64,000 bases of DNA from Richelia sp. SL_2_1 (GTDB taxonomy: Bacteria > Cyanobacteriota > Cyanobacteriia > Cyanobacteriales > Nostocaceae), in assembly GCA_012033205.1 (NCBI GenBank), contig JAAUSO010000008.1, forward strand, positions 22,578 through 86,577, in the 5' to 3' direction. The notes beneath the pieces are model-generated. The model was given only the letters and a program-made list of their open reading frames with translations, ran no database searches and had not been told where the DNA came from. The translations under genes and the position numbers were made by a program. Shown one piece after another: positions 1-64,000 of the stretch (its first letter is position 1; every line of letters starts with the position of its first letter).

Positions 1-90
1 GATTTATGCTCAAAGAAGAGTTTAAATCATGATACTAGCTAATTTTCAGAAATTTCAGTTAGTTGCTGTTGCGTTAGCCGCAATCTTAAT

Positions 91-128
91 ATTTAGATTT
101 AGATTTAGATTTAGATTTAGAGTTAGAT
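91..128. repeat. Tandem hexamer (ATTTAG) repeat, 5 perfect copies plus degenerate copy
   Basis: atttagatttagatttagatttagatttag read directly; accounts for the RFRFRFRF run in ORF 29..337. Confidence 0.9.
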
Positions 129-445
129 TTATATACTTTGCAAATCTTAACTACTTATTTAAGTATTACGCTCTAAAATTTATCCATGGACTCGCTATAT
201 TCCAACCCCAAGTGCTGGGAAATGCTATGGTGTTGCCTAATAATATCCAGATTTTTCTTGCTCAATGCCGGTTATTTCAACCATATCAAACTCAGAAACG
301 TGTATTGAGACTATGTTGTAAAAAATTACAGTTTTAGATGTAAAGAATGAAGCGTATTTGTTCCTGACATCAAATCATGCAAACACATACAATAATCAGC
401 TTGATTCTATCATCAAGATATCTAAAAAATAAAAATATAAAAAAA

Positions 446-527
446 TGCGGATGAAAGGACTTGAACCTTCACGCCCGGAGGCACTAGAACCTAAATCTAG
501 CGCGTCTGCCAATTCCGCCACATCCGC
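446..527 (-). tRNA. trnL-UAG: tRNA-Leu (anticodon UAG)
   Basis: Reverse complement GCGGATGTGGCGGAATTGGCAGACGCGCTAGATTTAGGTTCTAGTGCC...GGTTCAAGTCCTTTCATCCGCA; 7-bp acceptor stem GCGGATG/CATCCGC, anticodon loop TTTAGGT, T-loop GGTTCAAGTCC, long variable arm of class II tRNA. Confidence 0.95.
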
Positions 528-570
528 ATTCAGTTAATAAGCATATCATAAAAAATATTTTTGAGAAGAG

Positions 571-1767
571 TTATTTTTTTATTTGAGGATTTACGCGAGG
601 TAAACGATGCTTGAAAGAGCAAAGAATTTCCCAAGAAATAGTATTTAATTGATTTGCCCAATCTTCGGCAGTAATCTGTTGTTCACCTTCAAACCCCAGA
701 ATAGTCACGATTTCTCCCTCTTGTACATCAGAAATAGCGCTGATATCGATCATTATTTGATCCATAGTAATCGCACCAACTTGAGGTACTTTTAATCCCC
801 GCAGCAAAACTTGCATTTTATTAGAAAGATTGCGGGGTATTCCATCTGCATAACCAATTCCTACAACGGCTAAACGCATTTGCTTGTTGGCAATAAATGT
901 GTGTCCGTAACTAACACCAACACCTTTTTCAATTGTTTTGACGTGAGTCACTCGCGCTTTTACCTGTAAAACCGGCTTTAAGTTAACTGTCGAACCTAAA
1001 TGAACTGATGGATAAAGTCCATAAACAGCTAAACCTACCCGAACCATATCGTAATGTAAAGATTTATCACTTAAAGTACCGGCAGAATTTGCTAAATGCA
1101 GACAGGGTATTTCTATGCCAATATCTTTGATAGTGGCGATCGCACTTTCAAAGCGCTGATGTTGCAGTTTCATCATGGTATTATCAGGATCATCGGCAGT
1201 TGCCAGATGAGAATAAATACTGGCAATCTGAAGATGAGGCAGCCGTGCAACTAATTGAACAAACTCGGCACAATGCTGCCAATCATTACCTAAGCGCGAC
1301 ATTCCGGTATCTAATTTAATATGTACCCGTAATGAGCAATCAAAATTTATCGCTTCTAAAATATCAGAAAATATTAAAGCTTGTTTAGCACTACAAAGTG
1401 TCGGTTCAAGATGCCAACAAGCAATTGCCTGGACTTGTTCTTTCGTATAGGTAGCACCTAAAATCAAAATCGGGGCTTTAATCCCAGCTTCTCTGAGCTC
1501 AATTCCTTCTGGAACTGTCGCAACACCCAAGCAACTCGCTCCTGATTTTAACGCTGTTTGAGCCACACTTACAGCCCCATGTCCGTAAGCATCTGCTTTC
1601 ACCACAGCCATGAATTGAGTGCGCGGTGATAGCAATTTACGTAGCTCAACTATGTTATTCGATAATGCCCCTAAATCAATTTCCACCCAAGCACGTTGCG
1701 ACAACCAAGCATAACTATCACAAGGAACAATCGAACTGACACTTTTATTTTGTTCATTACTTAACAT
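571..1767 (-). CDS. alr: Alanine racemase
   Basis: 398 aa; AVVKADAYGHGA PLP-lysine motif, KLDTGMSRLG, YGHTF, GYADGIPR. Confidence 0.95.
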   Translation of the reverse strand: MLSNEQNKSVSSIVPCDSYAWLSQRAWVEIDLGALSNNIVELRKLLSPRTQFMAVVKADAYGHGAVSVAQTALKSGASCLGVATVPEGIELREAGIKAPILILGATYTKEQVQAIACWHLEPTLCSAKQALIFSDILEAINFDCSLRVHIKLDTGMSRLGNDWQHCAEFVQLVARLPHLQIASIYSHLATADDPDNTMMKLQHQRFESAIATIKDIGIEIPCLHLANSAGTLSDKSLHYDMVRVGLAVYGLYPSVHLGSTVNLKPVLQVKARVTHVKTIEKGVGVSYGHTFIANKQMRLAVVGIGYADGIPRNLSNKMQVLLRGLKVPQVGAITMDQIMIDISAISDVQEGEIVTILGFEGEQQITAEDWANQLNTISWEILCSFKHRLPRVNPQIKK

Positions 1768-2010
1768 TTATGATCTCCCATTCACAACTATGTTTCTATT
1801 CTTGTTTCTAGAAGCTGCTCGGGTCGATCTGGAAGTTTACCGTTATTCGCGATTAAAATACAAGAGTTGTAATTGCTATTCAATCCAAAATTAATCCAAA
1901 ATTTCAAATCTAAAATCTAAAATTAAGTCACCAGTATAAGTTAAACTCGTTCGCAAATTAGAGCCAATTCGTGTTAATATATGTAAAACTAATACCTTGA
2001 GCGACTATCA

Positions 2011-2508
2011 ATGGGAAAGGTTTTAGTCTTAAACGCTTCTTACGAACCGCTCAATATTACGAGCTGGCGTCGTGCTGCAATTTTGCTAATTAAAGGAAAA
2101 GCAGAACGAGTAGAACATAACGGTAAATTTATTTACTCAGGTTTTCCACTCCCTACTGTTATCCGGTTACGCTATTACGTGCGGGTGCCTTACAAGGAAA
2201 TTCCTTTAACCCGTCGGAATATATTGCATCGCGATGGTCACACTTGTCAATATTGCGGCTACAAGGGCGATGACTTAACACTAGATCATGTCATACCGCG
2301 ATCGCGTCGTGGGGGCGATAGCTGGGAAAATATCGTTACAGCTTGCGTTCGCTGTAATGTCAAGAAAGGAAATCGGACACCGCAAGAAGCTCATATGCCA
2401 TTGCATCATACCCCACGCCGACCTTATAGTAGCCTCTACTTTGAGGTCAGTAAACATCTGAAAAGTGGTTTGCATCAAGAATGGCAAAAATATGTTATAG
2501 GACTTTGA
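2011..2508 (+). CDS. HNH endonuclease family protein
   Basis: HTCQYCGYKGDDLTLDHVIPRSRRGGDSWENIVTACVRCNVKKGNRTP: HNH/zinc-type motif. Confidence 0.93.
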   Translation: MGKVLVLNASYEPLNITSWRRAAILLIKGKAERVEHNGKFIYSGFPLPTVIRLRYYVRVPYKEIPLTRRNILHRDGHTCQYCGYKGDDLTLDHVIPRSRRGGDSWENIVTACVRCNVKKGNRTPQEAHMPLHHTPRRPYSSLYFEVSKHLKSGLHQEWQKYVIGL

Positions 2509-3137
2509 CGTAAATCTATATGTCAGGAGTACGGCATAAATTGCTTTGATACAAGCAGTTAAGATGTGATGCAAGGCAGACAAAACAACTGAGGTTGCGA
2601 GGGACAATTAGAATATTGCCGTTTAAATTTAGTCGTCAAAGAGTTGGCAAAATAAAAATAGGCTTTTGAATTATGCAGCTACACGATGACTGGATCGGAG
2701 TGGTGCTATATTATTATTGCCAAGCCAATTTAAATTGGTGAGCGACAAGAACTTTAATATTTTACATCATGTTTACAAAAGGGCAAGCAGGGTGCATCTA
2801 AATTAATTATCAGAAAAAGTCAAATGATATAAAAATTTAATATGAGACCGTTATAAAAACAAGCATTTTATAATAAAAACTGCTCAAAACCCTTGTTTAA
2901 AAACGTTTTGTGCCTAATTTAGTGCTTTAGAGCGTGTTTATAAATAAAATATTAAGCCCATGAATGGATCATAAACCAGGGAATAAAATCCCTGGCTAAA
3001 AGCTCCCCTAATCTTTTAGAGGACTAAAACTAAGAGATGTAAGGTTTAAGAATTATTTTATAAACATTTTTTTTAAAAGTCGCCGGTAAGATTGCTCAGA
3101 CAAGAGGCAGCGAGCAGAAAGTAAGAAGTAAGCATAT

Positions 3138-3171
3138 TACCCATTACCAATTACCCATTACCAATTACCCA
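3138..3171. repeat. Short tandem repeat (ATTACCCATTACCA-type)
   Basis: cccattaccaattacccattaccaattaccca read directly. Confidence 0.8.
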
Positions 3172-3342
3172 TGGTGACTTAGCTATGATTGAAATATGTT
3201 AAGTTGACTATTTATAAATATATGAGATATTAGCACTTTGGTACATAGGAGTGCGAAAATTGTAGTATGTGGCAGGTGAAAATATTAGCTGTTTTTTAAA
3301 ATTTTTGGAATCCAACCTTTCGAGCTACGATAAACCTTCTCA

Positions 3343-4632
3343 ATGCAACTAAATTATTACAATAAGCAGGTTAAAGAATTGCAATTGACACCAGACTTAA
3401 AAATTGTTGAAAATAATCAAAAATCCTTAGAAGAATCGCTTCCATCAAAAAAAAGGTCTATTGCGACAGTGGAACTCGATAGCGGTAATTATGGAGCAGG
3501 CTTGCGTGCTAATTCTGTAGCTGTCCAAAAATCAGAACAATTATTGCAAACGCTTAATGCACATAAACACGAGCGTCAAATAATTATATTACAGGATTTT
3601 CCCGACCCCGATGCTCTTTCTTCAGCTTGGACTTATCAATTGATTGCCGAGCAATACGATATTAAATGCGATATCGTCTATGGTGGGACTCTTTCTCATC
3701 AAGAAAATATTGCTCTAGTCAAGTTGACCAACTTACCAGCAACACGCACTCCCTTACAAAGTTTTAAGAAACGCGATTTATCATCTTATCAAGGCTACGT
3801 TTTAATTGATAATCAAGGCACCACTTCTGCTTTAATGGATGTAGTTAAAGAAGCGGGAATCCCAGCGGTTGTAGTTGTAGACCATCACAATTTACAAGGT
3901 GATTTTAAATCAGAATTTGTTGACATTCGTCCCGGAGTCAGGGCAACAGCAACAATTTTTACTCAATATCTACAGAATGGGTTATTACAGCTAGACAGCA
4001 GCATCAGCGAACACATTAATTGTGCAACAGCGTTGATGCATGGCTTGCACTCAGATACAAATCGACTGATGCAGGCTAAAGAAGAAGATTTCATCGCCGC
4101 AGCTTATCTAAGTCGATTTTATGACGGTCAGTTACTTAACACCATATTACGGGCAACTCGTTCCAAGCGAGTTATGGATGTGATTGAGCGTTCATTAAAA
4201 AATCGGATTGTGCAAAATAACTTTTCAATTGCTGGTGTTGGTTTCTTGCGCTATGAAGATAGAGATGCAATTCCCCAAGCGGCTGATTTTTTAGTCACAG
4301 AAGACAATGTACACACCGCTGTTGTCTATGGTATAGTTCACGATGAAGATGAAGAATTAGAAGTAGTGATTGGTTCTTTGAGAACAAATAAACTAACTTT
4401 AGACCCCGATGAATTTATCAAGGAAGCCTTCGGACAAGACAGTACGGGTCGTTTTTTTGGTGGTGGACGTACCAGTGCAGGAGGCTTTGAAATTCCCATG
4501 GGTTTCTTGTCTGGAAGCAACGAAGACTCCGGTTACGCCAAAATGAAATGGGAAGTATACGATACCCAAATTAAACAAAAATTATTGAAATTGGTCAATC
4601 CTAAAGATAATCCGATTTCTTCTGATGAATAA
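3343..4632 (+). CDS. DHH-family phosphoesterase (NrnA/oligoribonuclease-like)
   Basis: FPDPDALSSAW, VDHHNLQGD, C-terminal GRFFGGGRTSAGGFEIP (DHHA1-like). Confidence 0.88.
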   Translation: MQLNYYNKQVKELQLTPDLKIVENNQKSLEESLPSKKRSIATVELDSGNYGAGLRANSVAVQKSEQLLQTLNAHKHERQIIILQDFPDPDALSSAWTYQLIAEQYDIKCDIVYGGTLSHQENIALVKLTNLPATRTPLQSFKKRDLSSYQGYVLIDNQGTTSALMDVVKEAGIPAVVVVDHHNLQGDFKSEFVDIRPGVRATATIFTQYLQNGLLQLDSSISEHINCATALMHGLHSDTNRLMQAKEEDFIAAAYLSRFYDGQLLNTILRATRSKRVMDVIERSLKNRIVQNNFSIAGVGFLRYEDRDAIPQAADFLVTEDNVHTAVVYGIVHDEDEELEVVIGSLRTNKLTLDPDEFIKEAFGQDSTGRFFGGGRTSAGGFEIPMGFLSGSNEDSGYAKMKWEVYDTQIKQKLLKLVNPKDNPISSDE

Positions 4633-4708
4633 TAAACAGTTGATAGTTGACAGTGGACAGTGGACAGTCAATCCAAAATCTAAAATCTAAAATCCAAAAT
4701 TAAATGCC

Positions 4709-5203
4709 GTGGAACTATATTTAATTCGTCATGGTATCGCACAAGTTGCTACAAGCGAGATCAAAGATGAAGAACGAAGCCTCACCGAAGATGGACGAAA
4801 AAAAACGCAAAAAGTTGCTCAACGTTTAAAAAACTTGGGCTTAAGTTTTGATTTAATTGCTACAAGTCCCTTAGTAAGAGCGCAACAAACGGCGGAAATA
4901 TTAATTTCCACAGGTTTAAGTTCGCAACTAGAAGAATGTTCCTACCTTGCTCCTGAAGGTAGTATCCAAGATTGGATTGTACAATGGTTAATGTCCAAAA
5001 ATTATCCATCTTCCACACGCTTGGGGCTGGTGGGACACGAACCTTGTTTAAGCAATTGGGCAGAAATTTTAGTTTGGGGTGAAGCTAAAGATAGCTTAGT
5101 CCTGAAAAAAGCAGGTACTATCGGAATAGAAACACCAGAAAACGGTTCTCTTGTGGGTCGTTGTCAGATGTTTTGGCTGACACCACCTAGATATTTGCTG
5201 TGA
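4709..5203 (+). CDS. sixA: SixA-type phosphohistidine phosphatase
   Basis: GTG start; LYLIRHGIA RHG motif, TSPLVRAQQTAEIL, LVGHEPCLS. Confidence 0.88.
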   Translation: MELYLIRHGIAQVATSEIKDEERSLTEDGRKKTQKVAQRLKNLGLSFDLIATSPLVRAQQTAEILISTGLSSQLEECSYLAPEGSIQDWIVQWLMSKNYPSSTRLGLVGHEPCLSNWAEILVWGEAKDSLVLKKAGTIGIETPENGSLVGRCQMFWLTPPRYLL

Positions 5204-5317
5204 TAGCTATCCAATCCTTCTTCCAGGAAGTTTTGTATTAACGGATACTGTTATGATGGTGAAACTTTCTGGTAAGTTAGCTCTATAAAATCTTTCAAAC
5301 GTTCATATGGTATTGCC

Positions 5318-6457
5318 ATGATGGTGTCCGAATTTAAGCCCGGATTGGATGGTGTTCCCGCAGCCCAGTCTAGTATCAGTCATGTTGACGGGCAAAAGGG
5401 AATATTGGAATATCGTGGCATCAGAATTGAAGAACTAGCAAAAAAGAGTACTTTTCTCGAAACTGCTTATCTACTAATTTGGGGTGAATTACCGAATAAA
5501 GAAGAGCTAGCATTATTTGAACGTGAAGTTCAACAAAATAGACGGATAAAATACCGCATTCGCGACATGATGAAGTGTTTTCCCGAAAGCGGTCATCCCA
5601 TGGATGTTTTGCAAGCTTCAGCAGCAGCATTGGGTTTATTTTATTCCCGCCGCGATTTAAATAATCCAGCTTACATTAGAGATGCTGTGGTACGTCTGTT
5701 AGCTAGTATTCCGACTATGGTAGCAGCATTTGAACTAATGCGACGAGGTGATGACCCCGTGCGTCCTCATGATGAGCTAGACTATGCTGCCAACTTTTTG
5801 TATATGCTCCATGAGGAAAAACCAGACCCCTTAGCAGCGCGGATATTTGATGTTTGCTTGATACTTCATGCCGAACACACCATGAATGCTTCCACTTTCA
5901 GCGCTAGGGTGACAGCTTCCACTCTTACAGACCCCTATGCAGTAGTTGCAAGTGCAGTAGGAACCTTGGGTGGACCTTTACACGGTGGTGCGAACGAAGA
6001 AGTGATTGGGATGCTAGAAGAAATTGGTTCTATAGAAAACGTCCGCCCTTACGTTTTAGATTGTATTGAGCGCAAAACTAAAATAATGGGTTTTGGTCAT
6101 CGTGTTTATAAGGTAAAAGACCCACGCGCTCAGATTTTACAAAACTTAGCAGAAGAACTATTTGCCAAATTTGGGTATGACAAATACTATGACATTGCCC
6201 AAGAAATGGAACGAGTAGTAGAGGAAAAATTAGGTCATAAAGGTATTTATCCTAATGTTGACTTTTACTCTGGTTTAGTGTATAGGAAATTAGGCATTTC
6301 TACAGACTTTTTTACACCAGTATTTGCCATGGCTCGTGTTGCTGGTTGGTTAGCGCATTGGAAAGAACAGATTGCAGAAAACCGAATTTTCCGTCCTGGT
6401 CAGGTTTATAAAGGTCATCATCAAGTTGAATATGTCCATATAACTGAACGGGATTAA
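5318..6457 (+). CDS. gltA: Citrate synthase
   Basis: 379 aa; GILEYRGIRIEELA, HAEHTMNAST, GGPLHGGANEEV, GFGHRVYKVKDPRA, FTPVFAMARVAGW. Confidence 0.97.
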   Translation: MMVSEFKPGLDGVPAAQSSISHVDGQKGILEYRGIRIEELAKKSTFLETAYLLIWGELPNKEELALFEREVQQNRRIKYRIRDMMKCFPESGHPMDVLQASAAALGLFYSRRDLNNPAYIRDAVVRLLASIPTMVAAFELMRRGDDPVRPHDELDYAANFLYMLHEEKPDPLAARIFDVCLILHAEHTMNASTFSARVTASTLTDPYAVVASAVGTLGGPLHGGANEEVIGMLEEIGSIENVRPYVLDCIERKTKIMGFGHRVYKVKDPRAQILQNLAEELFAKFGYDKYYDIAQEMERVVEEKLGHKGIYPNVDFYSGLVYRKLGISTDFFTPVFAMARVAGWLAHWKEQIAENRIFRPGQVYKGHHQVEYVHITERD

Positions 6458-6566
6458 TAGGGAATAGGGAATAGGGAATTGGGAATAGGGAATTGGGAAT
6501 TGGGAATTGGCAATAGGGAATTGGCAATAGGGAATTGGCAATAGGGAATTGGGAATTGGGAATAGG
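6457..6566. repeat. STRR array of GGGAATA/GGGAATT/GGCAATA heptamers
   Basis: gggaatagggaatagggaattgggaataggg... immediately 3' of gltA. Confidence 0.9.
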
Positions 6567-7043
6567 AAAATCCCATAATTAAGATGAGGAGATTTGTTTC
6601 CATGAATTAATTTAGAGGCTTGTACCCAATTTGAAGGGCTAATTCTTCCCCTGTTCCCGTTCCCCGCTCACGGGGCTGTAGCAGTGCTACGTCTGTGATT
6701 GAGTTAAAGAAAGCCGAGGAGCTATGTTTTTGTATCAACAGCATCAAGAACGGTGGTGAGCTTTCTCATATCATGTTCCACCTTCACTCAGTTATCTATA
6801 AGATAACTATAAACTCTCGTTCGGGTAGAGAATACCAAGCCACAGAGCGATATACTAGGCATGGTTATTTTCACAAATCTTAAATTTTACCTTTTTGAGG
6901 TAAAAATATTGTTTGGTTACTTTACAGTTATTAATAATTAGAGATAGTTGTAAATAACCATCATGTGCATGAAATATAAGTAATCCCGCGTTTTATTGAG
7001 CGTGGGTAGTGTCAAGCTTGAGTTAACTTCAATCATTATAAAA

Positions 7044-8162
7044 ATGAATTCAGGAATTGATCTCCAAGGAAATTTTATTCAAAGCTTGATGGATTTAGGA
7101 CTGCCTGCGGGTACAGCTAAAGCCATTTGGATGCCGTTACCGATGATTTTGATGCTGATTGGTGCCACAGTAGGGGTGCTGGTTTGTGTTTGGCAAGAGC
7201 GAAAAATTTCAGCCGCAGCCCAGCAGCGAATTGGTCCGGAATTTATCGGACCTTTGGGATTACTTGCACCAGTTGCGGATGGTTTGAAGCTAGTTTTTAA
7301 AGAAGATGTCGTACCGGCAAAAGCCGACCGCTGGCTGTTTACCCTTGGTCCGATCATCGTTGTGCTGCCAGTATTTCTGTCCTATTTAATTGTGCCATTT
7401 GGACAGAATTTGTTAATAACTGATGTCGGTATGGGAGTTTTCCTGTGGATTGCTCTTTCTTCCGTTCAACCGATTGGTTTATTGATGGCTGGTTATGCCT
7501 CAAATAACAAATACTCTCTCTTAGGGGGGTTGCGAGCCGCAGCACAATCTATTAGTTATGAGATTCCCTTGGCTCTGGCTGTATTAGCGATCGCCATGAT
7601 GTCCAACAGCCTTAGCACTATCGATATTGTCAATCAACAATCGGGTTACGGCATTTTGGGCTGGAACATTTGGCGACAACCAGCAGGTTTCGTGATCTTT
7701 TGGATAGCAGCGCTGGCAGAATGCGAACGTATGCCTTTTGATTTACCAGAAGCAGAAGAAGAACTCGTCGCAGGTTATCAAACCGAATATTCTGGTATGA
7801 AGTTCGCTTTGTTTTACTTAAGTTCCTACGTAAACTTAGTACTATCTGCTTTATTAGTATCGGTTTTGTATCTTGGTGGTTGGGATTTTCCAATTCCCAT
7901 CAATTTAATTGCTGGTTTGTTGGGAGTTAGTGAAACTAATCCCGTATTACAGATAGTAACTGCCTCTTTAGGCATCACAATGACCGTACTCAAAGCCTAC
8001 TTCTTGGTATTCCTAGCAATTTTGTTGCGCTGGACAGTGCCGAGAGTTCGGATTGACCAACTGTTAGATTTAGGGTGGAAATTTTTACTACCCATCGGCT
8101 TAGTTAACTTGTTGTTAACCGCAGCCTTAAAATTAGCTTTTCCCGTTGCTTTTGGTGGATAA
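7044..8162 (+). CDS. ndhA: NAD(P)H-quinone oxidoreductase subunit 1 (NDH-1)
   Basis: ORF 6996..8162 with probable start at 7044; [70 protein letters not shown]. Confidence 0.96.
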
Positions 8163-8281
8163 CCTAGAAGTTAAGAGTTGTAAGTTATGAGTTATGAGTT
8201 AAAAATATATTTCTGAATTCTTAACTCCTAACCCCTAACTCCTAACTCCTAACTTTATTTACTTATAAAGAGAGAGACACT

Positions 8282-8865
8282 GTGATGTTGAAATTTCTCA
8301 AACAAGTTGTTGATTACGGCAAAGAAACCTGGGAAGCCACTCGTTATATCGGTCAAGGTTTAGCCGTTACCTTTGACCATATGCAGCGTCGTCCCGTGAC
8401 GGTACAGTATCCTTACGAGAAACTAATTCCTAGCGAACGCTTTCGCGGTAGAATTCATTTCGAGTTGATAAGTGTATTGCTTGTGAGGTTTGCGTCCGCG
8501 TATGTCCCATTAATCTGCCTGTTGTGGACTGGGAATTTAACAAAGCCAGTAAAAAGAAACAGCTCAATCACTACAGTATCGATTTCGGAGTTTGTATATT
8601 CTGCGGTAATTGTGTCGAGTATTGTCCGACGAACTGTCTATCGATGACGGAAGATTACGAGCTTGCAACCTACGACCGTCACGAATTGAATTATGATAGC
8701 GTTGCTCTTGGTCGTCTACCTTACAAAGTTACAAATGACCCAATGGTAACGCCGTTACGCGAATTAGTTTACCTTCCCGAAGGAGTAATGGAACCCCACG
8801 ATTTACCAGCGGATGCTCCCCGTGCTGGTGCTTTTCCACAAGACCTTATGGAAAAAGAAAAGTAA
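8282..8865 (+). CDS. ndhI: NAD(P)H-quinone oxidoreductase subunit I, 2x[4Fe-4S]; reading frame broken by apparent 1-nt deletion near 8466
   Basis: Frame of 8282..8466 reads [60 protein letters not shown]; continuing in the frame of 8524..8865 from 8467 gives [60 protein letters not shown]. Confidence 0.93.
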
Positions 8866-8869
8866 AAAA

Positions 8870-9115
8870 AGTTATGAGTTAGGAGTTATGAGTTAGGAGT
8901 GATGAGTTAGGAGTGATGAGTTAGGAGTTAGGAGTTATGAGTTAGGAGTTAGGAGTTATGAGTTATGAGTTAGTACCACCGGAGTTAGGAATTTAAAAAA
9001 AAACAACTAACAACCATCAACTAACAACTAACAACTAACAACTAACAACTATCAACTAACAACTAACAACTAACAACCATCAACTAACAACCAACAACTA
9101 ACAACTAACAACCAA
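8870..9115. repeat. STRR arrays: GAGTTAG/GAGTTAT/GAGTGAT heptamers then CAACTAA/CAACCAT heptamers
   Basis: Directly visible heptamer periodicity between ndhI and ndhG. Confidence 0.92.
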
Positions 9116-9140
9116 TAATCAACAATGAAGGACGAAAAAA

Positions 9141-9746
9141 GTGAATTTAGCTGATGGAGTACAGATAATTTCGTTTGCCATCCTGGCTGCGATGATGATT
9201 GGATCGGCTCTGGGAGTTGTGCTGTTTGATAACATTGTTTACTCTGCTTTTTTGCTAGGGGGAGTATTCGTTAGTATCGCGGGATTGTATCTGCTGTTGA
9301 ATGCGGATTTTGTCGCCGCAGCCCAATTACTAGTTTATGTTGGAGCGGTAAACGTACTAATTTTGTTTGCCATTATGTTGGTAAACAAACAAGAAAATTT
9401 TGTTCCTTTACCGAAAACTTGGGCAAGAAAAGCATTAACAGGATTAGTTAGTCTAGGATTGTTTGCGCTCTTAAGTACGATGGTTTTGGCAACCCCTTGG
9501 AGTTATTCAACTGGAACTCCTGTTAATAACTCGATTGTTTTAATTGGTGAACATTTCTTCACCGACTTTTTGTTACCTTTTGAACTCGCTTCCGTTTTAC
9601 TATTGATGGCAATGGTAGGAGCAATAATCCTAGCTCGTCGCGAGTATTTACCTCCCGAAGAAACTTCAGACCAATTACCGCAAACTGTTCTACAATTGCC
9701 CGAACGCCCTAGAGAATTAGTATCGGCTCGAAGTGAAGATAAATAG
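9141..9746 (+). CDS. ndhG: NAD(P)H-quinone oxidoreductase subunit J/6
   Basis: GTG start; NIVYSAFLLGGVFVSIAGLYLLLNADFVAAAQLLVYVGAVNVLILFAIMLVN. Confidence 0.95.
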   Translation: MNLADGVQIISFAILAAMMIGSALGVVLFDNIVYSAFLLGGVFVSIAGLYLLLNADFVAAAQLLVYVGAVNVLILFAIMLVNKQENFVPLPKTWARKALTGLVSLGLFALLSTMVLATPWSYSTGTPVNNSIVLIGEHFFTDFLLPFELASVLLLMAMVGAIILARREYLPPEETSDQLPQTVLQLPERPRELVSARSEDK

Positions 9747-9792
9747 CAATTATCAATGAATAATTGAGTTGAAATAGGAACAGCAAATAATC

Positions 9793-10098
9793 ATGCAACT
9801 TCAGTACTTTTTATTACTATCTGCCGCTCTATTTTGTATCGGTATTTATGGAATTGTCACCAGTCGTAATGCGGTACGAGTGTTAATGTCGATTGAATTG
9901 TTACTCAATTCAGTTAATTTGAACTTAATGGCTTTTTCCAATTATTTGGATTCAACATTAATTAAAGGTCAGGTTTTCGCCGTATTTGTAATTACTGTAG
10001 CTGCGGCTGAAGCAGCTGTAGGGTTAGCGATCGTACTGGCAATCTATCGAAATCGCGATACTGTTGATATGGAGCAATTTAATCTCCTAAAGTGGTAA
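9793..10098 (+). CDS. ndhE: NAD(P)H-quinone oxidoreductase subunit 4L
   Basis: 101 aa; [53 protein letters not shown]. Confidence 0.96.
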
Positions 10099-10102
10099 TT
10101 TC

Positions 10103-11026
10103 GTGGAGCTTAACCAAGTAATTATTGCCTATAAGGCGCGAGACCCCCAAAGCAAACGTTGGGCCGAAATCTGTGCCAGCCAGTTAGAACATCTGAAATG
10201 CCATGTACTAATGGGTCCTAGCGGTCCAAAAGATAATCCATACCCGGTTTTTTTGGCTTCTGCTACTCAACAAATTGACCTTGCTATAGTACTTGGTGGT
10301 GATGGTACAGTTCTAACTGCTGCCAGACATTTAGCCCCTGCTGGCATTCCGATTTTGGCTGTAAATGTAGGGGGTCATTTAGGATTCTTAACTGAGTCCG
10401 TAGAAGAATTTCAGGATACCGAATTAGTTTGGAATCGACTGCTAGAAGATCGCTATGCTATACAGCGACGAATGATGTTGCAAGCAGCGGTGTATGAGGG
10501 ACATGGTTCTAATTTGGAACCGATAACCGAAACCTACCTGGCTTTGAACGAAATGTGTATCAAACCCGCTTCCGCACACCGGATGATTACCTCAATTTTG
10601 GAAATGGAAATTGATAATGAGGTGGTTGATCAATATCAAGGAGACGGGTTAATTATTTCTACACCTACTGGTTCTACAGGTTATACGGTTTCTGCTAACG
10701 GTCCGATCATGCATGATGGTATGGAAGCGATTACCATTACTCCTATTTGTCCGATGAGTCTTTCTAGTCGTCCCATTGTTTTACCTCCGGGTTCGGTGAT
10801 TAGCATTTGGCCTTTGGGGGATTTTGATTTAAGTACTAAATTGTGGACTGATGGTGTATTAGCAACTTCTATCTGGCCTGCACACCGCGTAGATGTACGG
10901 ATGGCAGAATGTCGATCTAAGTTCATTATTTTACGAGAAAACTATTCGTACTATCAGGTTTTACGAGAGAAACTACTTTGGGCGGGAACTAGAGTTAGGT
11001 ATAATACTAAACATAGTACGAATTAA
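10103..11026 (+). CDS. nadK: NAD kinase
   Basis: GTG start; LGGDGTVLTAARHLAPAGIPILAVNVGGHLGFLTE, STPTGSTGYTVSANGPIMH. Confidence 0.95.
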   Translation: MELNQVIIAYKARDPQSKRWAEICASQLEHLKCHVLMGPSGPKDNPYPVFLASATQQIDLAIVLGGDGTVLTAARHLAPAGIPILAVNVGGHLGFLTESVEEFQDTELVWNRLLEDRYAIQRRMMLQAAVYEGHGSNLEPITETYLALNEMCIKPASAHRMITSILEMEIDNEVVDQYQGDGLIISTPTGSTGYTVSANGPIMHDGMEAITITPICPMSLSSRPIVLPPGSVISIWPLGDFDLSTKLWTDGVLATSIWPAHRVDVRMAECRSKFIILRENYSYYQVLREKLLWAGTRVRYNTKHSTN

Positions 11027-11030
11027 GAAT

Positions 11031-11101
11031 GTAGAGACGTAATATATTACGTCTCTTATATATATTACGTCTCTTATATATTAGGTATATTACGTCTCTA
11101 C
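11031..11101. repeat. Nested inverted repeat with three copies of ATTACGTCTCT; outer arms GTAGAGACGTAATAT / ATATTACGTCTCTAC
   Basis: Arms at 11031-11045 and 11087-11101 are exact reverse complements; immediately 3' of nadK. Confidence 0.85.
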
Positions 11102-11284
11102 AATGGTTTGGGTTGTGCAAAGAGTTAGTCAAAATATTTTTGCTCAAGTTTAGGATGTAAATACAAATATAAATATGTTGGGTTACGACGCAATCATAAT
11201 AATTAATTGAATGTTGTATTCTAGGTGCGTCTAACCCAACTTAACGGCTAATTTAACTGGTATTTAACCTGTAATCATTACTTT

Positions 11285-11638
11285 TTAATCAACTGCTCGT
11301 AATAAATAGTTAATTACGCTAGAAACTATTGCTAATACTATTGAACCAAGTAAAGCAGCTAAAGGGCCACCGATTGTAAAACCGTAATTAGGAGTAAGTA
11401 TACTTGCTAGCCAAAGGGTAAATCCGTTGATGACAAAGGTAAATAATCCAAAGGTAAGTAAGTTTATTGGTAGTGTTAAAATGCTTAAAATAGGACGAAT
11501 AAAAGCATTAACTAATCCTATAACTACAGCCGCAACCAAAGCTGCAACAAAACTTTTAATCACGAATTCAGGAACAATGTAAGCGGTAATTAGCAATGAC
11601 ACCGCAGTACCAAGCCAAGTTAATAAAAAATGCATCAT
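11285..11638 (-). CDS. Small integral membrane protein, 'phage holin family'-type (PF04020-like)
   Basis: Four hydrophobic segments; GLVNAFIRPILSILTLPINLLTFGLFTFVINGFTLWLAS. Confidence 0.8.
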   Translation of the reverse strand: MMHFLLTWLGTAVSLLITAYIVPEFVIKSFVAALVAAVVIGLVNAFIRPILSILTLPINLLTFGLFTFVINGFTLWLASILTPNYGFTIGGPLAALLGSIVLAIVSSVINYLLRAVD

Positions 11639-12047
11639 AGGCTTTGTGTAAGAAAATTATTGATTTGCTTGAGGTATTCACAATCAACTTTCACTATCTA
11701 TTTATGTTGTTCTCATAGAAAAATAACGCTTTCCAAGTAATGGCATCTAATGATACCTCCTAATTTTGGATATATATTATCCTATTGCGGGTTGTAGTTG
11801 CGACTTAAATTTGGTTGATTACTTTTAGTTACAGGAATCGCCGCAAGTCTCACACACAATCGCTGGTTGGTGCGTAAGTCCTGAACTTATTACTTCTTAA
11901 TGGTGGAAGTTGTGAATTAATTGCGATCCGATGCTCCCTCGCTACTTACCAAACTTGATATTAGAAACAATAATGGTGCATTACCATGACAGCGGTAACA
12001 CACCAGAAAAAATAGTTGAATATTAAATTAACTGAAGTATTCGATCA

Positions 12048-13050
12048 TCAATTACGTCTACCTTTATCTAAAAGATTCCAAGTAGCACCTCCAACAACAC
12101 CATCGGGTTCTAAACCGTTACGTTTCTGAAATGCTTTTACTGCTTCTGTTGTTACCGGACCAAAATCTCCATCAATACTTTTGAGAAATCCCAATTTAGA
12201 TAATTTTTGTTGCAACTCAACAACTTGAGAACCTCGCATTCCTGGACGCAAAATCGGTAATCCTTGCGCTGTATATTGGATTGTGGAGGTTTTTGCACCG
12301 AAGATGTACTGCTTTGGCTATTGCGTGTAGTTTGACGAGTACGTGTAGTCGCGGTTTGTTGCTGTTGCTGTACAGGTTTACGCTGCACAGTAGTAGTACG
12401 AGGTTTTGACTGTGCAGGTTTTGCTTGAGGATTGCTTTTAGGTGGGGTTGCAGGTTTTGGTTCTGGTGCAGGCTGAACAATTCTCACAGGAGTCTCTACA
12501 GCAGGTGTTATAGGTCTTTGTTGCTGTGTAGAATTATTTACCACCCTAACGTCAGAGAAGGACTCTGTAGGTACGGGGAAGGTATCAAAAGGGGGAGGTG
12601 TAGGGGTATTCGCGACTTCTGTTGATACTGTTGCGTTGGGGAAAAGGGTTCCCAAGTATTTGTATCGACAACCCCATCTGCTTTTAAACCCGCTGCTTGT
12701 TGGAAACGTACAACTGCTTTTTGAGTTGTTTCGGTGAATACACCATTGACTTCACCCTCATAAAAACCCAACAGTATCAAAGCTCCTTGCAATTCTCTTA
12801 CAGGTACTCCTTCGCTACCTATTTTCAGGTTAGGGCGGTTAATATTAGCCTCTACGACTACTTGAGCAATTGTTTGTTGCTTTGCTGCAATTGATATTCC
12901 AATTTGGGAACCAAATAGCAGAGGAGTAGAAGAAAGTAAAACTAACCAATAAATCCTATTTATCGGAAGGAAGCGAAACGACACGAGAGAGTTTAAGTAC
13001 TTGAAAATACTTATTTTTCTACTACCTATCATGGTTTTTGCCCCCGGCAA
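12048..13050 (-). CDS. Peptidoglycan-binding domain protein, two PG_binding_1-type domains flanking a P/Q/T-rich linker; two apparent frame breaks
   Basis: ORFs 12538..13050, 12152..12655 and 12048..12251 join to ...LKIGSEGVPVRELQGALILLGFYEGEVNGVFTETTQKAVVRFQQAAG...TPPPFDTFPVPTES...QYTAQGLPILRPGMRGSQVVELQQKLSKLGFLKSIDGDFGPVTTEAVKAFQKRNG. Confidence 0.8.
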
Positions 13051-13171
13051 GTCTCTTACAAATATACTATCTATTAACCAGTATAAAATTAATTTGTTAC
13101 AGCAGTATAAATGCTTAAGAAAAGCAGCAAATTGTCAGTAATTGATGCCAACTAAATAGTTTAGACTACTG

Positions 13172-14449
13172 TTACGCAATTACACGGTTAATTGCTTCTT
13201 TTTGACCGATTATAGATACGAATGGTTCCTTTAAGTATTTAGCAGCTGTGTTAATAGTTTCTACAGGGGTTAAAGCTGTAATATCTTCTTGAAATTTTTG
13301 GTCGAAGGCAATTCCTAATCCTAATATTTCATACCAACCATATATTTGAGCAATTTGTCCGTTAGTTTGTTTTCCCAAAGCGTACTGTCCGAGTATTTTG
13401 TTTTTTGCAGTTTGTAAAGCGCTTTCTGCTAGTTTATTACTAGAAAGTAAATCAACTTCTCTTCGCAACCCTTCTAAAGCGGTGATTGTATTTTCCGGTG
13501 CGGTACCCATGTAGACTACAAAGGAACTGGAAAACTTTCTTGTCGGGTACAATGCGGACACATCGTAGGCTAAACCAAGTTTTTCTCGTAATTCTATAAA
13601 TAAGCGACTAGAAAGCCCATTTCCTAAATAAGTAGAAAGCAGCTTTAAAGCAGGGTAGTCGGCTTCTTGCACTGAAGCACCTAAATAACCCAACATAATT
13701 ATCGATTGTTGTGTTGCTTGGGGGGTAATTATTTGTTGCGGTTTAGTTTGAGGAAATGGTATATCTATAGTTGGCAATGCTGTATCTAGCCTTTGCCAAT
13801 CACCAAAAAGTTCTTCTACTTGTTTGGTTGCATCCTCTGGGGAAATACGACCGGCAATACTAATAACTATATTATCTGGGCGAAAATAATCTGAATAAAA
13901 TTTTACTAAATCTTCGCGAGTCAAACTGCTAATAGTTGTTTCATCCCCTAACCCCGATGATGCATAAGGATGATTTTTGTACATAATTTGTCGTAATTGC
14001 TCAAATGCGACGTTAAAGGGCTGTTCCTTTTGCAAGCGCACTTGTTGTAGAGCAATCCGCTTTTCCATCTCTACCAACTCTGCTGGAAAAGTTGGCGATA
14101 GCAATATTCGTGTTGCTAGTTCCAAAGTTTGAGTAAAATCAGCACTCACGGTTTTTAAGGATAAAACAAAGTAATCTGTCGCAGCATCCGCACTCAAACT
14201 CGCTCCCACAGATTCTACACGTTGGGCAATTTCTAAGCTAGAAAGTCCATCACATCCTTTTGTGAGTACAGCGCTGAGTAAATTGGCTAAACCGGCTTTT
14301 TCCGGCTTTTGATCACAACTTCCAGCACGGATAAATATTCGAGCCGCAATAATATCAGCGGCGGAATTTTCCGAAACCAGTAGTATTATGCCATTCTTCA
14401 ATACGGTACGATGGAGATTCAATTTTTTTGGCAAGGTTGTCATCAGCAA
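13172..14449 (-). CDS. M16-family metallopeptidase (processing-peptidase-like; zinc-ligand motif degenerate)
   Basis: 425 aa; RTVLKNGIILLVSENSAADIIAARIFIRAGSCDQKPEKAGLANLLSAVLTKG: typical HxxEH position is replaced, as in non-catalytic M16 subunits. Confidence 0.85.
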   Translation of the reverse strand: MLMTTLPKKLNLHRTVLKNGIILLVSENSAADIIAARIFIRAGSCDQKPEKAGLANLLSAVLTKGCDGLSSLEIAQRVESVGASLSADAATDYFVLSLKTVSADFTQTLELATRILLSPTFPAELVEMEKRIALQQVRLQKEQPFNVAFEQLRQIMYKNHPYASSGLGDETTISSLTREDLVKFYSDYFRPDNIVISIAGRISPEDATKQVEELFGDWQRLDTALPTIDIPFPQTKPQQIITPQATQQSIIMLGYLGASVQEADYPALKLLSTYLGNGLSSRLFIELREKLGLAYDVSALYPTRKFSSSFVVYMGTAPENTITALEGLRREVDLLSSNKLAESALQTAKNKILGQYALGKQTNGQIAQIYGWYEILGLGIAFDQKFQEDITALTPVETINTAAKYLKEPFVSIIGQKEAINRVIA

Positions 14450-14710
14450 GATTTTCGATTTGGAATGGGGACTACTGGCATTGAGAGTTAGGAGTTATGT
14501 TGTGGAGTAGTTGATAATTTTTGATCAATTAAAGTTAAATTTTAATCTATTTGCAATACCGATGCTCGAAACACGGTACTATTCGTTTAGTATAAGAATA
14601 TTCAACTATATTATCAGTTTTTATTGACATTAATTTTAATTTTTCATTTACGATGTCCCGTTTTGAGATGTCTGTTCCTATATAAAAAAATGAACATTAA
14701 AAATCAACTC

Positions 14711-14944
14711 AAAAAAATAAAGCCCTCAAGTCAACAAGTGACTAGAGGAACTTTAAAATTTTAGTTCACCGCAACGCCGTTTTACCTAAGTTTATGACCT
14801 GGTTAAACCAGGGGGGTACCGAATTACATCGTTTAAAGTTTCCGGGTACAAGCCCGGTATACTGCCACGAAACTATTCAGTTCCCATATCATAAAAGTCA
14901 TAGATCACAAAACTGTATGGCAGTCACCAACGTCGTAGTGCAAC
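14711..14944 (-). ncRNA. Structured ncRNA downstream of purK; candidate 6S RNA (ssaA/ssrS) with Rho-independent terminator
   Basis: Minus strand: TATAAT at 14956-14951; closing stem CACTACGACGTTG / CGGCGTTGCGGTG pairs at 12 of 13 positions (with G-U); internal hairpins ACTGCCA/TGGCAGT, CCGGG/CCCGG, CCTGG/CCAGG; terminator CCTCTAGTCACTTGTTGACTTGAGGG followed by T-run. About 190 nt before the terminator. Recalled association of cyanobacterial 6S RNA genes with purK. Confidence 0.55.
14724..14748 (-). terminator. Rho-independent terminator of the ncRNA
   Basis: Stem CCTCtAGTCA/TGACTtGAGG followed by GCTTTATTTTTTT on the minus strand. Confidence 0.75.
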
Positions 14945-15016
14945 AAGTCTATTATAACTTTCACTGTTGTTATTGTGTAATAAATAAATATTTTTTATTA
15001 TCCTTTGATTGCTGAT

Positions 15017-16189
15017 TTATTGAGAATACCATACAGACTCTATATTTCGGGCAATTGTCATTGCTTCATCACGGTTTAATTCATTTAATAAAACTGTAAT
15101 GTGACCCAGTTTACGTCCGGGACGAGATTCTGATTTCCCATACCAATGAAGATAGGCTCCAGGAATTTTTGCGAGGGTAGAGCGTTTGTCGATATAGTTA
15201 GTTGTTCGTGTTTCATAACCTAACAAATTTACCATAATAGCACAAGGAATTTTCATCGCCACATTACCTAAAGGTAAATCGCAAACGGCTCTTAAGTGTT
15301 GCTCGAATTGCGAAGTAAAGCAAGCATCTATAGAAAAGTGTCCGGAATTATGAGTCCGAGGTGCAATTTCATTTACTAATACTTGATCGCCATCGGTCAA
15401 AAATAATTCTATAGCAAAAATTCCTACTACTTGCAAGCTATTTAGTACAGTACAAGCAATATCTTGAATGGTTTTTTCTGTCTGAGGACTGATGTCCGCA
15501 GGTGCAATAACTCGCCGACAAACTTGTTGCTCTTGTTGGGTTTCTACAACTACAAAAGGAGAAATTTTACCACTTGTTGAACGCGCTGCAATTATGGATA
15601 ATTCTTTTTGAAAAGGAATGAATTCTTCTAACAAAAAATTAGAATTCAAACAGTTTTTTGTTTCTAAATCAGTTAAATTATTGATAATAAAAGTACCTTG
15701 ACCATCATAGCCGTGACGACGAGCTTTTAAAACAGATGGAAAGCTTAATTTCCATTCCGAATCACGATAACTTTTGGTGTATATACTTTGATTAACAGAT
15801 GAAATCGCAAATAATGATTCAGGTAATATAAACTTGGGAACTGGTATACCCAAATCACGCAAAAAACAACGTTGATGATATTTATCTAGTAGAGGAGATA
15901 AAGCTTCGATTCGAGGACGAAAACAAACACCTTGTGAAGCAATTTGAGATAAAGCTTCTATATCAACAAATTCGTTTTCAAAAGTGATGACATCGCATTT
16001 TTCTGCTAACTTAATTGTGGCTTGAGCATCATTAACCGCTGCAAAAACAGTATCGCTAGCAATCTCAACTGCGGGGTCATTGCAATCTGGAGTTTGGATA
16101 ATTAATTCTACTCCTAATTTGTTCGCCGCAACACCCATCATTAATGCTAACTGTCCACCACCAATTACACCAACACGCTTGATTTGCAT
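15017..16189 (-). CDS. purK: 5-(carboxyamino)imidazole ribonucleotide synthase
   Basis: RVGVIGGGQLALMMGVAANKLGVE, FPSVLKARRHGYDGQGTFII, VNEIAPRTHNSGHFSIDAC. Confidence 0.95.
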   Translation of the reverse strand: MQIKRVGVIGGGQLALMMGVAANKLGVELIIQTPDCNDPAVEIASDTVFAAVNDAQATIKLAEKCDVITFENEFVDIEALSQIASQGVCFRPRIEALSPLLDKYHQRCFLRDLGIPVPKFILPESLFAISSVNQSIYTKSYRDSEWKLSFPSVLKARRHGYDGQGTFIINNLTDLETKNCLNSNFLLEEFIPFQKELSIIAARSTSGKISPFVVVETQQEQQVCRRVIAPADISPQTEKTIQDIACTVLNSLQVVGIFAIELFLTDGDQVLVNEIAPRTHNSGHFSIDACFTSQFEQHLRAVCDLPLGNVAMKIPCAIMVNLLGYETRTTNYIDKRSTLAKIPGAYLHWYGKSESRPGRKLGHITVLLNELNRDEAMTIARNIESVWYSQ

Positions 16190-16730
16190 TTATCAAAAAT
16201 AATTAGTTTCTACACCATTTTTACAGTTGTTAAGGTTAGCTTATTCGCAAAGTTATCTCATCTACACTCCGTAATCATGTTTGTATTAATAAATGTTACT
16301 GCGAGTCAGCCATCTCTGATATCAACTCCCGTCAAGTTTACCTTAAATTCTGTAGTATATAATCTCATATCTTGGACTTTTACTGGGAAACCAGTTTCTC
16401 ACGCTGATTGATCATTGAGCATTCTGACTGATTTATTTTCCCAAATTAACTTTACATTTGTTTAAATAAATCGTTGCTTTACTCTCCAAATCTTGAGAAA
16501 AGTTTACTTTTCAAGGAATAAATAAAGTTTATTATCATTTAAGAAAAGAATAAAAGAACTGCTGTTATTCTTGTAATTAGTGAAAGCTTTGTTTGATATT
16601 TTTATAGACGTAAGTCGATAAAATATTGTCTTAACAAAGCGTTACATTTGATAGTTACAAATCTTGTCCTAGAGAATTGTGAACTATAAGTAATAATCGA
16701 GAAGTTTTTATTTATTATTATTGGCAAGTT

Positions 16731-17090
16731 ATGCTGAAAAATTTAAATCGAATTGCTAACAATCCGATGAAACATTACAACGATGAATGGATTGTCCAAT
16801 GGTGTCAAGATAATGGTTGGACTGATTTGTATATCGAACGCTGTAATAACTTCTGGGCTTTTCCTCCAGGTGCAGTAATGCCAGAACCAATTCCCACAAA
16901 AGTTTTGAGAACAATTAAAGCAGAGAACGGATTAACTTGTGAAGAACGTATTTGGTCGATTGCAGCAGTAATTGCCACAATGATAGCGGCAGGTGTTACT
17001 TATTGGTTGAGATGTCCGATACCAATGGTTGCAGCCTTTGCATTTAATGCTGTGACTGTTGCTCAATTGGAAGTTGAAGATGCCTATTGA
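16731..17090 (+). CDS. Conserved hypothetical protein
   Basis: 119 aa; WIVQWCQDNGWTDLYIERCNNFWAFPPGAVMPEPIP; two hydrophobic segments at C-terminus. Confidence 0.7.
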   Translation: MLKNLNRIANNPMKHYNDEWIVQWCQDNGWTDLYIERCNNFWAFPPGAVMPEPIPTKVLRTIKAENGLTCEERIWSIAAVIATMIAAGVTYWLRCPIPMVAAFAFNAVTVAQLEVEDAY

Positions 17091-17507
17091 AGAGTGCGGA
17101 GGTATTGGGGGAACCTTTTCCCCAGGAATATTATAAATAGGAATTTCCGTTAAAAGAATTAAGCTAATATAAAATATTTAAATAGCAAATAGCACTAGAA
17201 AAAATAATCTTTATTTCCTTGGTAATTTATATCTTGCATCATATACTATAGAAAGCTATCGTCAAAATAATTATTAATTGTTTGATTTCGTTATTACCCA
17301 ACTGGGACTGCAAGTCCCAGCCTGATCGCAGAAGTCCATTAAAAGGGACTAAAAATATTACAGTTTTAGATAAGTGCTTATTTCTTATTTACAGCATATT
17401 TCCGGATGGATGAGGCAGATTTGGATGGGCAGGGATGCCATCCCACGCATTGCTTTATAATATGATGCTGTATCATAAAGAATGGGCGAATAGTTATCAA
17501 TAATTAC

Positions 17508-18284
17508 TCAACTGTTAATTAAACTTGCAGCATCTGTATCTAAGAATAAATTCGCTTGAGCTTGATTGCGGAGAATAGAAGCTGGAAATTCTCTAGTAAT
17601 ATTTCCTTGTAATAATTGTTTAATTAATTTAGCTTTACGTTTTCCTGGTGCAAGACAGATAATTTTTTTCGCCGCACAAATCATCGGTATAGTAAGAGTA
17701 AAAGCATATTTAGGTACACTTTCTAAATTAGGAAAATAACCACTATCTACTTGTTGCTGATGGTTAACTGAATCCAACTTAACTAGTTTTACCATATAGC
17801 GGTCATTAAAATCCGCCACAGATGGTTCATTAAAAGCTAAATGTCCGTTTTCCCCTATTCCCAAAAAACACAGGTCAATCGGTTGTGCTGTGAGTAATTT
17901 AGAATAGCGATCGCACTCTTGTAAAGGCTGCAAAGTATCACCTTCTATATAGTGAAATTTCTGAGGTGAAATAAGCTTTTCGACACGTTTTCGGAGATAA
18001 TATCGGAAACTGGAAGAATGCTCGGCTGATATACCTAAATATTCATCTAAATGAAAACAGATAATTCGCGACCAATCAATATTACTTAAATTAGTTAAAG
18101 TATCCAAAAATTGAAGTTGAGAATTACCTGTTGCAAATAATATTGTTGCAGTTTGCTGGTGTTTGAGAATTTGCTGTAAATATTGTTGAACGATGGAAGA
18201 GACGGATAAAGCGAGTTCAGCTTCCGAATCGTAAATCTGAACTCCTAGGCTATCAACGCGAAAATCTTTTGTAGCGTTTGACAT
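17508..18284 (-). CDS. nagB: Glucosamine-6-phosphate deaminase / 6-phosphogluconolactonase family
   Basis: CFHLDEYLGISAEHSSSFRYYLRK, DLCFLGIGENGHLAFNEP. Confidence 0.92.
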   Translation of the reverse strand: MSNATKDFRVDSLGVQIYDSEAELALSVSSIVQQYLQQILKHQQTATILFATGNSQLQFLDTLTNLSNIDWSRIICFHLDEYLGISAEHSSSFRYYLRKRVEKLISPQKFHYIEGDTLQPLQECDRYSKLLTAQPIDLCFLGIGENGHLAFNEPSVADFNDRYMVKLVKLDSVNHQQQVDSGYFPNLESVPKYAFTLTIPMICAAKKIICLAPGKRKAKLIKQLLQGNITREFPASILRNQAQANLFLDTDAASLINS

Positions 18285-19375
18285 TTGATAACAAATAATT
18301 TTGTTGAATTAAGTAAACGAGTCGTCGTTACTCCGCCGTTGCACGGTAAAGGTAGATTTTTCAGTCTACCCATACACGCGCTAGTTACCATAGGTTGTCA
18401 GATTTTATAAGAATTCATCATAGTTTTTTGTAGGCTCGAATGCAGCAATTATTGCGGGAAACCACAAAATAATCTAAGCTATTTGATAAATGTTTATATT
18501 TTTTTACAGTTCATCAGAATAAATTATGATATGTGGAATTTCTGATTTTGCAGATTTGTAATTATGGAAGTTTCTCAATTCTCATCAATAATCTCAGAGT
18601 GCCATCTCCGGATACAGATGATAATTATTATCTATAAAATTAGAAATTCCTATGGATAGAAAACAAAGGTTTATAGTCACTGAGGGTAAGTTAAGTTGAG
18701 TTTAAATGTATATTCAAGAATAGTTAATGGAATCCTCAAATTACTGTATTTAAAGGATTTTAGGCTATTAACCGTTGAGTAGCACGCTAATTGAGTTTCA
18801 GTCGATTCCCGGAAGCTTACCTACATTTATCTCAAATATAATCAAATATAATCTAGAACATATGCAAACAAAGTTTGTAATTATTATCAAGTACTTGCAT
18901 TTTATACAGGCATCGGTTACATTCGGATATAAAGCTTAACTCCCAATTCGGGAGAAAATCTGGGATTACATCAGCTTAAGCAAGCATGAGTTAAGTAGAC
19001 CTGTAAAACTTTTCTCATTCTGACAACAAATGCTTGGTGTAAAACTGCTACTTTTAGACTATTGCCAAAAATCTCAAAGCTTCCCACTCCGAGTAGAATT
19101 TCTACTTTTTGGTGATGCTTTTCGTACAATCTATTTTTTTTATAAACTTATTGAGAATAATTTGCAACATATTCACAAATTTAGATATAGTAAAAATATA
19201 TAAACAAAAAGCTTTGAAAATCCAAGGATTTTCAAAACGTCGAGGTTGATTTACGGTTAAAGTAGCTTTTTTGACAATGGTTTTAATGAATAATTTACAT
19301 ATACTTTTGATTTCCATGATGATGCTTCCCGGTATTCACTTGTAAGCTGAAGTATTAAAGGTATAGATAAGTTTT

Positions 19376-19714
19376 TTGGAAAAAATCGACCTGTATAAAG
19401 GGAACAGAAAAAATATGTATAACAGCGAAGAATCAAGGCAAATACTCAGTGAAAACCCCAAGGCTCAAATGAAGAATGTAGAAAGAATACATAAAACTGA
19501 TGAATTTATAACTATCTATAGAGGTAAAATTTTATGTGTTGCAAAATTTCTCAAGCTGTTGGTAGCATTTTTTTTAGGACAAGAGAATTTTGATCAAGAA
19601 AGTGTTATAAAAGTCCTATTAGGAAAACAGTTAATTAATCAATTTGATTACTACATAAGTATTTCTGTTTGCAGTTTAAAGTATTGCAGCGGAATTATGA
19701 TTGAGAAATCTTAG
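19376..19714 (+). CDS. Possible hypothetical protein
   Basis: 112-aa ORF in a coding-poor stretch; no recognisable motif. Confidence 0.3.
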   Translation: MEKIDLYKGNRKNMYNSEESRQILSENPKAQMKNVERIHKTDEFITIYRGKILCVAKFLKLLVAFFLGQENFDQESVIKVLLGKQLINQFDYYISISVCSLKYCSGIMIEKS

Positions 19715-19802
19715 TACTAAGGATGATTCTTTAGGGAGTCGATAGTCACATTATCTATGTGTAATATCCTGTTTGTAAAAATACACGACCCATATAAAAT
19801 AA

Positions 19803-20780
19803 ATGAGTACAAATTTTTGTTCTGATAATTCACGAGAAGTAGGGGAAGATATTATTGGTACTGCAACCAATAATCAGACTTATGTTTTGGTAGAATGCCC
19901 ACCTCCGTGGAATTCGGATGCTTTTAGTTCTAAATGGGTTCCGGATAATTTGCGGTTATTGATGGAAGAGGCAAAAACAGCTAAACTACCGATTAAATTT
20001 CAGTTAATTGCTAATGATTTATCGCATAAAGCAAACTCTACGACGCTGCTGATTTATCACCAAGAAAAAGGAGAAGGTAAAGGTTACTTGAAACGAGAGT
20101 TTAAGTTGGAAAATATCGAACAAGCAGCGGCAACTATCAAAAAATGGTTGTGGAGAAAAAATCTCAAATATGAAATAGATGCAACTACCACAAGAGATAT
20201 ATTAGTTTGTACTCATGGTAGTCACGATAAATGTTGTGCAAGATACGGAAATCCGTTTTATTTCCACGCTAAGAATATTATTTCGAGTTTAGGCTTGGAT
20301 AATGTGCGGATTTGGAAATCCAGTCATTTCGGAGGACATCGATTTGCGCCGACAATGATAGACTTGCCACAAGGAAGGTATTATGGCAATCTTGACCCAG
20401 AGTCATTTAAGTCAATATTGACTCATACTGGTGATATTGAGTGCTTTAAGGATATTTATCGAGGTTGGGGAATTCTACCAAAGTCGATTCAAATTGTCGA
20501 AAGAGAATTAATTCTGCGTTACGGATGGGATTGGTTTAATTACAAAGCAGCAGGTAGAATTATCGAACAAAGTTTGGATAAGAGTAGTGTACTCGCAGAG
20601 TTAACTTTTGAAAAACCCGACGCTTCTGTTTATGTCTATCAAGCTAAACTTGTTAAAGATCATAGCAAGACACAAGCCCTCAAAACTTCCTGTAATGCCA
20701 AGCATGACACTGTATTAGTTAGATATGCTGTTGCGAATATGTGGTTAGCTTCTAGAGACTTGGTGAAAGTAGCAAGTTAA
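19803..20780 (+). CDS. Sucrase/ferredoxin-like family protein
   Basis: FCSDNSREVGEDIIGTA, VCTHGSHDKCCARYGNPFYFHAK, IWKSSHFGGHRFAPTMIDLPQGRYYGNLDPES. Confidence 0.88.
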   Translation: MSTNFCSDNSREVGEDIIGTATNNQTYVLVECPPPWNSDAFSSKWVPDNLRLLMEEAKTAKLPIKFQLIANDLSHKANSTTLLIYHQEKGEGKGYLKREFKLENIEQAAATIKKWLWRKNLKYEIDATTTRDILVCTHGSHDKCCARYGNPFYFHAKNIISSLGLDNVRIWKSSHFGGHRFAPTMIDLPQGRYYGNLDPESFKSILTHTGDIECFKDIYRGWGILPKSIQIVERELILRYGWDWFNYKAAGRIIEQSLDKSSVLAELTFEKPDASVYVYQAKLVKDHSKTQALKTSCNAKHDTVLVRYAVANMWLASRDLVKVAS

Positions 20781-20969
20781 TTTGGGTTTACTGTTTGTCA
20801 TTATAATTAGTAGCATAATTGGATATTAATTCTCTTCGTTTAATTCCAAGTAAAGCACTTTTTGTTACCGGGTGTTCTATCCAATGGTTTTGTCTATACT
20901 TTAGATTAGGTTTCTCAATGGACTATAATTTTTTAGTCCCCTAATTCGTCTCATAAAAATATATTTGAC

Positions 20970-21698
20970 TCAATCGGGTAAATTATTGGGGTCAATACCT
21001 TGAGATAACAAGTAAGCGATTAACTTTTCTTTTTGTTGACGTTCTTGTTCAATTAATTCTACTGCCCAAGGTAACATTTTATCAGCTTCATCCCACCAGC
21101 GCAACCAATATCCACTTCGAGCTTCTTTGGTACCTTGCCAAGTTCCTAAAAATAAGTTCATCGAAGTGATAAAATGACGACCATCGGGGTTTGGCAATTC
21201 TAATTCATATCGTCCGTTTTGCAACTGATAAAATTCTAATAAACCCCCATTTGGATCAAAAATAATATAAACAGGTAATTTTAAAATTTGTTCGTAGAAA
21301 AACCATTTTCCTGGTGGGTAGGTTGGTTTAACAGAATATTCTTCACCTTGGGTTTCTGACAAGAATTCCATTACCACCGCAGGAATATCACCTTCTAATA
21401 ATGGTGTATAACTTTTACGGTCTGGTAAAATCGATTTTACTGATGGAATATAAACCCAGTCTGGTGCTTTAGCAATAAATTGTCCATTAATTGTCGCACA
21501 AAGTCCAAAATTGGATGCAATTAACATTTGGGGTTGAATAAACCCGGATATTTCTAAACTTTCCCGTAATGCACCTGCTAAAAGTGGTTGCCCAGTATTT
21601 TCCACTGGTTCATCCTCAAGTTGAAAATCTTCGGGTAAAGCTTCCCAAGATATTACCAGTTCAGTTGAGGACTTGGATTTACTAGTTTGGGTTGCCAT
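20970..21698 (-). CDS. Uma2 family (DUF820) endonuclease-fold protein
   Basis: WVYIPSVKSILPDRKSYTPLLEGDIPAVVMEFLSETQGEEYSVKPTYPPGKWFFYEQILKLPVYIIFDPNGGLLEFYQL. Confidence 0.85.
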   Translation of the reverse strand: MATQTSKSKSSTELVISWEALPEDFQLEDEPVENTGQPLLAGALRESLEISGFIQPQMLIASNFGLCATINGQFIAKAPDWVYIPSVKSILPDRKSYTPLLEGDIPAVVMEFLSETQGEEYSVKPTYPPGKWFFYEQILKLPVYIIFDPNGGLLEFYQLQNGRYELELPNPDGRHFITSMNLFLGTWQGTKEARSGYWLRWWDEADKMLPWAVELIEQERQQKEKLIAYLLSQGIDPNNLPD

Positions 21699-21769
21699 AA
21701 ATACCGCCTATAAAGACTTAGTATTATTTTATCACTAACTATTTGAGTTATGGGGCATTGATAATTAAC

Positions 21770-23494
21770 TTACTTATCCGGTCTAATACTCAAATACTTA
21801 TCGAAGCGAATTTTATTGATAATATCATAAATTTGATATTCTTTTGCACCCAAGGTTTTGAGTAAATGAGTTCCTAATTCTAATGCTGCTTCAAATTCTG
21901 GTTGTACTACTTCTTTTGCACCCATTTGAGTCAGGATATCGATTTCTTTATCAGAGTGCGATCGCGCAATAATATCTAACCCTGGAGCGATTGACAAAGC
22001 GTGTTCTAATAGGATTCTAGTACTTGCAGCGTCGGGTAAGGCAATTACTAAGGCTTTTGCATTTTCTAAATGTGCTTTTTCTAATACTAATTCAGAATCA
22101 GCATCACCAAATAGATAAGGAATTTTTTTACTTCTAAGTCTTTGAATTGCCGGTTCGCAATTATCAATCACCAGGAGTGGATAACCTTGATTTTGTAAGA
22201 TTTTGACTACAACTTGTCCAACTCTACCATAACCTGCGACAACGACATGAGAGTTTATAGTATCTGGAATAGAGAAGCTTTTAGGTGCTTCAAAACGTCG
22301 TAAATATTTGAATAAAAACGGTGTTTGTGTGATTTTATCTGCTATTTTTGGCGCTCTTTCTAATAAAATAGGAGTCACAACTAAAGTGATTGCTGTAGTA
22401 CCTAAAAGTAAAAGATAAACCTCTTCAGAAATCAGTTTTAATTCTAAACCAGTTAATTCTAATACAAAGGAAAATTCACCTATTTGATTAATCCCAAGAG
22501 CAGTAATTACTGCTGTTCTCACAGAGTAACCAAATTTTAAAACAATGGGAAATACAATTGCAGCTTTACCTACCATGATTAATGTTACTAAGCCTAAAAT
22601 TAACCCGAAATTATTAATTAAAATATTTGGATCAATCAGCATTCCAATGGAAGCGAAGAAAAGACTCGCAAAAGTGTCACGTAACGGTAATACTTTAGCT
22701 AAAGCATGGTCTGCATAGTCTATTTCTGATATCATTAAACCCGCGACAAAAGCACCCATTTCAATAGAAAGACCAAGAGCCGCTGTAATTAAAGCCACTC
22801 CTAAACATAAAGCTATGATAGTTATTAAGAATAATTCGTCACTTTCAGTTGCTGCAATATTACGAATCAAACCTGGTACAACCCAACGACTTAAAATAAA
22901 TGCGATCGCCCCAAATGCAATAACTTTAACTACAGCGAAAAACAAAGCCGGAGCAATATTTTCTGGTTGTTTCAATGCTGGCAAAATAGCTAACATAATA
23001 CCCAAAGCCAAATCTTGAACGATTAAAATCGCCAACATAATTTGACCATGAACTGTATAAGTTTCTCCTTTTTCCGTAAGTGTTTTTAATACTACTGCTG
23101 TAGAAGAAAGGGAAAATACTACACCTAAAAATATTCCTTGTGGCAATCCCGAAGCCCAACCCAAAGTAACAGTAATTAGGGTTACAAAGATAGTAGTTAA
23201 TGCAATTTGTAATAAACTACCACTAATAGCAATATCCTTAACTCGTTTAACCTCAGCGAAAGAAAACTCTACACCCAAAGCAAACAGGAGAAAAGCAACG
23301 CCAAATTCAGCCAAAGATTTGATTAAATTGACATCGTTTAATAATTTAAAGCCAAAAGGACCGACAATTAATCCGCTAGCAAGATATCCTAATAAAACAG
23401 GTTGACGCAGCTTGTTAGCGATATATCCACCCAGCGCCGATGCTCCCAAAACTGTGGTAAAATCTATAATTAAACTATGCCCTGATGCTGCCAT
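21770..23494 (-). CDS. Cation:proton antiporter, CPA2/Kef-type with C-terminal TrkA-N NAD-binding domain
   Basis: 12-TM-like N-terminus; HVVVAGYGRVGQVVVKILQNQGYPLLVIDN, IPYLFGDADSELVLEKAHLENAKALVIALPD. Confidence 0.93.
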   Translation of the reverse strand: MAASGHSLIIDFTTVLGASALGGYIANKLRQPVLLGYLASGLIVGPFGFKLLNDVNLIKSLAEFGVAFLLFALGVEFSFAEVKRVKDIAISGSLLQIALTTIFVTLITVTLGWASGLPQGIFLGVVFSLSSTAVVLKTLTEKGETYTVHGQIMLAILIVQDLALGIMLAILPALKQPENIAPALFFAVVKVIAFGAIAFILSRWVVPGLIRNIAATESDELFLITIIALCLGVALITAALGLSIEMGAFVAGLMISEIDYADHALAKVLPLRDTFASLFFASIGMLIDPNILINNFGLILGLVTLIMVGKAAIVFPIVLKFGYSVRTAVITALGINQIGEFSFVLELTGLELKLISEEVYLLLLGTTAITLVVTPILLERAPKIADKITQTPFLFKYLRRFEAPKSFSIPDTINSHVVVAGYGRVGQVVVKILQNQGYPLLVIDNCEPAIQRLRSKKIPYLFGDADSELVLEKAHLENAKALVIALPDAASTRILLEHALSIAPGLDIIARSHSDKEIDILTQMGAKEVVQPEFEAALELGTHLLKTLGAKEYQIYDIINKIRFDKYLSIRPDK

Positions 23495-24146
23495 GTCTTT
23501 CCTTTTTTGGTACGCTGTTTTTATTATTAGGTTAGCGCGATATACATAAAAGCATCGGCGGAATCTATCAGAATTAGATATAAAGTTAATTACTCTACAA
23601 AATTATGGGAAAATTTTTGTAATGGCAAGGTTATTGAAATATCAATATATGATTTGAATTTTCGCGTTAAACTTGGCTTGATATAGCAGTGTGTTTGATT
23701 AATCACATATCCTTGGGGAATATTGACTCAATTGTTAAATTTACTGCATTAAAATTATTGCACAATCAGTTTTTTGACTATTTGCTAATTAGGAAATGTC
23801 AGTCCTTATTAAAATAGAATTTATCCTCCCATTTTCAGCGTTTCGGGCTACTACAAATACCTAATTTTATTCAAACATCAAACCGGATTTCTATATATAA
23901 TCAAAAAACTATAAGTATATTTCAAATTTTCAAGTTAAAAATATTTCATATACATCGTATTTTATCTAACACTCGCATTACTAGACAAGTAAATAAACAA
24001 ACTATACACTTTCTTGATTTGCTAAAAAAATATTCATAAAATTGTTTATATTATAAAAAAAATATAATTTATATTCTGTTTTTTGGACAATCTATTGTAA
24101 CTTTAATCTTACATTGAATAATCATTTCATTTTGATACTTTTCAGC

Positions 24147-24758
24147 ATGGAAACCCTGCGTTTGTATGATTTCTTACCATCAGGTAATGGCTATAAGATA
24201 CGTTTGTTATTAACACAAATTGGTATGCCATTTGACAGAATAGAGATAAATATATTAGAAGGAGAAACTAGAAGTCCAGAATTTTTAAGCAGAAATCCCA
24301 ACGGTAAAATACCACTTCTAGAAATTGGTGAGAATAAATACTTAGCAGAGTCAAATGCAATCTTAATGTATCTAAGTGAAGGAACAGAATTTTTACCTTA
24401 TGACCGTTTTTTAACAGCACAGGTATTACAATGGTTATTCTTTGAGCAGTCTAGTCACGAACCATTTATTGCTACATCTAGATATTGGATTTCGATTTTA
24501 GGTAAAGCAGAGGAATATCAAGAAGCATTAAAAGAAAAGCATGAGCGCGGTTATCAAGCGCTGGAAGTGATGGAAAATCATTTAACCGGGAAAACTTTCT
24601 TTGTTGGAGAACGTTATACTATTGCCGATATTGCTTTATTTGCTTATACACACGTTGCAGATGAAGGAGGATTTGATTTAAGTCGATTCAAGGCGATTCT
24701 AGCTTGGATAGAAAGAGTCAAAATGCAACCGGGGTATATCGATATTCATCAAGGATAA
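24147..24758 (+). CDS. Glutathione S-transferase family protein
   Basis: METLRLYDFLPSGNGYKIRLLLTQIGMPFDRIEI, NPNGKIPLLEIGENKYLAESNAILMYLSEG; probable start at 24147. Confidence 0.92.
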   Translation: METLRLYDFLPSGNGYKIRLLLTQIGMPFDRIEINILEGETRSPEFLSRNPNGKIPLLEIGENKYLAESNAILMYLSEGTEFLPYDRFLTAQVLQWLFFEQSSHEPFIATSRYWISILGKAEEYQEALKEKHERGYQALEVMENHLTGKTFFVGERYTIADIALFAYTHVADEGGFDLSRFKAILAWIERVKMQPGYIDIHQG

Positions 24759-24911
24759 CAAGAGATGGGAATAGGGAATAGGGAATAGGGAATAAGTTAA
24801 GTTGAGTGTTTATTTGAAATTTTGTACTGAGGTAAAAGTGTAAATTTAAGCTGTTTTGTATAATATTATGTAACAAAATTTAAATTTACTTAACGTGAGT
24901 TCCAACTATGA

Positions 24912-24977
24912 AGAAGTCGGGTTTTTCTCCTGAAATATCTCTAACAGAAGATAACTGTGATAAAAACCCGACTTCTT
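24912..24977. repeat. Inverted repeat AAGAAGTCGGGTTTTT...AAAAACCCGACTTCTT (terminator-like, dispersed)
   Basis: Arms exact reverse complements; related copy at 27800-27864. Confidence 0.85.
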
Positions 24978-24988
24978 ACCGACACACT

Positions 24989-27538
24989 TTATTCCCCAGG
25001 TACTAATAAAAGAGTTGATTTTGTATTTCGATCAATTTTGTCATCTTCCCAAAGCATGGAATGATATTTAATATCGCGCCACGGTTCAATCATATCAGTA
25101 TAGTGAGGATTGAATGCGTGTCCCGATTGTCCAGTACTATGAATTGCTTGGGAATTATCGAATGAGGCTAAATCAACAATCATTCGTAATGAAGGAATAT
25201 GGGTAACTTCAAAAGATGATTGATTGGCTTTCCAACGGTTAGCATTGACAGTTTCTCCATTTCCTGCTGCTGCAAATGTTCCCCGATTAAATAGTCTTTC
25301 AATCAAAGCAACTCCTGATTTACCTAAAGTAACGTTGCGAAAGTTGATTTGATGCAGCTTTCCCCAAGTCCATTTTTGGGGATTATCACCTAAAGTATTT
25401 TCTAATTCTTCTACTGCTTCTACTAATGCTTGTTTAAATATCTCATCCCGGTTTTCCACTTGTGGTGTGTTGCGATTATCCCACCATAAATTATCTGGTT
25501 GTTCCATTAGATTTTTCACAACAGCATACCAGCGATCGCCACCATCGGGATGATAATCTAGAGGTAATTCATCGTGGAATGTCAACGCTAATAATTTTTT
25601 CCAGAATGTTTCAAAAATCGCGGATGCTGGTGATTCTATCTTCAGTTGAAAATCCCAGTTGAGTAACAATTGACGCGCATTTTGGAGATTATCATCATCA
25701 AAATCAATCGACTTAAATATTGGGAGCAAATCCCGTGCATTAATATCGAGGTTATCACCTTGGATAGACTCAATATCAGTCAAAGTTAACAGTTTATTGG
25801 TATCAGAAATCATTTCTTGAATACGTTTTGCACGATAGCCGTGAACCCAATCTTTAGTAATCACATAAGGGTAACTTTGATCGACTATGGCATTATTCGC
25901 GGTAACAATATATCCTCGCGATGGATTATAACTATAGGGTAATTCCTCAAAATCAATATAACCAATCCATTCATATTGATCATTCCAACCAGCTACAGGA
26001 TACCGTCCATCTCCTTGTTTGCGTATAGGAGTTTTACCAGTCATTTGGTAGCCGATATTTCCATCAACATCTGCGTATACTAAATTTTGAGCTGCAATAT
26101 CAAATTTACTCGCAGCTGTACGAAATTGTGACCAATTTTCAGCGCGATTTATTTCTTGGATAGCAGTAATTAACTGTGAAGGTTCTAAAACAGTCCAGCG
26201 TAGGGAAACAGCGTAATTTATCGGGATATTTACTGATGATTTAGGAAATTTTTGTAACGAAGGTAGAACATCGGAAAGAATCGCACCATGTTGAGTATAG
26301 CGGACAATTTGATTTACTGGTTCGGAGTCCGCAACTTGAATTTCTTCGTTGACAAGTTGCATATCCACCCACTTACCATTCATTTTATATTGATTGGGGT
26401 TTTCCGGATTGATTTTTTCTACATACAAATCCATGGTATCGGACATGACATTAGTTACACCCCAAGCAATGCGCTGATTATGACCTACAATTACCCCCGG
26501 TACTCCCGCAAAGGAAAAACCCGTAACATTATAAGGACAATTGTTGCTTATTGAATTACTTGTGGAAATACAGTGTAAACCAACTTCATACCAAATTGAA
26601 GGCATTTGCACCGCTAAATGTGGGTCATCGGCTAAAATCGGTTTACCTGTTACTGTACGTTTCCCGGAAATAGTCCAACTGTTGGAACCTACACCTATCC
26701 GAGTACCACCGAGAATTTCTTCTATGGCAGTTACATTACTAGCAATCGATTTCAACTCAGGGGTAATTTCTTGAACAGCGAGTAAATTTATATCTTGTTT
26801 TGTTTTTGTTTTTTCTGCTTTTTTAGCTACTTTGAATTCAGGTACAATTACGGGGAAATCATCAGGATAAACCGGAAAAAGTTCCTCTACCCGTTGTTGA
26901 GAAAAATCTTTTAATAGGATACTACGTTCAATCTCATCACCCAAATTTGTACTCAGGTCATAAGCCATAACTTTACCCCAAAGGATGGAATCTATGGGCT
27001 GCCAAGGCTCTGGATGATATTGGCGATGTATAAGTTTTAATACTGTATATTCTAAGCTTAAAGCGCTACCTTGATGATTTGCTAAATAAGTATTTACACC
27101 TTCTGCATAAGCTTGTAAATTTGCCTTTGTCTCGGCATCTAATGTAGCAAATTCCTGCTGTGCTATGTGCTTCCATCCCATCGTCCTTAAAAATTTATCC
27201 TTGTCTAACTGCGACTCCCCAAACATTTCTGAAAGTCTTCCAGCACCAATATGTCGCCAAAAATCCATTTGCCAGAAGCGGTCTTGAGCGTGGACATAAC
27301 CTTGTGCTAAAAATAAATCATGGTTAGATGTAGCATAAATTTGGGGAATTCCCCATTCATCTCGGAGGACTTTGACTTGATTTTCAAGCCCCCGAATCGC
27401 AATTGTGCCGTTTTCTTGAGGAAAAGATTTTCTCAATGTGTAAGTAGTTAATCCTGCTAAAGTTAGAATTAATACTAGAATTAATATTCCAATATTCTTA
27501 AATACTGCTCCAAACCCATCTTTTTTAAGATAATTCAT
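24989..27538 (-). CDS. Penicillin acylase family protein (Ntn hydrolase)
   Basis: 849 aa; DEWGIPQIYATSNHDLFLAQGYVHAQDRFWQMDFWRHIGAGRLSEMFG; GIGVGSNSWTISGKRTVTGKPILADDPHLAVQMPSIWYEVGLH (Ser nucleophile region). Confidence 0.94.
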   Translation of the reverse strand: MNYLKKDGFGAVFKNIGILILVLILTLAGLTTYTLRKSFPQENGTIAIRGLENQVKVLRDEWGIPQIYATSNHDLFLAQGYVHAQDRFWQMDFWRHIGAGRLSEMFGESQLDKDKFLRTMGWKHIAQQEFATLDAETKANLQAYAEGVNTYLANHQGSALSLEYTVLKLIHRQYHPEPWQPIDSILWGKVMAYDLSTNLGDEIERSILLKDFSQQRVEELFPVYPDDFPVIVPEFKVAKKAEKTKTKQDINLLAVQEITPELKSIASNVTAIEEILGGTRIGVGSNSWTISGKRTVTGKPILADDPHLAVQMPSIWYEVGLHCISTSNSISNNCPYNVTGFSFAGVPGVIVGHNQRIAWGVTNVMSDTMDLYVEKINPENPNQYKMNGKWVDMQLVNEEIQVADSEPVNQIVRYTQHGAILSDVLPSLQKFPKSSVNIPINYAVSLRWTVLEPSQLITAIQEINRAENWSQFRTAASKFDIAAQNLVYADVDGNIGYQMTGKTPIRKQGDGRYPVAGWNDQYEWIGYIDFEELPYSYNPSRGYIVTANNAIVDQSYPYVITKDWVHGYRAKRIQEMISDTNKLLTLTDIESIQGDNLDINARDLLPIFKSIDFDDDNLQNARQLLLNWDFQLKIESPASAIFETFWKKLLALTFHDELPLDYHPDGGDRWYAVVKNLMEQPDNLWWDNRNTPQVENRDEIFKQALVEAVEELENTLGDNPQKWTWGKLHQINFRNVTLGKSGVALIERLFNRGTFAAAGNGETVNANRWKANQSSFEVTHIPSLRMIVDLASFDNSQAIHSTGQSGHAFNPHYTDMIEPWRDIKYHSMLWEDDKIDRNTKSTLLLVPGE

Positions 27539-27652
27539 TTAATTTATCCATCAACTTGCCAACTGTATAATTACGGTTAAATAAGCGATATTATACAGGT
27601 TTAAGGGCATTATTGAACGGTAATTTGCAAAGGATGGGTAGAAAAAACAAGA

Positions 27653-27760
27653 TTAACGTTTGGTAGTAAAAACGTTAGTGAACATCATTAAAAAACCTCC
27701 GATGAGAATTGATAATGCCAGCCCTGCGGTGACTAAATCGAGTATGTTGGTATTTTCCAT
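27653..27760 (-). CDS. Candidate 35-aa single-TM small protein
   Basis: ATG..TAA: MENTNILDLVTAGLALSILIGGFLMMFTNVFTTKR; below the ORF-track size cutoff. Confidence 0.5.
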   Translation of the reverse strand: MENTNILDLVTAGLALSILIGGFLMMFTNVFTTKR

Positions 27761-27799
27761 TTTTTTAATTGTTAGTTGTTAGTTGATAATACGTGGGGT

Positions 27800-27864
27800 A
27801 AGAAGTCGGGTTTTTAATATAATTATCCGTAACACCGTAAAATTCTCATAAAAACCCGACTTCT
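27800..27864. repeat. Second copy of the AGAAGTCGGGTTTTT...AAAACCCGACTTCT inverted repeat
   Basis: Arms match copy at 24912-24977; central sequence differs. Confidence 0.8.
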
Positions 27865-27892
27865 ATAACAGTTGTAATTTAACTGATAACTG

Positions 27893-29023
27893 TTAAAAAT
27901 CAACTCCGCGTTTGGGTTCTACCCCATGATTAGCATAATGTTTGTGACAGTAGACTTCAGAATGAACGCTGGCTAGTTCAAAGTATTCTGGTTGATTTTG
28001 GCAACGTCCTGTGATAATAACTTCTGTATGACGGGGTTTGCGAAGTAATATTTCCATAATCGGCTCCACTGGAAGTAATTCTAAATCCACAGTGGGATTG
28101 AGTTCGTCAAGAATGATGGTTTTATATAATCCTGAAGCAATAGCTGTTTTAGCGATTTCCCAACCTCTTTCGGCTTCTACATAGTCCAATTCTTGCCGAG
28201 AATTACGCCATACTATAGCATCTCGACCACAACGTTGATGGTCTACCACTTCCGGATAAGATTGTTGTAGTGCGGAAATAGCTTCATCTTCAGTGTATCC
28301 ACTGCCACCTTTGAGCCACTGCATAATTAATACACGAGTCGAACCGGGATGATTTATTCCTCTACCGATGGCTTTTAAAGCTTTACCCAAAGCGCTGGTG
28401 GATTTGCCTTTACCGGAACCCGTATAAATTTCGATACCTTCCAATCCATATAGTTTTGCTGTGGAGTGGGGCTTCATTTCTGAATGTAAATCGGCAATAT
28501 CTAAGAGTTGTTGGGGCGCACCTCTCCCGGTAGCAATGATTTCCAATTCTTGAGGTTTGGATTGTAAAGTTTTGACAACTTCATCGACTTCTAGTAAACC
28601 CAAATCTAATACAGGGTTGATTTCATCTAATACAACAACCGAATACAACCCTCCGGCAATCGCACCTTTGGCAACATCCCAACCTCTGATTGCTTCTTGT
28701 TTATCGAAGGGGATAACTTCATTCTTATCAAAGAATTCTGCCCTACCAGTGCGTACTTGGTCAATTAGATGGGGAAAACCACGTTGCAAAGCTGCTATCG
28801 CCCCATCTTCATCGTAATCCCTTTCCGGACCTTTGAGAAACCGCAGTAACAACACCCGATTATAGTTATTTGAGTTATTGATACCTAAACCAATTGAACG
28901 TAAAACTACTCCTAAAGCAGCTTGAGATTTACCTTTACCAGCCCCATCGTAAACGTGAATTTGACCTTTAAGCCTTGTGGGGCGTAGTTGTGCTGTGCGA
29001 ATACCGATGCCGTTCCTTGTCAT
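27893..29023 (-). CDS. Tandem-duplicated CobO/BtuR-like (cob(I)alamin adenosyltransferase family) P-loop protein
   Basis: Two P-loops GAGKGKSQAALG and GSGKGKSTSALG, two VVLDEINPVLDL/IILDELNPTVDL motifs, two ATGRGAP/ITGRCQN motifs. Confidence 0.85.
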   Translation of the reverse strand: MTRNGIGIRTAQLRPTRLKGQIHVYDGAGKGKSQAALGVVLRSIGLGINNSNNYNRVLLLRFLKGPERDYDEDGAIAALQRGFPHLIDQVRTGRAEFFDKNEVIPFDKQEAIRGWDVAKGAIAGGLYSVVVLDEINPVLDLGLLEVDEVVKTLQSKPQELEIIATGRGAPQQLLDIADLHSEMKPHSTAKLYGLEGIEIYTGSGKGKSTSALGKALKAIGRGINHPGSTRVLIMQWLKGGSGYTEDEAISALQQSYPEVVDHQRCGRDAIVWRNSRQELDYVEAERGWEIAKTAIASGLYKTIILDELNPTVDLELLPVEPIMEILLRKPRHTEVIITGRCQNQPEYFELASVHSEVYCHKHYANHGVEPKRGVDF

Positions 29024-29091
29024 CTCAACCCTACTAGCTGTAATGTGGCAGTCTTTTATCTTACCGAACTTTATGTACCATCAGGAAGGGA

Positions 29092-29138
29092 TAAAAACTC
29101 ATAAAAACTCATAAAAACTCATAAAATTCAATAAAAAT
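29092..29138. repeat. Tandem repeat AAAAACTCAT x4
   Basis: ataaaaactcataaaaactcataaaaactcataaaattca. Confidence 0.8.
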
Positions 29139-29430
29139 TAAAATAGAAGATTCTTACTCAAACTTCCTTGAGGAAGAGTAAATCTGTTTTTTTGTATGGT
29201 AATTATTTATTTATACTAATTTATACTAATTTATACTTTTCAGCGATTATTTTTTTCACTCAACTCTATTCTCTCATAACCTGCCTTGCATTAAACAATT
29301 ATTTATCTTTATGCTAGTTCTGGTGTAAAAAATGGTAAAACACGTAAATTCCGTTTAATATTATTTTTTGATACAGTCATTAGATTACAACCGTAGTACA
29401 TTACATTACACAGTATTTGGTAACAAGCAT

Positions 29431-30006
29431 ATGCCAAACTTTGACTTTTCTGATTATTTCCGAGCCTTTCCTTTTGGGCTAATCATATTTGACTTTCTAT
29501 TTTTATTGGTAGCGATTCCGATAGAAGCATACATTTTGAATAAGAGATTAAAGTTCGATAAAAGAACCAGTGCTTTTTATGCAATCTCCATAAATGTATT
29601 TTCCAATGCGATTGGTTGGATAGTTTTCTTTTTGATAGAGCCAAGTACTTTTTTCAGTAATTATAGATTAGGATTAATAAGTTTTTTACTTTACAATCGC
29701 ATAGAAGATAATATTTATGGCGATATAGTTCTTGCTGCTTTTATCACTTTTTTTGGAACTTTGGTGGTAAAGTTCGGATTGTTAAGATTGTTGATTATCG
29801 CATTAAGCGAACCTGAAGAAAAAAAGACAGAACCAGAACCAGAAGACTCGATTCTTGTGTCAAGAAAAACGCGCCGGGGCAGAAAATCACTTCAAAGTAC
29901 AAGTTTGTTGACTACTACATTAATAGCTAATTCACTCAGCTATAGTGCAATTACCTTGGTTATATTATTTCGTATCTTGGCTCGTACAAATTTAAATTTA
30001 TCGTAA
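29431..30006 (+). CDS. fraC: FraC-like filament integrity protein
   Basis: Multi-TM ~190 aa, probable start at 29431; immediately followed by FraD-like and FraE-like ORFs in the same order as the known fraCDE operon. Confidence 0.75.
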   Translation: MPNFDFSDYFRAFPFGLIIFDFLFLLVAIPIEAYILNKRLKFDKRTSAFYAISINVFSNAIGWIVFFLIEPSTFFSNYRLGLISFLLYNRIEDNIYGDIVLAAFITFFGTLVVKFGLLRLLIIALSEPEEKKTEPEPEDSILVSRKTRRGRKSLQSTSLLTTTLIANSLSYSAITLVILFRILARTNLNLS

Positions 30007-30075
30007 TCACCGATAATTAGGCTAAATATCAAAATATTACTTTTTGTGAATGATAGTAATTAATTAGGAGAAAAA

Positions 30076-31170
30076 ATGGGCGTAATTAGGCAGACTTTAG
30101 ATTTACTTGGCTTAACGGTTCTCTTTGATATTTTCAAAGACCTTGTTGAACGTATTAAATATATATTCATCCCACCGAAAGCTTTTTCTTGGCAGACATT
30201 AATTTATTTGAGTGTATTTTCTCTGTTGATGTCATCTTTAGCTAATGGTCCAATTCAAAAGATTATTGCATTTTTTGGTTGGATATTTTTAATTGCTGGG
30301 ACTTCTTGGTATACCACCGATAAACCTTTGTATATACCCGGAACTATTATGCCTGTGGGAGCAGTAATCACAGGAGGTATCGTCAGTATTTTCGCTTTTC
30401 AGCAAGGCGATGAAGTTGTAACTAGAACAATTATTTTTTGGCCAACAATATCCGCTTTTATTACTGCTATTCCGGAGTTTTTTGAAGGAAGTGGTACCGA
30501 TGTTAAAACTCAGCTACCAAAATTAGAAGACCGTGAAAGTTTGATAGTTTTAATTGGTTGCTCTATTTTATTAAGTTGTTGGTTAAATGTTTATGTAGTT
30601 ACAGATAGATGGATCAGCGAATATCCCAGCGCTAAATATCCAGTTCCTGAGAAGGTTGATGACAAGAAAATTACTCAACGCAGTGATTTATTAACGTTTT
30701 TGGAACCTGGAGATAGTATTCCCAAAAATGGGGTTTTAATTTTAGAAAAACTTCAGCAAGCGGTAGAAACAACATTAAGAGGAAAACCTTGGACTGATGT
30801 TGAACGTGTCAACAATGAGAATAAAGGGTGGTTAAATAATGCAAATCAAGAGGTTAAGAAGCTCGGAGAAGATGTAATCAGGATTCATTTAGCTGAATTT
30901 GAAGAAAAAGATTTATGGAGTACTCAAGCAACCGTAGAGAGTCCTGATCCAAAAAATCCAAGTTCTTACATCTTAAATTTATTTAGTGTATGGAATGGTC
31001 CGAGTGCTGTACCCAATGGATATTATCTCCAAAAATCATGTCAAATTGAACCCATTACAGAACCTGTTGACACCTTAAATCCTCAAAATGAAAAAATTAC
31101 TGTTGCAGAAGTCGAGTGTTCACCTAAAATTTCTTACTTTACCGGAAATCCTCCCCAACAAAAGCGATAA
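30076..31170 (+). CDS. fraD: FraD-like septal junction protein
   Basis: 364 aa, N-terminal TM segments and soluble C-terminal domain; synteny with fraC and fraE. Confidence 0.75.
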   Translation: MGVIRQTLDLLGLTVLFDIFKDLVERIKYIFIPPKAFSWQTLIYLSVFSLLMSSLANGPIQKIIAFFGWIFLIAGTSWYTTDKPLYIPGTIMPVGAVITGGIVSIFAFQQGDEVVTRTIIFWPTISAFITAIPEFFEGSGTDVKTQLPKLEDRESLIVLIGCSILLSCWLNVYVVTDRWISEYPSAKYPVPEKVDDKKITQRSDLLTFLEPGDSIPKNGVLILEKLQQAVETTLRGKPWTDVERVNNENKGWLNNANQEVKKLGEDVIRIHLAEFEEKDLWSTQATVESPDPKNPSSYILNLFSVWNGPSAVPNGYYLQKSCQIEPITEPVDTLNPQNEKITVAEVECSPKISYFTGNPPQQKR

Positions 31171-31233
31171 ATTGACAATTAGCAATTGATAACTGATAAC
31201 TGATATGTGAAAATGACTAATTCTTGAATTACT

Positions 31234-32013
31234 ATGAATGTTAATCGAATATTTGCGATCGCGAATAATGCTTTCTTGGAAGTAGTGCGCGATCGTATTT
31301 TGTATATTATCGGTTTTTACGCAATTATTTTGACAATTGCAGTTTTTTTTCTACCGGAAATAGCAGCCGCGACTGAAGATAAAATGTTTTTAGACTTGGG
31401 TTTAGCAATAATGAATGTCCTCAGTCTAATTATTGCGGTATTTGTGGGTACAGGATTAATTAACAAAGAAATCGAAAAACGCACGATTTTAATGTTAATT
31501 GCTAAACCCGTCAGTCGAAATGAATTGATTATTGGGAAATATTTCGGCTTATCGGCTGTTTTAGGATTAATTGTCGCTGCAATGAGTGCTATTTATTTGA
31601 TATTTCTACAAGTAAATCATATCAGTTATTCTGCCACAAGTATTATAGTTAATGCTATTTTCCTGATATTACAATTATCTTTAATCAGCGCGATCGCGAT
31701 TACTTTTAGTGTATTTACAGCTTCAATATTAGCAACAGCTTTAACCTTTGCAGTATATTTAATGGGAAATATCACCCAAGATTTACTTAATCTAGCTCGA
31801 ATTAATCAAAATCCCGGTTTGGAAAAAATAACTCAAGGTTTATATTTACTTTTACCAGATTTATCCCGTTTAGATTTGAAAAATGAAGCTGTTTATGGTT
31901 TATCAGCATTACCCGATTCCACAACGCTATTTATAAATGCTGGATACGGTTTGATTTATACCGCAATGCTTTTAGCTTTAGCTTCTGTAATTTTTTCCCA
32001 AAGAGAATTTTAG
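31234..32013 (+). CDS. fraE: FraE-like ABC-2 type permease
   Basis: 259 aa; IANNAFLEVVRDRILYIIGFYAI, GTGLINKEIEKRTILMLIAKPVSRNELIIGKYFGL typical ABC-2 permease. Confidence 0.82.
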   Translation: MNVNRIFAIANNAFLEVVRDRILYIIGFYAIILTIAVFFLPEIAAATEDKMFLDLGLAIMNVLSLIIAVFVGTGLINKEIEKRTILMLIAKPVSRNELIIGKYFGLSAVLGLIVAAMSAIYLIFLQVNHISYSATSIIVNAIFLILQLSLISAIAITFSVFTASILATALTFAVYLMGNITQDLLNLARINQNPGLEKITQGLYLLLPDLSRLDLKNEAVYGLSALPDSTTLFINAGYGLIYTAMLLALASVIFSQREF

Positions 32014-32043
32014 AAGAACTATTGGAGTTAGTACCAGCGGAAT

Positions 32044-32113
32044 TGTAGAGACGGGGCGTATTGCTACGTCTGTACCAGCGGAATTGTAGAGACGTAGCAT
32101 TGCTACGTCTGTA
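32044..32113. repeat. Duplicated GTAGAGACG...GCTACGTCTGTA hairpin unit
   Basis: gtagagacggggcgtattgctacgtctgtaccagcggaattgtagagacgtagcattgctacgtctgta; a near-identical unit at 50614-50643. Confidence 0.8.
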
Positions 32114-32165
32114 CCGGAGTTAGTAATTTGATAAATCACAACTGTCAACTGTCCACTGTCAACTG

Positions 32166-32822
32166 TTAACTAAAACAAAAAATTTGAATTTCTTTGATTC
32201 TACCATCAGGCATAATTGCTTGGTCTAAATTAGCGTTTCTTAAGTTTGTATGTTGCAAATTTGCTTCTCTTAAGTTAGCTTGGGTTAAATTAGCCCAAGC
32301 GAGATCGGCATTAGTTAGATCAGCTTGATTCAAATTTGCTTCTAATAAATTGGCACCACATAATCTGGCATTTTGAAGATTAGCTTTAAACAAATTCGCT
32401 TCAATCAAAGATGCTTCGATTAATTGAACTTGACTTAAGTTAGCTTTTTGTAAATCTGTATCGCACAAAGAAGCTTCTCGTAAATTGCTACCAGATAAAT
32501 TTGCACCTGAAAAAATTGCACCACATAAAGAAGCTTGTCTGAAATCTACATTAGTTAAATTAGCTTCACGAAAAGATGCTTCATGCATATAAGTTTCTCG
32601 CAAACAAGCTTGAGTTAAATTTGCATGATCTAATTTAGCTTTCTTGAGAATTGCTCCGCTGAAATTAGCATTACGTAAATCTGCTCCTGTCAAATTGACT
32701 CCGCTTAAATCAACTTCTCTTAAATCGATTCCACGTAAATCGTATCCGCTAAAGTCTCTTTGTCCAAAACTATCGGTAATTTGACTTAATACGAATTCCT
32801 GTTTGTCAGCACGATTATCCAT
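32166..32822 (-). CDS. Pentapeptide repeat protein
   Basis: Repeating A(D/N)LxX pentapeptides: LSGVNLTGADLRNANFSGAILKKAKLDHANLTQA... Confidence 0.95.
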   Translation of the reverse strand: MDNRADKQEFVLSQITDSFGQRDFSGYDLRGIDLREVDLSGVNLTGADLRNANFSGAILKKAKLDHANLTQACLRETYMHEASFREANLTNVDFRQASLCGAIFSGANLSGSNLREASLCDTDLQKANLSQVQLIEASLIEANLFKANLQNARLCGANLLEANLNQADLTNADLAWANLTQANLREANLQHTNLRNANLDQAIMPDGRIKEIQIFCFS

Positions 32823-33309
32823 AATATTTTCCTTTGAGTGTAAAATTTGTTAAATCGCCATCCTGACAATTACTGTATTTCGAGGTTACACCCTAAAACC
32901 AAAATATTAGAATAATCAATTCTAAATTTTTGTCAAAAACAATCATAAAAAAATCTGCAACAATTGAAAATAGCTGTTTTATAGTTAAATCATTTGTCAA
33001 AGCATCCTGATAAAATCACCAAAACCTGATAGCTTTCATATATATAAATATCAAAAGTCATCATATTCTGACTGCTGATTTTCATTTGCGTATCGCGCTG
33101 TACCTCTTTACCATTTAGATTAAAAACTTTGCGTACCTCCGCGCCTTCCCTCAGTGTCACTCTGCGTTAAAAAAAAACAAAAACTTCAAATTCAAAATAT
33201 AATTTAAGCTTAATATTTTATTAACCAAAATGTAAAAAATAACTTGTATGATAGTTTATTTAAATATTTTAATTCAACAGAGCTAAAGCCCCCCAAAAAA
33301 AATCAAAAA

Positions 33310-34212
33310 TTAACTATCTTCACCCCAAGTTTTTAACTGGAAATAAACCAACACCATTGCGATCGCGAGTAGTACAGTTGCGGCTGCGGCTGCATAACCG
33401 AAATCAAACTGACCGAAAGCTTCTTGATAAATATAATAAACCAGTAAATTTGTAGAATTGAGAGGACCACCACCAGTAATTACATAAACCTGCTCAAAAC
33501 TGCGTAAAGTAAAAATCACAGTGGTTATCGTTGTAAATATCAAAGTCGGTCGTAATCCCGGTAAAGTTACGTACAAAAATTGTTCCCAATTGTTAGCGCC
33601 ATCAAGTTCTGCTGCTTCATAACGACTAACTGGAATAGCTTGTAAACCAGCTAAAAACACCACCATATTGAAACCAAGCTGTTTCCAAATACTTAATAAA
33701 ATTATCACAGGCATTGCCCATACAGTACTGCTCAACCAAGGAATAGGTTCAATACCAATACCCGAAAGAACTGCATTCACCGGACCTTCATTTTGAAATA
33801 GCCAGCGAAATCCCAAACCAGCAGCGACTAAAGAAACAATTGAAGGTAAAAAATAAGCAGTTCGTAAAAATCCCCGCAAAATGATATTTCGATTTAATAG
33901 TACAGCTAATCCTAAAGGAATAATAATACTAGGTATTACCGTAGCGACCGTGAAATAAAGAGTATTCCACATTACTTGATAAAAATCAGGATTAAGTATT
34001 AAACGTAGATAATTTTTTAACCCCACCCAAGTCATACCTTCTTTAGTAAAACTACCATTGGTAAAGCTGAGGTAAAATAAATAGCCGATTGGTCCAATGA
34101 CAAAGACAAACAGTAGTATAAGTGCGGGAGCGAGAAAAAACCAAGCTGCAAAGGTTTCGTTGTCTAGTAGATTTTTGAAAGAAGATTGGGAAATTTTAGG
34201 ATTTTTCTGCAT
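33310..34212 (-). CDS. Carbohydrate ABC transporter permease (MalF/UgpA type)
   Basis: AAWFFLAPALILLFVFVIGPIGYLFYLSFTN; EAAELDGANNWEQFLYVTLPGLRPT EAA motif. Confidence 0.92.
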   Translation of the reverse strand: MQKNPKISQSSFKNLLDNETFAAWFFLAPALILLFVFVIGPIGYLFYLSFTNGSFTKEGMTWVGLKNYLRLILNPDFYQVMWNTLYFTVATVIPSIIIPLGLAVLLNRNIILRGFLRTAYFLPSIVSLVAAGLGFRWLFQNEGPVNAVLSGIGIEPIPWLSSTVWAMPVIILLSIWKQLGFNMVVFLAGLQAIPVSRYEAAELDGANNWEQFLYVTLPGLRPTLIFTTITTVIFTLRSFEQVYVITGGGPLNSTNLLVYYIYQEAFGQFDFGYAAAAATVLLAIAMVLVYFQLKTWGEDS

Positions 34213-34452
34213 AGAATGCGATCATAGAAGCGGGTAAAGGTATTTTACCTAAGTAGGTGTCGCTAGTCGATTTTGTATTTACGGTAGCAAAGTTTTCAGC
34301 AAAAATTGTAGTTGCGTTGGTGCATGAGTAGTAATAACCTGCATCCCGAAACGTCTCCACAACAAAGCTTCAAGCAATGTCGCTTTTCCCCCCTGCGAGA
34401 ATGTTAGTATTTGAATTACATTACCAAACAGTATTGATCAATTACTATTACT

Positions 34453-34677
34453 ATGGCTAACCCGCAAACTGAATCCAAACGCAAAGTACTTCTATATCCT
34501 GGTGAGGATGGATACTTTATCGTGGAAGTACCCAGCTTGTCAGGATGCATTAGTCAGGGAAAAACTCGTGAAGAAGCTTTAGCCAACATTGAAGAAGCGA
34601 TCGCTCTTTATATCGAAGTATTGCAAAACCGAGGTGAACCCATTCCAAATGATACGGTTGAGGTGGTTTTGGTATGA
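34453..34677 (+). CDS. hicB: HicB-family antitoxin-like protein
   Basis: VLLYPGEDGYFIVEVPSLSGCISQGKTREEALANIEEAIALYIE. Confidence 0.88.
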   Translation: MANPQTESKRKVLLYPGEDGYFIVEVPSLSGCISQGKTREEALANIEEAIALYIEVLQNRGEPIPNDTVEVVLV

Positions 34678-34895
34678 GTAAGTTACCTGTTATTTCAGGT
34701 GCAGACTGTGTTAAAGCACTTGAGCAGATAGGCTTTGCTGTAGACCGTCAGCGCGGAAGTCACATAATTTTAGTGCGTGAAGAACCTAGAACCACAGTCT
34801 CAGTACCAGATCATAAAGAACTCGATCGAGGCACTTTGCGTGCAATTATTCGGCAAATTGACTTGAGTGTTGACGAATTCATTGAACTTTTATAA
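34674..34895 (+). CDS. hicA: HicA-family mRNA interferase toxin-like protein
   Basis: LPVISGADCVKALEQIGFAVDRQRGSHIILVRE...TVSVPDHKELDRGTLRAIIRQIDLSVDEF; ATGA overlap with hicB. Confidence 0.9.
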   Translation: MSKLPVISGADCVKALEQIGFAVDRQRGSHIILVREEPRTTVSVPDHKELDRGTLRAIIRQIDLSVDEFIELL

Positions 34896-35004
34896 GTAAT
34901 TAGAAGTAATTAGACAAAATTAATAGAAGACGGAAAAATACGGAATAGGCAAAAAAAGAATTAAGATTTTACCTGTTACCAATTTTTGAAAATTTTACAA
35001 AAAT

Positions 35005-35649
35005 ATGAATTCTCTCTCCCCAAGTTTGGTATCTCCCGATGTCCCCACACAGTCACAGATATCAAAACCTTTAAAATTGGGAATAATGGCTTCTGGTAAT
35101 GGAAGTAATTTTGCAGCAGTTGCCCAAGCCATTCAAAAAGGACAATTAAACGCTCAAATTCAAGTTTTAATTTACAATAATCCGGATGCTTATGCAGCAG
35201 TACGTGCCTCGAAGTGGAATATTCCCGCCATACTCATCAATCATCGCGACTACAAGCACCGAGAAGAGTTAGATCAGCAAATTGTCCAAACATTGCATAA
35301 ACATGACGTGGAATGGGTAATTATGGCTGGCTGGATGCGGTTGGTAACTCAAACATTGATCGATGCATTTCCTGACAAAATAATAAATATTCATCCCAGC
35401 TTATTACCCAGCTTTAAAGGAGTAAATGCAATCGAACAAGCAATAGAGGCTGGAGTCAAGATTACGGGCTGTACAGTGCATCTCGTGTCCTTGGAGATGG
35501 ATAGCGGTAAAATTATCATGCAAGCAGCCGTACCAGTGCTACCTGACGACAATCCCGATACACTCCATAGCAGAATTCAAGTACAAGAACATCGGATTTT
35601 ACCTTTAGCGATTAGTTTCGCAGCCAAGGAGTTGGGAGTTAGGAGTTAG
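35005..35649 (+). CDS. purN: Phosphoribosylglycinamide formyltransferase
   Basis: IMASGNGSNFAAVAQAI, IINIHPSLLPSFKGVNAIEQAIEAGVKITGCTVHLV, AAVPVLPDDNPDTLHSRIQVQEHRILP. Confidence 0.95.
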   Translation: MNSLSPSLVSPDVPTQSQISKPLKLGIMASGNGSNFAAVAQAIQKGQLNAQIQVLIYNNPDAYAAVRASKWNIPAILINHRDYKHREELDQQIVQTLHKHDVEWVIMAGWMRLVTQTLIDAFPDKIINIHPSLLPSFKGVNAIEQAIEAGVKITGCTVHLVSLEMDSGKIIMQAAVPVLPDDNPDTLHSRIQVQEHRILPLAISFAAKELGVRS

Positions 35650-35727
35650 GAGTTAGGAGTTAGGAGTTATTATACCTTTGACCTTTGACCTTTGACCTTT
35701 GACCTTTGACCTTTGACCTTTGACCTG
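35630..35727. repeat. Two adjacent heptamer arrays: GAGTTAG (~5 copies) then ACCTTTG (~7-8 copies)
   Basis: gagttgggagttaggagttaggagttaggagttaggagttattatacctttgacctttgacctttg...; first array overlaps the purN 3' end. Confidence 0.92.
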
Positions 35728-35825
35728 TTCTCTATACCCAATATTTAATTACAAATTATCCTATTTTTGCTATGGGGGGGTACAATAAATGCCGATTGTC
35801 TTCCCATCATATAGTAGAAAATGTC

Positions 35826-36383
35826 ATGATTTCGAGTAACGACTTTCGCTCTGGTGTTTCAATTGTAATAGATGGTTCGGTATGGCGAGTGGTAGAATTC
35901 CTCCACGTTAAGCCAGGTAAAGGTTCTGCTTTTGTGCGGACGAAACTAAAAAGTGTGACGAGTGGTAATACTGTAGAAAAAACCTTCCGCGCTGGAGAAA
36001 CGGTACCTCAAGCTACTTTGGAAAAAAGTACTATGCAGCATACCTATAAAGAAGGAGATGATTTCGTCTTCATGGATATGGAAACTTATGAAGAAAGTCG
36101 TTTAACTTCCCAACAAATCGGCGATCGCGTTAAATATATGTCAGAAGGTATGGAAGTGAATGTGGTTCGCTGGAATGAGCAAGTACTAGAGGTGGAATTA
36201 CCCAATTCTGTAGTGCTGGAAGTTATAGAAACCGATCCTGGTGTCAAAGGTGATACCGCAACAGGAGGCAGTAAACCAGCAAAGCTGTCAACTGGAGCCT
36301 CTATTATGGTTCCGTTGTTTATTTCTCAAGGAGAACGTATCCGTATTGATACCCGTGATGATAAATATTTAGGTAGGGAATAA
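35826..36383 (+). CDS. efp: Translation elongation factor P
   Basis: [44 protein letters not shown]; start at 35826. Confidence 0.97.
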
Positions 36384-36518
36384 CTACAACTTCAATTTAT
36401 TTTTGGAAAAAACGGCGTTGTCATCTTACTGTGGGGGGATATCTATCCCTACCATTTTCAAAAAATCTCATATATCCATTGATTATCTATAAACTGATTC
36501 TATGAGGACATTTTAGCT

Positions 36519-37016
36519 GTGTCATTAGACTTTAACGAAATCCGTCAACTTTTAGCGACTATTGCCCAAACGGATATTTCAGAAGTAAATCTTAAAAGCG
36601 AAAATTTTGAATTAACGGTACGTAGGGGTGCTATTCATCCCCATCCAATACCATCAGAAGTAGTTGCAGTACCATCAGTGCCAATCAACATTCCAGCCCC
36701 TGACTTGTCGCTGACAGTAGAAAAACCTGGCAATGGAGGACATAATCCCCCTAGCTCTACAGCTAAAGATTCCAAACTAGTAGAAGTTCATTCGCCGATG
36801 GTAGGAACCTTTTACCGCGCTCCCGCACCGGGAGAATCGGCATTTGTAGAAGTTGGCGATCGCATTCGTCGTGGTGATACAGTATGTATCATTGAAGCCA
36901 TGAAATTGATGAATGAAATTGAGGCGGATTTATCGGGTCAAGTGATGGAAATTTTGGTAGAAAATGGTTCTCCTGTAGAATATGGTCAAGCTTTAATGCG
37001 AATTAACCCCGATTAA
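36519..37016 (+). CDS. accB: Biotin carboxyl carrier protein of acetyl-CoA carboxylase
   Basis: GTG start; [50 protein letters not shown] (biotinyl-lysine EAMKLMN). Confidence 0.97.
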
Positions 37017-37084
37017 GTATTAATCTATATAACGAATGTGTAATTGTAAAAAAAGTTAGTCACCTTAGCGGCGGGTTAATACTG

Positions 37085-37429
37085 ATGAAACAAATGTTGC
37101 CTATACCCTCAGATGTGATGCAACAAGTAGCTGAATACTTCAGTCTATTGAGTGAACCAATGCGTCTACGATTATTGCATCTGCTTCGATATGAAGAAAA
37201 ATGTGTACAGGAATTGGTAGAAGCAACCCATACTTCTCAGGCTAATGTATCAAAACACCTCAAGGTAATGTGGCAAGCGGGAATTCTCAGCCGCCGCAGT
37301 GAAGGAACTTGTGCCTATTACCGAGTGGAAGACCAAATGATTTTCGAGTTGTGTAACCAAGTTTGCGAACGTCTTGCTAACAGGTTAGAACAACAAGCTC
37401 GTAGTTTTCGGATTCTAAACGGTAGATGA
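37085..37429 (+). CDS. ArsR-family helix-turn-helix regulator
   Basis: FSLLSEPMRLRLLHLLRYEEKCVQELVEATHTSQANVSKHLKVMWQAGILSRRSEGTCAYYRV. Confidence 0.9.
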   Translation: MKQMLPIPSDVMQQVAEYFSLLSEPMRLRLLHLLRYEEKCVQELVEATHTSQANVSKHLKVMWQAGILSRRSEGTCAYYRVEDQMIFELCNQVCERLANRLEQQARSFRILNGR

Positions 37430-37494
37430 TTCAACAGTTATCAGTTAACCGTGATCACGGTTAACTGTTAACTGTTAACTGTTAACTGATTTAA

Positions 37495-38121
37495 TTAAAG
37501 CTCAAAGTTTTTCTGGTAATTGTCACGAGTCAGTGGCTGTTGTAATTCTAAGCCTTCACCACCAAGTACTTCAATTTGTTGTCCGTCCAATTCCAGGTAG
37601 ACTTTAGCGTTGGGATTTAAAGCTGTAGCAGTATATACAACTTGTCCGACACGACCTATCATGGAAGTGCTACCACCACCAAATTGAAAATCGGATGACA
37701 AGTTAACTCGAACTTCGTCTCCTTGAGCTTTCATACCCAAGAGTTTGGTTCCTTCAGGTATTGTAGAAGAACCACTTCCTTCTGTTGGTCCAGTTAATAA
37801 ACGTTGGAATGATGCTTCTAAAAACTCTGAAGGATTATTAACATCTGCTTGGACTTGAATGCTTTGAGGTACTAATTCAAAATTGTTACCATCTTGACTT
37901 TCTTGAATCCAATAAACTGTAGCAGTTTTTTCGTTAGTAGCTTTTGGAGTTTCTACTGGATTTTTTGGTTGCTCAATTACAATCGGGGGATTTGGATTTG
38001 AAGTGTCGCTAGGATTATTGATTGTAAAATAACCCACAACACCAGCAACTGCAACAGCCGCAGTTGTAATAGTTGCCGCGATACCGGAAGAAATACGATT
38101 ATTTTTTGGTTGCTCTGTCAT
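37495..38121 (-). CDS. GerMN-domain protein with N-terminal membrane anchor
   Basis: VAGVVGYFTI TM; VYWIQESQDGNNFELVPQSI...LASFQRLLTGPTEGSGSSTIPEGTKLLGMKAQGDEVRVNLSSDFQ. Confidence 0.82.
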   Translation of the reverse strand: MTEQPKNNRISSGIAATITTAAVAVAGVVGYFTINNPSDTSNPNPPIVIEQPKNPVETPKATNEKTATVYWIQESQDGNNFELVPQSIQVQADVNNPSEFLEASFQRLLTGPTEGSGSSTIPEGTKLLGMKAQGDEVRVNLSSDFQFGGGSTSMIGRVGQVVYTATALNPNAKVYLELDGQQIEVLGGEGLELQQPLTRDNYQKNFEL

Positions 38122-38378
38122 CTGATACCTTCTATATTAGCTGCGATAGTACCCGTATCTGTGTGAGGGGCTTGGTAGATAACACTGAATGTTCTTTATA
38201 TAACGGTTTAATTTGCACGAAAGCCGCAAGTTTTGGTTTGGACGGTCTGATAATATAATTGTAGAATTCTGATTAGAAGTCCGTCACGTTCTTTCCTGAT
38301 ATAAATCCAGTGTTTGATTAAGGTTTTTTTCTATTCCTTCAACAAATTATGATGCAACTTGTTCCTCATTTACAGTTA

Positions 38379-38549
38379 CTAAGATTTCAATTCACTTAAT
38401 TTGTCTAACTTTGTTGCGGCTTGACTTCCATCTCTACTTTTATTAACAAAGGTTTTGACTCCTTTTCCGAACGTAATGTTATTTATCGCAGCGGAAATAT
38501 TGGCACGATGAGTAACGGTTAACAAGATATCTACTCCATCAAATCTCAT
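38379..38549 (-). CDS. Candidate 56-aa small protein overlapping the proS stop (ATGA)
   Basis: [56 protein letters not shown]; start overlaps the proS stop as TTATGA. Confidence 0.4.
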
Positions 38550-40348
38550 AATGCATCTTTTATCTTCTGCTGCAAAATAGATACAACTTCATTGATGGCT
38601 ATTTCGTAGGATTCGCTACTTTTACGCTCCACAACTTCAACTTTACCCTCGGCGATTGCTCTTCCGGTGACAATCCGATAAGGAATACCAATCAAATCGG
38701 CATCTTTAAATTTAGCTCCCGCACGCTCGCTTCTATCGTCTAAAACAGTTTCAATTCCGGCTTGATTTAATTCCGTATATAGTTTCTCCGCAACTTCTAC
38801 TTGTTGAGCATCTTTAATATTGGGAATTGTCACAATGGCATGATAAGGTGCAATCGCTACAGGCCAAATAATTCCATCTTTGTCATAGGATTGCTCTACA
38901 GCAGCTTGAGCCATTCGCGAAACTCCCACACCATAACAACCCATTTCTAAAGGTTTATCTTTACCTTGTTCGGTAGTAAAAGTTGCTCCCATGGCTTGGG
39001 AATATTTGCTACCCAATTGAAAAATATGTCCCACTTCGATACCGCGAGCCGATTTTAAGGTTTGCTCTGGATTGTGACAAGCGCGATCGCCAATTCTTGC
39101 TATACGTATATCTACTACTGTCTCTGGTAATTTAAATTGTTCTCCCCAGTTAGCGCCAACTACGTGATAACCGGATTCATTAGCACCAGTCACAAAGTTC
39201 TTTAAATCCACAGCAGTTTTATCTAGCAAACGTAGAAACTTGGGATGAATCTCTTTTGAAGATTTAATATAATCATCACCAATATCCGGTGCAATATAAC
39301 CCAAAGGTAAAGCTTTCGCCGTCCATTTTTCCTGAGCTTCCGGATTTGGTACCTCTAAAGCGATAATAGTATTTGCTTTGTAAGTTGAAGCTAGTTTAGT
39401 TAATTCGTTATATAACTTAACTTCATTCACATCTTGGTCGCCTCGGATATTTACCAAAACCAATACAGTTGTACCGTTATCATAAACTACTTGATAAAGG
39501 ACATTTTTGACAACTTGAGTCGGAGAACAATCGAGGATTTTGCAAAGCTTCTCAATAGTCTCAGTATTGGGAGTTTCTCGTTTTTCGTAAATTGTGAAAT
39601 TAGAAGTTACTGCATCATCCGGTAAAGAAACCGCTTTTTCCACATTAGCAGCATAGATTCCGTCATCGGTATAGAGGACTTGATCTTCCCCAGCTTCAGC
39701 TAATACCATGAATTCCGTAGAGCCAGCACCACCAATTGCCCCAGAATCCGCTTCCACAGCACGAAATTGTAAACCACAACGCCGCAACATATTACTGTAA
39801 GCAGAGTACATATCTTGATAAGTTTTTTTCAAGCTTTCTTCCGAGGCATGGAAAGAATAACCGTCCTTCATGATAAATTCTCTACCGCGCATTAAACCGA
39901 AACGGGGACGAATTTCATCGCGGAATTTAGTTTGAATTTGGTAGAGATGAACTGGTAACTGACGGTAAGAGCGAATCGTATCCCGTGCAATAGTGGTAAT
40001 AACTTCCTCATGAGTGGGGCCTAAAGCCAAATTTTGTTCGCGACGGTCAACAAGAGAAAACATGATACCCTCAGCCTTAGTATAAGTATCCCAACGTCCC
40101 GATTCCTTCCATAACTCCGCAGGTTGTAATTGAGGCAAAAGACATTCCATTGCACCAGTAGCATTCATTTCCTCACGAACAATTTGGGAAATCTTTTGCA
40201 AAACCCGCCACATCAAAGGTAAATAAGCATATATACCGCTACCGATGCGACGAATATAACCAGCGCGAACCAGTAACTTATGGCTGGGAATTTCAGCATC
40301 AGCTGGATCATCCCTGAGTGTAACGAATAACATTTGTGACAGTCGCAT
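38546..40348 (-). CDS. proS: Prolyl-tRNA synthetase
   Basis: 600 aa; [56 protein letters not shown], bacterial-type insertion domain. Confidence 0.97.
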
Positions 40349-40526
40349 TGTGTCTCCCCTTTACGGATTTAATAAAATTAATAATTTGTATTTGATATAC
40401 TCAGCAAATATACTCAGGAAAGAGCTTTCTTGTAAACCTAAGTGTTAAGCTGTTCCAAATAGAATTTGGACGGGTTTACCCATCTCCAAAAAATCAATTG
40501 CGAATTGATTCTATTAACAGTTACAA

Positions 40527-40602
40527 ACCCTCCCTTCGGGAGGGGGTTTGGGGGACGCAGCCGTCCCCCAATCGGGGGTTTGGGGGAGAATCCCCCAATC
40601 TC
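40527..40602. repeat. G/C-rich palindromic intergenic repeat with multiple G5 runs
   Basis: ccctcccttcgggagggggtttgggggacgcagccgtcccccaatcgggggtttgggggagaatcccccaa. Confidence 0.8.
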
Positions 40603-40683
40603 TTGGGTTTTTTTCAACACGATGAATTTATGATTGACAAATTAATAAGCAGACAAATTTTACTAAACCGTATTTAATTCTAA

Positions 40684-42117
40684 ATGTTTTCATTTATCAA
40701 AAAAATACAAAACAAGGAGAAAATTACATTGTCCCTCAGTATTAATCAAGCACAACCACCTCTAGAATTTATTCCTCCAGCGTTTAACCCGTCTGTTTTA
40801 AGAATTACCCAGTTGTTATTACCAGCTTGGATCAAATCCCTAACCATCATTAATCAAATTGAAGCAGAAAACGTCAAAACTTTAGTTAAATTAATCGATG
40901 AATTTCAACAAAAAAAGATTCGTTTTTTAATTGCATTCCGTCATCCTCAAACAGAAGATCCTTTTGCACTAGCTTACTTGTTTTCTCATATCGTACCGAA
41001 AATAGCGCGACAAGAAGGAATTAAGCTCAAGTATCCCGTTCACACCCATTTTATTTATGATCGAGGAATTCCCCTCTGGGCTGGTTCCTATGTTGGTTGG
41101 TTTTTCTCGCGTATGGGTGGTACCCCGATATATCGAGGAAAAGCCGATTGGACGGGATTAAAGTCGGCAAGGAATTTGTTTGCTAACGGACATTTCCCCA
41201 TTGCTGCGGCTCCGGAAGGAGCTACAAATGGACTGAGCGAGATAATCAGTCCTTTGGAACCGGGAATCGCACAATTAGGCTTTTGGTGTGCGGAAGATTT
41301 GTACAAAGCCGGACGCAGTGAACAGGTTTTTATTTTACCAGTTGGGATTAAATATAGTTATACTAATCCGCCGTGGGAGTCAATAGATAAATTATTAAGT
41401 GAATTAGAAGCAGCAAGTGGTTTATCTGTAGATAAAAATGGATTTGATGCAGCTTTACCACAAGAAATACTTTATCCAAGGTTGATTGGTTTAGCAGTAC
41501 ATTTATTGTCGATTATGGAAGATTTTTACAAACGTTTTTACCATCATTCACCAGAATTAAATATACCAGAACCCGAAACCAGCGACGGGAATGAAACTAT
41601 CAAGTTACGGTTAAAAGGATTATTAAATAGTGCTTTAAAAGTTTCCGAAGATTACTTTGATTTACAGCCCAAAGGGAATTTTAATGACCGCTGTAGGAGA
41701 GTAGAACAAGCAGGTTGGAATTATATTTTTCGAGAAGATTTAAAGGATGTTAAAACATTATCTATTATCGAAAAAAGATTAGCTGATAGAGTTGCCGAAG
41801 AAGCGAATTTAAGAATGTGGCATATGCGTTTGGTGGAAAATTTTGTTGCAGTGACGGGTAAATATGTCAGAGAAAAACCCACAGCAGAAAGGTTTGCGGA
41901 AACAACTTTACTTATATGGGATATGGTAACTCGAATTAAAGGTAATAATCCTTTTAAGCGTCCGAAGTTGGGTAAACAAACAGCGAAAATCACTATCGGG
42001 GAACCGCTATCAATTTCTGACAGGTTTGAGGATTATCAAGCTAGTCGTAAGAATGCCAGAATTGTGGTTGGGGATTTTACCAGGGATTTGCAAACAGCGA
42101 TGGAAGGGTTGGTGTGA
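40684..42117 (+). CDS. Glycerol-phosphate acyltransferase (PlsC-like) family protein
   Basis: LIAFRHPQTEDPFALAYLF (degenerate HX4D), IYRGKADWTGLKSARNLFANGHFPIAAAPEGATNG. Confidence 0.8.
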   Translation: MFSFIKKIQNKEKITLSLSINQAQPPLEFIPPAFNPSVLRITQLLLPAWIKSLTIINQIEAENVKTLVKLIDEFQQKKIRFLIAFRHPQTEDPFALAYLFSHIVPKIARQEGIKLKYPVHTHFIYDRGIPLWAGSYVGWFFSRMGGTPIYRGKADWTGLKSARNLFANGHFPIAAAPEGATNGLSEIISPLEPGIAQLGFWCAEDLYKAGRSEQVFILPVGIKYSYTNPPWESIDKLLSELEAASGLSVDKNGFDAALPQEILYPRLIGLAVHLLSIMEDFYKRFYHHSPELNIPEPETSDGNETIKLRLKGLLNSALKVSEDYFDLQPKGNFNDRCRRVEQAGWNYIFREDLKDVKTLSIIEKRLADRVAEEANLRMWHMRLVENFVAVTGKYVREKPTAERFAETTLLIWDMVTRIKGNNPFKRPKLGKQTAKITIGEPLSISDRFEDYQASRKNARIVVGDFTRDLQTAMEGLV

Positions 42118-42274
42118 GGAAGGAGGTAGTTTTTTTAACGCAAAGGTACGCGGAGGTTAGCGCGGAGGTTCGCTGAGGTATTAGTTATGTTTGTACTAGT
42201 TTGCCCAAAAATTTTAAAACCCAGCTTTTTGACACGAGATTTAAATTATCAAAAAAGCGCGATCCCGATTATCC

Positions 42275-43398
42275 TTACATCTTGGTATTCGGACGCATCA
42301 ACCATATATTCTCTTCGTTTTTCTCGATTAAATCTTCAACGCTTTCTTGCAGAATTATCGCTTGTTCGTATCTAGCTTGTGCGAAAGATACTGTACCCAA
42401 GGTTTGATAATCGCTTTTCACAACAACACGAGTATGTCCACCGTCTTGAACTCCAGTACCTTGATGGTCTACCATCAAAAAATCACCGGGTTTAATAGTC
42501 GCAAATAATTGATGAATTCTTTTCCTAGCTTCGGTTTGTGATAAGGAAATTACCGGAACTTCGGCGATTAATTCAAAACGCACCGGGTTAGCTTGCCTGA
42601 GAGCATATTTATCTGTCCATTTATACCACTGGTTAGCGTTGGGATATTCACCTTTACCGTCGTTGGTATTATCTTTGTAATAGGGAGGTTCGTAACCACC
42701 TTTACGCAATACGTTACCGCCGAATAGGTTGCATTTCCAGCGGTTAACCAAGTAATTAAATTTGACATCGGTAGGAACGTTATGTTTGGGGTCGTTATTG
42801 ATCCAAGGTTGGGGAACGCCGTAATATAATGCAATATCTCCAGTACAAAGTGCGATCGCAGCATTAACTATGTCTTGAGGTGTGGCAATGATGCTTCCGG
42901 GTACGTTGGTTTTACGAAGGGCTTTATCTAATAGTTTGGCAGTATTTGCGTCAACTTTTCCAGTTACAGGAAGCAAGTTATTTTGCTGAAATACAATCAC
43001 CGCTTTGGTTGTTTCGTCACCGTAAATTCCGTCTGCTCCATATTCGGATAGCATATAACCTAATACGTGAGTGCGGCTTGCTAAAGCAATCAAACCACGT
43101 TGAATATTGCGAACTGATGGATGATTACGTCCGGAATCTGGTATGATTATTTGCCCATTGAGTAAAGCAGTATCATCCGCAAGATTAACTATGGGTTGTG
43201 CAACTTTGACGCTACTACCAAATCTGCGTAATAACTTATTTAACCAGCTTCTAGAGTATCTGCAAAGTTTGTCGCGATGATTTCCGCTTCTTTTAAGGTT
43301 GTTTGTCTGCTCTGAATGTTATTTTCTAAGTTAACTAATTCCGCAGCGGTAAATCGAGCATCTTTAATAAAATTTTTGACGTTAATTGATATAGGCAT
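42275..43398 (-). CDS. Peptidoglycan-binding protein fused to a putative Cys/His (NlpC/CHAP-like) hydrolase domain; frame break near 43240
   Basis: 5' segment 43398-43240 MPISINVKNFIKDARFTAAELVNLENNIQSRQTTLKEAEIIATNFADTLEAG then +1 frame SWLNKLLRRFGSSVKVAQPIVNLADDTALLNGQIIIPDSGRNHPSVRNIQRGLIALAS...GADGIYGDETTKAVIVFQQNNLLP; RWKCNLFGGNV...GDFLMVDHQGTGVQDGGHTRVVV suggests Cys/His catalysis. Confidence 0.6.
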
Positions 43399-43595
43399 AG
43401 TTAGAGTACTCCGAAAATATGATTACTTGTATGTTTATAGAAGTTCTGTGTGGTTGTGACTACAGCTATCGTTTGATCGATTTCGGAGTTTTTACGCAGA
43501 AATTTTTTTTGATTACCCATACTATTTTCTGTATTCAGTATCTAAACAACTGTAGTCATCGTCAGTAATTTGACAATCGGAGATTTACACAATAG

Positions 43596-45011
43596 ATGAA
43601 ACTGAAAAACATTACCTACTTACTAAGTAGAGAACAAGTAAAAACCGACAAAGAATTAATTCGAGAAATTCAAATTCATCTTAAAAGCTTAGGTTTATAT
43701 CCTGGTGGTAAATTAATAGATGGTGATTACGGACCGATGACTGAAAATGCTATTAGACAGTTCTGTCAGGCTGTAGAATTACCGTTACTCCGCTTTGATG
43801 AAAATTTTGCTCAAAGGTTATTGATTACCAAGCAATTGCCTTTTATCTTAGAAACAGCGAATAATCGAGAATGGGTTTTTCGACAATTACTTACTTTAGG
43901 TCAAAAAACTCGACTTTCAGGTGATGATATTGCAGCATTTATACATCGAGATATTAAAAATTCAACCTATATTAACGAAATTAAAGAATACGAGCATCGT
44001 TTAGCCATTAAATACGAAAACTTGGCAAATTCAGGATACAGCAATTATCCACAACGAGGAACAGTTCCCACTATTGAAAATCAAAAATTAAGTTTTCTGA
44101 ATTCTGAGATTACAGAAGCTTGTGTTTGTCTTGGTAATTTTGATAATGGACAAATTCAAACACGCTGGTTGGGAAAAAATGCTTTATTCAAACGTCAATT
44201 ATGGAGCGCAACCAAAATTATTCCGATTTTGAATGTAGCTTGCGAAGCGAATTCTAAGTTGGCGATGCTGAATATTGAAAATTGTTATTTTAATCATCAA
44301 AATAATCAGTTTTTAGATATTATCTTAGATATTATTAGTTATCGCAATAAACTAGCCAGTTCCAATTCCGCAGCAGCAATGTTAAAGCTGTTTCAAACAC
44401 CATTAGGTTTGGAAAAATGGCTGAAGAATATTACGGGTAATCAACAGCTAGATTTTCGTAGTGGATACGGTGAACCACCTTTTATTACTCAACCATCTTT
44501 AGTTGATAAATTAACAGGAAAGCAACTCTTAAACGCTGCTACCACAACTTTAGAAGTAGATAAAAATTATCTTTCTACATACGATTTAACTAGATTAATA
44601 TCTATGCTGGGATGGCATTTACATATTAATCAATCAGCCCGCTTACCGGGAGCGCAATGGCACAGCCTTAAAGGTATAATTCATGCAATGGGATACGATA
44701 AAGCCCGCTATGCAGAAGTAGCTTTAGAAACTTTAGGTTTAGAAAAAACTATTAGCGCTCCCGTGATTATTTCTAAACTAGGTTATGGGTATAGCAGCAG
44801 TAGAAATACATTTGAAATTACTTATACAGCCTTCGTACAGTTTATTGATGAGCGTTTCAAATCTAGCAGTCAATTGGGTAAATTAAGAACATTTGCAATG
44901 ACAATTCGAGGAGTTACAAATCCCGGTAACGGTAAATGGGCTGAACTTGATGCAAGAATTGCTGCTGATGTGACCGAAATTATTCGTAGAGTAGTGACGG
45001 AGGAAATTTAA
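43596..45011 (+). CDS. Peptidoglycan-binding protein with putative SxxK serine-hydrolase (beta-lactamase-like) domain
   Basis: IREIQIHLKSLGLYPGGKLIDGDYGPMTENAIRQF; LFKRQLWSATKIIPILNVACEAN (SATK). Confidence 0.6.
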   Translation: MKLKNITYLLSREQVKTDKELIREIQIHLKSLGLYPGGKLIDGDYGPMTENAIRQFCQAVELPLLRFDENFAQRLLITKQLPFILETANNREWVFRQLLTLGQKTRLSGDDIAAFIHRDIKNSTYINEIKEYEHRLAIKYENLANSGYSNYPQRGTVPTIENQKLSFLNSEITEACVCLGNFDNGQIQTRWLGKNALFKRQLWSATKIIPILNVACEANSKLAMLNIENCYFNHQNNQFLDIILDIISYRNKLASSNSAAAMLKLFQTPLGLEKWLKNITGNQQLDFRSGYGEPPFITQPSLVDKLTGKQLLNAATTTLEVDKNYLSTYDLTRLISMLGWHLHINQSARLPGAQWHSLKGIIHAMGYDKARYAEVALETLGLEKTISAPVIISKLGYGYSSSRNTFEITYTAFVQFIDERFKSSSQLGKLRTFAMTIRGVTNPGNGKWAELDARIAADVTEIIRRVVTEEI

Positions 45012-45249
45012 TGCCGAAGTTGCCAAACTTCTAACTAAGGTATAGATTATACTCCATTGAGAGATTTACTCAAATGTCTAATTAATGAAAGCACAGGTAC
45101 TTATTACAACGAGTAGTAACGTGGTAGCAAAATCCTGGTTGAAAATGTCGAGGAGAACGGAACATATTTCTTTTTGCCTATATTAGTGGTCGTCTATAAT
45201 AAATAGAATCCAAATAAATATATTACAGAAAGAATTATTTTAATAATTT

Positions 45250-45831
45250 ATGACTATGACTCAAACCACAACAAAAAGTTTATATTCATTTGAAGAGTAC
45301 CTTACCTATGATGATGGTACAGATAATCGTTACGAACTTATTAATGGAACACTTGAAACGAAAATAATCACAACTTTCAGACATATTTTAATTACTGATT
45401 TAATCGAACAAAATTTCAAAGCACAAATTAAAAAGCTCAAGTTACCTTGGATGTGTTTTCGAGAAGCAGGAATTAGAACCGGGTGGAGAAAATCACGATT
45501 ATCTGATGTTTATGTTGTGACATCGGAACAAGTAATGGAATTTTTAGATCAGTCTGCTGTATGTCAATCTCCACCTTTACTAGTTGTAGAAGTTGTGAGT
45601 CCCGAATCAGTAAAGCGGGATTATCGTTATAAACGTTCGGAATATGCGGCTTTAGAAATACCTGAATATTGGATTGTAGACCCTATTGAATCAAAAGTCA
45701 CGGTTTTATTGCTTGAAGAAGGTTTATACGAAGATACAGAATTTATTAGTAATCAAACAATAGTTTCTCGGACTTTTTCCGAATTAGATTTAACCGTAGA
45801 ACAAGTGTTAGCTGCGGGAAATATCAATTAA
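45250..45831 (+). CDS. Uma2 family (DUF820) endonuclease-fold protein
   Basis: SFEEYLTYDDGTDNRYELINGTLE, SDVYVVTSEQ, PPLLVVEVVSPESVKRDYRYKRSEYAALEIPEYWIVDPIESKVTVL. Confidence 0.92.
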   Translation: MTMTQTTTKSLYSFEEYLTYDDGTDNRYELINGTLETKIITTFRHILITDLIEQNFKAQIKKLKLPWMCFREAGIRTGWRKSRLSDVYVVTSEQVMEFLDQSAVCQSPPLLVVEVVSPESVKRDYRYKRSEYAALEIPEYWIVDPIESKVTVLLLEEGLYEDTEFISNQTIVSRTFSELDLTVEQVLAAGNIN

Positions 45832-47022
45832 ATATGCGAACATTTCGATTAAAAATTATAATTATAAAGACGCTCAGTAAACTCACCGCAGCGCTGATTG
45901 TAAACATAAATGTATATCCGGTAGAAGTGGTAATTTTACCGCTAAGTATAGAAGCAGCAATTCCACCGATATATACTACAGAAACTTGTAATGTATAATC
46001 AGTAGCGGCTGTATCGCGATCGCATTTATCCATCATGGCACTAAGCAATGCGGTGTATGCCATACCTTGCAAGGCATTTACTGTTATCGTCACGGCGTAC
46101 AACACTGGTATATTACTGACACCATTTGCAGGTATTATATACAAAAGTGTGGCAATACTTGCCGCGAAACCAAATAAAATTAAGCAACGTATCCTTCCTA
46201 GTTTAGTAATTAAAACTCCCGCAATTAAAGCGCTGAAAATCCGAGCGCTGTAGCTGACAATTCCTAACATCAAACCGATATCTGACAGCGACAAACCTCT
46301 GTCAACAAAAAGTGGACGCAGCATTGTACCCGACATCATTTCTCCTCCCATGTACAATAAGAGGACTAAAAGCCACGGTAATATTTTGGGACGGGAAAGA
46401 AATTTAATAAAAGGTTGAAAATAAGATTTGAAAAACTAGATTTTTTGGGTTTGCAATTAAACTGTTCTTGATATAAAATTATTGGAATTAAAGTTAATAA
46501 CATTGTTAACGACATAATTATTAAACTGTATTTCCAACCGATGCGATCGAGTAAAATTAATACTCCGCCGCCGCCAATAATAGCCCCAAAAATATTACCT
46601 CCGGATTGAATTGCGTTACCAATTCCGCGTTCGTGGGGTTCTAATAAGTTTACCGCTAATGCATCGGTGGCTATATCTTGACTGGAAGAAAACAAAAAAG
46701 CGCAGAATATACAAACAATTAAAGTACTAAAATTTTCTTGAATATCAATAAATGCACATCCAAATGTTACAAATGCAAGTAGTAATTGAAAGCAAATAAT
46801 CCAGCCGCGATAATGTCCTAGTTTTGGTAAACTATAGCGGTCAATAAATGGCGACCAAAGGAATTTCAAGGCAGAAGGAAGAATCAAAAAACTCAAGAAA
46901 CCGATAGCATCCAGCGACATATTTTGCTGTCGCATAAAAACGGGTACGGTTTGAATAAAAAAGGTTGTAGGGATAAATTGAGCCGTGTAAAGTGCGGCTA
47001 GAAGGATTAGTTTAGATAGCAT
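45824..47022 (-). CDS. MFS transporter; apparent frame break near 46430
   Basis: 46366..47022 continues into 45824..46357 after a 1-nt shift: ...YFQPFIKFLSRPKILPWLLVLLLYMGGEMMSGTMLRPLFVDRGLSLSDIG; adjacent to a TonB receptor gene. Confidence 0.85.
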
Positions 47023-47124
47023 ACAATCATACTATATAATTTAGTTAGATATGCTCGTAGTAAGAATTTTAATCCTTAAGTAAAAGGGCTGAAGTTCTTA
47101 CTACAAACAATAGATATTAAGTCT

Positions 47125-49560
47125 CTACAAAGTCGCTTTAAATTGGATTCCATATGTTACAGGGTCTCCAAATCCTGCGGTTCCATCTGGTACTGGGAAT
47201 AAGAAACCAGAAGTAATATAGCGAGTATCAAATAAGTTATTCGCATATAAATAAATACCATATTTCTCCCCTTCGTAACCAATGCGAGCATTTACCAGAA
47301 TGTAGGGTTTTTGCTTGATTTGATTCTCGTCATCAAAATAAGTCACACCATAACCGCTCAATCCTGCACGAGCAAATAAACCTCCTTTGCTGCGATATTG
47401 AGCCGCTAAATTGTAGGTAAATTGGGGAGAAAAAGGAACTTGATTATCACTTAAATCTACTCCAGTATCGGAATTAATGTAGTTTTTATATTCACTATCT
47501 ACATAACCAACTGATGCAATTAAGTCAAACCCTTTTGCGGGTTTTGCCTTCAATTCAAATTCAACTCCGGTAGCTTTTAAATCGATATTATTCACGCTAC
47601 CAAAAAATCCACTGTTGTCAAATTGCAATACTTGATAGTCATTCACATCATTATGAAATACTGCCAAATTAGCAATCAAACGATTATCCAACCAAGAAGA
47701 TTTTAAACCCGCTTCGTAACTCCAAGTTTTTTCTTCTCCAAATCGTAATTCGGCTTCACTATTAGCACGGTAATTTAATCCACCCGGTCTGTAACCTTTG
47801 GCAATTGTAGTATATGCCATTAAGTTGGGGTTGAGTTGATATTTCAAACCAAAACGAGGAATCAATTCATCATTGCTGACTTTTTCATCTTTAAATTCTG
47901 GACGTAATGAAGTTAAACTACCGTCAGCACCGATCGATTCATAAGTACTATCTGAAGATGCATCGCTCGTTTCGTAACGCAAACCAGCAAATACGGTTAA
48001 CGGTTCGATGGGTTTGTAATCCACCTGTCCAAATACCGCATAGGTGGTACGGGAATCGTCTCCAAAACGGCGAAATCGTCCGAATCCGGGGAAGTCGGTT
48101 TGAGCATCATCTACGTTAAAATCGCGAGATTCATAATAACCACCCAACAACCATTGCAAACGCTCCGCAGTTTCCGGAGATTGCAAGCGTAATTCCTGCG
48201 TCCATGTTGTTGAGTTAATATCATCAATAATTTGTAACGCTCCCGTGCTTCCAGGAACAACGTTTTCTTGACGGCTATAACGACGTGCTGTAATCGATGT
48301 TGCTCGAAAACCTGCTCCGTCATAACCCACTTTTAAAGCTTGCGTGTTTGTACTTAATTTATTAAATCCTTCAGTTTGTAAATTTACTACGAATGGGTCA
48401 TCGGGATTGATTTTGTTGTAGGTGGGGTTGCCGTCATCTGTAAAGCTGTTATAGCTATTAAAAGATACTTTCCAATCTTCTTTAGGTGTCCATAATAATT
48501 GCCCTCTTCCTGCAAATCTGGCTCTTTCGCCGATTTTGTCACCTGTAGCTAGATTTTCAATAAATCCATCTTGTCCCTTGTAAAATCCAGAGATTCGCAA
48601 CGCTAATTTATCATCAACTAAAGCATCGTTCAGAGAAAATTGCAATTCGCGGCTATTGTATTTGCCGTAACTCAAACCGAATGTAACTTCTGGTTCTAAA
48701 GTTGCTTGACTAGAAATAACGTTAACTACACCAGCTGAACTATTTTTACCATAAAGAGTACTTTGGGGACCACGTAAAACTTCTACCCGCTCTAAATCAT
48801 TTAAAGCTAAATCTAAAAAGCCGTTATAATCAACCGGAACATCATCGATATAAAAAGCTACGCTGTCTTGAGCGGTAAGAAAATTAGCGTTATTCAATCC
48901 CCGCATACTGTAGTTACTAAACTCAGTACCACCTCCAGATGTAGGAGCAAAGCGAAAGTTGGGGGTATAGTTAGCGATATCTTGAAAAGAATCGATTCGA
49001 GCATCAACGAGTTCCTGTTGAGGAATTACCGTAACGCTCAAAGGTACATCCTGTGCGTCTTCCGGTCTTTTTTGTGCAGTGACAGTAAGCTCGATATCTG
49101 CTTGAGCGGTATCCAAGCTGAAAATTAAACCGCGATCGCTATTTTTTATCCGTGCTACTGGCGGATTATTTACCCCCATAATTCGTAATTCTACCTGGTT
49201 ATCATTCAACTGCATAACCGTAACAGCAGCAATTCCTTCTACAGGATTATCTACTTGGAATTTACCGTCGGGTAAATTTAATCCTGCATTGGGAATATTG
49301 GCAATTAAAGTATTACCTACTGTTTTGATTGATGGTAATAGTTTCCCTTCGGAAGTTTCAAAAATAACTTCTAAACCAGCGTCAGTTTCTTGTAATTTCA
49401 CACCAGTTATTTGGATAATTGCAGAATTTGTATTTTCCTGTACTAATAAATCTTTAGCGCTGGTGTTGTTTAATTGAATTTCACTTATTTTATCTTCTGC
49501 AAAAGCTGGTTGAGATAGCGCTATAAAAAAATGCCTGCAATACTGAGGCTAAAAAACTGC
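47125..49560 (-). CDS. TonB-dependent (siderophore-type) outer-membrane receptor with N-terminal AMIN-like domain; frame break in an A7 run at 49525-49531
   Basis: ORF 47125..49401; DAQDVPLSVTVIPQQELVDARIDSFQDIANYTPNF plug, VLRGPQSTLYGKNSSAGVVNVIS, C-terminal ITYGIQFKATL-type strand. Upstream in-frame EDKISEIQLNNTSAKDLLVQENTNSAIIQITGV plus signal peptide KQFFSLSIAGIFF-IALSQPAFA if one A is added. Confidence 0.92.
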
Positions 49561-49841
49561 TTCAATTGAAAGTATCCTCCCACACATTTAATTCCTAATC
49601 AATAATTCAAGGTAATATTATTTACTAAGTTGATTAAGTGTGTCAAACGACAGCTTGTCAAACAATTATTTAAAAACTTATACCTACTCCCATTCCGCTC
49701 TAAGATTTCCTATTAAAATTTTTCCCTCACTCCCTCCCTCAATTATTTAGGTAATTTTCTACCGGAAAAGGAGTATCTTGTTTGTTAGGTTACAAGTTAT
49801 ATATAATCCGGTGCTTTACTACCGCTGCTACACCTTCCATT

Positions 49842-49991
49842 GTCCACGCAGGTGGACTTTATCAAATACCCGCCCAGGCGGGTTTCGTCTGTGTCGCCGC
49901 GACTTATAGTCGCCGGGATTGAATTAATTCGGATTCCTATATAGGTTTTCCCACAAGACTAAAGACGTTGCAGTGCAACGTCTCTACATTG
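49842..49991. repeat. Cluster of four short palindromes
   Basis: GTCCACgcagGTGGAC, ACCCGCCcaGGCGGGT, GCGACTtatAGTCGC, ACGTTGCagTGCAACGT. Confidence 0.75.
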
Positions 49992-50011
49992 GTTATTCGT
50001 TTTTACTAAAA

Positions 50012-50548
50012 TTAACTCAAATGTTTTTCCAACATCTTGGCAATCACTTCTGGATGAATTTTGCGATATTCTTTTTTACCTAATTTCAATATACAATTGG
50101 GCGAGCTACAACATTTTAAACAGCCAGTATGCTCGATAGCAACTTTATCAAAAAGACCTCTTTCGTGCAAAATCTTTTCTAATTCTGGTAAGAGATTTTG
50201 ACTATTTCTTTTCCGGCAACCTGGCTTTTGACAGACTAAAATTTTGGGTTTACTTTTAGGAGAAATACTTTGTTTGGGACAGCTTTCTATTGGTTTTATG
50301 CCATAAACTTTTAATTTAGTTTTGCCAGTGGTTAAATTTAACTTAGTAACTCCAAAAACATTAATTTGCTTTCCAGGTACTAAAAATGAAGCCGCAGATT
50401 TTCGCAAAAGTTTCGGCAGTTTGAGTTTAATTTCACCATTAGGAGTTATTAACTGTAAATATTTGAATTTTTCTGGTTTATCTCCCACAAAACCAATAAA
50501 TTCACCTTTTAGATTAAATTCGGATAAAGTCCGGTAATTATCACCCAT
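50012..50548 (-). CDS. (2Fe-2S) thioredoxin-like ferredoxin domain protein
   Basis: VCQKPGCRKRNSQNLLPELEKILHERGLFDKVAIEHTGCLKCCSSPNCILKLG. Confidence 0.85.
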   Translation of the reverse strand: MGDNYRTLSEFNLKGEFIGFVGDKPEKFKYLQLITPNGEIKLKLPKLLRKSAASFLVPGKQINVFGVTKLNLTTGKTKLKVYGIKPIESCPKQSISPKSKPKILVCQKPGCRKRNSQNLLPELEKILHERGLFDKVAIEHTGCLKCCSSPNCILKLGKKEYRKIHPEVIAKMLEKHLS

Positions 50549-50613
50549 TTCAATTTTGGATTTTAGATTTTGGATTTTGGATTACGAATCTTTAAAAGTT
50601 AGGAGTTAGTTTT

Positions 50614-50643
50614 GTAGAGACGGGGCGTATTGCTACGTCTGTA
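50614..50643. repeat. GTAGAGACGGGGCGTATTGCTACGTCTGTA repeat unit
   Basis: Near-identical to 32044-32074. Confidence 0.75.
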
Positions 50644-50746
50644 GGGGATTTAGGAGTTAGATAGTAGTATTTATTATTCATTTTCATTTAGTTATACAAT
50701 TGTTTTCTATTTCCCTATTTCCCTATTCCCTATTCCCTATTCCCTA

Positions 50747-50953
50747 TTAACTGCTTAATCTTTTTGCTTCTACAGTCTTAGGTAAATCTTGCAATTCTGG
50801 AAAATCGGGAAATTCTAATTCCCAACCGTTTGCTAAAGTCAAAATTTGACCATCTTCCCCATCAACTTGCTTAACAACTTCTTCTTCTAAGTCTTTTTTC
50901 GGAACATATACTACTAAAGTACCGGCACCGTTTGTACGTAACATTACTTTCAT
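50747..50953 (-). CDS. nifT: Nitrogen fixation protein NifT
   Basis: KVMLRTNGAGTLVVYVPKKDLEEEVVKQVDGEDGQILTLANGWELEFPDFPELQDLPKTVEAKRL. Confidence 0.93.
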   Translation of the reverse strand: MKVMLRTNGAGTLVVYVPKKDLEEEVVKQVDGEDGQILTLANGWELEFPDFPELQDLPKTVEAKRLSS

Positions 50954-51228
50954 TATTGTTCAACTCTTTCTATAAGTTCTAATTCTTCTTTACGACAACC
51001 TACGACAATATCTTTATCCATAAAACGGATTGCATAAATATAAGCTCTTTGTAAATATGTGCCTATACTTATGACATAACCAACTTCTCCGGGATTAATT
51101 AAAACTTCTCCTAATTTTTTACCGGGATAAGTACCGTCGTTTTTAATTGGGTTAAGAATTTTGACTTTATCACTAAGTTCAAAAACTGGTGGTAAATCAA
51201 GTTCTAATTCTTCTTCATCTGAGTGCAT
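50953..51228 (-). CDS. nifZ: Nitrogen fixation protein NifZ
   Basis: PVFELSDKVKILNPIKNDGTYPGKKLGEVLINPGEVGYVISIGTYLQRAYIYAIRFMDKDIVVGCRKEELEL. Confidence 0.92.
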   Translation of the reverse strand: MHSDEEELELDLPPVFELSDKVKILNPIKNDGTYPGKKLGEVLINPGEVGYVISIGTYLQRAYIYAIRFMDKDIVVGCRKEELELIERVEQ

Positions 51229-51249
51229 GGGAATATTTACCCTGTTGTA

Positions 51250-52392
51250 CTAAATCCAATACTTCTTGAGTGGTGAGACTGCGTTTTTCTCTACCGACGC
51301 TTTTCGTACTGCTTCTAAAACAGATTTCGTTTCCTCTGAATTAAGATTAATTCCGTTTTCTTCTAACACTTGGGATAACAAGTGTCTACCAGAATGTTTT
51401 CCTACTACTAAGCGTCTTTCCCAACCGACTTCTTCAGGGCTGAATGGTTCATAAGTCATCGGGTTTTGCAGCACACTATGAGTATGGATACCAGATTCAT
51501 GAGCAAAGGTATTTTCACCGACAATTGCTTTCCAAGGTGGTACATTGCAACGAGATGCGGCTGCTACCAATCGAGATAAATCCAGCAATTTTGGAGTATT
51601 GATACCTATATCCAAGTTGTAAATGCGTTTCAAAGCCATGACGACTTCTTCTAAAGCTGCATTTCCTGCCCTTTCACCTAAACCATTTACCGTTGTATTC
51701 GCAGTTAAACAGCCTGCTTCGATACCAGCAAGAGCGTTAGCTGTCGCTAAACCAAAATCATTATGGGTGTGGATTTCTACGGGAATTGCTAAGGCTTCGA
51801 CTATTTTCCTCACTCGATGATAAGTCGCGAAAGGATCGAGTACTCCTACCGTATCGCAAAAGCGAAACCGAGAAGCACCTAATTCTTGAGCATATAAAGC
51901 CACATCCAACAAGAAATTTTTATCGGCTCTTGAAGCATCTTCTCCACCAACAGCAACCCACAATCCATTATCTAGAGCAAAGTTGATACTGTCTCTAAGT
52001 TGTTGTAAAGTGATACGCCATTGTCCCTGAAATTTAGTGCTAATTTGTACACCTGAAACAGGAATGCAAATATGTACCCGCTTTAATCCACAAGCCATAG
52101 AAGCCTGTATATCCGAGATTACAGCACGATTCCAACCCAAGAGTTTCGCTCGCAAATCCAAGTTAGCAATTGCTTGGATAGCACGAGTTTCTTCTTCACC
52201 CATCGCTGGAATACCGACTTCTATTTCATGTACTCCAACATCATCAAGAAACTTCGCTATCGCAACTTTTTCTTGTAAGTTGAAAGCAACACCCGCAGCT
52301 TGTTCACCATCGCGCAGTGTTGTGTCATTAATTAAGACAGGTGGTTGATTCATCTCCAAAAGTACCTCTATGGGATTGTTGTTAACACCCAT
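51250..52392 (-). CDS. nifV: Homocitrate synthase NifV
   Basis: LINDTTLRDGEQAAGVAFNLQEKVAIAKFLDDVGVHEIEVGIPAMGEEE, VGGEDASRAD, HTHNDFGLATANALAG. Confidence 0.96.
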   Translation of the reverse strand: MGVNNNPIEVLLEMNQPPVLINDTTLRDGEQAAGVAFNLQEKVAIAKFLDDVGVHEIEVGIPAMGEEETRAIQAIANLDLRAKLLGWNRAVISDIQASMACGLKRVHICIPVSGVQISTKFQGQWRITLQQLRDSINFALDNGLWVAVGGEDASRADKNFLLDVALYAQELGASRFRFCDTVGVLDPFATYHRVRKIVEALAIPVEIHTHNDFGLATANALAGIEAGCLTANTTVNGLGERAGNAALEEVVMALKRIYNLDIGINTPKLLDLSRLVAAASRCNVPPWKAIVGENTFAHESGIHTHSVLQNPMTYEPFSPEEVGWERRLVVGKHSGRHLLSQVLEENGINLNSEETKSVLEAVRKASVEKNAVSPLKKYWI

Positions 52393-52583
52393 GATGGGGA
52401 TTATGGCTTTAACTTTGAGTAAATTTTAGTAAACGGTAATAGCAAGGAATGAATCGTTTTTGGTAAATTATCAATTATGAAAGAGTATGATTAACTTTTT
52501 CATAACGACCTATTCATCCTTAATTATTCTTACTCAAGAAATAAAATATTTCTGTATGAGAAAGAACTAGATTTTGGTATTAA

Positions 52584-52703
52584 TTAATATTTTTCTTCAT
52601 CAGGAATATCCGGCATTTCTTTAAGTAGCATATAGCTCATACAAGTTTTAGCTAATGTCGAAAAAATTAATAGACTAATTCCAGTAATTAAGGTATAAAA
52701 CAT
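52584..52703 (-). CDS. Candidate 39-aa small membrane protein
   Basis: MFYTLITGISLLIFSTLAKTCMSYMLLKEMPDIPDEEKY; intact ATG-TAA below the ORF-track cutoff, upstream of nifV. Confidence 0.5.
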   Translation of the reverse strand: MFYTLITGISLLIFSTLAKTCMSYMLLKEMPDIPDEEKY

Positions 52704-52705
52704 TT

Positions 52706-52801
52706 CTGAGAATTGGTAACTGGTAATTGGTAATTGGGAATTGCTAATTGCTAATTGGGAATGGGTAACTGTCCACTGTCAACTGTCAACTGTCCACTGT
52801 T
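52706..52801. repeat. STRR arrays GGTAATT/GCTAATT then GTCAACT/GTCCACT heptamers
   Basis: aattggtaactggtaattggtaattgggaattgctaattgc...actgtccactgtcaactgtcaactgtccactgt. Confidence 0.88.
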
Positions 52802-53002
52802 TCAAGATTGGGATTCTAACCAATCAAAAATTCTTTCTAATTGCTCTATATCAACTAAACCGTACTGCCAAAGTAGCATTGGTAGTGGCCCTTTATCTAA
52901 CCGGCTTTTTCGCACTGCGACAGAAATATCACAACTAGTAAGTAAAAGCTCCTTTTTTAAAAACTTGATAAATTCTCTATCGCTGTAAGGTGTTAGCATC
53001 AT
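52802..53002 (-). CDS. DUF2949-like conserved small cyanobacterial protein
   Basis: FIKFLKKELLLTSCDISVAVRKSRLDKGPLPMLLWQYGLVDIEQLERIFDWLES; position between nifP and nifV. Confidence 0.7.
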   Translation of the reverse strand: MMLTPYSDREFIKFLKKELLLTSCDISVAVRKSRLDKGPLPMLLWQYGLVDIEQLERIFDWLESQS

Positions 53003-53185
53003 CTAAAAAGAAACCTCTTTTATAAAGAGAAGAAACAGGGCTTAATTTAACTGATAATTTTTATAGTAAATGGAAGCCTTGTTACCTACCTTTTATATCT
53101 CAGGAAACCTTAATAGATAAACTTTTATTTTCCTAGATTGTTTCTATATAATTAAAGACTGAGAAACTAAGTAGGTACAAAGTTT

Positions 53186-53428
53186 TCAAAGTTGCCAACA
53201 TCTTTCCAACCAATCAATTAATGAGAATCGAGATGCGGTAAATTGAATTACAGTAGAGCGAAGCAAAATCGCCGCTATCGTGTTATTTATTTGTACCTGT
53301 AAAGAACCATCTGACAAACAAGAACAAGGAATGTTCAACTCTTGTAAGCGGTAGTAGATTTGCCAGCGTTGGGAGTGTGGAATCTGCACAATTTGATGCA
53401 AAACATTAGAACTTGGTGGTAGTAACAT
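53186..53428 (-). CDS. Conserved hypothetical ~80-aa protein of the nifP-nifVZT cluster
   Basis: QIPHSQRWQIYYRLQELNIPCSCLSDGSLQVQINNTIAAILLRSTVIQFTASR; nearly abuts nifP. Confidence 0.7.
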   Translation of the reverse strand: MLLPPSSNVLHQIVQIPHSQRWQIYYRLQELNIPCSCLSDGSLQVQINNTIAAILLRSTVIQFTASRFSLIDWLERCWQL

Positions 53429-53430
53429 TA

Positions 53431-54060
53431 TTAACGTTTCTTAGTCAGAATTTCCTTTCTCGCTTTCTCAATATTCCGGTTTTGATTTAAGTCTTGCAAC
53501 ATAGATTCTAGTTGTTCCACCCGTTGCAGCAACGAGCAAATTACAGTAGCCTCTACATCTGGAAGCTTTCCATGTTCCAAAGGTGAAAGACTAACATCCT
53601 GTTTGCGAGAAATTTCTCGTCCAGGTATTCCCACTATCGTGCAACTTGGGGCAACATCTCGTAATACAACCGAACCCGCACCAATACGTGTGCGATCGCC
53701 AATTTGGATATTGCCTAAAACCGAAGCACCAGCACCGACAACAACGTTGTTACCGATAGTCGGATGGCGTTTTCCCGATTCTTTACCAGTACCACCGAGA
53801 GTCACACCTTGATAAATCAACGTGTAGTCTCCGACGATGGCGGTTTCACCAATCACAACTCCCATACCATGATCTATAAACACGCCTTTGCCAATTTGTG
53901 CGCCGGGGTGAATTTCAATTCCACTCAAAAATCTACCGATATGGGAAATCAAGCGGGGAATTAAATTAATTTTGCGACGATGCAACCAATGGGCTAGACG
54001 ATGCAAGCATAAAGCATGAAATCCAGGATAGCAGAGTAAAACCTCGGTTATTTCGTACAT
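53431..54060 (-). CDS. nifP: Serine O-acetyltransferase (NifP/CysE)
   Basis: [71 protein letters not shown] left-handed beta-helix repeats. Confidence 0.93.
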
Positions 54061-54838
54061 AGCGTGCTTAATTTTTAATTAAAGTCGATAATTTTGTTTA
54101 AAATCAAGGCTTACAGGCACTTATGGTCTAAATATCAGCTTGAAAAGGTGTTTTGAAGTTAATAATGGCTGTAAGAAAATACCAGCAAAGGTTTCAATAT
54201 TATTTTTCACCCAATTTAGCACGCTAAGTACGGAAGAGCCATATTTAGATGTTCGCCGCAGCCGTGGGGCTGTTCGTAACGCCAGCTAAGCGCGCCAAGC
54301 AAGGCAAAACTTTCCGGCCTACTGATTTTAGCAAGTTAATTTCAACTTAAGGGTTTGGGAAATAAACAATAACTGCTATTTGAGCTTCACAGCCATATTA
54401 CTTAATTAATTTCATCATCCTAATTTTAGTTTGATTGCATTTTATATATCACAATGATAAAAGTGATAAATATTACAAAATATATGATTTTATGTTTATT
54501 CGCAAATAACTGTAAATCTAATAATGGTAAACAAAATCTATTACAGTTGATTCAAAATACCCCTACATGAAAATAGTATTTTTTTACTCACAGAATTTAT
54601 AAATTAGTTGATTAAACGTAAATCGCAAAACATCAATCAATAAATTATAATTAACTTACTAGTTTTACACCTATTTTTATAAAAATTTATGCCAACATTT
54701 TATGTATAGGGCTTTATAGCAATCTTCTGTTTAGGTAAAGGTTTGGGCACTGTCTAATTCCAAAAGATGGAATGCTCGCAGCTTAATGCTTAGAAGAATT
54801 GCCTGATTTGTCCCTTTAGCATCTTTGGAGAAATCTGA

Positions 54839-55207
54839 ATGATTTACTTTACTCGTAAACTAACTAAAAAGCCAATCAAAAAGTTCCTAATACCTATAAC
54901 TGTTGCGGTATTCCTAATAGCTAGTTTTGCTTTATCTCCTCTATCTGCACAAGCACTATCTACAAGCAGAAGTATAGATATAAGTACAGATTTATCTAGA
55001 GTTTACAAAGATATTGGCAATTCAGAAAATGGTATCTTGCTTGCGGAACATTCAAAAGGTAAACGTACATCAACTAAAGAGAAGCATCAAAAAGGAGAGG
55101 CACAGAAGAAAGATGCTGAAGCAAATAGAAAATTTAAAGAAGCAAAGAAAAAGGATAAGAAGGTGACGAAGGGGCAAATTAAGAAAGAGATGAAAAGTAA
55201 AAAGTAA
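54839..55207 (+). CDS. Small secreted protein: shared leader plus Lys/Glu-rich basic tail
   Basis: Signal peptide ending SPLSAQA; SIDISTDLSRVYKDIGNSENGILLAE then highly charged KGKRTSTKEKHQKGEAQKKDAEANRKFKEAKKKDKK. Confidence 0.75.
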   Translation: MIYFTRKLTKKPIKKFLIPITVAVFLIASFALSPLSAQALSTSRSIDISTDLSRVYKDIGNSENGILLAEHSKGKRTSTKEKHQKGEAQKKDAEANRKFKEAKKKDKKVTKGQIKKEMKSKK

Positions 55208-55363
55208 TAAAACAGGGCTTAGGCACTCGTTATAGATTTACAATGATTTAGAATTCCTTTTTTTCTTACAATGACTGTAAATATATTGTGGTGCATAAGT
55301 CCTATAAAAGTTATGAATTGTCCTTAAAACCAAATTACACAAATAAATCACTGAGAAACACAA

Positions 55364-55858
55364 ATGATTTATTTAGCCAAGAAATCAGTGACTAAGCACA
55401 ACATAATGAAGCAGTTTCTACTAACTACAACTCTTACAGTATTGTTAATAACAAGTTTTGCTTTATCTCCTCTACCTGTCGAGGCACAAAGAGTAACGGG
55501 AAGTGTAGATGCAAGTGTAGATATAAATCAAATTTATAGAGATGTTTCTAAGAGTATTAATGGTCTTAGAACACGAGATGCTTGTGTCAAAGCAATTCGA
55601 GAAACTGCTTACAGTAAAGTCAAGCAGGGTCGTAATGTAATGGTTTTCAACTTATCGCAGAACTATGAGAAAAACCTTAAAAACGCAAAATTTCAACAGT
55701 TCTCATGTGCTGGTAATAAGTATGGTCTTTGGATTTTTAAGAGCGGTAGATTCGTCAATAAAGGTGATGGTGGATTTATAAATTGGGCTTTTGATGGTAA
55801 TTGGAAAAGAACTGGTAGAGACCAAAAAACTGTGGTATTTCGTCCAATCAGGAAATGA
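55364..55858 (+). CDS. Small secreted protein: shared leader plus unrelated ~95-aa globular domain
   Basis: SFALSPLPVEAQRVTGSVDASVDINQIYRDV... then RTRDACVKAIRETAYSKVKQGRNVMVFNLSQ...KYGLWIFKSGRFVNKGDGGFINWAFDGNWKRTGRDQKTVVFRPIRK. Confidence 0.78.
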   Translation: MIYLAKKSVTKHNIMKQFLLTTTLTVLLITSFALSPLPVEAQRVTGSVDASVDINQIYRDVSKSINGLRTRDACVKAIRETAYSKVKQGRNVMVFNLSQNYEKNLKNAKFQQFSCAGNKYGLWIFKSGRFVNKGDGGFINWAFDGNWKRTGRDQKTVVFRPIRK

Positions 55859-55976
55859 ATAAGTTCTATTTTCAATCATGAAGCAAATCTAAAAATATAC
55901 TCCTATTGGCGAATGCCATTTTTGCCAGAAAAATCTTCAATCAATCATCAAAACTCATAAAAAAAGAGGAAAAGTT

Positions 55977-58478
55977 ATGCAAACAAATTCAATTCAAACA
56001 ACTCGCCGTAAAGTTGTAGGTATGATTGACGAACAAGAAAAAGTTCTACTTGAATTACTAGAAACACCAGATTTATTGAAAGAAAGTAGCGAAGATGGAG
56101 AACAAAAAACTAGTATTCAAGATGTAAATAAATGGCAACAAATTGTTACTAATGAAAGTCAAAAAGTTTGTGAACTAGAAATGGTTTTAGCAGTTGTAGG
56201 TACTATGAAAGCTGGTAAATCAACAACCATCAATACGATTGTTGGTTTCGAGGTATTACCTAATCGTAATTATCCAATGACCTCACTACCAACATTAATT
56301 AGGCATCGAATAGGTCAAAAAACACCTATCTTAAAATTTTCTAATCATCAACCCATTCAAAATATGGTTAAGGAAATCAGAAGAAAGTTGATGAATTTAC
56401 AATCAAGTACTAAACAATTAGAGTCACTAGAACTGTATAAAAATAAGGATGACGATACTAAGGAAGTAATTAGAAGAATTTGCAATGGGAATTTTAGTCC
56501 TTTTCAAGATACCTATCAAGGACAAGAAAACATATTCAATTTCTTGAAGATGCTTAATGATTTGATCAGGTTAGCTGGAAACGGTGATATTAAGGTTGAG
56601 CTTCCCATCGATAAGTATGAGAATGTAAATGATTTACCGATTATTGAAGTAGAGTTTTGCCATCTAGCTGATGTTGGGGAATTGTTCAAAGAAGGAGGAC
56701 AATTTTCCATATTAGACACTCCCGGTCCAAACGAATTTATGCTGGGTGATAATTTACGCAAGGTACTAAATTCTCAAATAGCAAGAGCATCAGCAGTATT
56801 AGCAGTTGTGGATTATAGCCAACTAAGATCCAACGCGGAGTATCAAATCCGTCAAGAACTAGAAAGTCAAGTTAAGCAGACTAAAGAACGTTTGTTTATC
56901 CTTGTCAATAAGTTTGACCAAACAGATCGTAATAGCATGAATTTTGAGGACGTAAAAAGTTATGTAGCGGAAAATTTTCTGCAACACCAAGTTACACAGG
57001 GTCGGGTATATCCAGTATCTGCTAAATATGGTTATCTTTCTAACTGTGTGTTAAATGAGATTAAAGAAAATTCTTGCTTACCGAATTATGAAAATGAAAA
57101 TAATCGTTGGATAGAAGATTTTGGTAAACTGGCATTTGGTGTTAACTGGAAAGAGGATATTCAGGATATAAATAAAGTTAAAAGTGCAGCAGAAAAGTTA
57201 TGGAATCACAGCAACTTTGAAAAACCTATCAATGAGGTAATTGTTAAAACCGCAGGTAAAGTCGGATGGATTAGTATACAAGCTGCTACCGACAAAATGC
57301 TCTTGATTGATAATCAATTGGCAAACTTTTTACAATTACGCAGTGGTGCTTTAAGCAAGGGTGTAGAAGAAATCGAACAATTGCTCAAAAATTTGACACA
57401 AAATATAAAGGAAATTGAGAATGCTGAATCCCAAGCTGAAAAAACCTTAAAAGACTTTATAGAAAACTCTACAGAAGCTGCTCATCTAAAGTACGAGACT
57501 ACTAAAAAAGTATTAAAAGATGCCTTGAAAGATTACTTTAAAAAAGGTCAAAGGCTAGAGCTTACCGAATTAAGGAAAAACCACCAGAAAGTGGAAGATG
57601 AAGAACTTCAAAAACAAAAAAATCCAAGAATGGGTAATTTACTTCAGAAATTTCTAAGTGGGAAGCGAAAAGAAAATAGAAACAAATCTGGTACAGGTTT
57701 GAGATATACTCGATTTAAATTTGATCCCAATAATCCAAAACTTACATTCAAATCTGAGGAAGAAGCTAGTCATTCCTTAGAACAACTCAATGAAACTATT
57801 ATTGGGATAATAAATGATTCTGCTGAAAGCTTAGAAAACGCATTGCTAGATTTATCAAATAATCTTGAAGAAACACTTCCTCAGATACTTGAACAAGAAA
57901 TCGGGGATATATTAAATAATGCAAAAAAACAACTAAAAGATGAGGGATTTACATTAAAAATAAACATCCCGAATATAGATTTTAAGTATGAAGGTGTTGA
58001 TTTTTATGAAATGTTAGTATCTAGTTTTGAACCGCATACCGAAAAAAAAGAAACAAAAAAAAGAGAAAAGATTCAAGGTTTAGCTGGTGAAATACCAAGA
58101 TTTTTGGGCAGATTATTTCAAAAAGACAATTGGGGGTATAAAGAATTAAAAATCGAGGAAGAACAACGTTTTGTTATTGTTGATATGGAACGTATTGAGG
58201 AAAGAATATTTAAATATTGGGATGATAGTATTGACAACATAAATGAAAATCATCAAGTTTTCTTTAAACAAAAACTGAAGCCTGTTTTAGACAAATATTT
58301 CAGTGAATTAAAGGATTATTTAAAGAAATTCCGGGGCGATTTGCAAGAAGGAATTGAGGATAAAAAGTTGAATCAAGAAAAACAGCAAGATTTACTGAAA
58401 AAAATGAATGTTCTCAAAGAACGGGTAGATTTACATAAACAAAATATTGAAACAATCCAGAATCATGTGAACCACTGA
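55977..58478 (+). CDS. Dynamin-family GTPase, CrfC/YjdA-like
   Basis: 833 aa; G1 VVGTMKAGKSTTINTIVGFEVLPNRNYPMTSLPTLIRH, G3 FSILDTPGPNEF, G4 FILVNKFDQTDRN; long helical C-terminus. Confidence 0.88.
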   Translation: MQTNSIQTTRRKVVGMIDEQEKVLLELLETPDLLKESSEDGEQKTSIQDVNKWQQIVTNESQKVCELEMVLAVVGTMKAGKSTTINTIVGFEVLPNRNYPMTSLPTLIRHRIGQKTPILKFSNHQPIQNMVKEIRRKLMNLQSSTKQLESLELYKNKDDDTKEVIRRICNGNFSPFQDTYQGQENIFNFLKMLNDLIRLAGNGDIKVELPIDKYENVNDLPIIEVEFCHLADVGELFKEGGQFSILDTPGPNEFMLGDNLRKVLNSQIARASAVLAVVDYSQLRSNAEYQIRQELESQVKQTKERLFILVNKFDQTDRNSMNFEDVKSYVAENFLQHQVTQGRVYPVSAKYGYLSNCVLNEIKENSCLPNYENENNRWIEDFGKLAFGVNWKEDIQDINKVKSAAEKLWNHSNFEKPINEVIVKTAGKVGWISIQAATDKMLLIDNQLANFLQLRSGALSKGVEEIEQLLKNLTQNIKEIENAESQAEKTLKDFIENSTEAAHLKYETTKKVLKDALKDYFKKGQRLELTELRKNHQKVEDEELQKQKNPRMGNLLQKFLSGKRKENRNKSGTGLRYTRFKFDPNNPKLTFKSEEEASHSLEQLNETIIGIINDSAESLENALLDLSNNLEETLPQILEQEIGDILNNAKKQLKDEGFTLKINIPNIDFKYEGVDFYEMLVSSFEPHTEKKETKKREKIQGLAGEIPRFLGRLFQKDNWGYKELKIEEEQRFVIVDMERIEERIFKYWDDSIDNINENHQVFFKQKLKPVLDKYFSELKDYLKKFRGDLQEGIEDKKLNQEKQQDLLKKMNVLKERVDLHKQNIETIQNHVNH

Positions 58479-58571
58479 ATTTTTAACAAAAAAGAAATAG
58501 AGCAACAAGAACCCCTCGCTAACAAAACAATTAATTTCTCTTCACAATTACACAAAGGAGTAGTAAATAAT

Positions 58572-60410
58572 ATGTCTATGCTTGAAGCTTCTCTAGAAAC
58601 TCTCAAAGGACTCTTCGCTGATAAACCAGAGGCTCTTAAAGTTTTTGACTTAGAAAGCTTAGAATCACAATTTTTGAAAGAAAAGCTTAGAAATAGTGGC
58701 GAATTATTTACAGGTGCAGTCAATCTATGGGTGACTGGACGTACTGGTTCGGGAAAAACCTCTTTGGGAAACAGCCTATTAGATTCAGATGTAATGAAGT
58801 CCAATGGTTTTCAAGATTGTACAGATTTTATTGGTTATTTTCAATTAACAAGCAACTTAAGATTTTGGGATACTCCTGGAATTTGTAGCAACATTAACTA
58901 TGAAAATATCAATCGAACTGCTCTAATGATGGAGCAAATTCCAGGGAACAAATTTTCTCGTCCACCTGTTGTTACTCTTAAAGATTCTGACTCTTTACTG
59001 ATTAAAGATTTCTCTAAGTGTGTTTCCCCAAGAATTAAACCTGAAGAAAAAAATGCCATAGTTGAGGAATGGCGTTCCTTGATGCAAAAAGAAGATATTC
59101 AGCCAGACGTTATTCTTTACGTTATGGCTCCACACATGAAATTTCTCGATCCGGATCGACAATACTTGGGAGAATTATTAGAAACCTGGAAATCTTTGAA
59201 AGACTCAGGTAAGAAGTGTATAGTCATTCCTATACTCAATGTTTTTAGAAAAGATGATGGTACTATTGTTCCTACCCCGCAAGAGATGACTTATGCGCGA
59301 CGAGAAATACCTGAAGTTTACAAAGCTGTATTTGGTGATGATAATTTTCCACCAGTTATTGAAATCAATTCAAAAACTGGTGAAGGCATCCCTAAAATTA
59401 CGGAAATTATCTGTCAAATTATTCCATCTGCTAAGATTGGCAATTTAGGAACTGTCTTAAAAGATGACCTTAAAAAGTATGCACAAAAAGAACGAGAGAA
59501 CCGCTACTGTAAAACTCTTAGCTTAATCTCTGGTCGCTTGGCTAGATATACAGTTGATAAAAATATTGACGGACAAAGTCTGCTTCAATCAGCTGCATCG
59601 GCAATTTGTGCTTATGGGGTTATGACCTTCAAGAGCTTGGATGCAATAAAAGATATCAAAGCTCAATTTGACTCGGTTGTTGAACAAGTTAAACAAGTTC
59701 AAGGAGCAAGAAGCGAGGACATCACTATTAAAGAAAATGTGATGGGGACAAAGGATATCACTCGTATTAAACCAACAGAACAAGAGGTAGAAGTTGAGTA
59801 TACAGAGTGGCGACCTGAGGAAAAAACAGAGACAATTGAGGAAGAAGTCGATGTACCTGTGGAAAGAACTAGTTTTTTCCCGCAAACCGTAGAAGTTCGA
59901 GGAATAGTTGATGTAACTAAGCCAAGGAGTTGGTTGGGAAAACTTTGGACGGGTGAAGACACATATACAGAGCAAGAAGTTGGTAACGTTGAGCGTAATG
60001 TTATTGTTCCATATCACTATATTGACTATGAGAAGCAAACTCGTGAGAGGGATGTGACAAAAACTGAATGGATTCAGGAAACCAATAAAAAACTAGAAAC
60101 TCGTATTGTCGGCTATGAAGAAGAAATTGTTGACACAGTTGAAGTGGTTTTAACACAGGTAGATAAAGTTGTTGGCACCAAGTATCTTGCAGGTGGATAT
60201 CCTGCAATTAAGTTTTTATTAGGTTTGGGTTTAGGAATTCAAAATTTCTGTAGTAACACGGGTGCAACATGGACGAAAAGTATACAGCAGAGTGAAATAT
60301 TAATAGAGAGTAAACTAAGCCCATATAAATCGCGTATTGACGAGTTAGTAGAAGATCCAGAAGGTGAGAAAAAATTGATCGAGCTTCTAGAAAACACCTT
60401 GATTGCATAA
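58572..60410 (+). CDS. P-loop GTPase with beta-rich/coiled C-terminal region and a hydrophobic segment near the C-terminus
   Basis: 612 aa; G1 LWVTGRTGSGKTSLGNSLL, QDCTDF, G3 LRFWDTPGI, atypical G4 PILNVFRKDDG, SKTGEGI; YTEW/KTEW repeats; AIKFLLGLGLGIQNF. Confidence 0.82.
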   Translation: MSMLEASLETLKGLFADKPEALKVFDLESLESQFLKEKLRNSGELFTGAVNLWVTGRTGSGKTSLGNSLLDSDVMKSNGFQDCTDFIGYFQLTSNLRFWDTPGICSNINYENINRTALMMEQIPGNKFSRPPVVTLKDSDSLLIKDFSKCVSPRIKPEEKNAIVEEWRSLMQKEDIQPDVILYVMAPHMKFLDPDRQYLGELLETWKSLKDSGKKCIVIPILNVFRKDDGTIVPTPQEMTYARREIPEVYKAVFGDDNFPPVIEINSKTGEGIPKITEIICQIIPSAKIGNLGTVLKDDLKKYAQKERENRYCKTLSLISGRLARYTVDKNIDGQSLLQSAASAICAYGVMTFKSLDAIKDIKAQFDSVVEQVKQVQGARSEDITIKENVMGTKDITRIKPTEQEVEVEYTEWRPEEKTETIEEEVDVPVERTSFFPQTVEVRGIVDVTKPRSWLGKLWTGEDTYTEQEVGNVERNVIVPYHYIDYEKQTRERDVTKTEWIQETNKKLETRIVGYEEEIVDTVEVVLTQVDKVVGTKYLAGGYPAIKFLLGLGLGIQNFCSNTGATWTKSIQQSEILIESKLSPYKSRIDELVEDPEGEKKLIELLENTLIA

Positions 60411-60546
60411 TATCAAGTTTTTTTGATTACTTGTAAATTCTGCAACACCTAACCCGCGTACTGCGGGCACCCTCCCCCGCAGTCGCTTACGATTAAAGTT
60501 CCCCGGATAAGTTTAAAAGTCACAAATAATACTTTTAAACTCAAGT

Positions 60547-60990
60547 ATGACTAACTCAAGCAATGGATTGGTTGGTATGTCAGAAATAATTAAAAAGACT
60601 TTAGTAAGCATCGCTGTTGCATTATCTTTAATGACTAGTTTGGCTTTGTCTCCTCTACCTGCTCAAGCACTACCTGTTAGCTCAAATGTAGATATGAGTG
60701 CAAATTTTACAAAAGCTAATCAAGATTTTGGCAATTTAGAAAATGGAATCTTGATTGCCCGCCGTGGAGGTAGCACTTTTACGCAAGACAAGGCTAAGAA
60801 AAAGGGAAAGGGTAAGGGAAAGGCTATGGCAAAGCTCAGAGAACAGCCCCTCGTCTGTTATTCGGATAAAAGATGTGAAACCCGCATCTGGCAAGGCAAT
60901 AGCCCACACAACTGCTGCACTAAAAGACAAGGTAAATCATTTCGCTTTGATAGTGATGGAAGATGCAGAAAGTGTAGTGCAGGATATTGA
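60547..60990 (+). CDS. Small secreted protein: shared leader plus basic linker and six-Cys C-terminal domain
   Basis: SLALSPLPAQALPVSSNVDMSANFTKANQDFGNLENGILIARR then KKKGKGKGK and VCYSDKRCETRIWQGNSPHNCCTKRQGKSFRFDSDGRCRKCSAGY. Confidence 0.78.
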   Translation: MTNSSNGLVGMSEIIKKTLVSIAVALSLMTSLALSPLPAQALPVSSNVDMSANFTKANQDFGNLENGILIARRGGSTFTQDKAKKKGKGKGKAMAKLREQPLVCYSDKRCETRIWQGNSPHNCCTKRQGKSFRFDSDGRCRKCSAGY

Positions 60991-61156
60991 TCCTAGAACA
61001 CACCTTGACCGCGTAATATCAAGTTCTCTTGATTTTTTATACCGTAGCACGCCTCCGCCCATCTTTCCCCTTCGGAAGAGAGTTGGGCAGGGGTAATGTG
61101 ACAACTACGGTACTATTTCTAATCGTTCGTACAAATATGATTCAAGGAAGGTAGAT

Positions 61157-63640
61157 ATGTTATTTAATTTCGAGCCTCCATCAATATCATCTATTCGTGC
61201 TAAATTCTTAATCGAAAAGTTGAATGAACTTTCAAGCGATTTTAGTCCAATTAGTCTCTGTGCTACAGGAAGAACTGGAAGTGGGAAAACAACTTTGGGC
61301 AATCGACTTATTGGGACTGATTACTTCATGCCTTCTACAGGAGAACAAGATTGTACTAATGAAGTTAATTTGGTCGAGTTTCCTAATGGGTTAAAATACT
61401 TCGATCTTCCCGGTGTTGCTAGCAAAAGAAAATTAGAAAACTATAATCGTGCAGCTCTTGATATTGAACAGCGTAGGGAGTTTGAAAATGCAGATAATTT
61501 AACCCTGTCACAGTACAAGGTAGACTGTGAACCCAAAAAAATAATTTTACAGTTTCAGAGTTTAGAGAAAAGCAGATACTTGAGCCGGATCTAATTCTAT
61601 ATATGATTGCTCCAGATAAGCAGTTTCTAGATGTAGATTGTCTTTATCTTGGGAATTTACTAAGTCGGTACAGTCAAGTGATTTATGTATTCAATATGTT
61701 CGCTGATAAGCAAACTGGTACTGTATATGCCACCGAACAAAATATCACAGATATTACCACTCGGATTAAAGAAGTTCATAATTTTGTGCTTGGTGAGAAC
61801 AACCAGCCAATTATAGTTCCTGTTAATTGTTGGACAGGTGAAGGTATTTCAGACTTAGTATCGCGCTCTTGCGAGATATTAGGTGGTGAGAAAGGTCAAC
61901 TTTTTAACGAATTAATCGACTACCAAGAAAGCAAGACACCAACTGAATATATCAATCGGCTAAAATACAGTTTTATTGATGTACTCGCTTATGTAAGTTG
62001 TGAGAAGCCAGAGGGTAGTTATAAATGCGACCAACCTATTCATGAAGCTTGTTATCAACTTTTAGATTTCCTAGTCGATCTTAAACTACAATCCGAGCAG
62101 AAATTTGACCTTTCAGATAACTGGATTAAAAGACTAATTGATGAAGCATTATCCCTAGAGTTTGAAGAAACCAGTAGTAATTCTAATATTTCACTCAAAG
62201 AAAAAATATCTTTTATTCAAAATAGTTTTGATTCAATCGAGCCTAGAATCGATAGTTTAATAGATAAGAAAGCTTCAGAAATTAGCGATTTGGAAGATTA
62301 TCGGCAGAAAATCAGTATTTTAGAAAATAAAGTTAATTCTAAAATTGAGGAATATTATTCAATAGAAAAACAAATCCCTACCATCCATGAAGAGATTGAG
62401 GACTTGAAGAATGAATGTAAATCACTGATAAACGAATCGACATCCTTGGAGCCACAGATTCAGTCCCATCAAAATAAATGTAATGCTTTGAAAAATGACC
62501 TAGTTTCATTTGAACAACAAAATGATTTGAATCGTCGTCGTAATCAATTACGTAATCGTCGCAAAGAACTGCAAAATCGTAAGAATAGATTTAATTCAGG
62601 AGTTTCTATGATTGAAAACAATCCTTTTTTATATGATGAGACAGTAGAAAACGCAGCATTATCAGCAATTTTCGATATAAAGCGGGAAGAAAATTCTCTT
62701 CAAGAAGAAGCCCGCGTTATAGATCAACTTGATAGTGAGCGCAAGAAAAAAGAAAGTAATCTTAAAAATGCTCAAAAATCACTTGATAAAATAATTAAGG
62801 AACGCGATCAAATTAAAAAAGATATCACTTATAAACAAAAGAATATTGAAAAAAAAAGCAAAGAAAATTAAAGCAAATCGTGAGTTACAAAAATATGTAC
62901 AAGAAGAAATACGGATAACCCAAGAAAAAACAAAATTTTATCGAGAAACTATTGAATTTTATAAAGAAATACTAAATTATTTCAATCAGGAATTCAAGAC
63001 AATTCAAGCAAAAATAGAATATTTAAATTCAAAATTCACAAATTTTAAAACCGAATATGCTAGTCTTCTAGAATTAGAAAATGTAAGTGAACAGCAAATT
63101 GCTTCTTTGAGAGAGAAACTCAACGATTGCTTGGAAGAAATGCATTCCTTCAATGAAGAAATTGCTGGTGTTCAAAGAGATATTCTAATATGCCGCGACA
63201 AACTCTCTATCAATAAATTAATCGGCAATGTGCTTGTAGAATGTACTACTCATCACTTTAATAATACGGTGGAATTTGAATATCAAGGTAGTACTTATAA
63301 CTGTTTAAATGAGAAAGGCTTAAACATGGTACTTTGCATCATCTATCTTGTTCTAGATGTAGAATTTACTCCTTCCCCAGTAAAGCAACAAGATAACCTA
63401 TTCAATTCTATTACTTTTGGGTTTTTTAACGGTTTGAAATCGATATTCCCTGGTCAAAAACCAAGTAGCTCCAAATCTTCTTTATTATCGACAAATATTT
63501 CAAGATTATTGAGCGAGTTAGGTGATTTTCCCAAAAATTCTGACACAACACAAGTTGCAAGCTGGTTGGAGCCTAACATTAGAAAACTGTTTACCGCTTC
63601 ATTTGATGAAATGCTTAGAAGAAAACTGAAGGTTATGTAG
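61157..63640 (+). CDS. P-loop GTPase fused to long coiled coil; reading frame split at A7 (61535-61541) and A9 (62849-62857)
   Basis: ORFs 61157..61594, 61603..62871, 62846..63640; G1 LCATGRTGSGKTTLGNRL, QDCTNE, G3 KYFDLPGV, VIYVFNMFADKQTG, NCWTGEGIS paralogous to 58572..60410; heptad-rich E/K/Q/L region 62200-63200. Confidence 0.78.
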
Positions 63641-63909
63641 AACTAAGACAAAAAGGTAGAGAGAGTTATTTAAAATATTATTTGAAATAATGGGTAAACT
63701 TAATGCGTAAAAAAATATTTAAAATTCAACTAAAAGAACATACTATTTTTGGTTTATAAAAACCTAATCAAATTTATAAAAATGAACTTATTTACGATAG
63801 TTATTTTTCCCAATTTTGCGGGGATAAGTTAATTTTAACCTACAATAAAATCCCTTTTTCATATTCAGTATTCATACATAAATAATTAGAAAAACCATGA
63901 CGAAAAACC

Positions 63910-64000
63910 ATGACAAAGACCATGATAAAAGACCAGCGCAAACGTGGTGTCCGAGCAACTGATAACGGACTTAAAAAATCGTAGAAGCGAAGGCTACTCG
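63910..64000 (+). CDS. Partial gene start: N-terminus resembling the HTH-like leader of cyanobacterial STAND/NTPase-type proteins; frame break in an A6 run (63973-63978); continues beyond window
   Basis: ATGACAAAGACCATGATAAAAGACCAGCGCAAACGTGGTGTCCGAGCAACTGATAACGGACTTAAAAAA[A]TCGTAGAAGCGAAGGCTACTCG = MTKTMIKDQRKRGVRATDNGLKKIVEAKATR if one A is restored. Confidence 0.4.

What the first reader, a model, noticed from the sequence alone, without database searches (positions are those of the whole stretch)
54839..63640. Candidate undescribed locus: three GTPases interleaved with three leader-sharing small secreted proteins
Seen directly: six same-strand genes in the order secreted A, secreted B, CrfC/YjdA-like dynamin-family GTPase, second P-loop GTPase, secreted C, third GTPase with coiled coil. 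Established knowledge: bacterial dynamin-like proteins often occur in sets, remodel membranes, and include members linked to toxin/vesicle export (LeoA-type) and to antiphage or membrane-stress protection. Inference: dynamin-type GTPases packaged with exported basic/Cys-rich proteins could form a membrane-remodelling export, antagonism or defence system. I do not recognise this combination as a named system.
Basis: partly seen in the sequence, partly recalled or inferred. Interest (0 to 1): 0.88.

Follow-up and report, generated by a model that had tools for sequence, protein, structure and literature searches.

The report
Mobile GTPase pair with secreted proteins
A cyanobacterial genome carries a transferred block of genes in which two partner membrane-type GTPases, each predicted to hold out a very long arm, sit among small positively charged exported proteins built on one shared export leader; the same company is found in two other genomes, which suggests a linked defence- or envelope-type system whose job is still unproven.

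Summary
In detail: six same-strand genes at 54839-63640, three exported proteins sharing a leader and three GTPases. One correction: the third GTPase is split by two frameshifts at A-tracts, probably assembly errors. It is not one three-GTPase system. (a) GTPases 2 and 3 form a conserved tandem pair (13 of 244 order genomes; also giant sulphur bacteria), horizontally moved. Models give GTPase 2 a ~70-residue-strand beta-ribbon arm and a GTPase 3 homologue a ~135-residue coiled-coil arm; arm types change together across genomes. (b) The CrfC-like gene is an RdcA-type dynamin that occurs independently and lacks its RdcB partner here. (c) The leader proteins are tied to the pair: strong leader hits occur only in the window genome, Hyella patelloides and Calothrix parasitica NIES-267, always clustered around the pair; in the genus, two of eight genomes have both and six have neither. 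The window's contig continues into another contig with a fourth GTPase and a fourth leader protein, giving a ~17 kb island inserted between cysE and the nif region. Best reading: a mobile heterotypic IRG/dynamin-like GTPase pair with co-inherited cationic envelope proteins, probably protective. Function is inferred, not shown.

The parts
54839..55207 (+). secA: exported protein, shared leader plus Lys-rich mature part (122 aa)
   Evidence: orthologue 60% over 107 aa in NIES-267 (L143:11043-11429)
55364..55858 (+). secB: exported protein, shared leader plus conserved ~105-aa domain (VMVFNL ... GDGGxINW)
   Evidence: orthologues in Hyella (59%) and NIES-267 (52%) with leader, isolated domain in other genomes
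55977..58478 (+). RdcA/CrfC-like dynamin-family GTPase (833 aa), independent module
58572..60410 (+). G2: first member of the conserved IRG/dynamin-like GTPase pair, predicted beta-ribbon arm (residues 381-538)
60547..60990 (+). secC: exported protein, shared leader plus basic stretch and six-Cys C-terminus (147 aa), in the slot between G2 and G3
61157..63640 (+). G3: second member of the pair, coiled-coil arm type, frame broken at ~61535 and ~62849
   Evidence: model of intact homologue
54874..55015 (+). leader repeat copy 1 (142 nt; copies 2 and 3 at 55405-55546 and 60588-60729)
60387..60435 (+). 49-nt direct repeat at the G2 3' end; second copy 60993-61041 (82%) lies after secC, so the secC cassette is flanked
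63788..64000 (+). 213-bp overlap with the start of contig C305 (start of an HTH gene); the island continues there with GTPase 4, a 153-aa protein, the fourth leader protein, a WD40 protein and an HTH-NB-ARC protein, then qor and nif
53431..54060 (-). cysE, left border of the island; in congeners followed within a few kb by qor and the nif cluster

Best explanation
The locus is the left part of a ~17 kb horizontally acquired island. Its core is a two-gene module, G2 and G3: partner IRG/dynamin-like GTPases inferred to meet through their G domains at a membrane while projecting long arms (beta-ribbon in G2, coiled coil in G3) that bridge or probe a membrane. Around this core sits a family of Sec-exported, strongly cationic proteins that keep one leader and vary the mature part; they travel with the GTPase pair and most likely act in the envelope or outside the cell as its exported partners or effectors. 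The RdcA-like dynamin and the fourth GTPase are add-on modules. The overall role is most likely protection against invaders or membrane damage. Shown: gene content, pairing, leader-pair linkage, cationic character, island borders, and a tree that implies transfer. Predicted by model: the arms. Inferred: membrane action, contact between the GTPases, role of the secreted proteins, protective function.
For: G2 followed by G3 in all 11 other order loci with sequence. Leader genes only beside the pair in three genomes, two of them with G2 from different clades; presence and absence match in 8 of 8 congeners. Recurring leader-protein types A, B and Arg/Ser-rich, under purifying selection. Cationic mature parts against controls. 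Sister relation to Hyella and Thiomargarita G2 rather than to the congener. Insertion between cysE and qor relative to congeners. Arm types co-vary in 16 of 17 pairs. Fold and sequence neighbours are IRG, GIMAP, EHD, mitofusin and Cj-DLP, membrane or immunity GTPases. NB-ARC/NACHT genes near all three leader clusters.
Against: Most G2/G3 pairs lack leader proteins. No defence or membrane assay. PADLOC matches cover only ~50-75 residues of the G domain. The distal half of the G2 arm model is low confidence. NIES-267 breaks the arm rule. NB-ARC genes are common in such genomes and no background rate was measured. G3 is frame-broken as sequenced. Two of the three leader genomes are congeners.
Confidence: 0.42

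Rival explanations
1. Cohabitation only: a recombination-prone accessory island collected a GTPase pair, an RdcA-like dynamin, a STAND ATPase and a tandemly duplicating secreted-protein family with no shared function.
For: The RdcA-like gene and the secB domain occur elsewhere on their own; the G2-G3 slot holds PIN or NUDIX genes in other genomes; tyrosine-recombinase-like genes lie next to the insertion site.
Against: Leader genes track the pair in all three genomes and across congeners, beside two divergent G2 lineages; chance of genome co-occurrence alone is about 0.003 before adjacency.
Confidence: 0.32
2. Export machine: the GTPases drive release of the cationic and Cys-rich proteins, for instance in vesicles as proposed for LeoABC, for antagonism between cells.
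For: Secreted proteins adjoin the pair; G domains give partial LeoBC and LeoA matches; LeoABC was linked to vesicle-associated release (PMC4159319).
Against: The leaders look like ordinary Sec signals that need no extra machine; most pairs have no leader protein; no toxin or immunity domain recognised.
Confidence: 0.14
3. Decaying remnant: the pair is no longer functional in the window genome.
For: Two frameshifts in G3; a ~110-bp insert with inverted ends in Hyella G2; a G3 remnant in NIES-267.
Against: Both G3 breaks lie at A-tracts in a contig with other homopolymer discrepancies; G2 and RdcA are intact; orthologous secreted genes show purifying selection.
Confidence: 0.12

Closest known systems
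Paired bacterial dynamin-like proteins (Cj-DLP1/2; B. subtilis DynA; PMC6104087, PMC8844932)
   Same: Two large GTPases encoded side by side, with long extensions beyond the G domain; membrane tethering or phage protection shown for known members
   Different: No full-length fold match; predicted arms are a beta-ribbon (G2) and a coiled-coil hairpin (G3) rather than helical neck and trunk; lipid binding untested
Eleos / LeoA-LeoBC (PADLOC models; LeoABC of ETEC, PMC4159319)
   Same: Two-gene GTPase arrangement; partial G-domain profile matches
   Different: Match covers only ~50-75 residues; no LeoA fold among the listed structure hits; no defence data
Vertebrate IRG (p47) and GIMAP immunity GTPases
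   Same: Closest solved relatives of the G2 G domain; IRG-like GTPases of cyanobacteria were already noted in 2005 (PMC1297648)
   Different: Whole-protein TM-score low; arms have no counterpart; the 2005 paper could not establish kinship
RdcA-RdcB (CrfC/YjdA-YjcZ), E. coli (PMC6510439)
   Same: The first GTPase of the locus belongs with RdcA by full-length profile match
   Different: Far below the equivalog cut-off; partner RdcB missing from the genome
DO-GTPase conflict systems (PMC7159879)
   Same: Paired TRAFAC GTPases with variable companions in bacteria, often multicellular
   Different: No DO-GTPase or GAP1 match in Pfam; those systems are reported nearly absent from cyanobacteria

Membership tests
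RdcA/CrfC-type dynamin (gene 55977-58478) | Dynamin-type G domain and full-length CrfC profile match | tested here: inconclusive
   Dynamin_N 9.8e-17; PRK09866 residues 42-809, 437 bits against a cut-off of 1146
RdcA/CrfC-type dynamin (gene 55977-58478) | RdcB/YjcZ partner | tested here: not met
   PF13990 absent from the window genome, present in two control genomes with close homologues
Eleos/Leo (LeoA + LeoBC) | Full-length match to LeoA and LeoBC | tested here: not met
   Only ~50-75 residues of the G domain match in the window proteins; best E among homologues 8e-12, extent not shown
Eleos/Leo (LeoA + LeoBC) | Two adjacent GTPase genes | tested here: met
   G2-G3 tandem order conserved
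Eleos/Leo (LeoA + LeoBC) | Anti-phage or vesicle-release activity | not testable with these tools
   needs experiment
IRG / GIMAP GTPases | Pfam AIG1 match over gathering, or whole IRG fold | tested here: not met
   AIG1 22.6 bits against 27; PDB profile match restricted to the G domain; TM-scores 0.23 and 0.35 to IIGP1
Paired membrane-remodelling GTPases (BDLP pairs) | Heterotypic pair in one operon with long extension beyond the G domain | tested here: met
   gene order; models; operon transcription itself not tested
Paired membrane-remodelling GTPases (BDLP pairs) | Membrane binding and tethering | not testable with these tools
   only a weak hint: hydrophobic G2 arm tips in some homologues, amphipathic in the window
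DO-GTPase conflict systems | DO-GTPase domain with GAP1 partner | tested here: not met
   no such Pfam match in the eight cluster ORFs; reported nearly absent from cyanobacteria
Polymorphic secreted effectors | Shared N-terminal part with varying C-terminal parts | tested here: met
Polymorphic secreted effectors | Toxin domain plus cognate immunity gene | tested here: inconclusive
   no known toxin or immunity domain found by profile

The most novel reading that the evidence does not exclude
A new class of mobile envelope-defence or antagonism machine: two IRG-like GTPases whose long arms co-vary in type (beta-ribbon with beta-rich, or long ribbon with coiled coil) work as one device with a family of Sec-exported cationic proteins that share a leader and exchange their mature parts.
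Probability: 0.2. Interest if true: 0.85.

Novelty: new variant of a known kind. Interest (0 to 1): 0.55.

Why it matters
Bacterial dynamin- and IRG-like GTPases usually come in pairs, but their partners and purpose are mostly unknown. Here a pair is tied to a defined set of exported proteins and carries predicted arms for which the PDB search found no whole-protein match, with arm type changing together in both partners. That gives a testable two-protein machine and a concrete list of candidate partners in cyanobacteria and giant sulphur bacteria.

Tried and rejected
One three-GTPase system: rejected, as the CrfC-like gene is independent and absent from the Hyella cluster. DO-GTPase system: rejected. 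Phage or plasmid carriage of G2: no support; no plasmid match for secC. Coiled-coil gene found upstream of G2 at other loci: no match in the window genome. RNA element: none at gathering. Promoter and terminator scan: no more sites than in shuffles. PDB sequence match for the secB domain: none convincing. Leader hits weaker than about 1e-7 in some 50 other genomes: treated mainly as signal-peptide background; G376, G322 and G210 were inspected and had no GTPase pair in the flanks, though two of them carry secB-like proteins.

Full report
What is there. The secreted genes share a leader: three 142-nt copies at 70% identity cover only the leader region, and the leader ends in a signal-peptidase-like site (AQA, VEA). 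By inspection it is Sec-like, with no lipobox and no twin-arginine motif. The mature parts differ: Lys-rich (A), a ~105-residue conserved domain (B), six Cys (C). Nine of the ten leader proteins found across three genomes are strongly cationic after the leader (+0.11 to +0.19 per residue) against a mean of 0.013 (sd 0.078) for 54 small signal-bearing ORFs in unrelated loci; the exception is a 777-aa protein of NIES-267.

The third GTPase is broken in the sequence as given. Homologous G3 proteins align to frame 2, then frame 1, then frame 2 again, with breaks at ~61535 (A7) and ~62849 (A9). Assembly error is the more likely cause: the end of the contig and the start of contig C305 overlap by 213 bases with one A-run length difference and two substitutions, and an MFS gene at 45824-47022 in the same contig is also split. 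This is an inference; read data are needed.

Beyond the window. The window ends at its contig's end. The overlap leads into C305, which carries a small HTH gene, a fourth GTPase (MMR_HSR1 plus DUF697), a 153-aa protein, a fourth leader protein (leader E 1e-9), a WD40 protein and an HTH-NB-ARC protein, and then qor and the nif genes (nif names by inspection). In the three congeners with enough sequence, cysE is followed within a few kilobases by qor and the same nif genes. The window genome therefore has an island of about 17 kb between cysE and qor. The sequence overlap and the shared gene order support the joint independently.

GTPases 2 and 3 are one unit. A search of 244 genomes of the order found G2 in 13. 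In all 11 other loci with sequence on the G3 side, a G3 homologue follows on the same strand. A scan of 85,462 species representatives gave 18 loci, in cyanobacteria and in Thiotrichaceae (Thiomargarita, Parabeggiatoa). Exceptions without G3 are Parabeggiatoa, Xenococcus (two G2-type proteins) and a disrupted copy in Dulcicalothrix. The slot between G2 and G3 varies: PIN genes in three genomes, a NUDIX gene in NIES-267, secC in the window, nothing elsewhere. A 49-nt direct repeat of the G2 3' end flanks secC, as if a cassette had been inserted or duplicated there.

Transfer. In a maximum-likelihood tree the window's G2 is sister to that of Hyella patelloides (72% identity, support 100/99), then to Thiomargarita, while the congener NIES-267 falls in the other major clade.

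Leader linkage. The leader profile gave very strong hits (E below 1e-10) in only two of 390 order genomes, the window's own and Hyella. In Calothrix parasitica NIES-267, a congener, it found four leader genes within 38 kb around the G2/G3 pair, one of them the divergent neighbour of G2, another followed by a G3 remnant. Within the genus two of eight genomes have leaders and the pair; six have neither. Types recur: A in the window and NIES-267, B in all three, an Arg/Ser-rich type in NIES-267 and Hyella. From prevalence alone the chance that both other leader genomes carry the pair is about 0.003; adjacency makes it smaller, though this figure ignores shared ancestry. dN well below dS shows purifying selection on the orthologues. 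In the window the leaders of different types are closer at silent sites (dS 0.5-0.6) than the mature parts are to their orthologues, which hints at exchange of leaders between paralogues; with about 60 codons this is only a hint.

The CrfC-like gene. It matches the CrfC profile over most of its length but far below the equivalog cut-off. Its relatives are in 48 of 244 genomes. The closest sit in an operon with a YjcZ/RdcB gene and a patatin, and enterobacterial plasmids carry the RdcA-RdcB pair. The window genome has no RdcB match (with positive controls). It is best seen as an add-on.

Structure. The G2 model (mean pLDDT 79, pTM 0.57) has a G domain, helices, and a beta-hairpin of two ~70-residue strands (381-451 and 464-538), roughly 20 nm long, whose distal half is low confidence. 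A G3 homologue (Phormidium; mean pLDDT 76, pTM 0.49) has a G domain and an antiparallel coiled coil of 137 and 132 residues, also roughly 20 nm (lengths computed from standard rise per residue). Fold searches matched mainly G domains: Era, IRG, GIMAP2, EHD, mitofusin, Cj-DLP. Across 17 pairs, G2 arms of 112-114 residues go with short beta-rich G3 arms (8 pairs) and G2 arms of 150 or more with long coiled-coil G3 arms (8 pairs, the window included); NIES-267 is the exception, its G3 arm being a highly acidic stretch. The pairs are not independent, but the window and Calothrix clades sit together on the tree and differ in both arms, so the change was concerted at least once. In several genomes the G2 arm tip is hydrophobic enough to enter a membrane; in the window it is only amphipathic.

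Mechanism. The most likely reading is a heterotypic pair acting at the plasma or thylakoid membrane, as shown for Cj-DLP1/2 (PMC6104087), with exported cationic proteins on the other side. A protective role is favoured by the sporadic, mobile distribution, NB-ARC/NACHT neighbours in all three leader clusters, the partial Leo match, and the precedent of DynA (PMC8844932). NB-ARC genes are common in such genomes and no background rate was measured, so that point is weak. The main rival is plain cohabitation in a hypervariable island.

Known or new. IRG-like GTPases of cyanobacteria were noted in 2005 without function (PMC1297648). My searches of the paper library found no description of this pair, its arms, or its link to leader proteins; the library lacks most subscription papers. 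I rate it a new variant of a known kind (paired membrane GTPases), with an unproven but testable link to secreted partners.

Noticed in passing
window 45824-47022 (-): An MFS transporter gene is split into two frames, a second sign of frame errors or decay in this contig.
   Followed up: partly
L032 about 5795-5905 (Hyella patelloides): G2 is interrupted by a ~110-bp insert with terminal inverted repeats (GTTCGGTTAG...), MITE-like.
   Followed up: partly
L082 4941-9439; L083 7685-11986: RdcA-RdcB-patatin operons in cyanobacteria: a dynamin-type GTPase with a patatin-type phospholipase gene, possibly a defence system of its own.
   Followed up: partly
L093 8744-11641 (Xenococcus): A G2-type GTPase fused behind pentapeptide-like repeats and a Ser/Thr-kinase-like region, next to a second G2-type gene (domains by inspection).
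   Followed up: no
L096 14289-17309 (Phormidium): An HSP70-TPR fusion directly downstream of G2-G3.
   Followed up: partly
L157, L158, L159: The secB domain also occurs in three contigs of the viral collection.
   Followed up: no
L099 12623-14158 (NIES-267): G3 has a hyper-acidic Asp/Glu-rich arm in place of the usual beta-rich or coiled-coil arm.
   Followed up: no
L103 14342-15874; L042 5967-7516 (Moorena): Two paralogous ~180-aa signal-bearing proteins converge on the end of G3; they do not match the window's leader family.
   Followed up: no
L036 9842-10478; L097 11981-12609; L094 3958-4371: PIN-domain genes, with a small antitoxin-like gene before two of them, sit between G2 and G3 where the window has secC.
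   Followed up: partly
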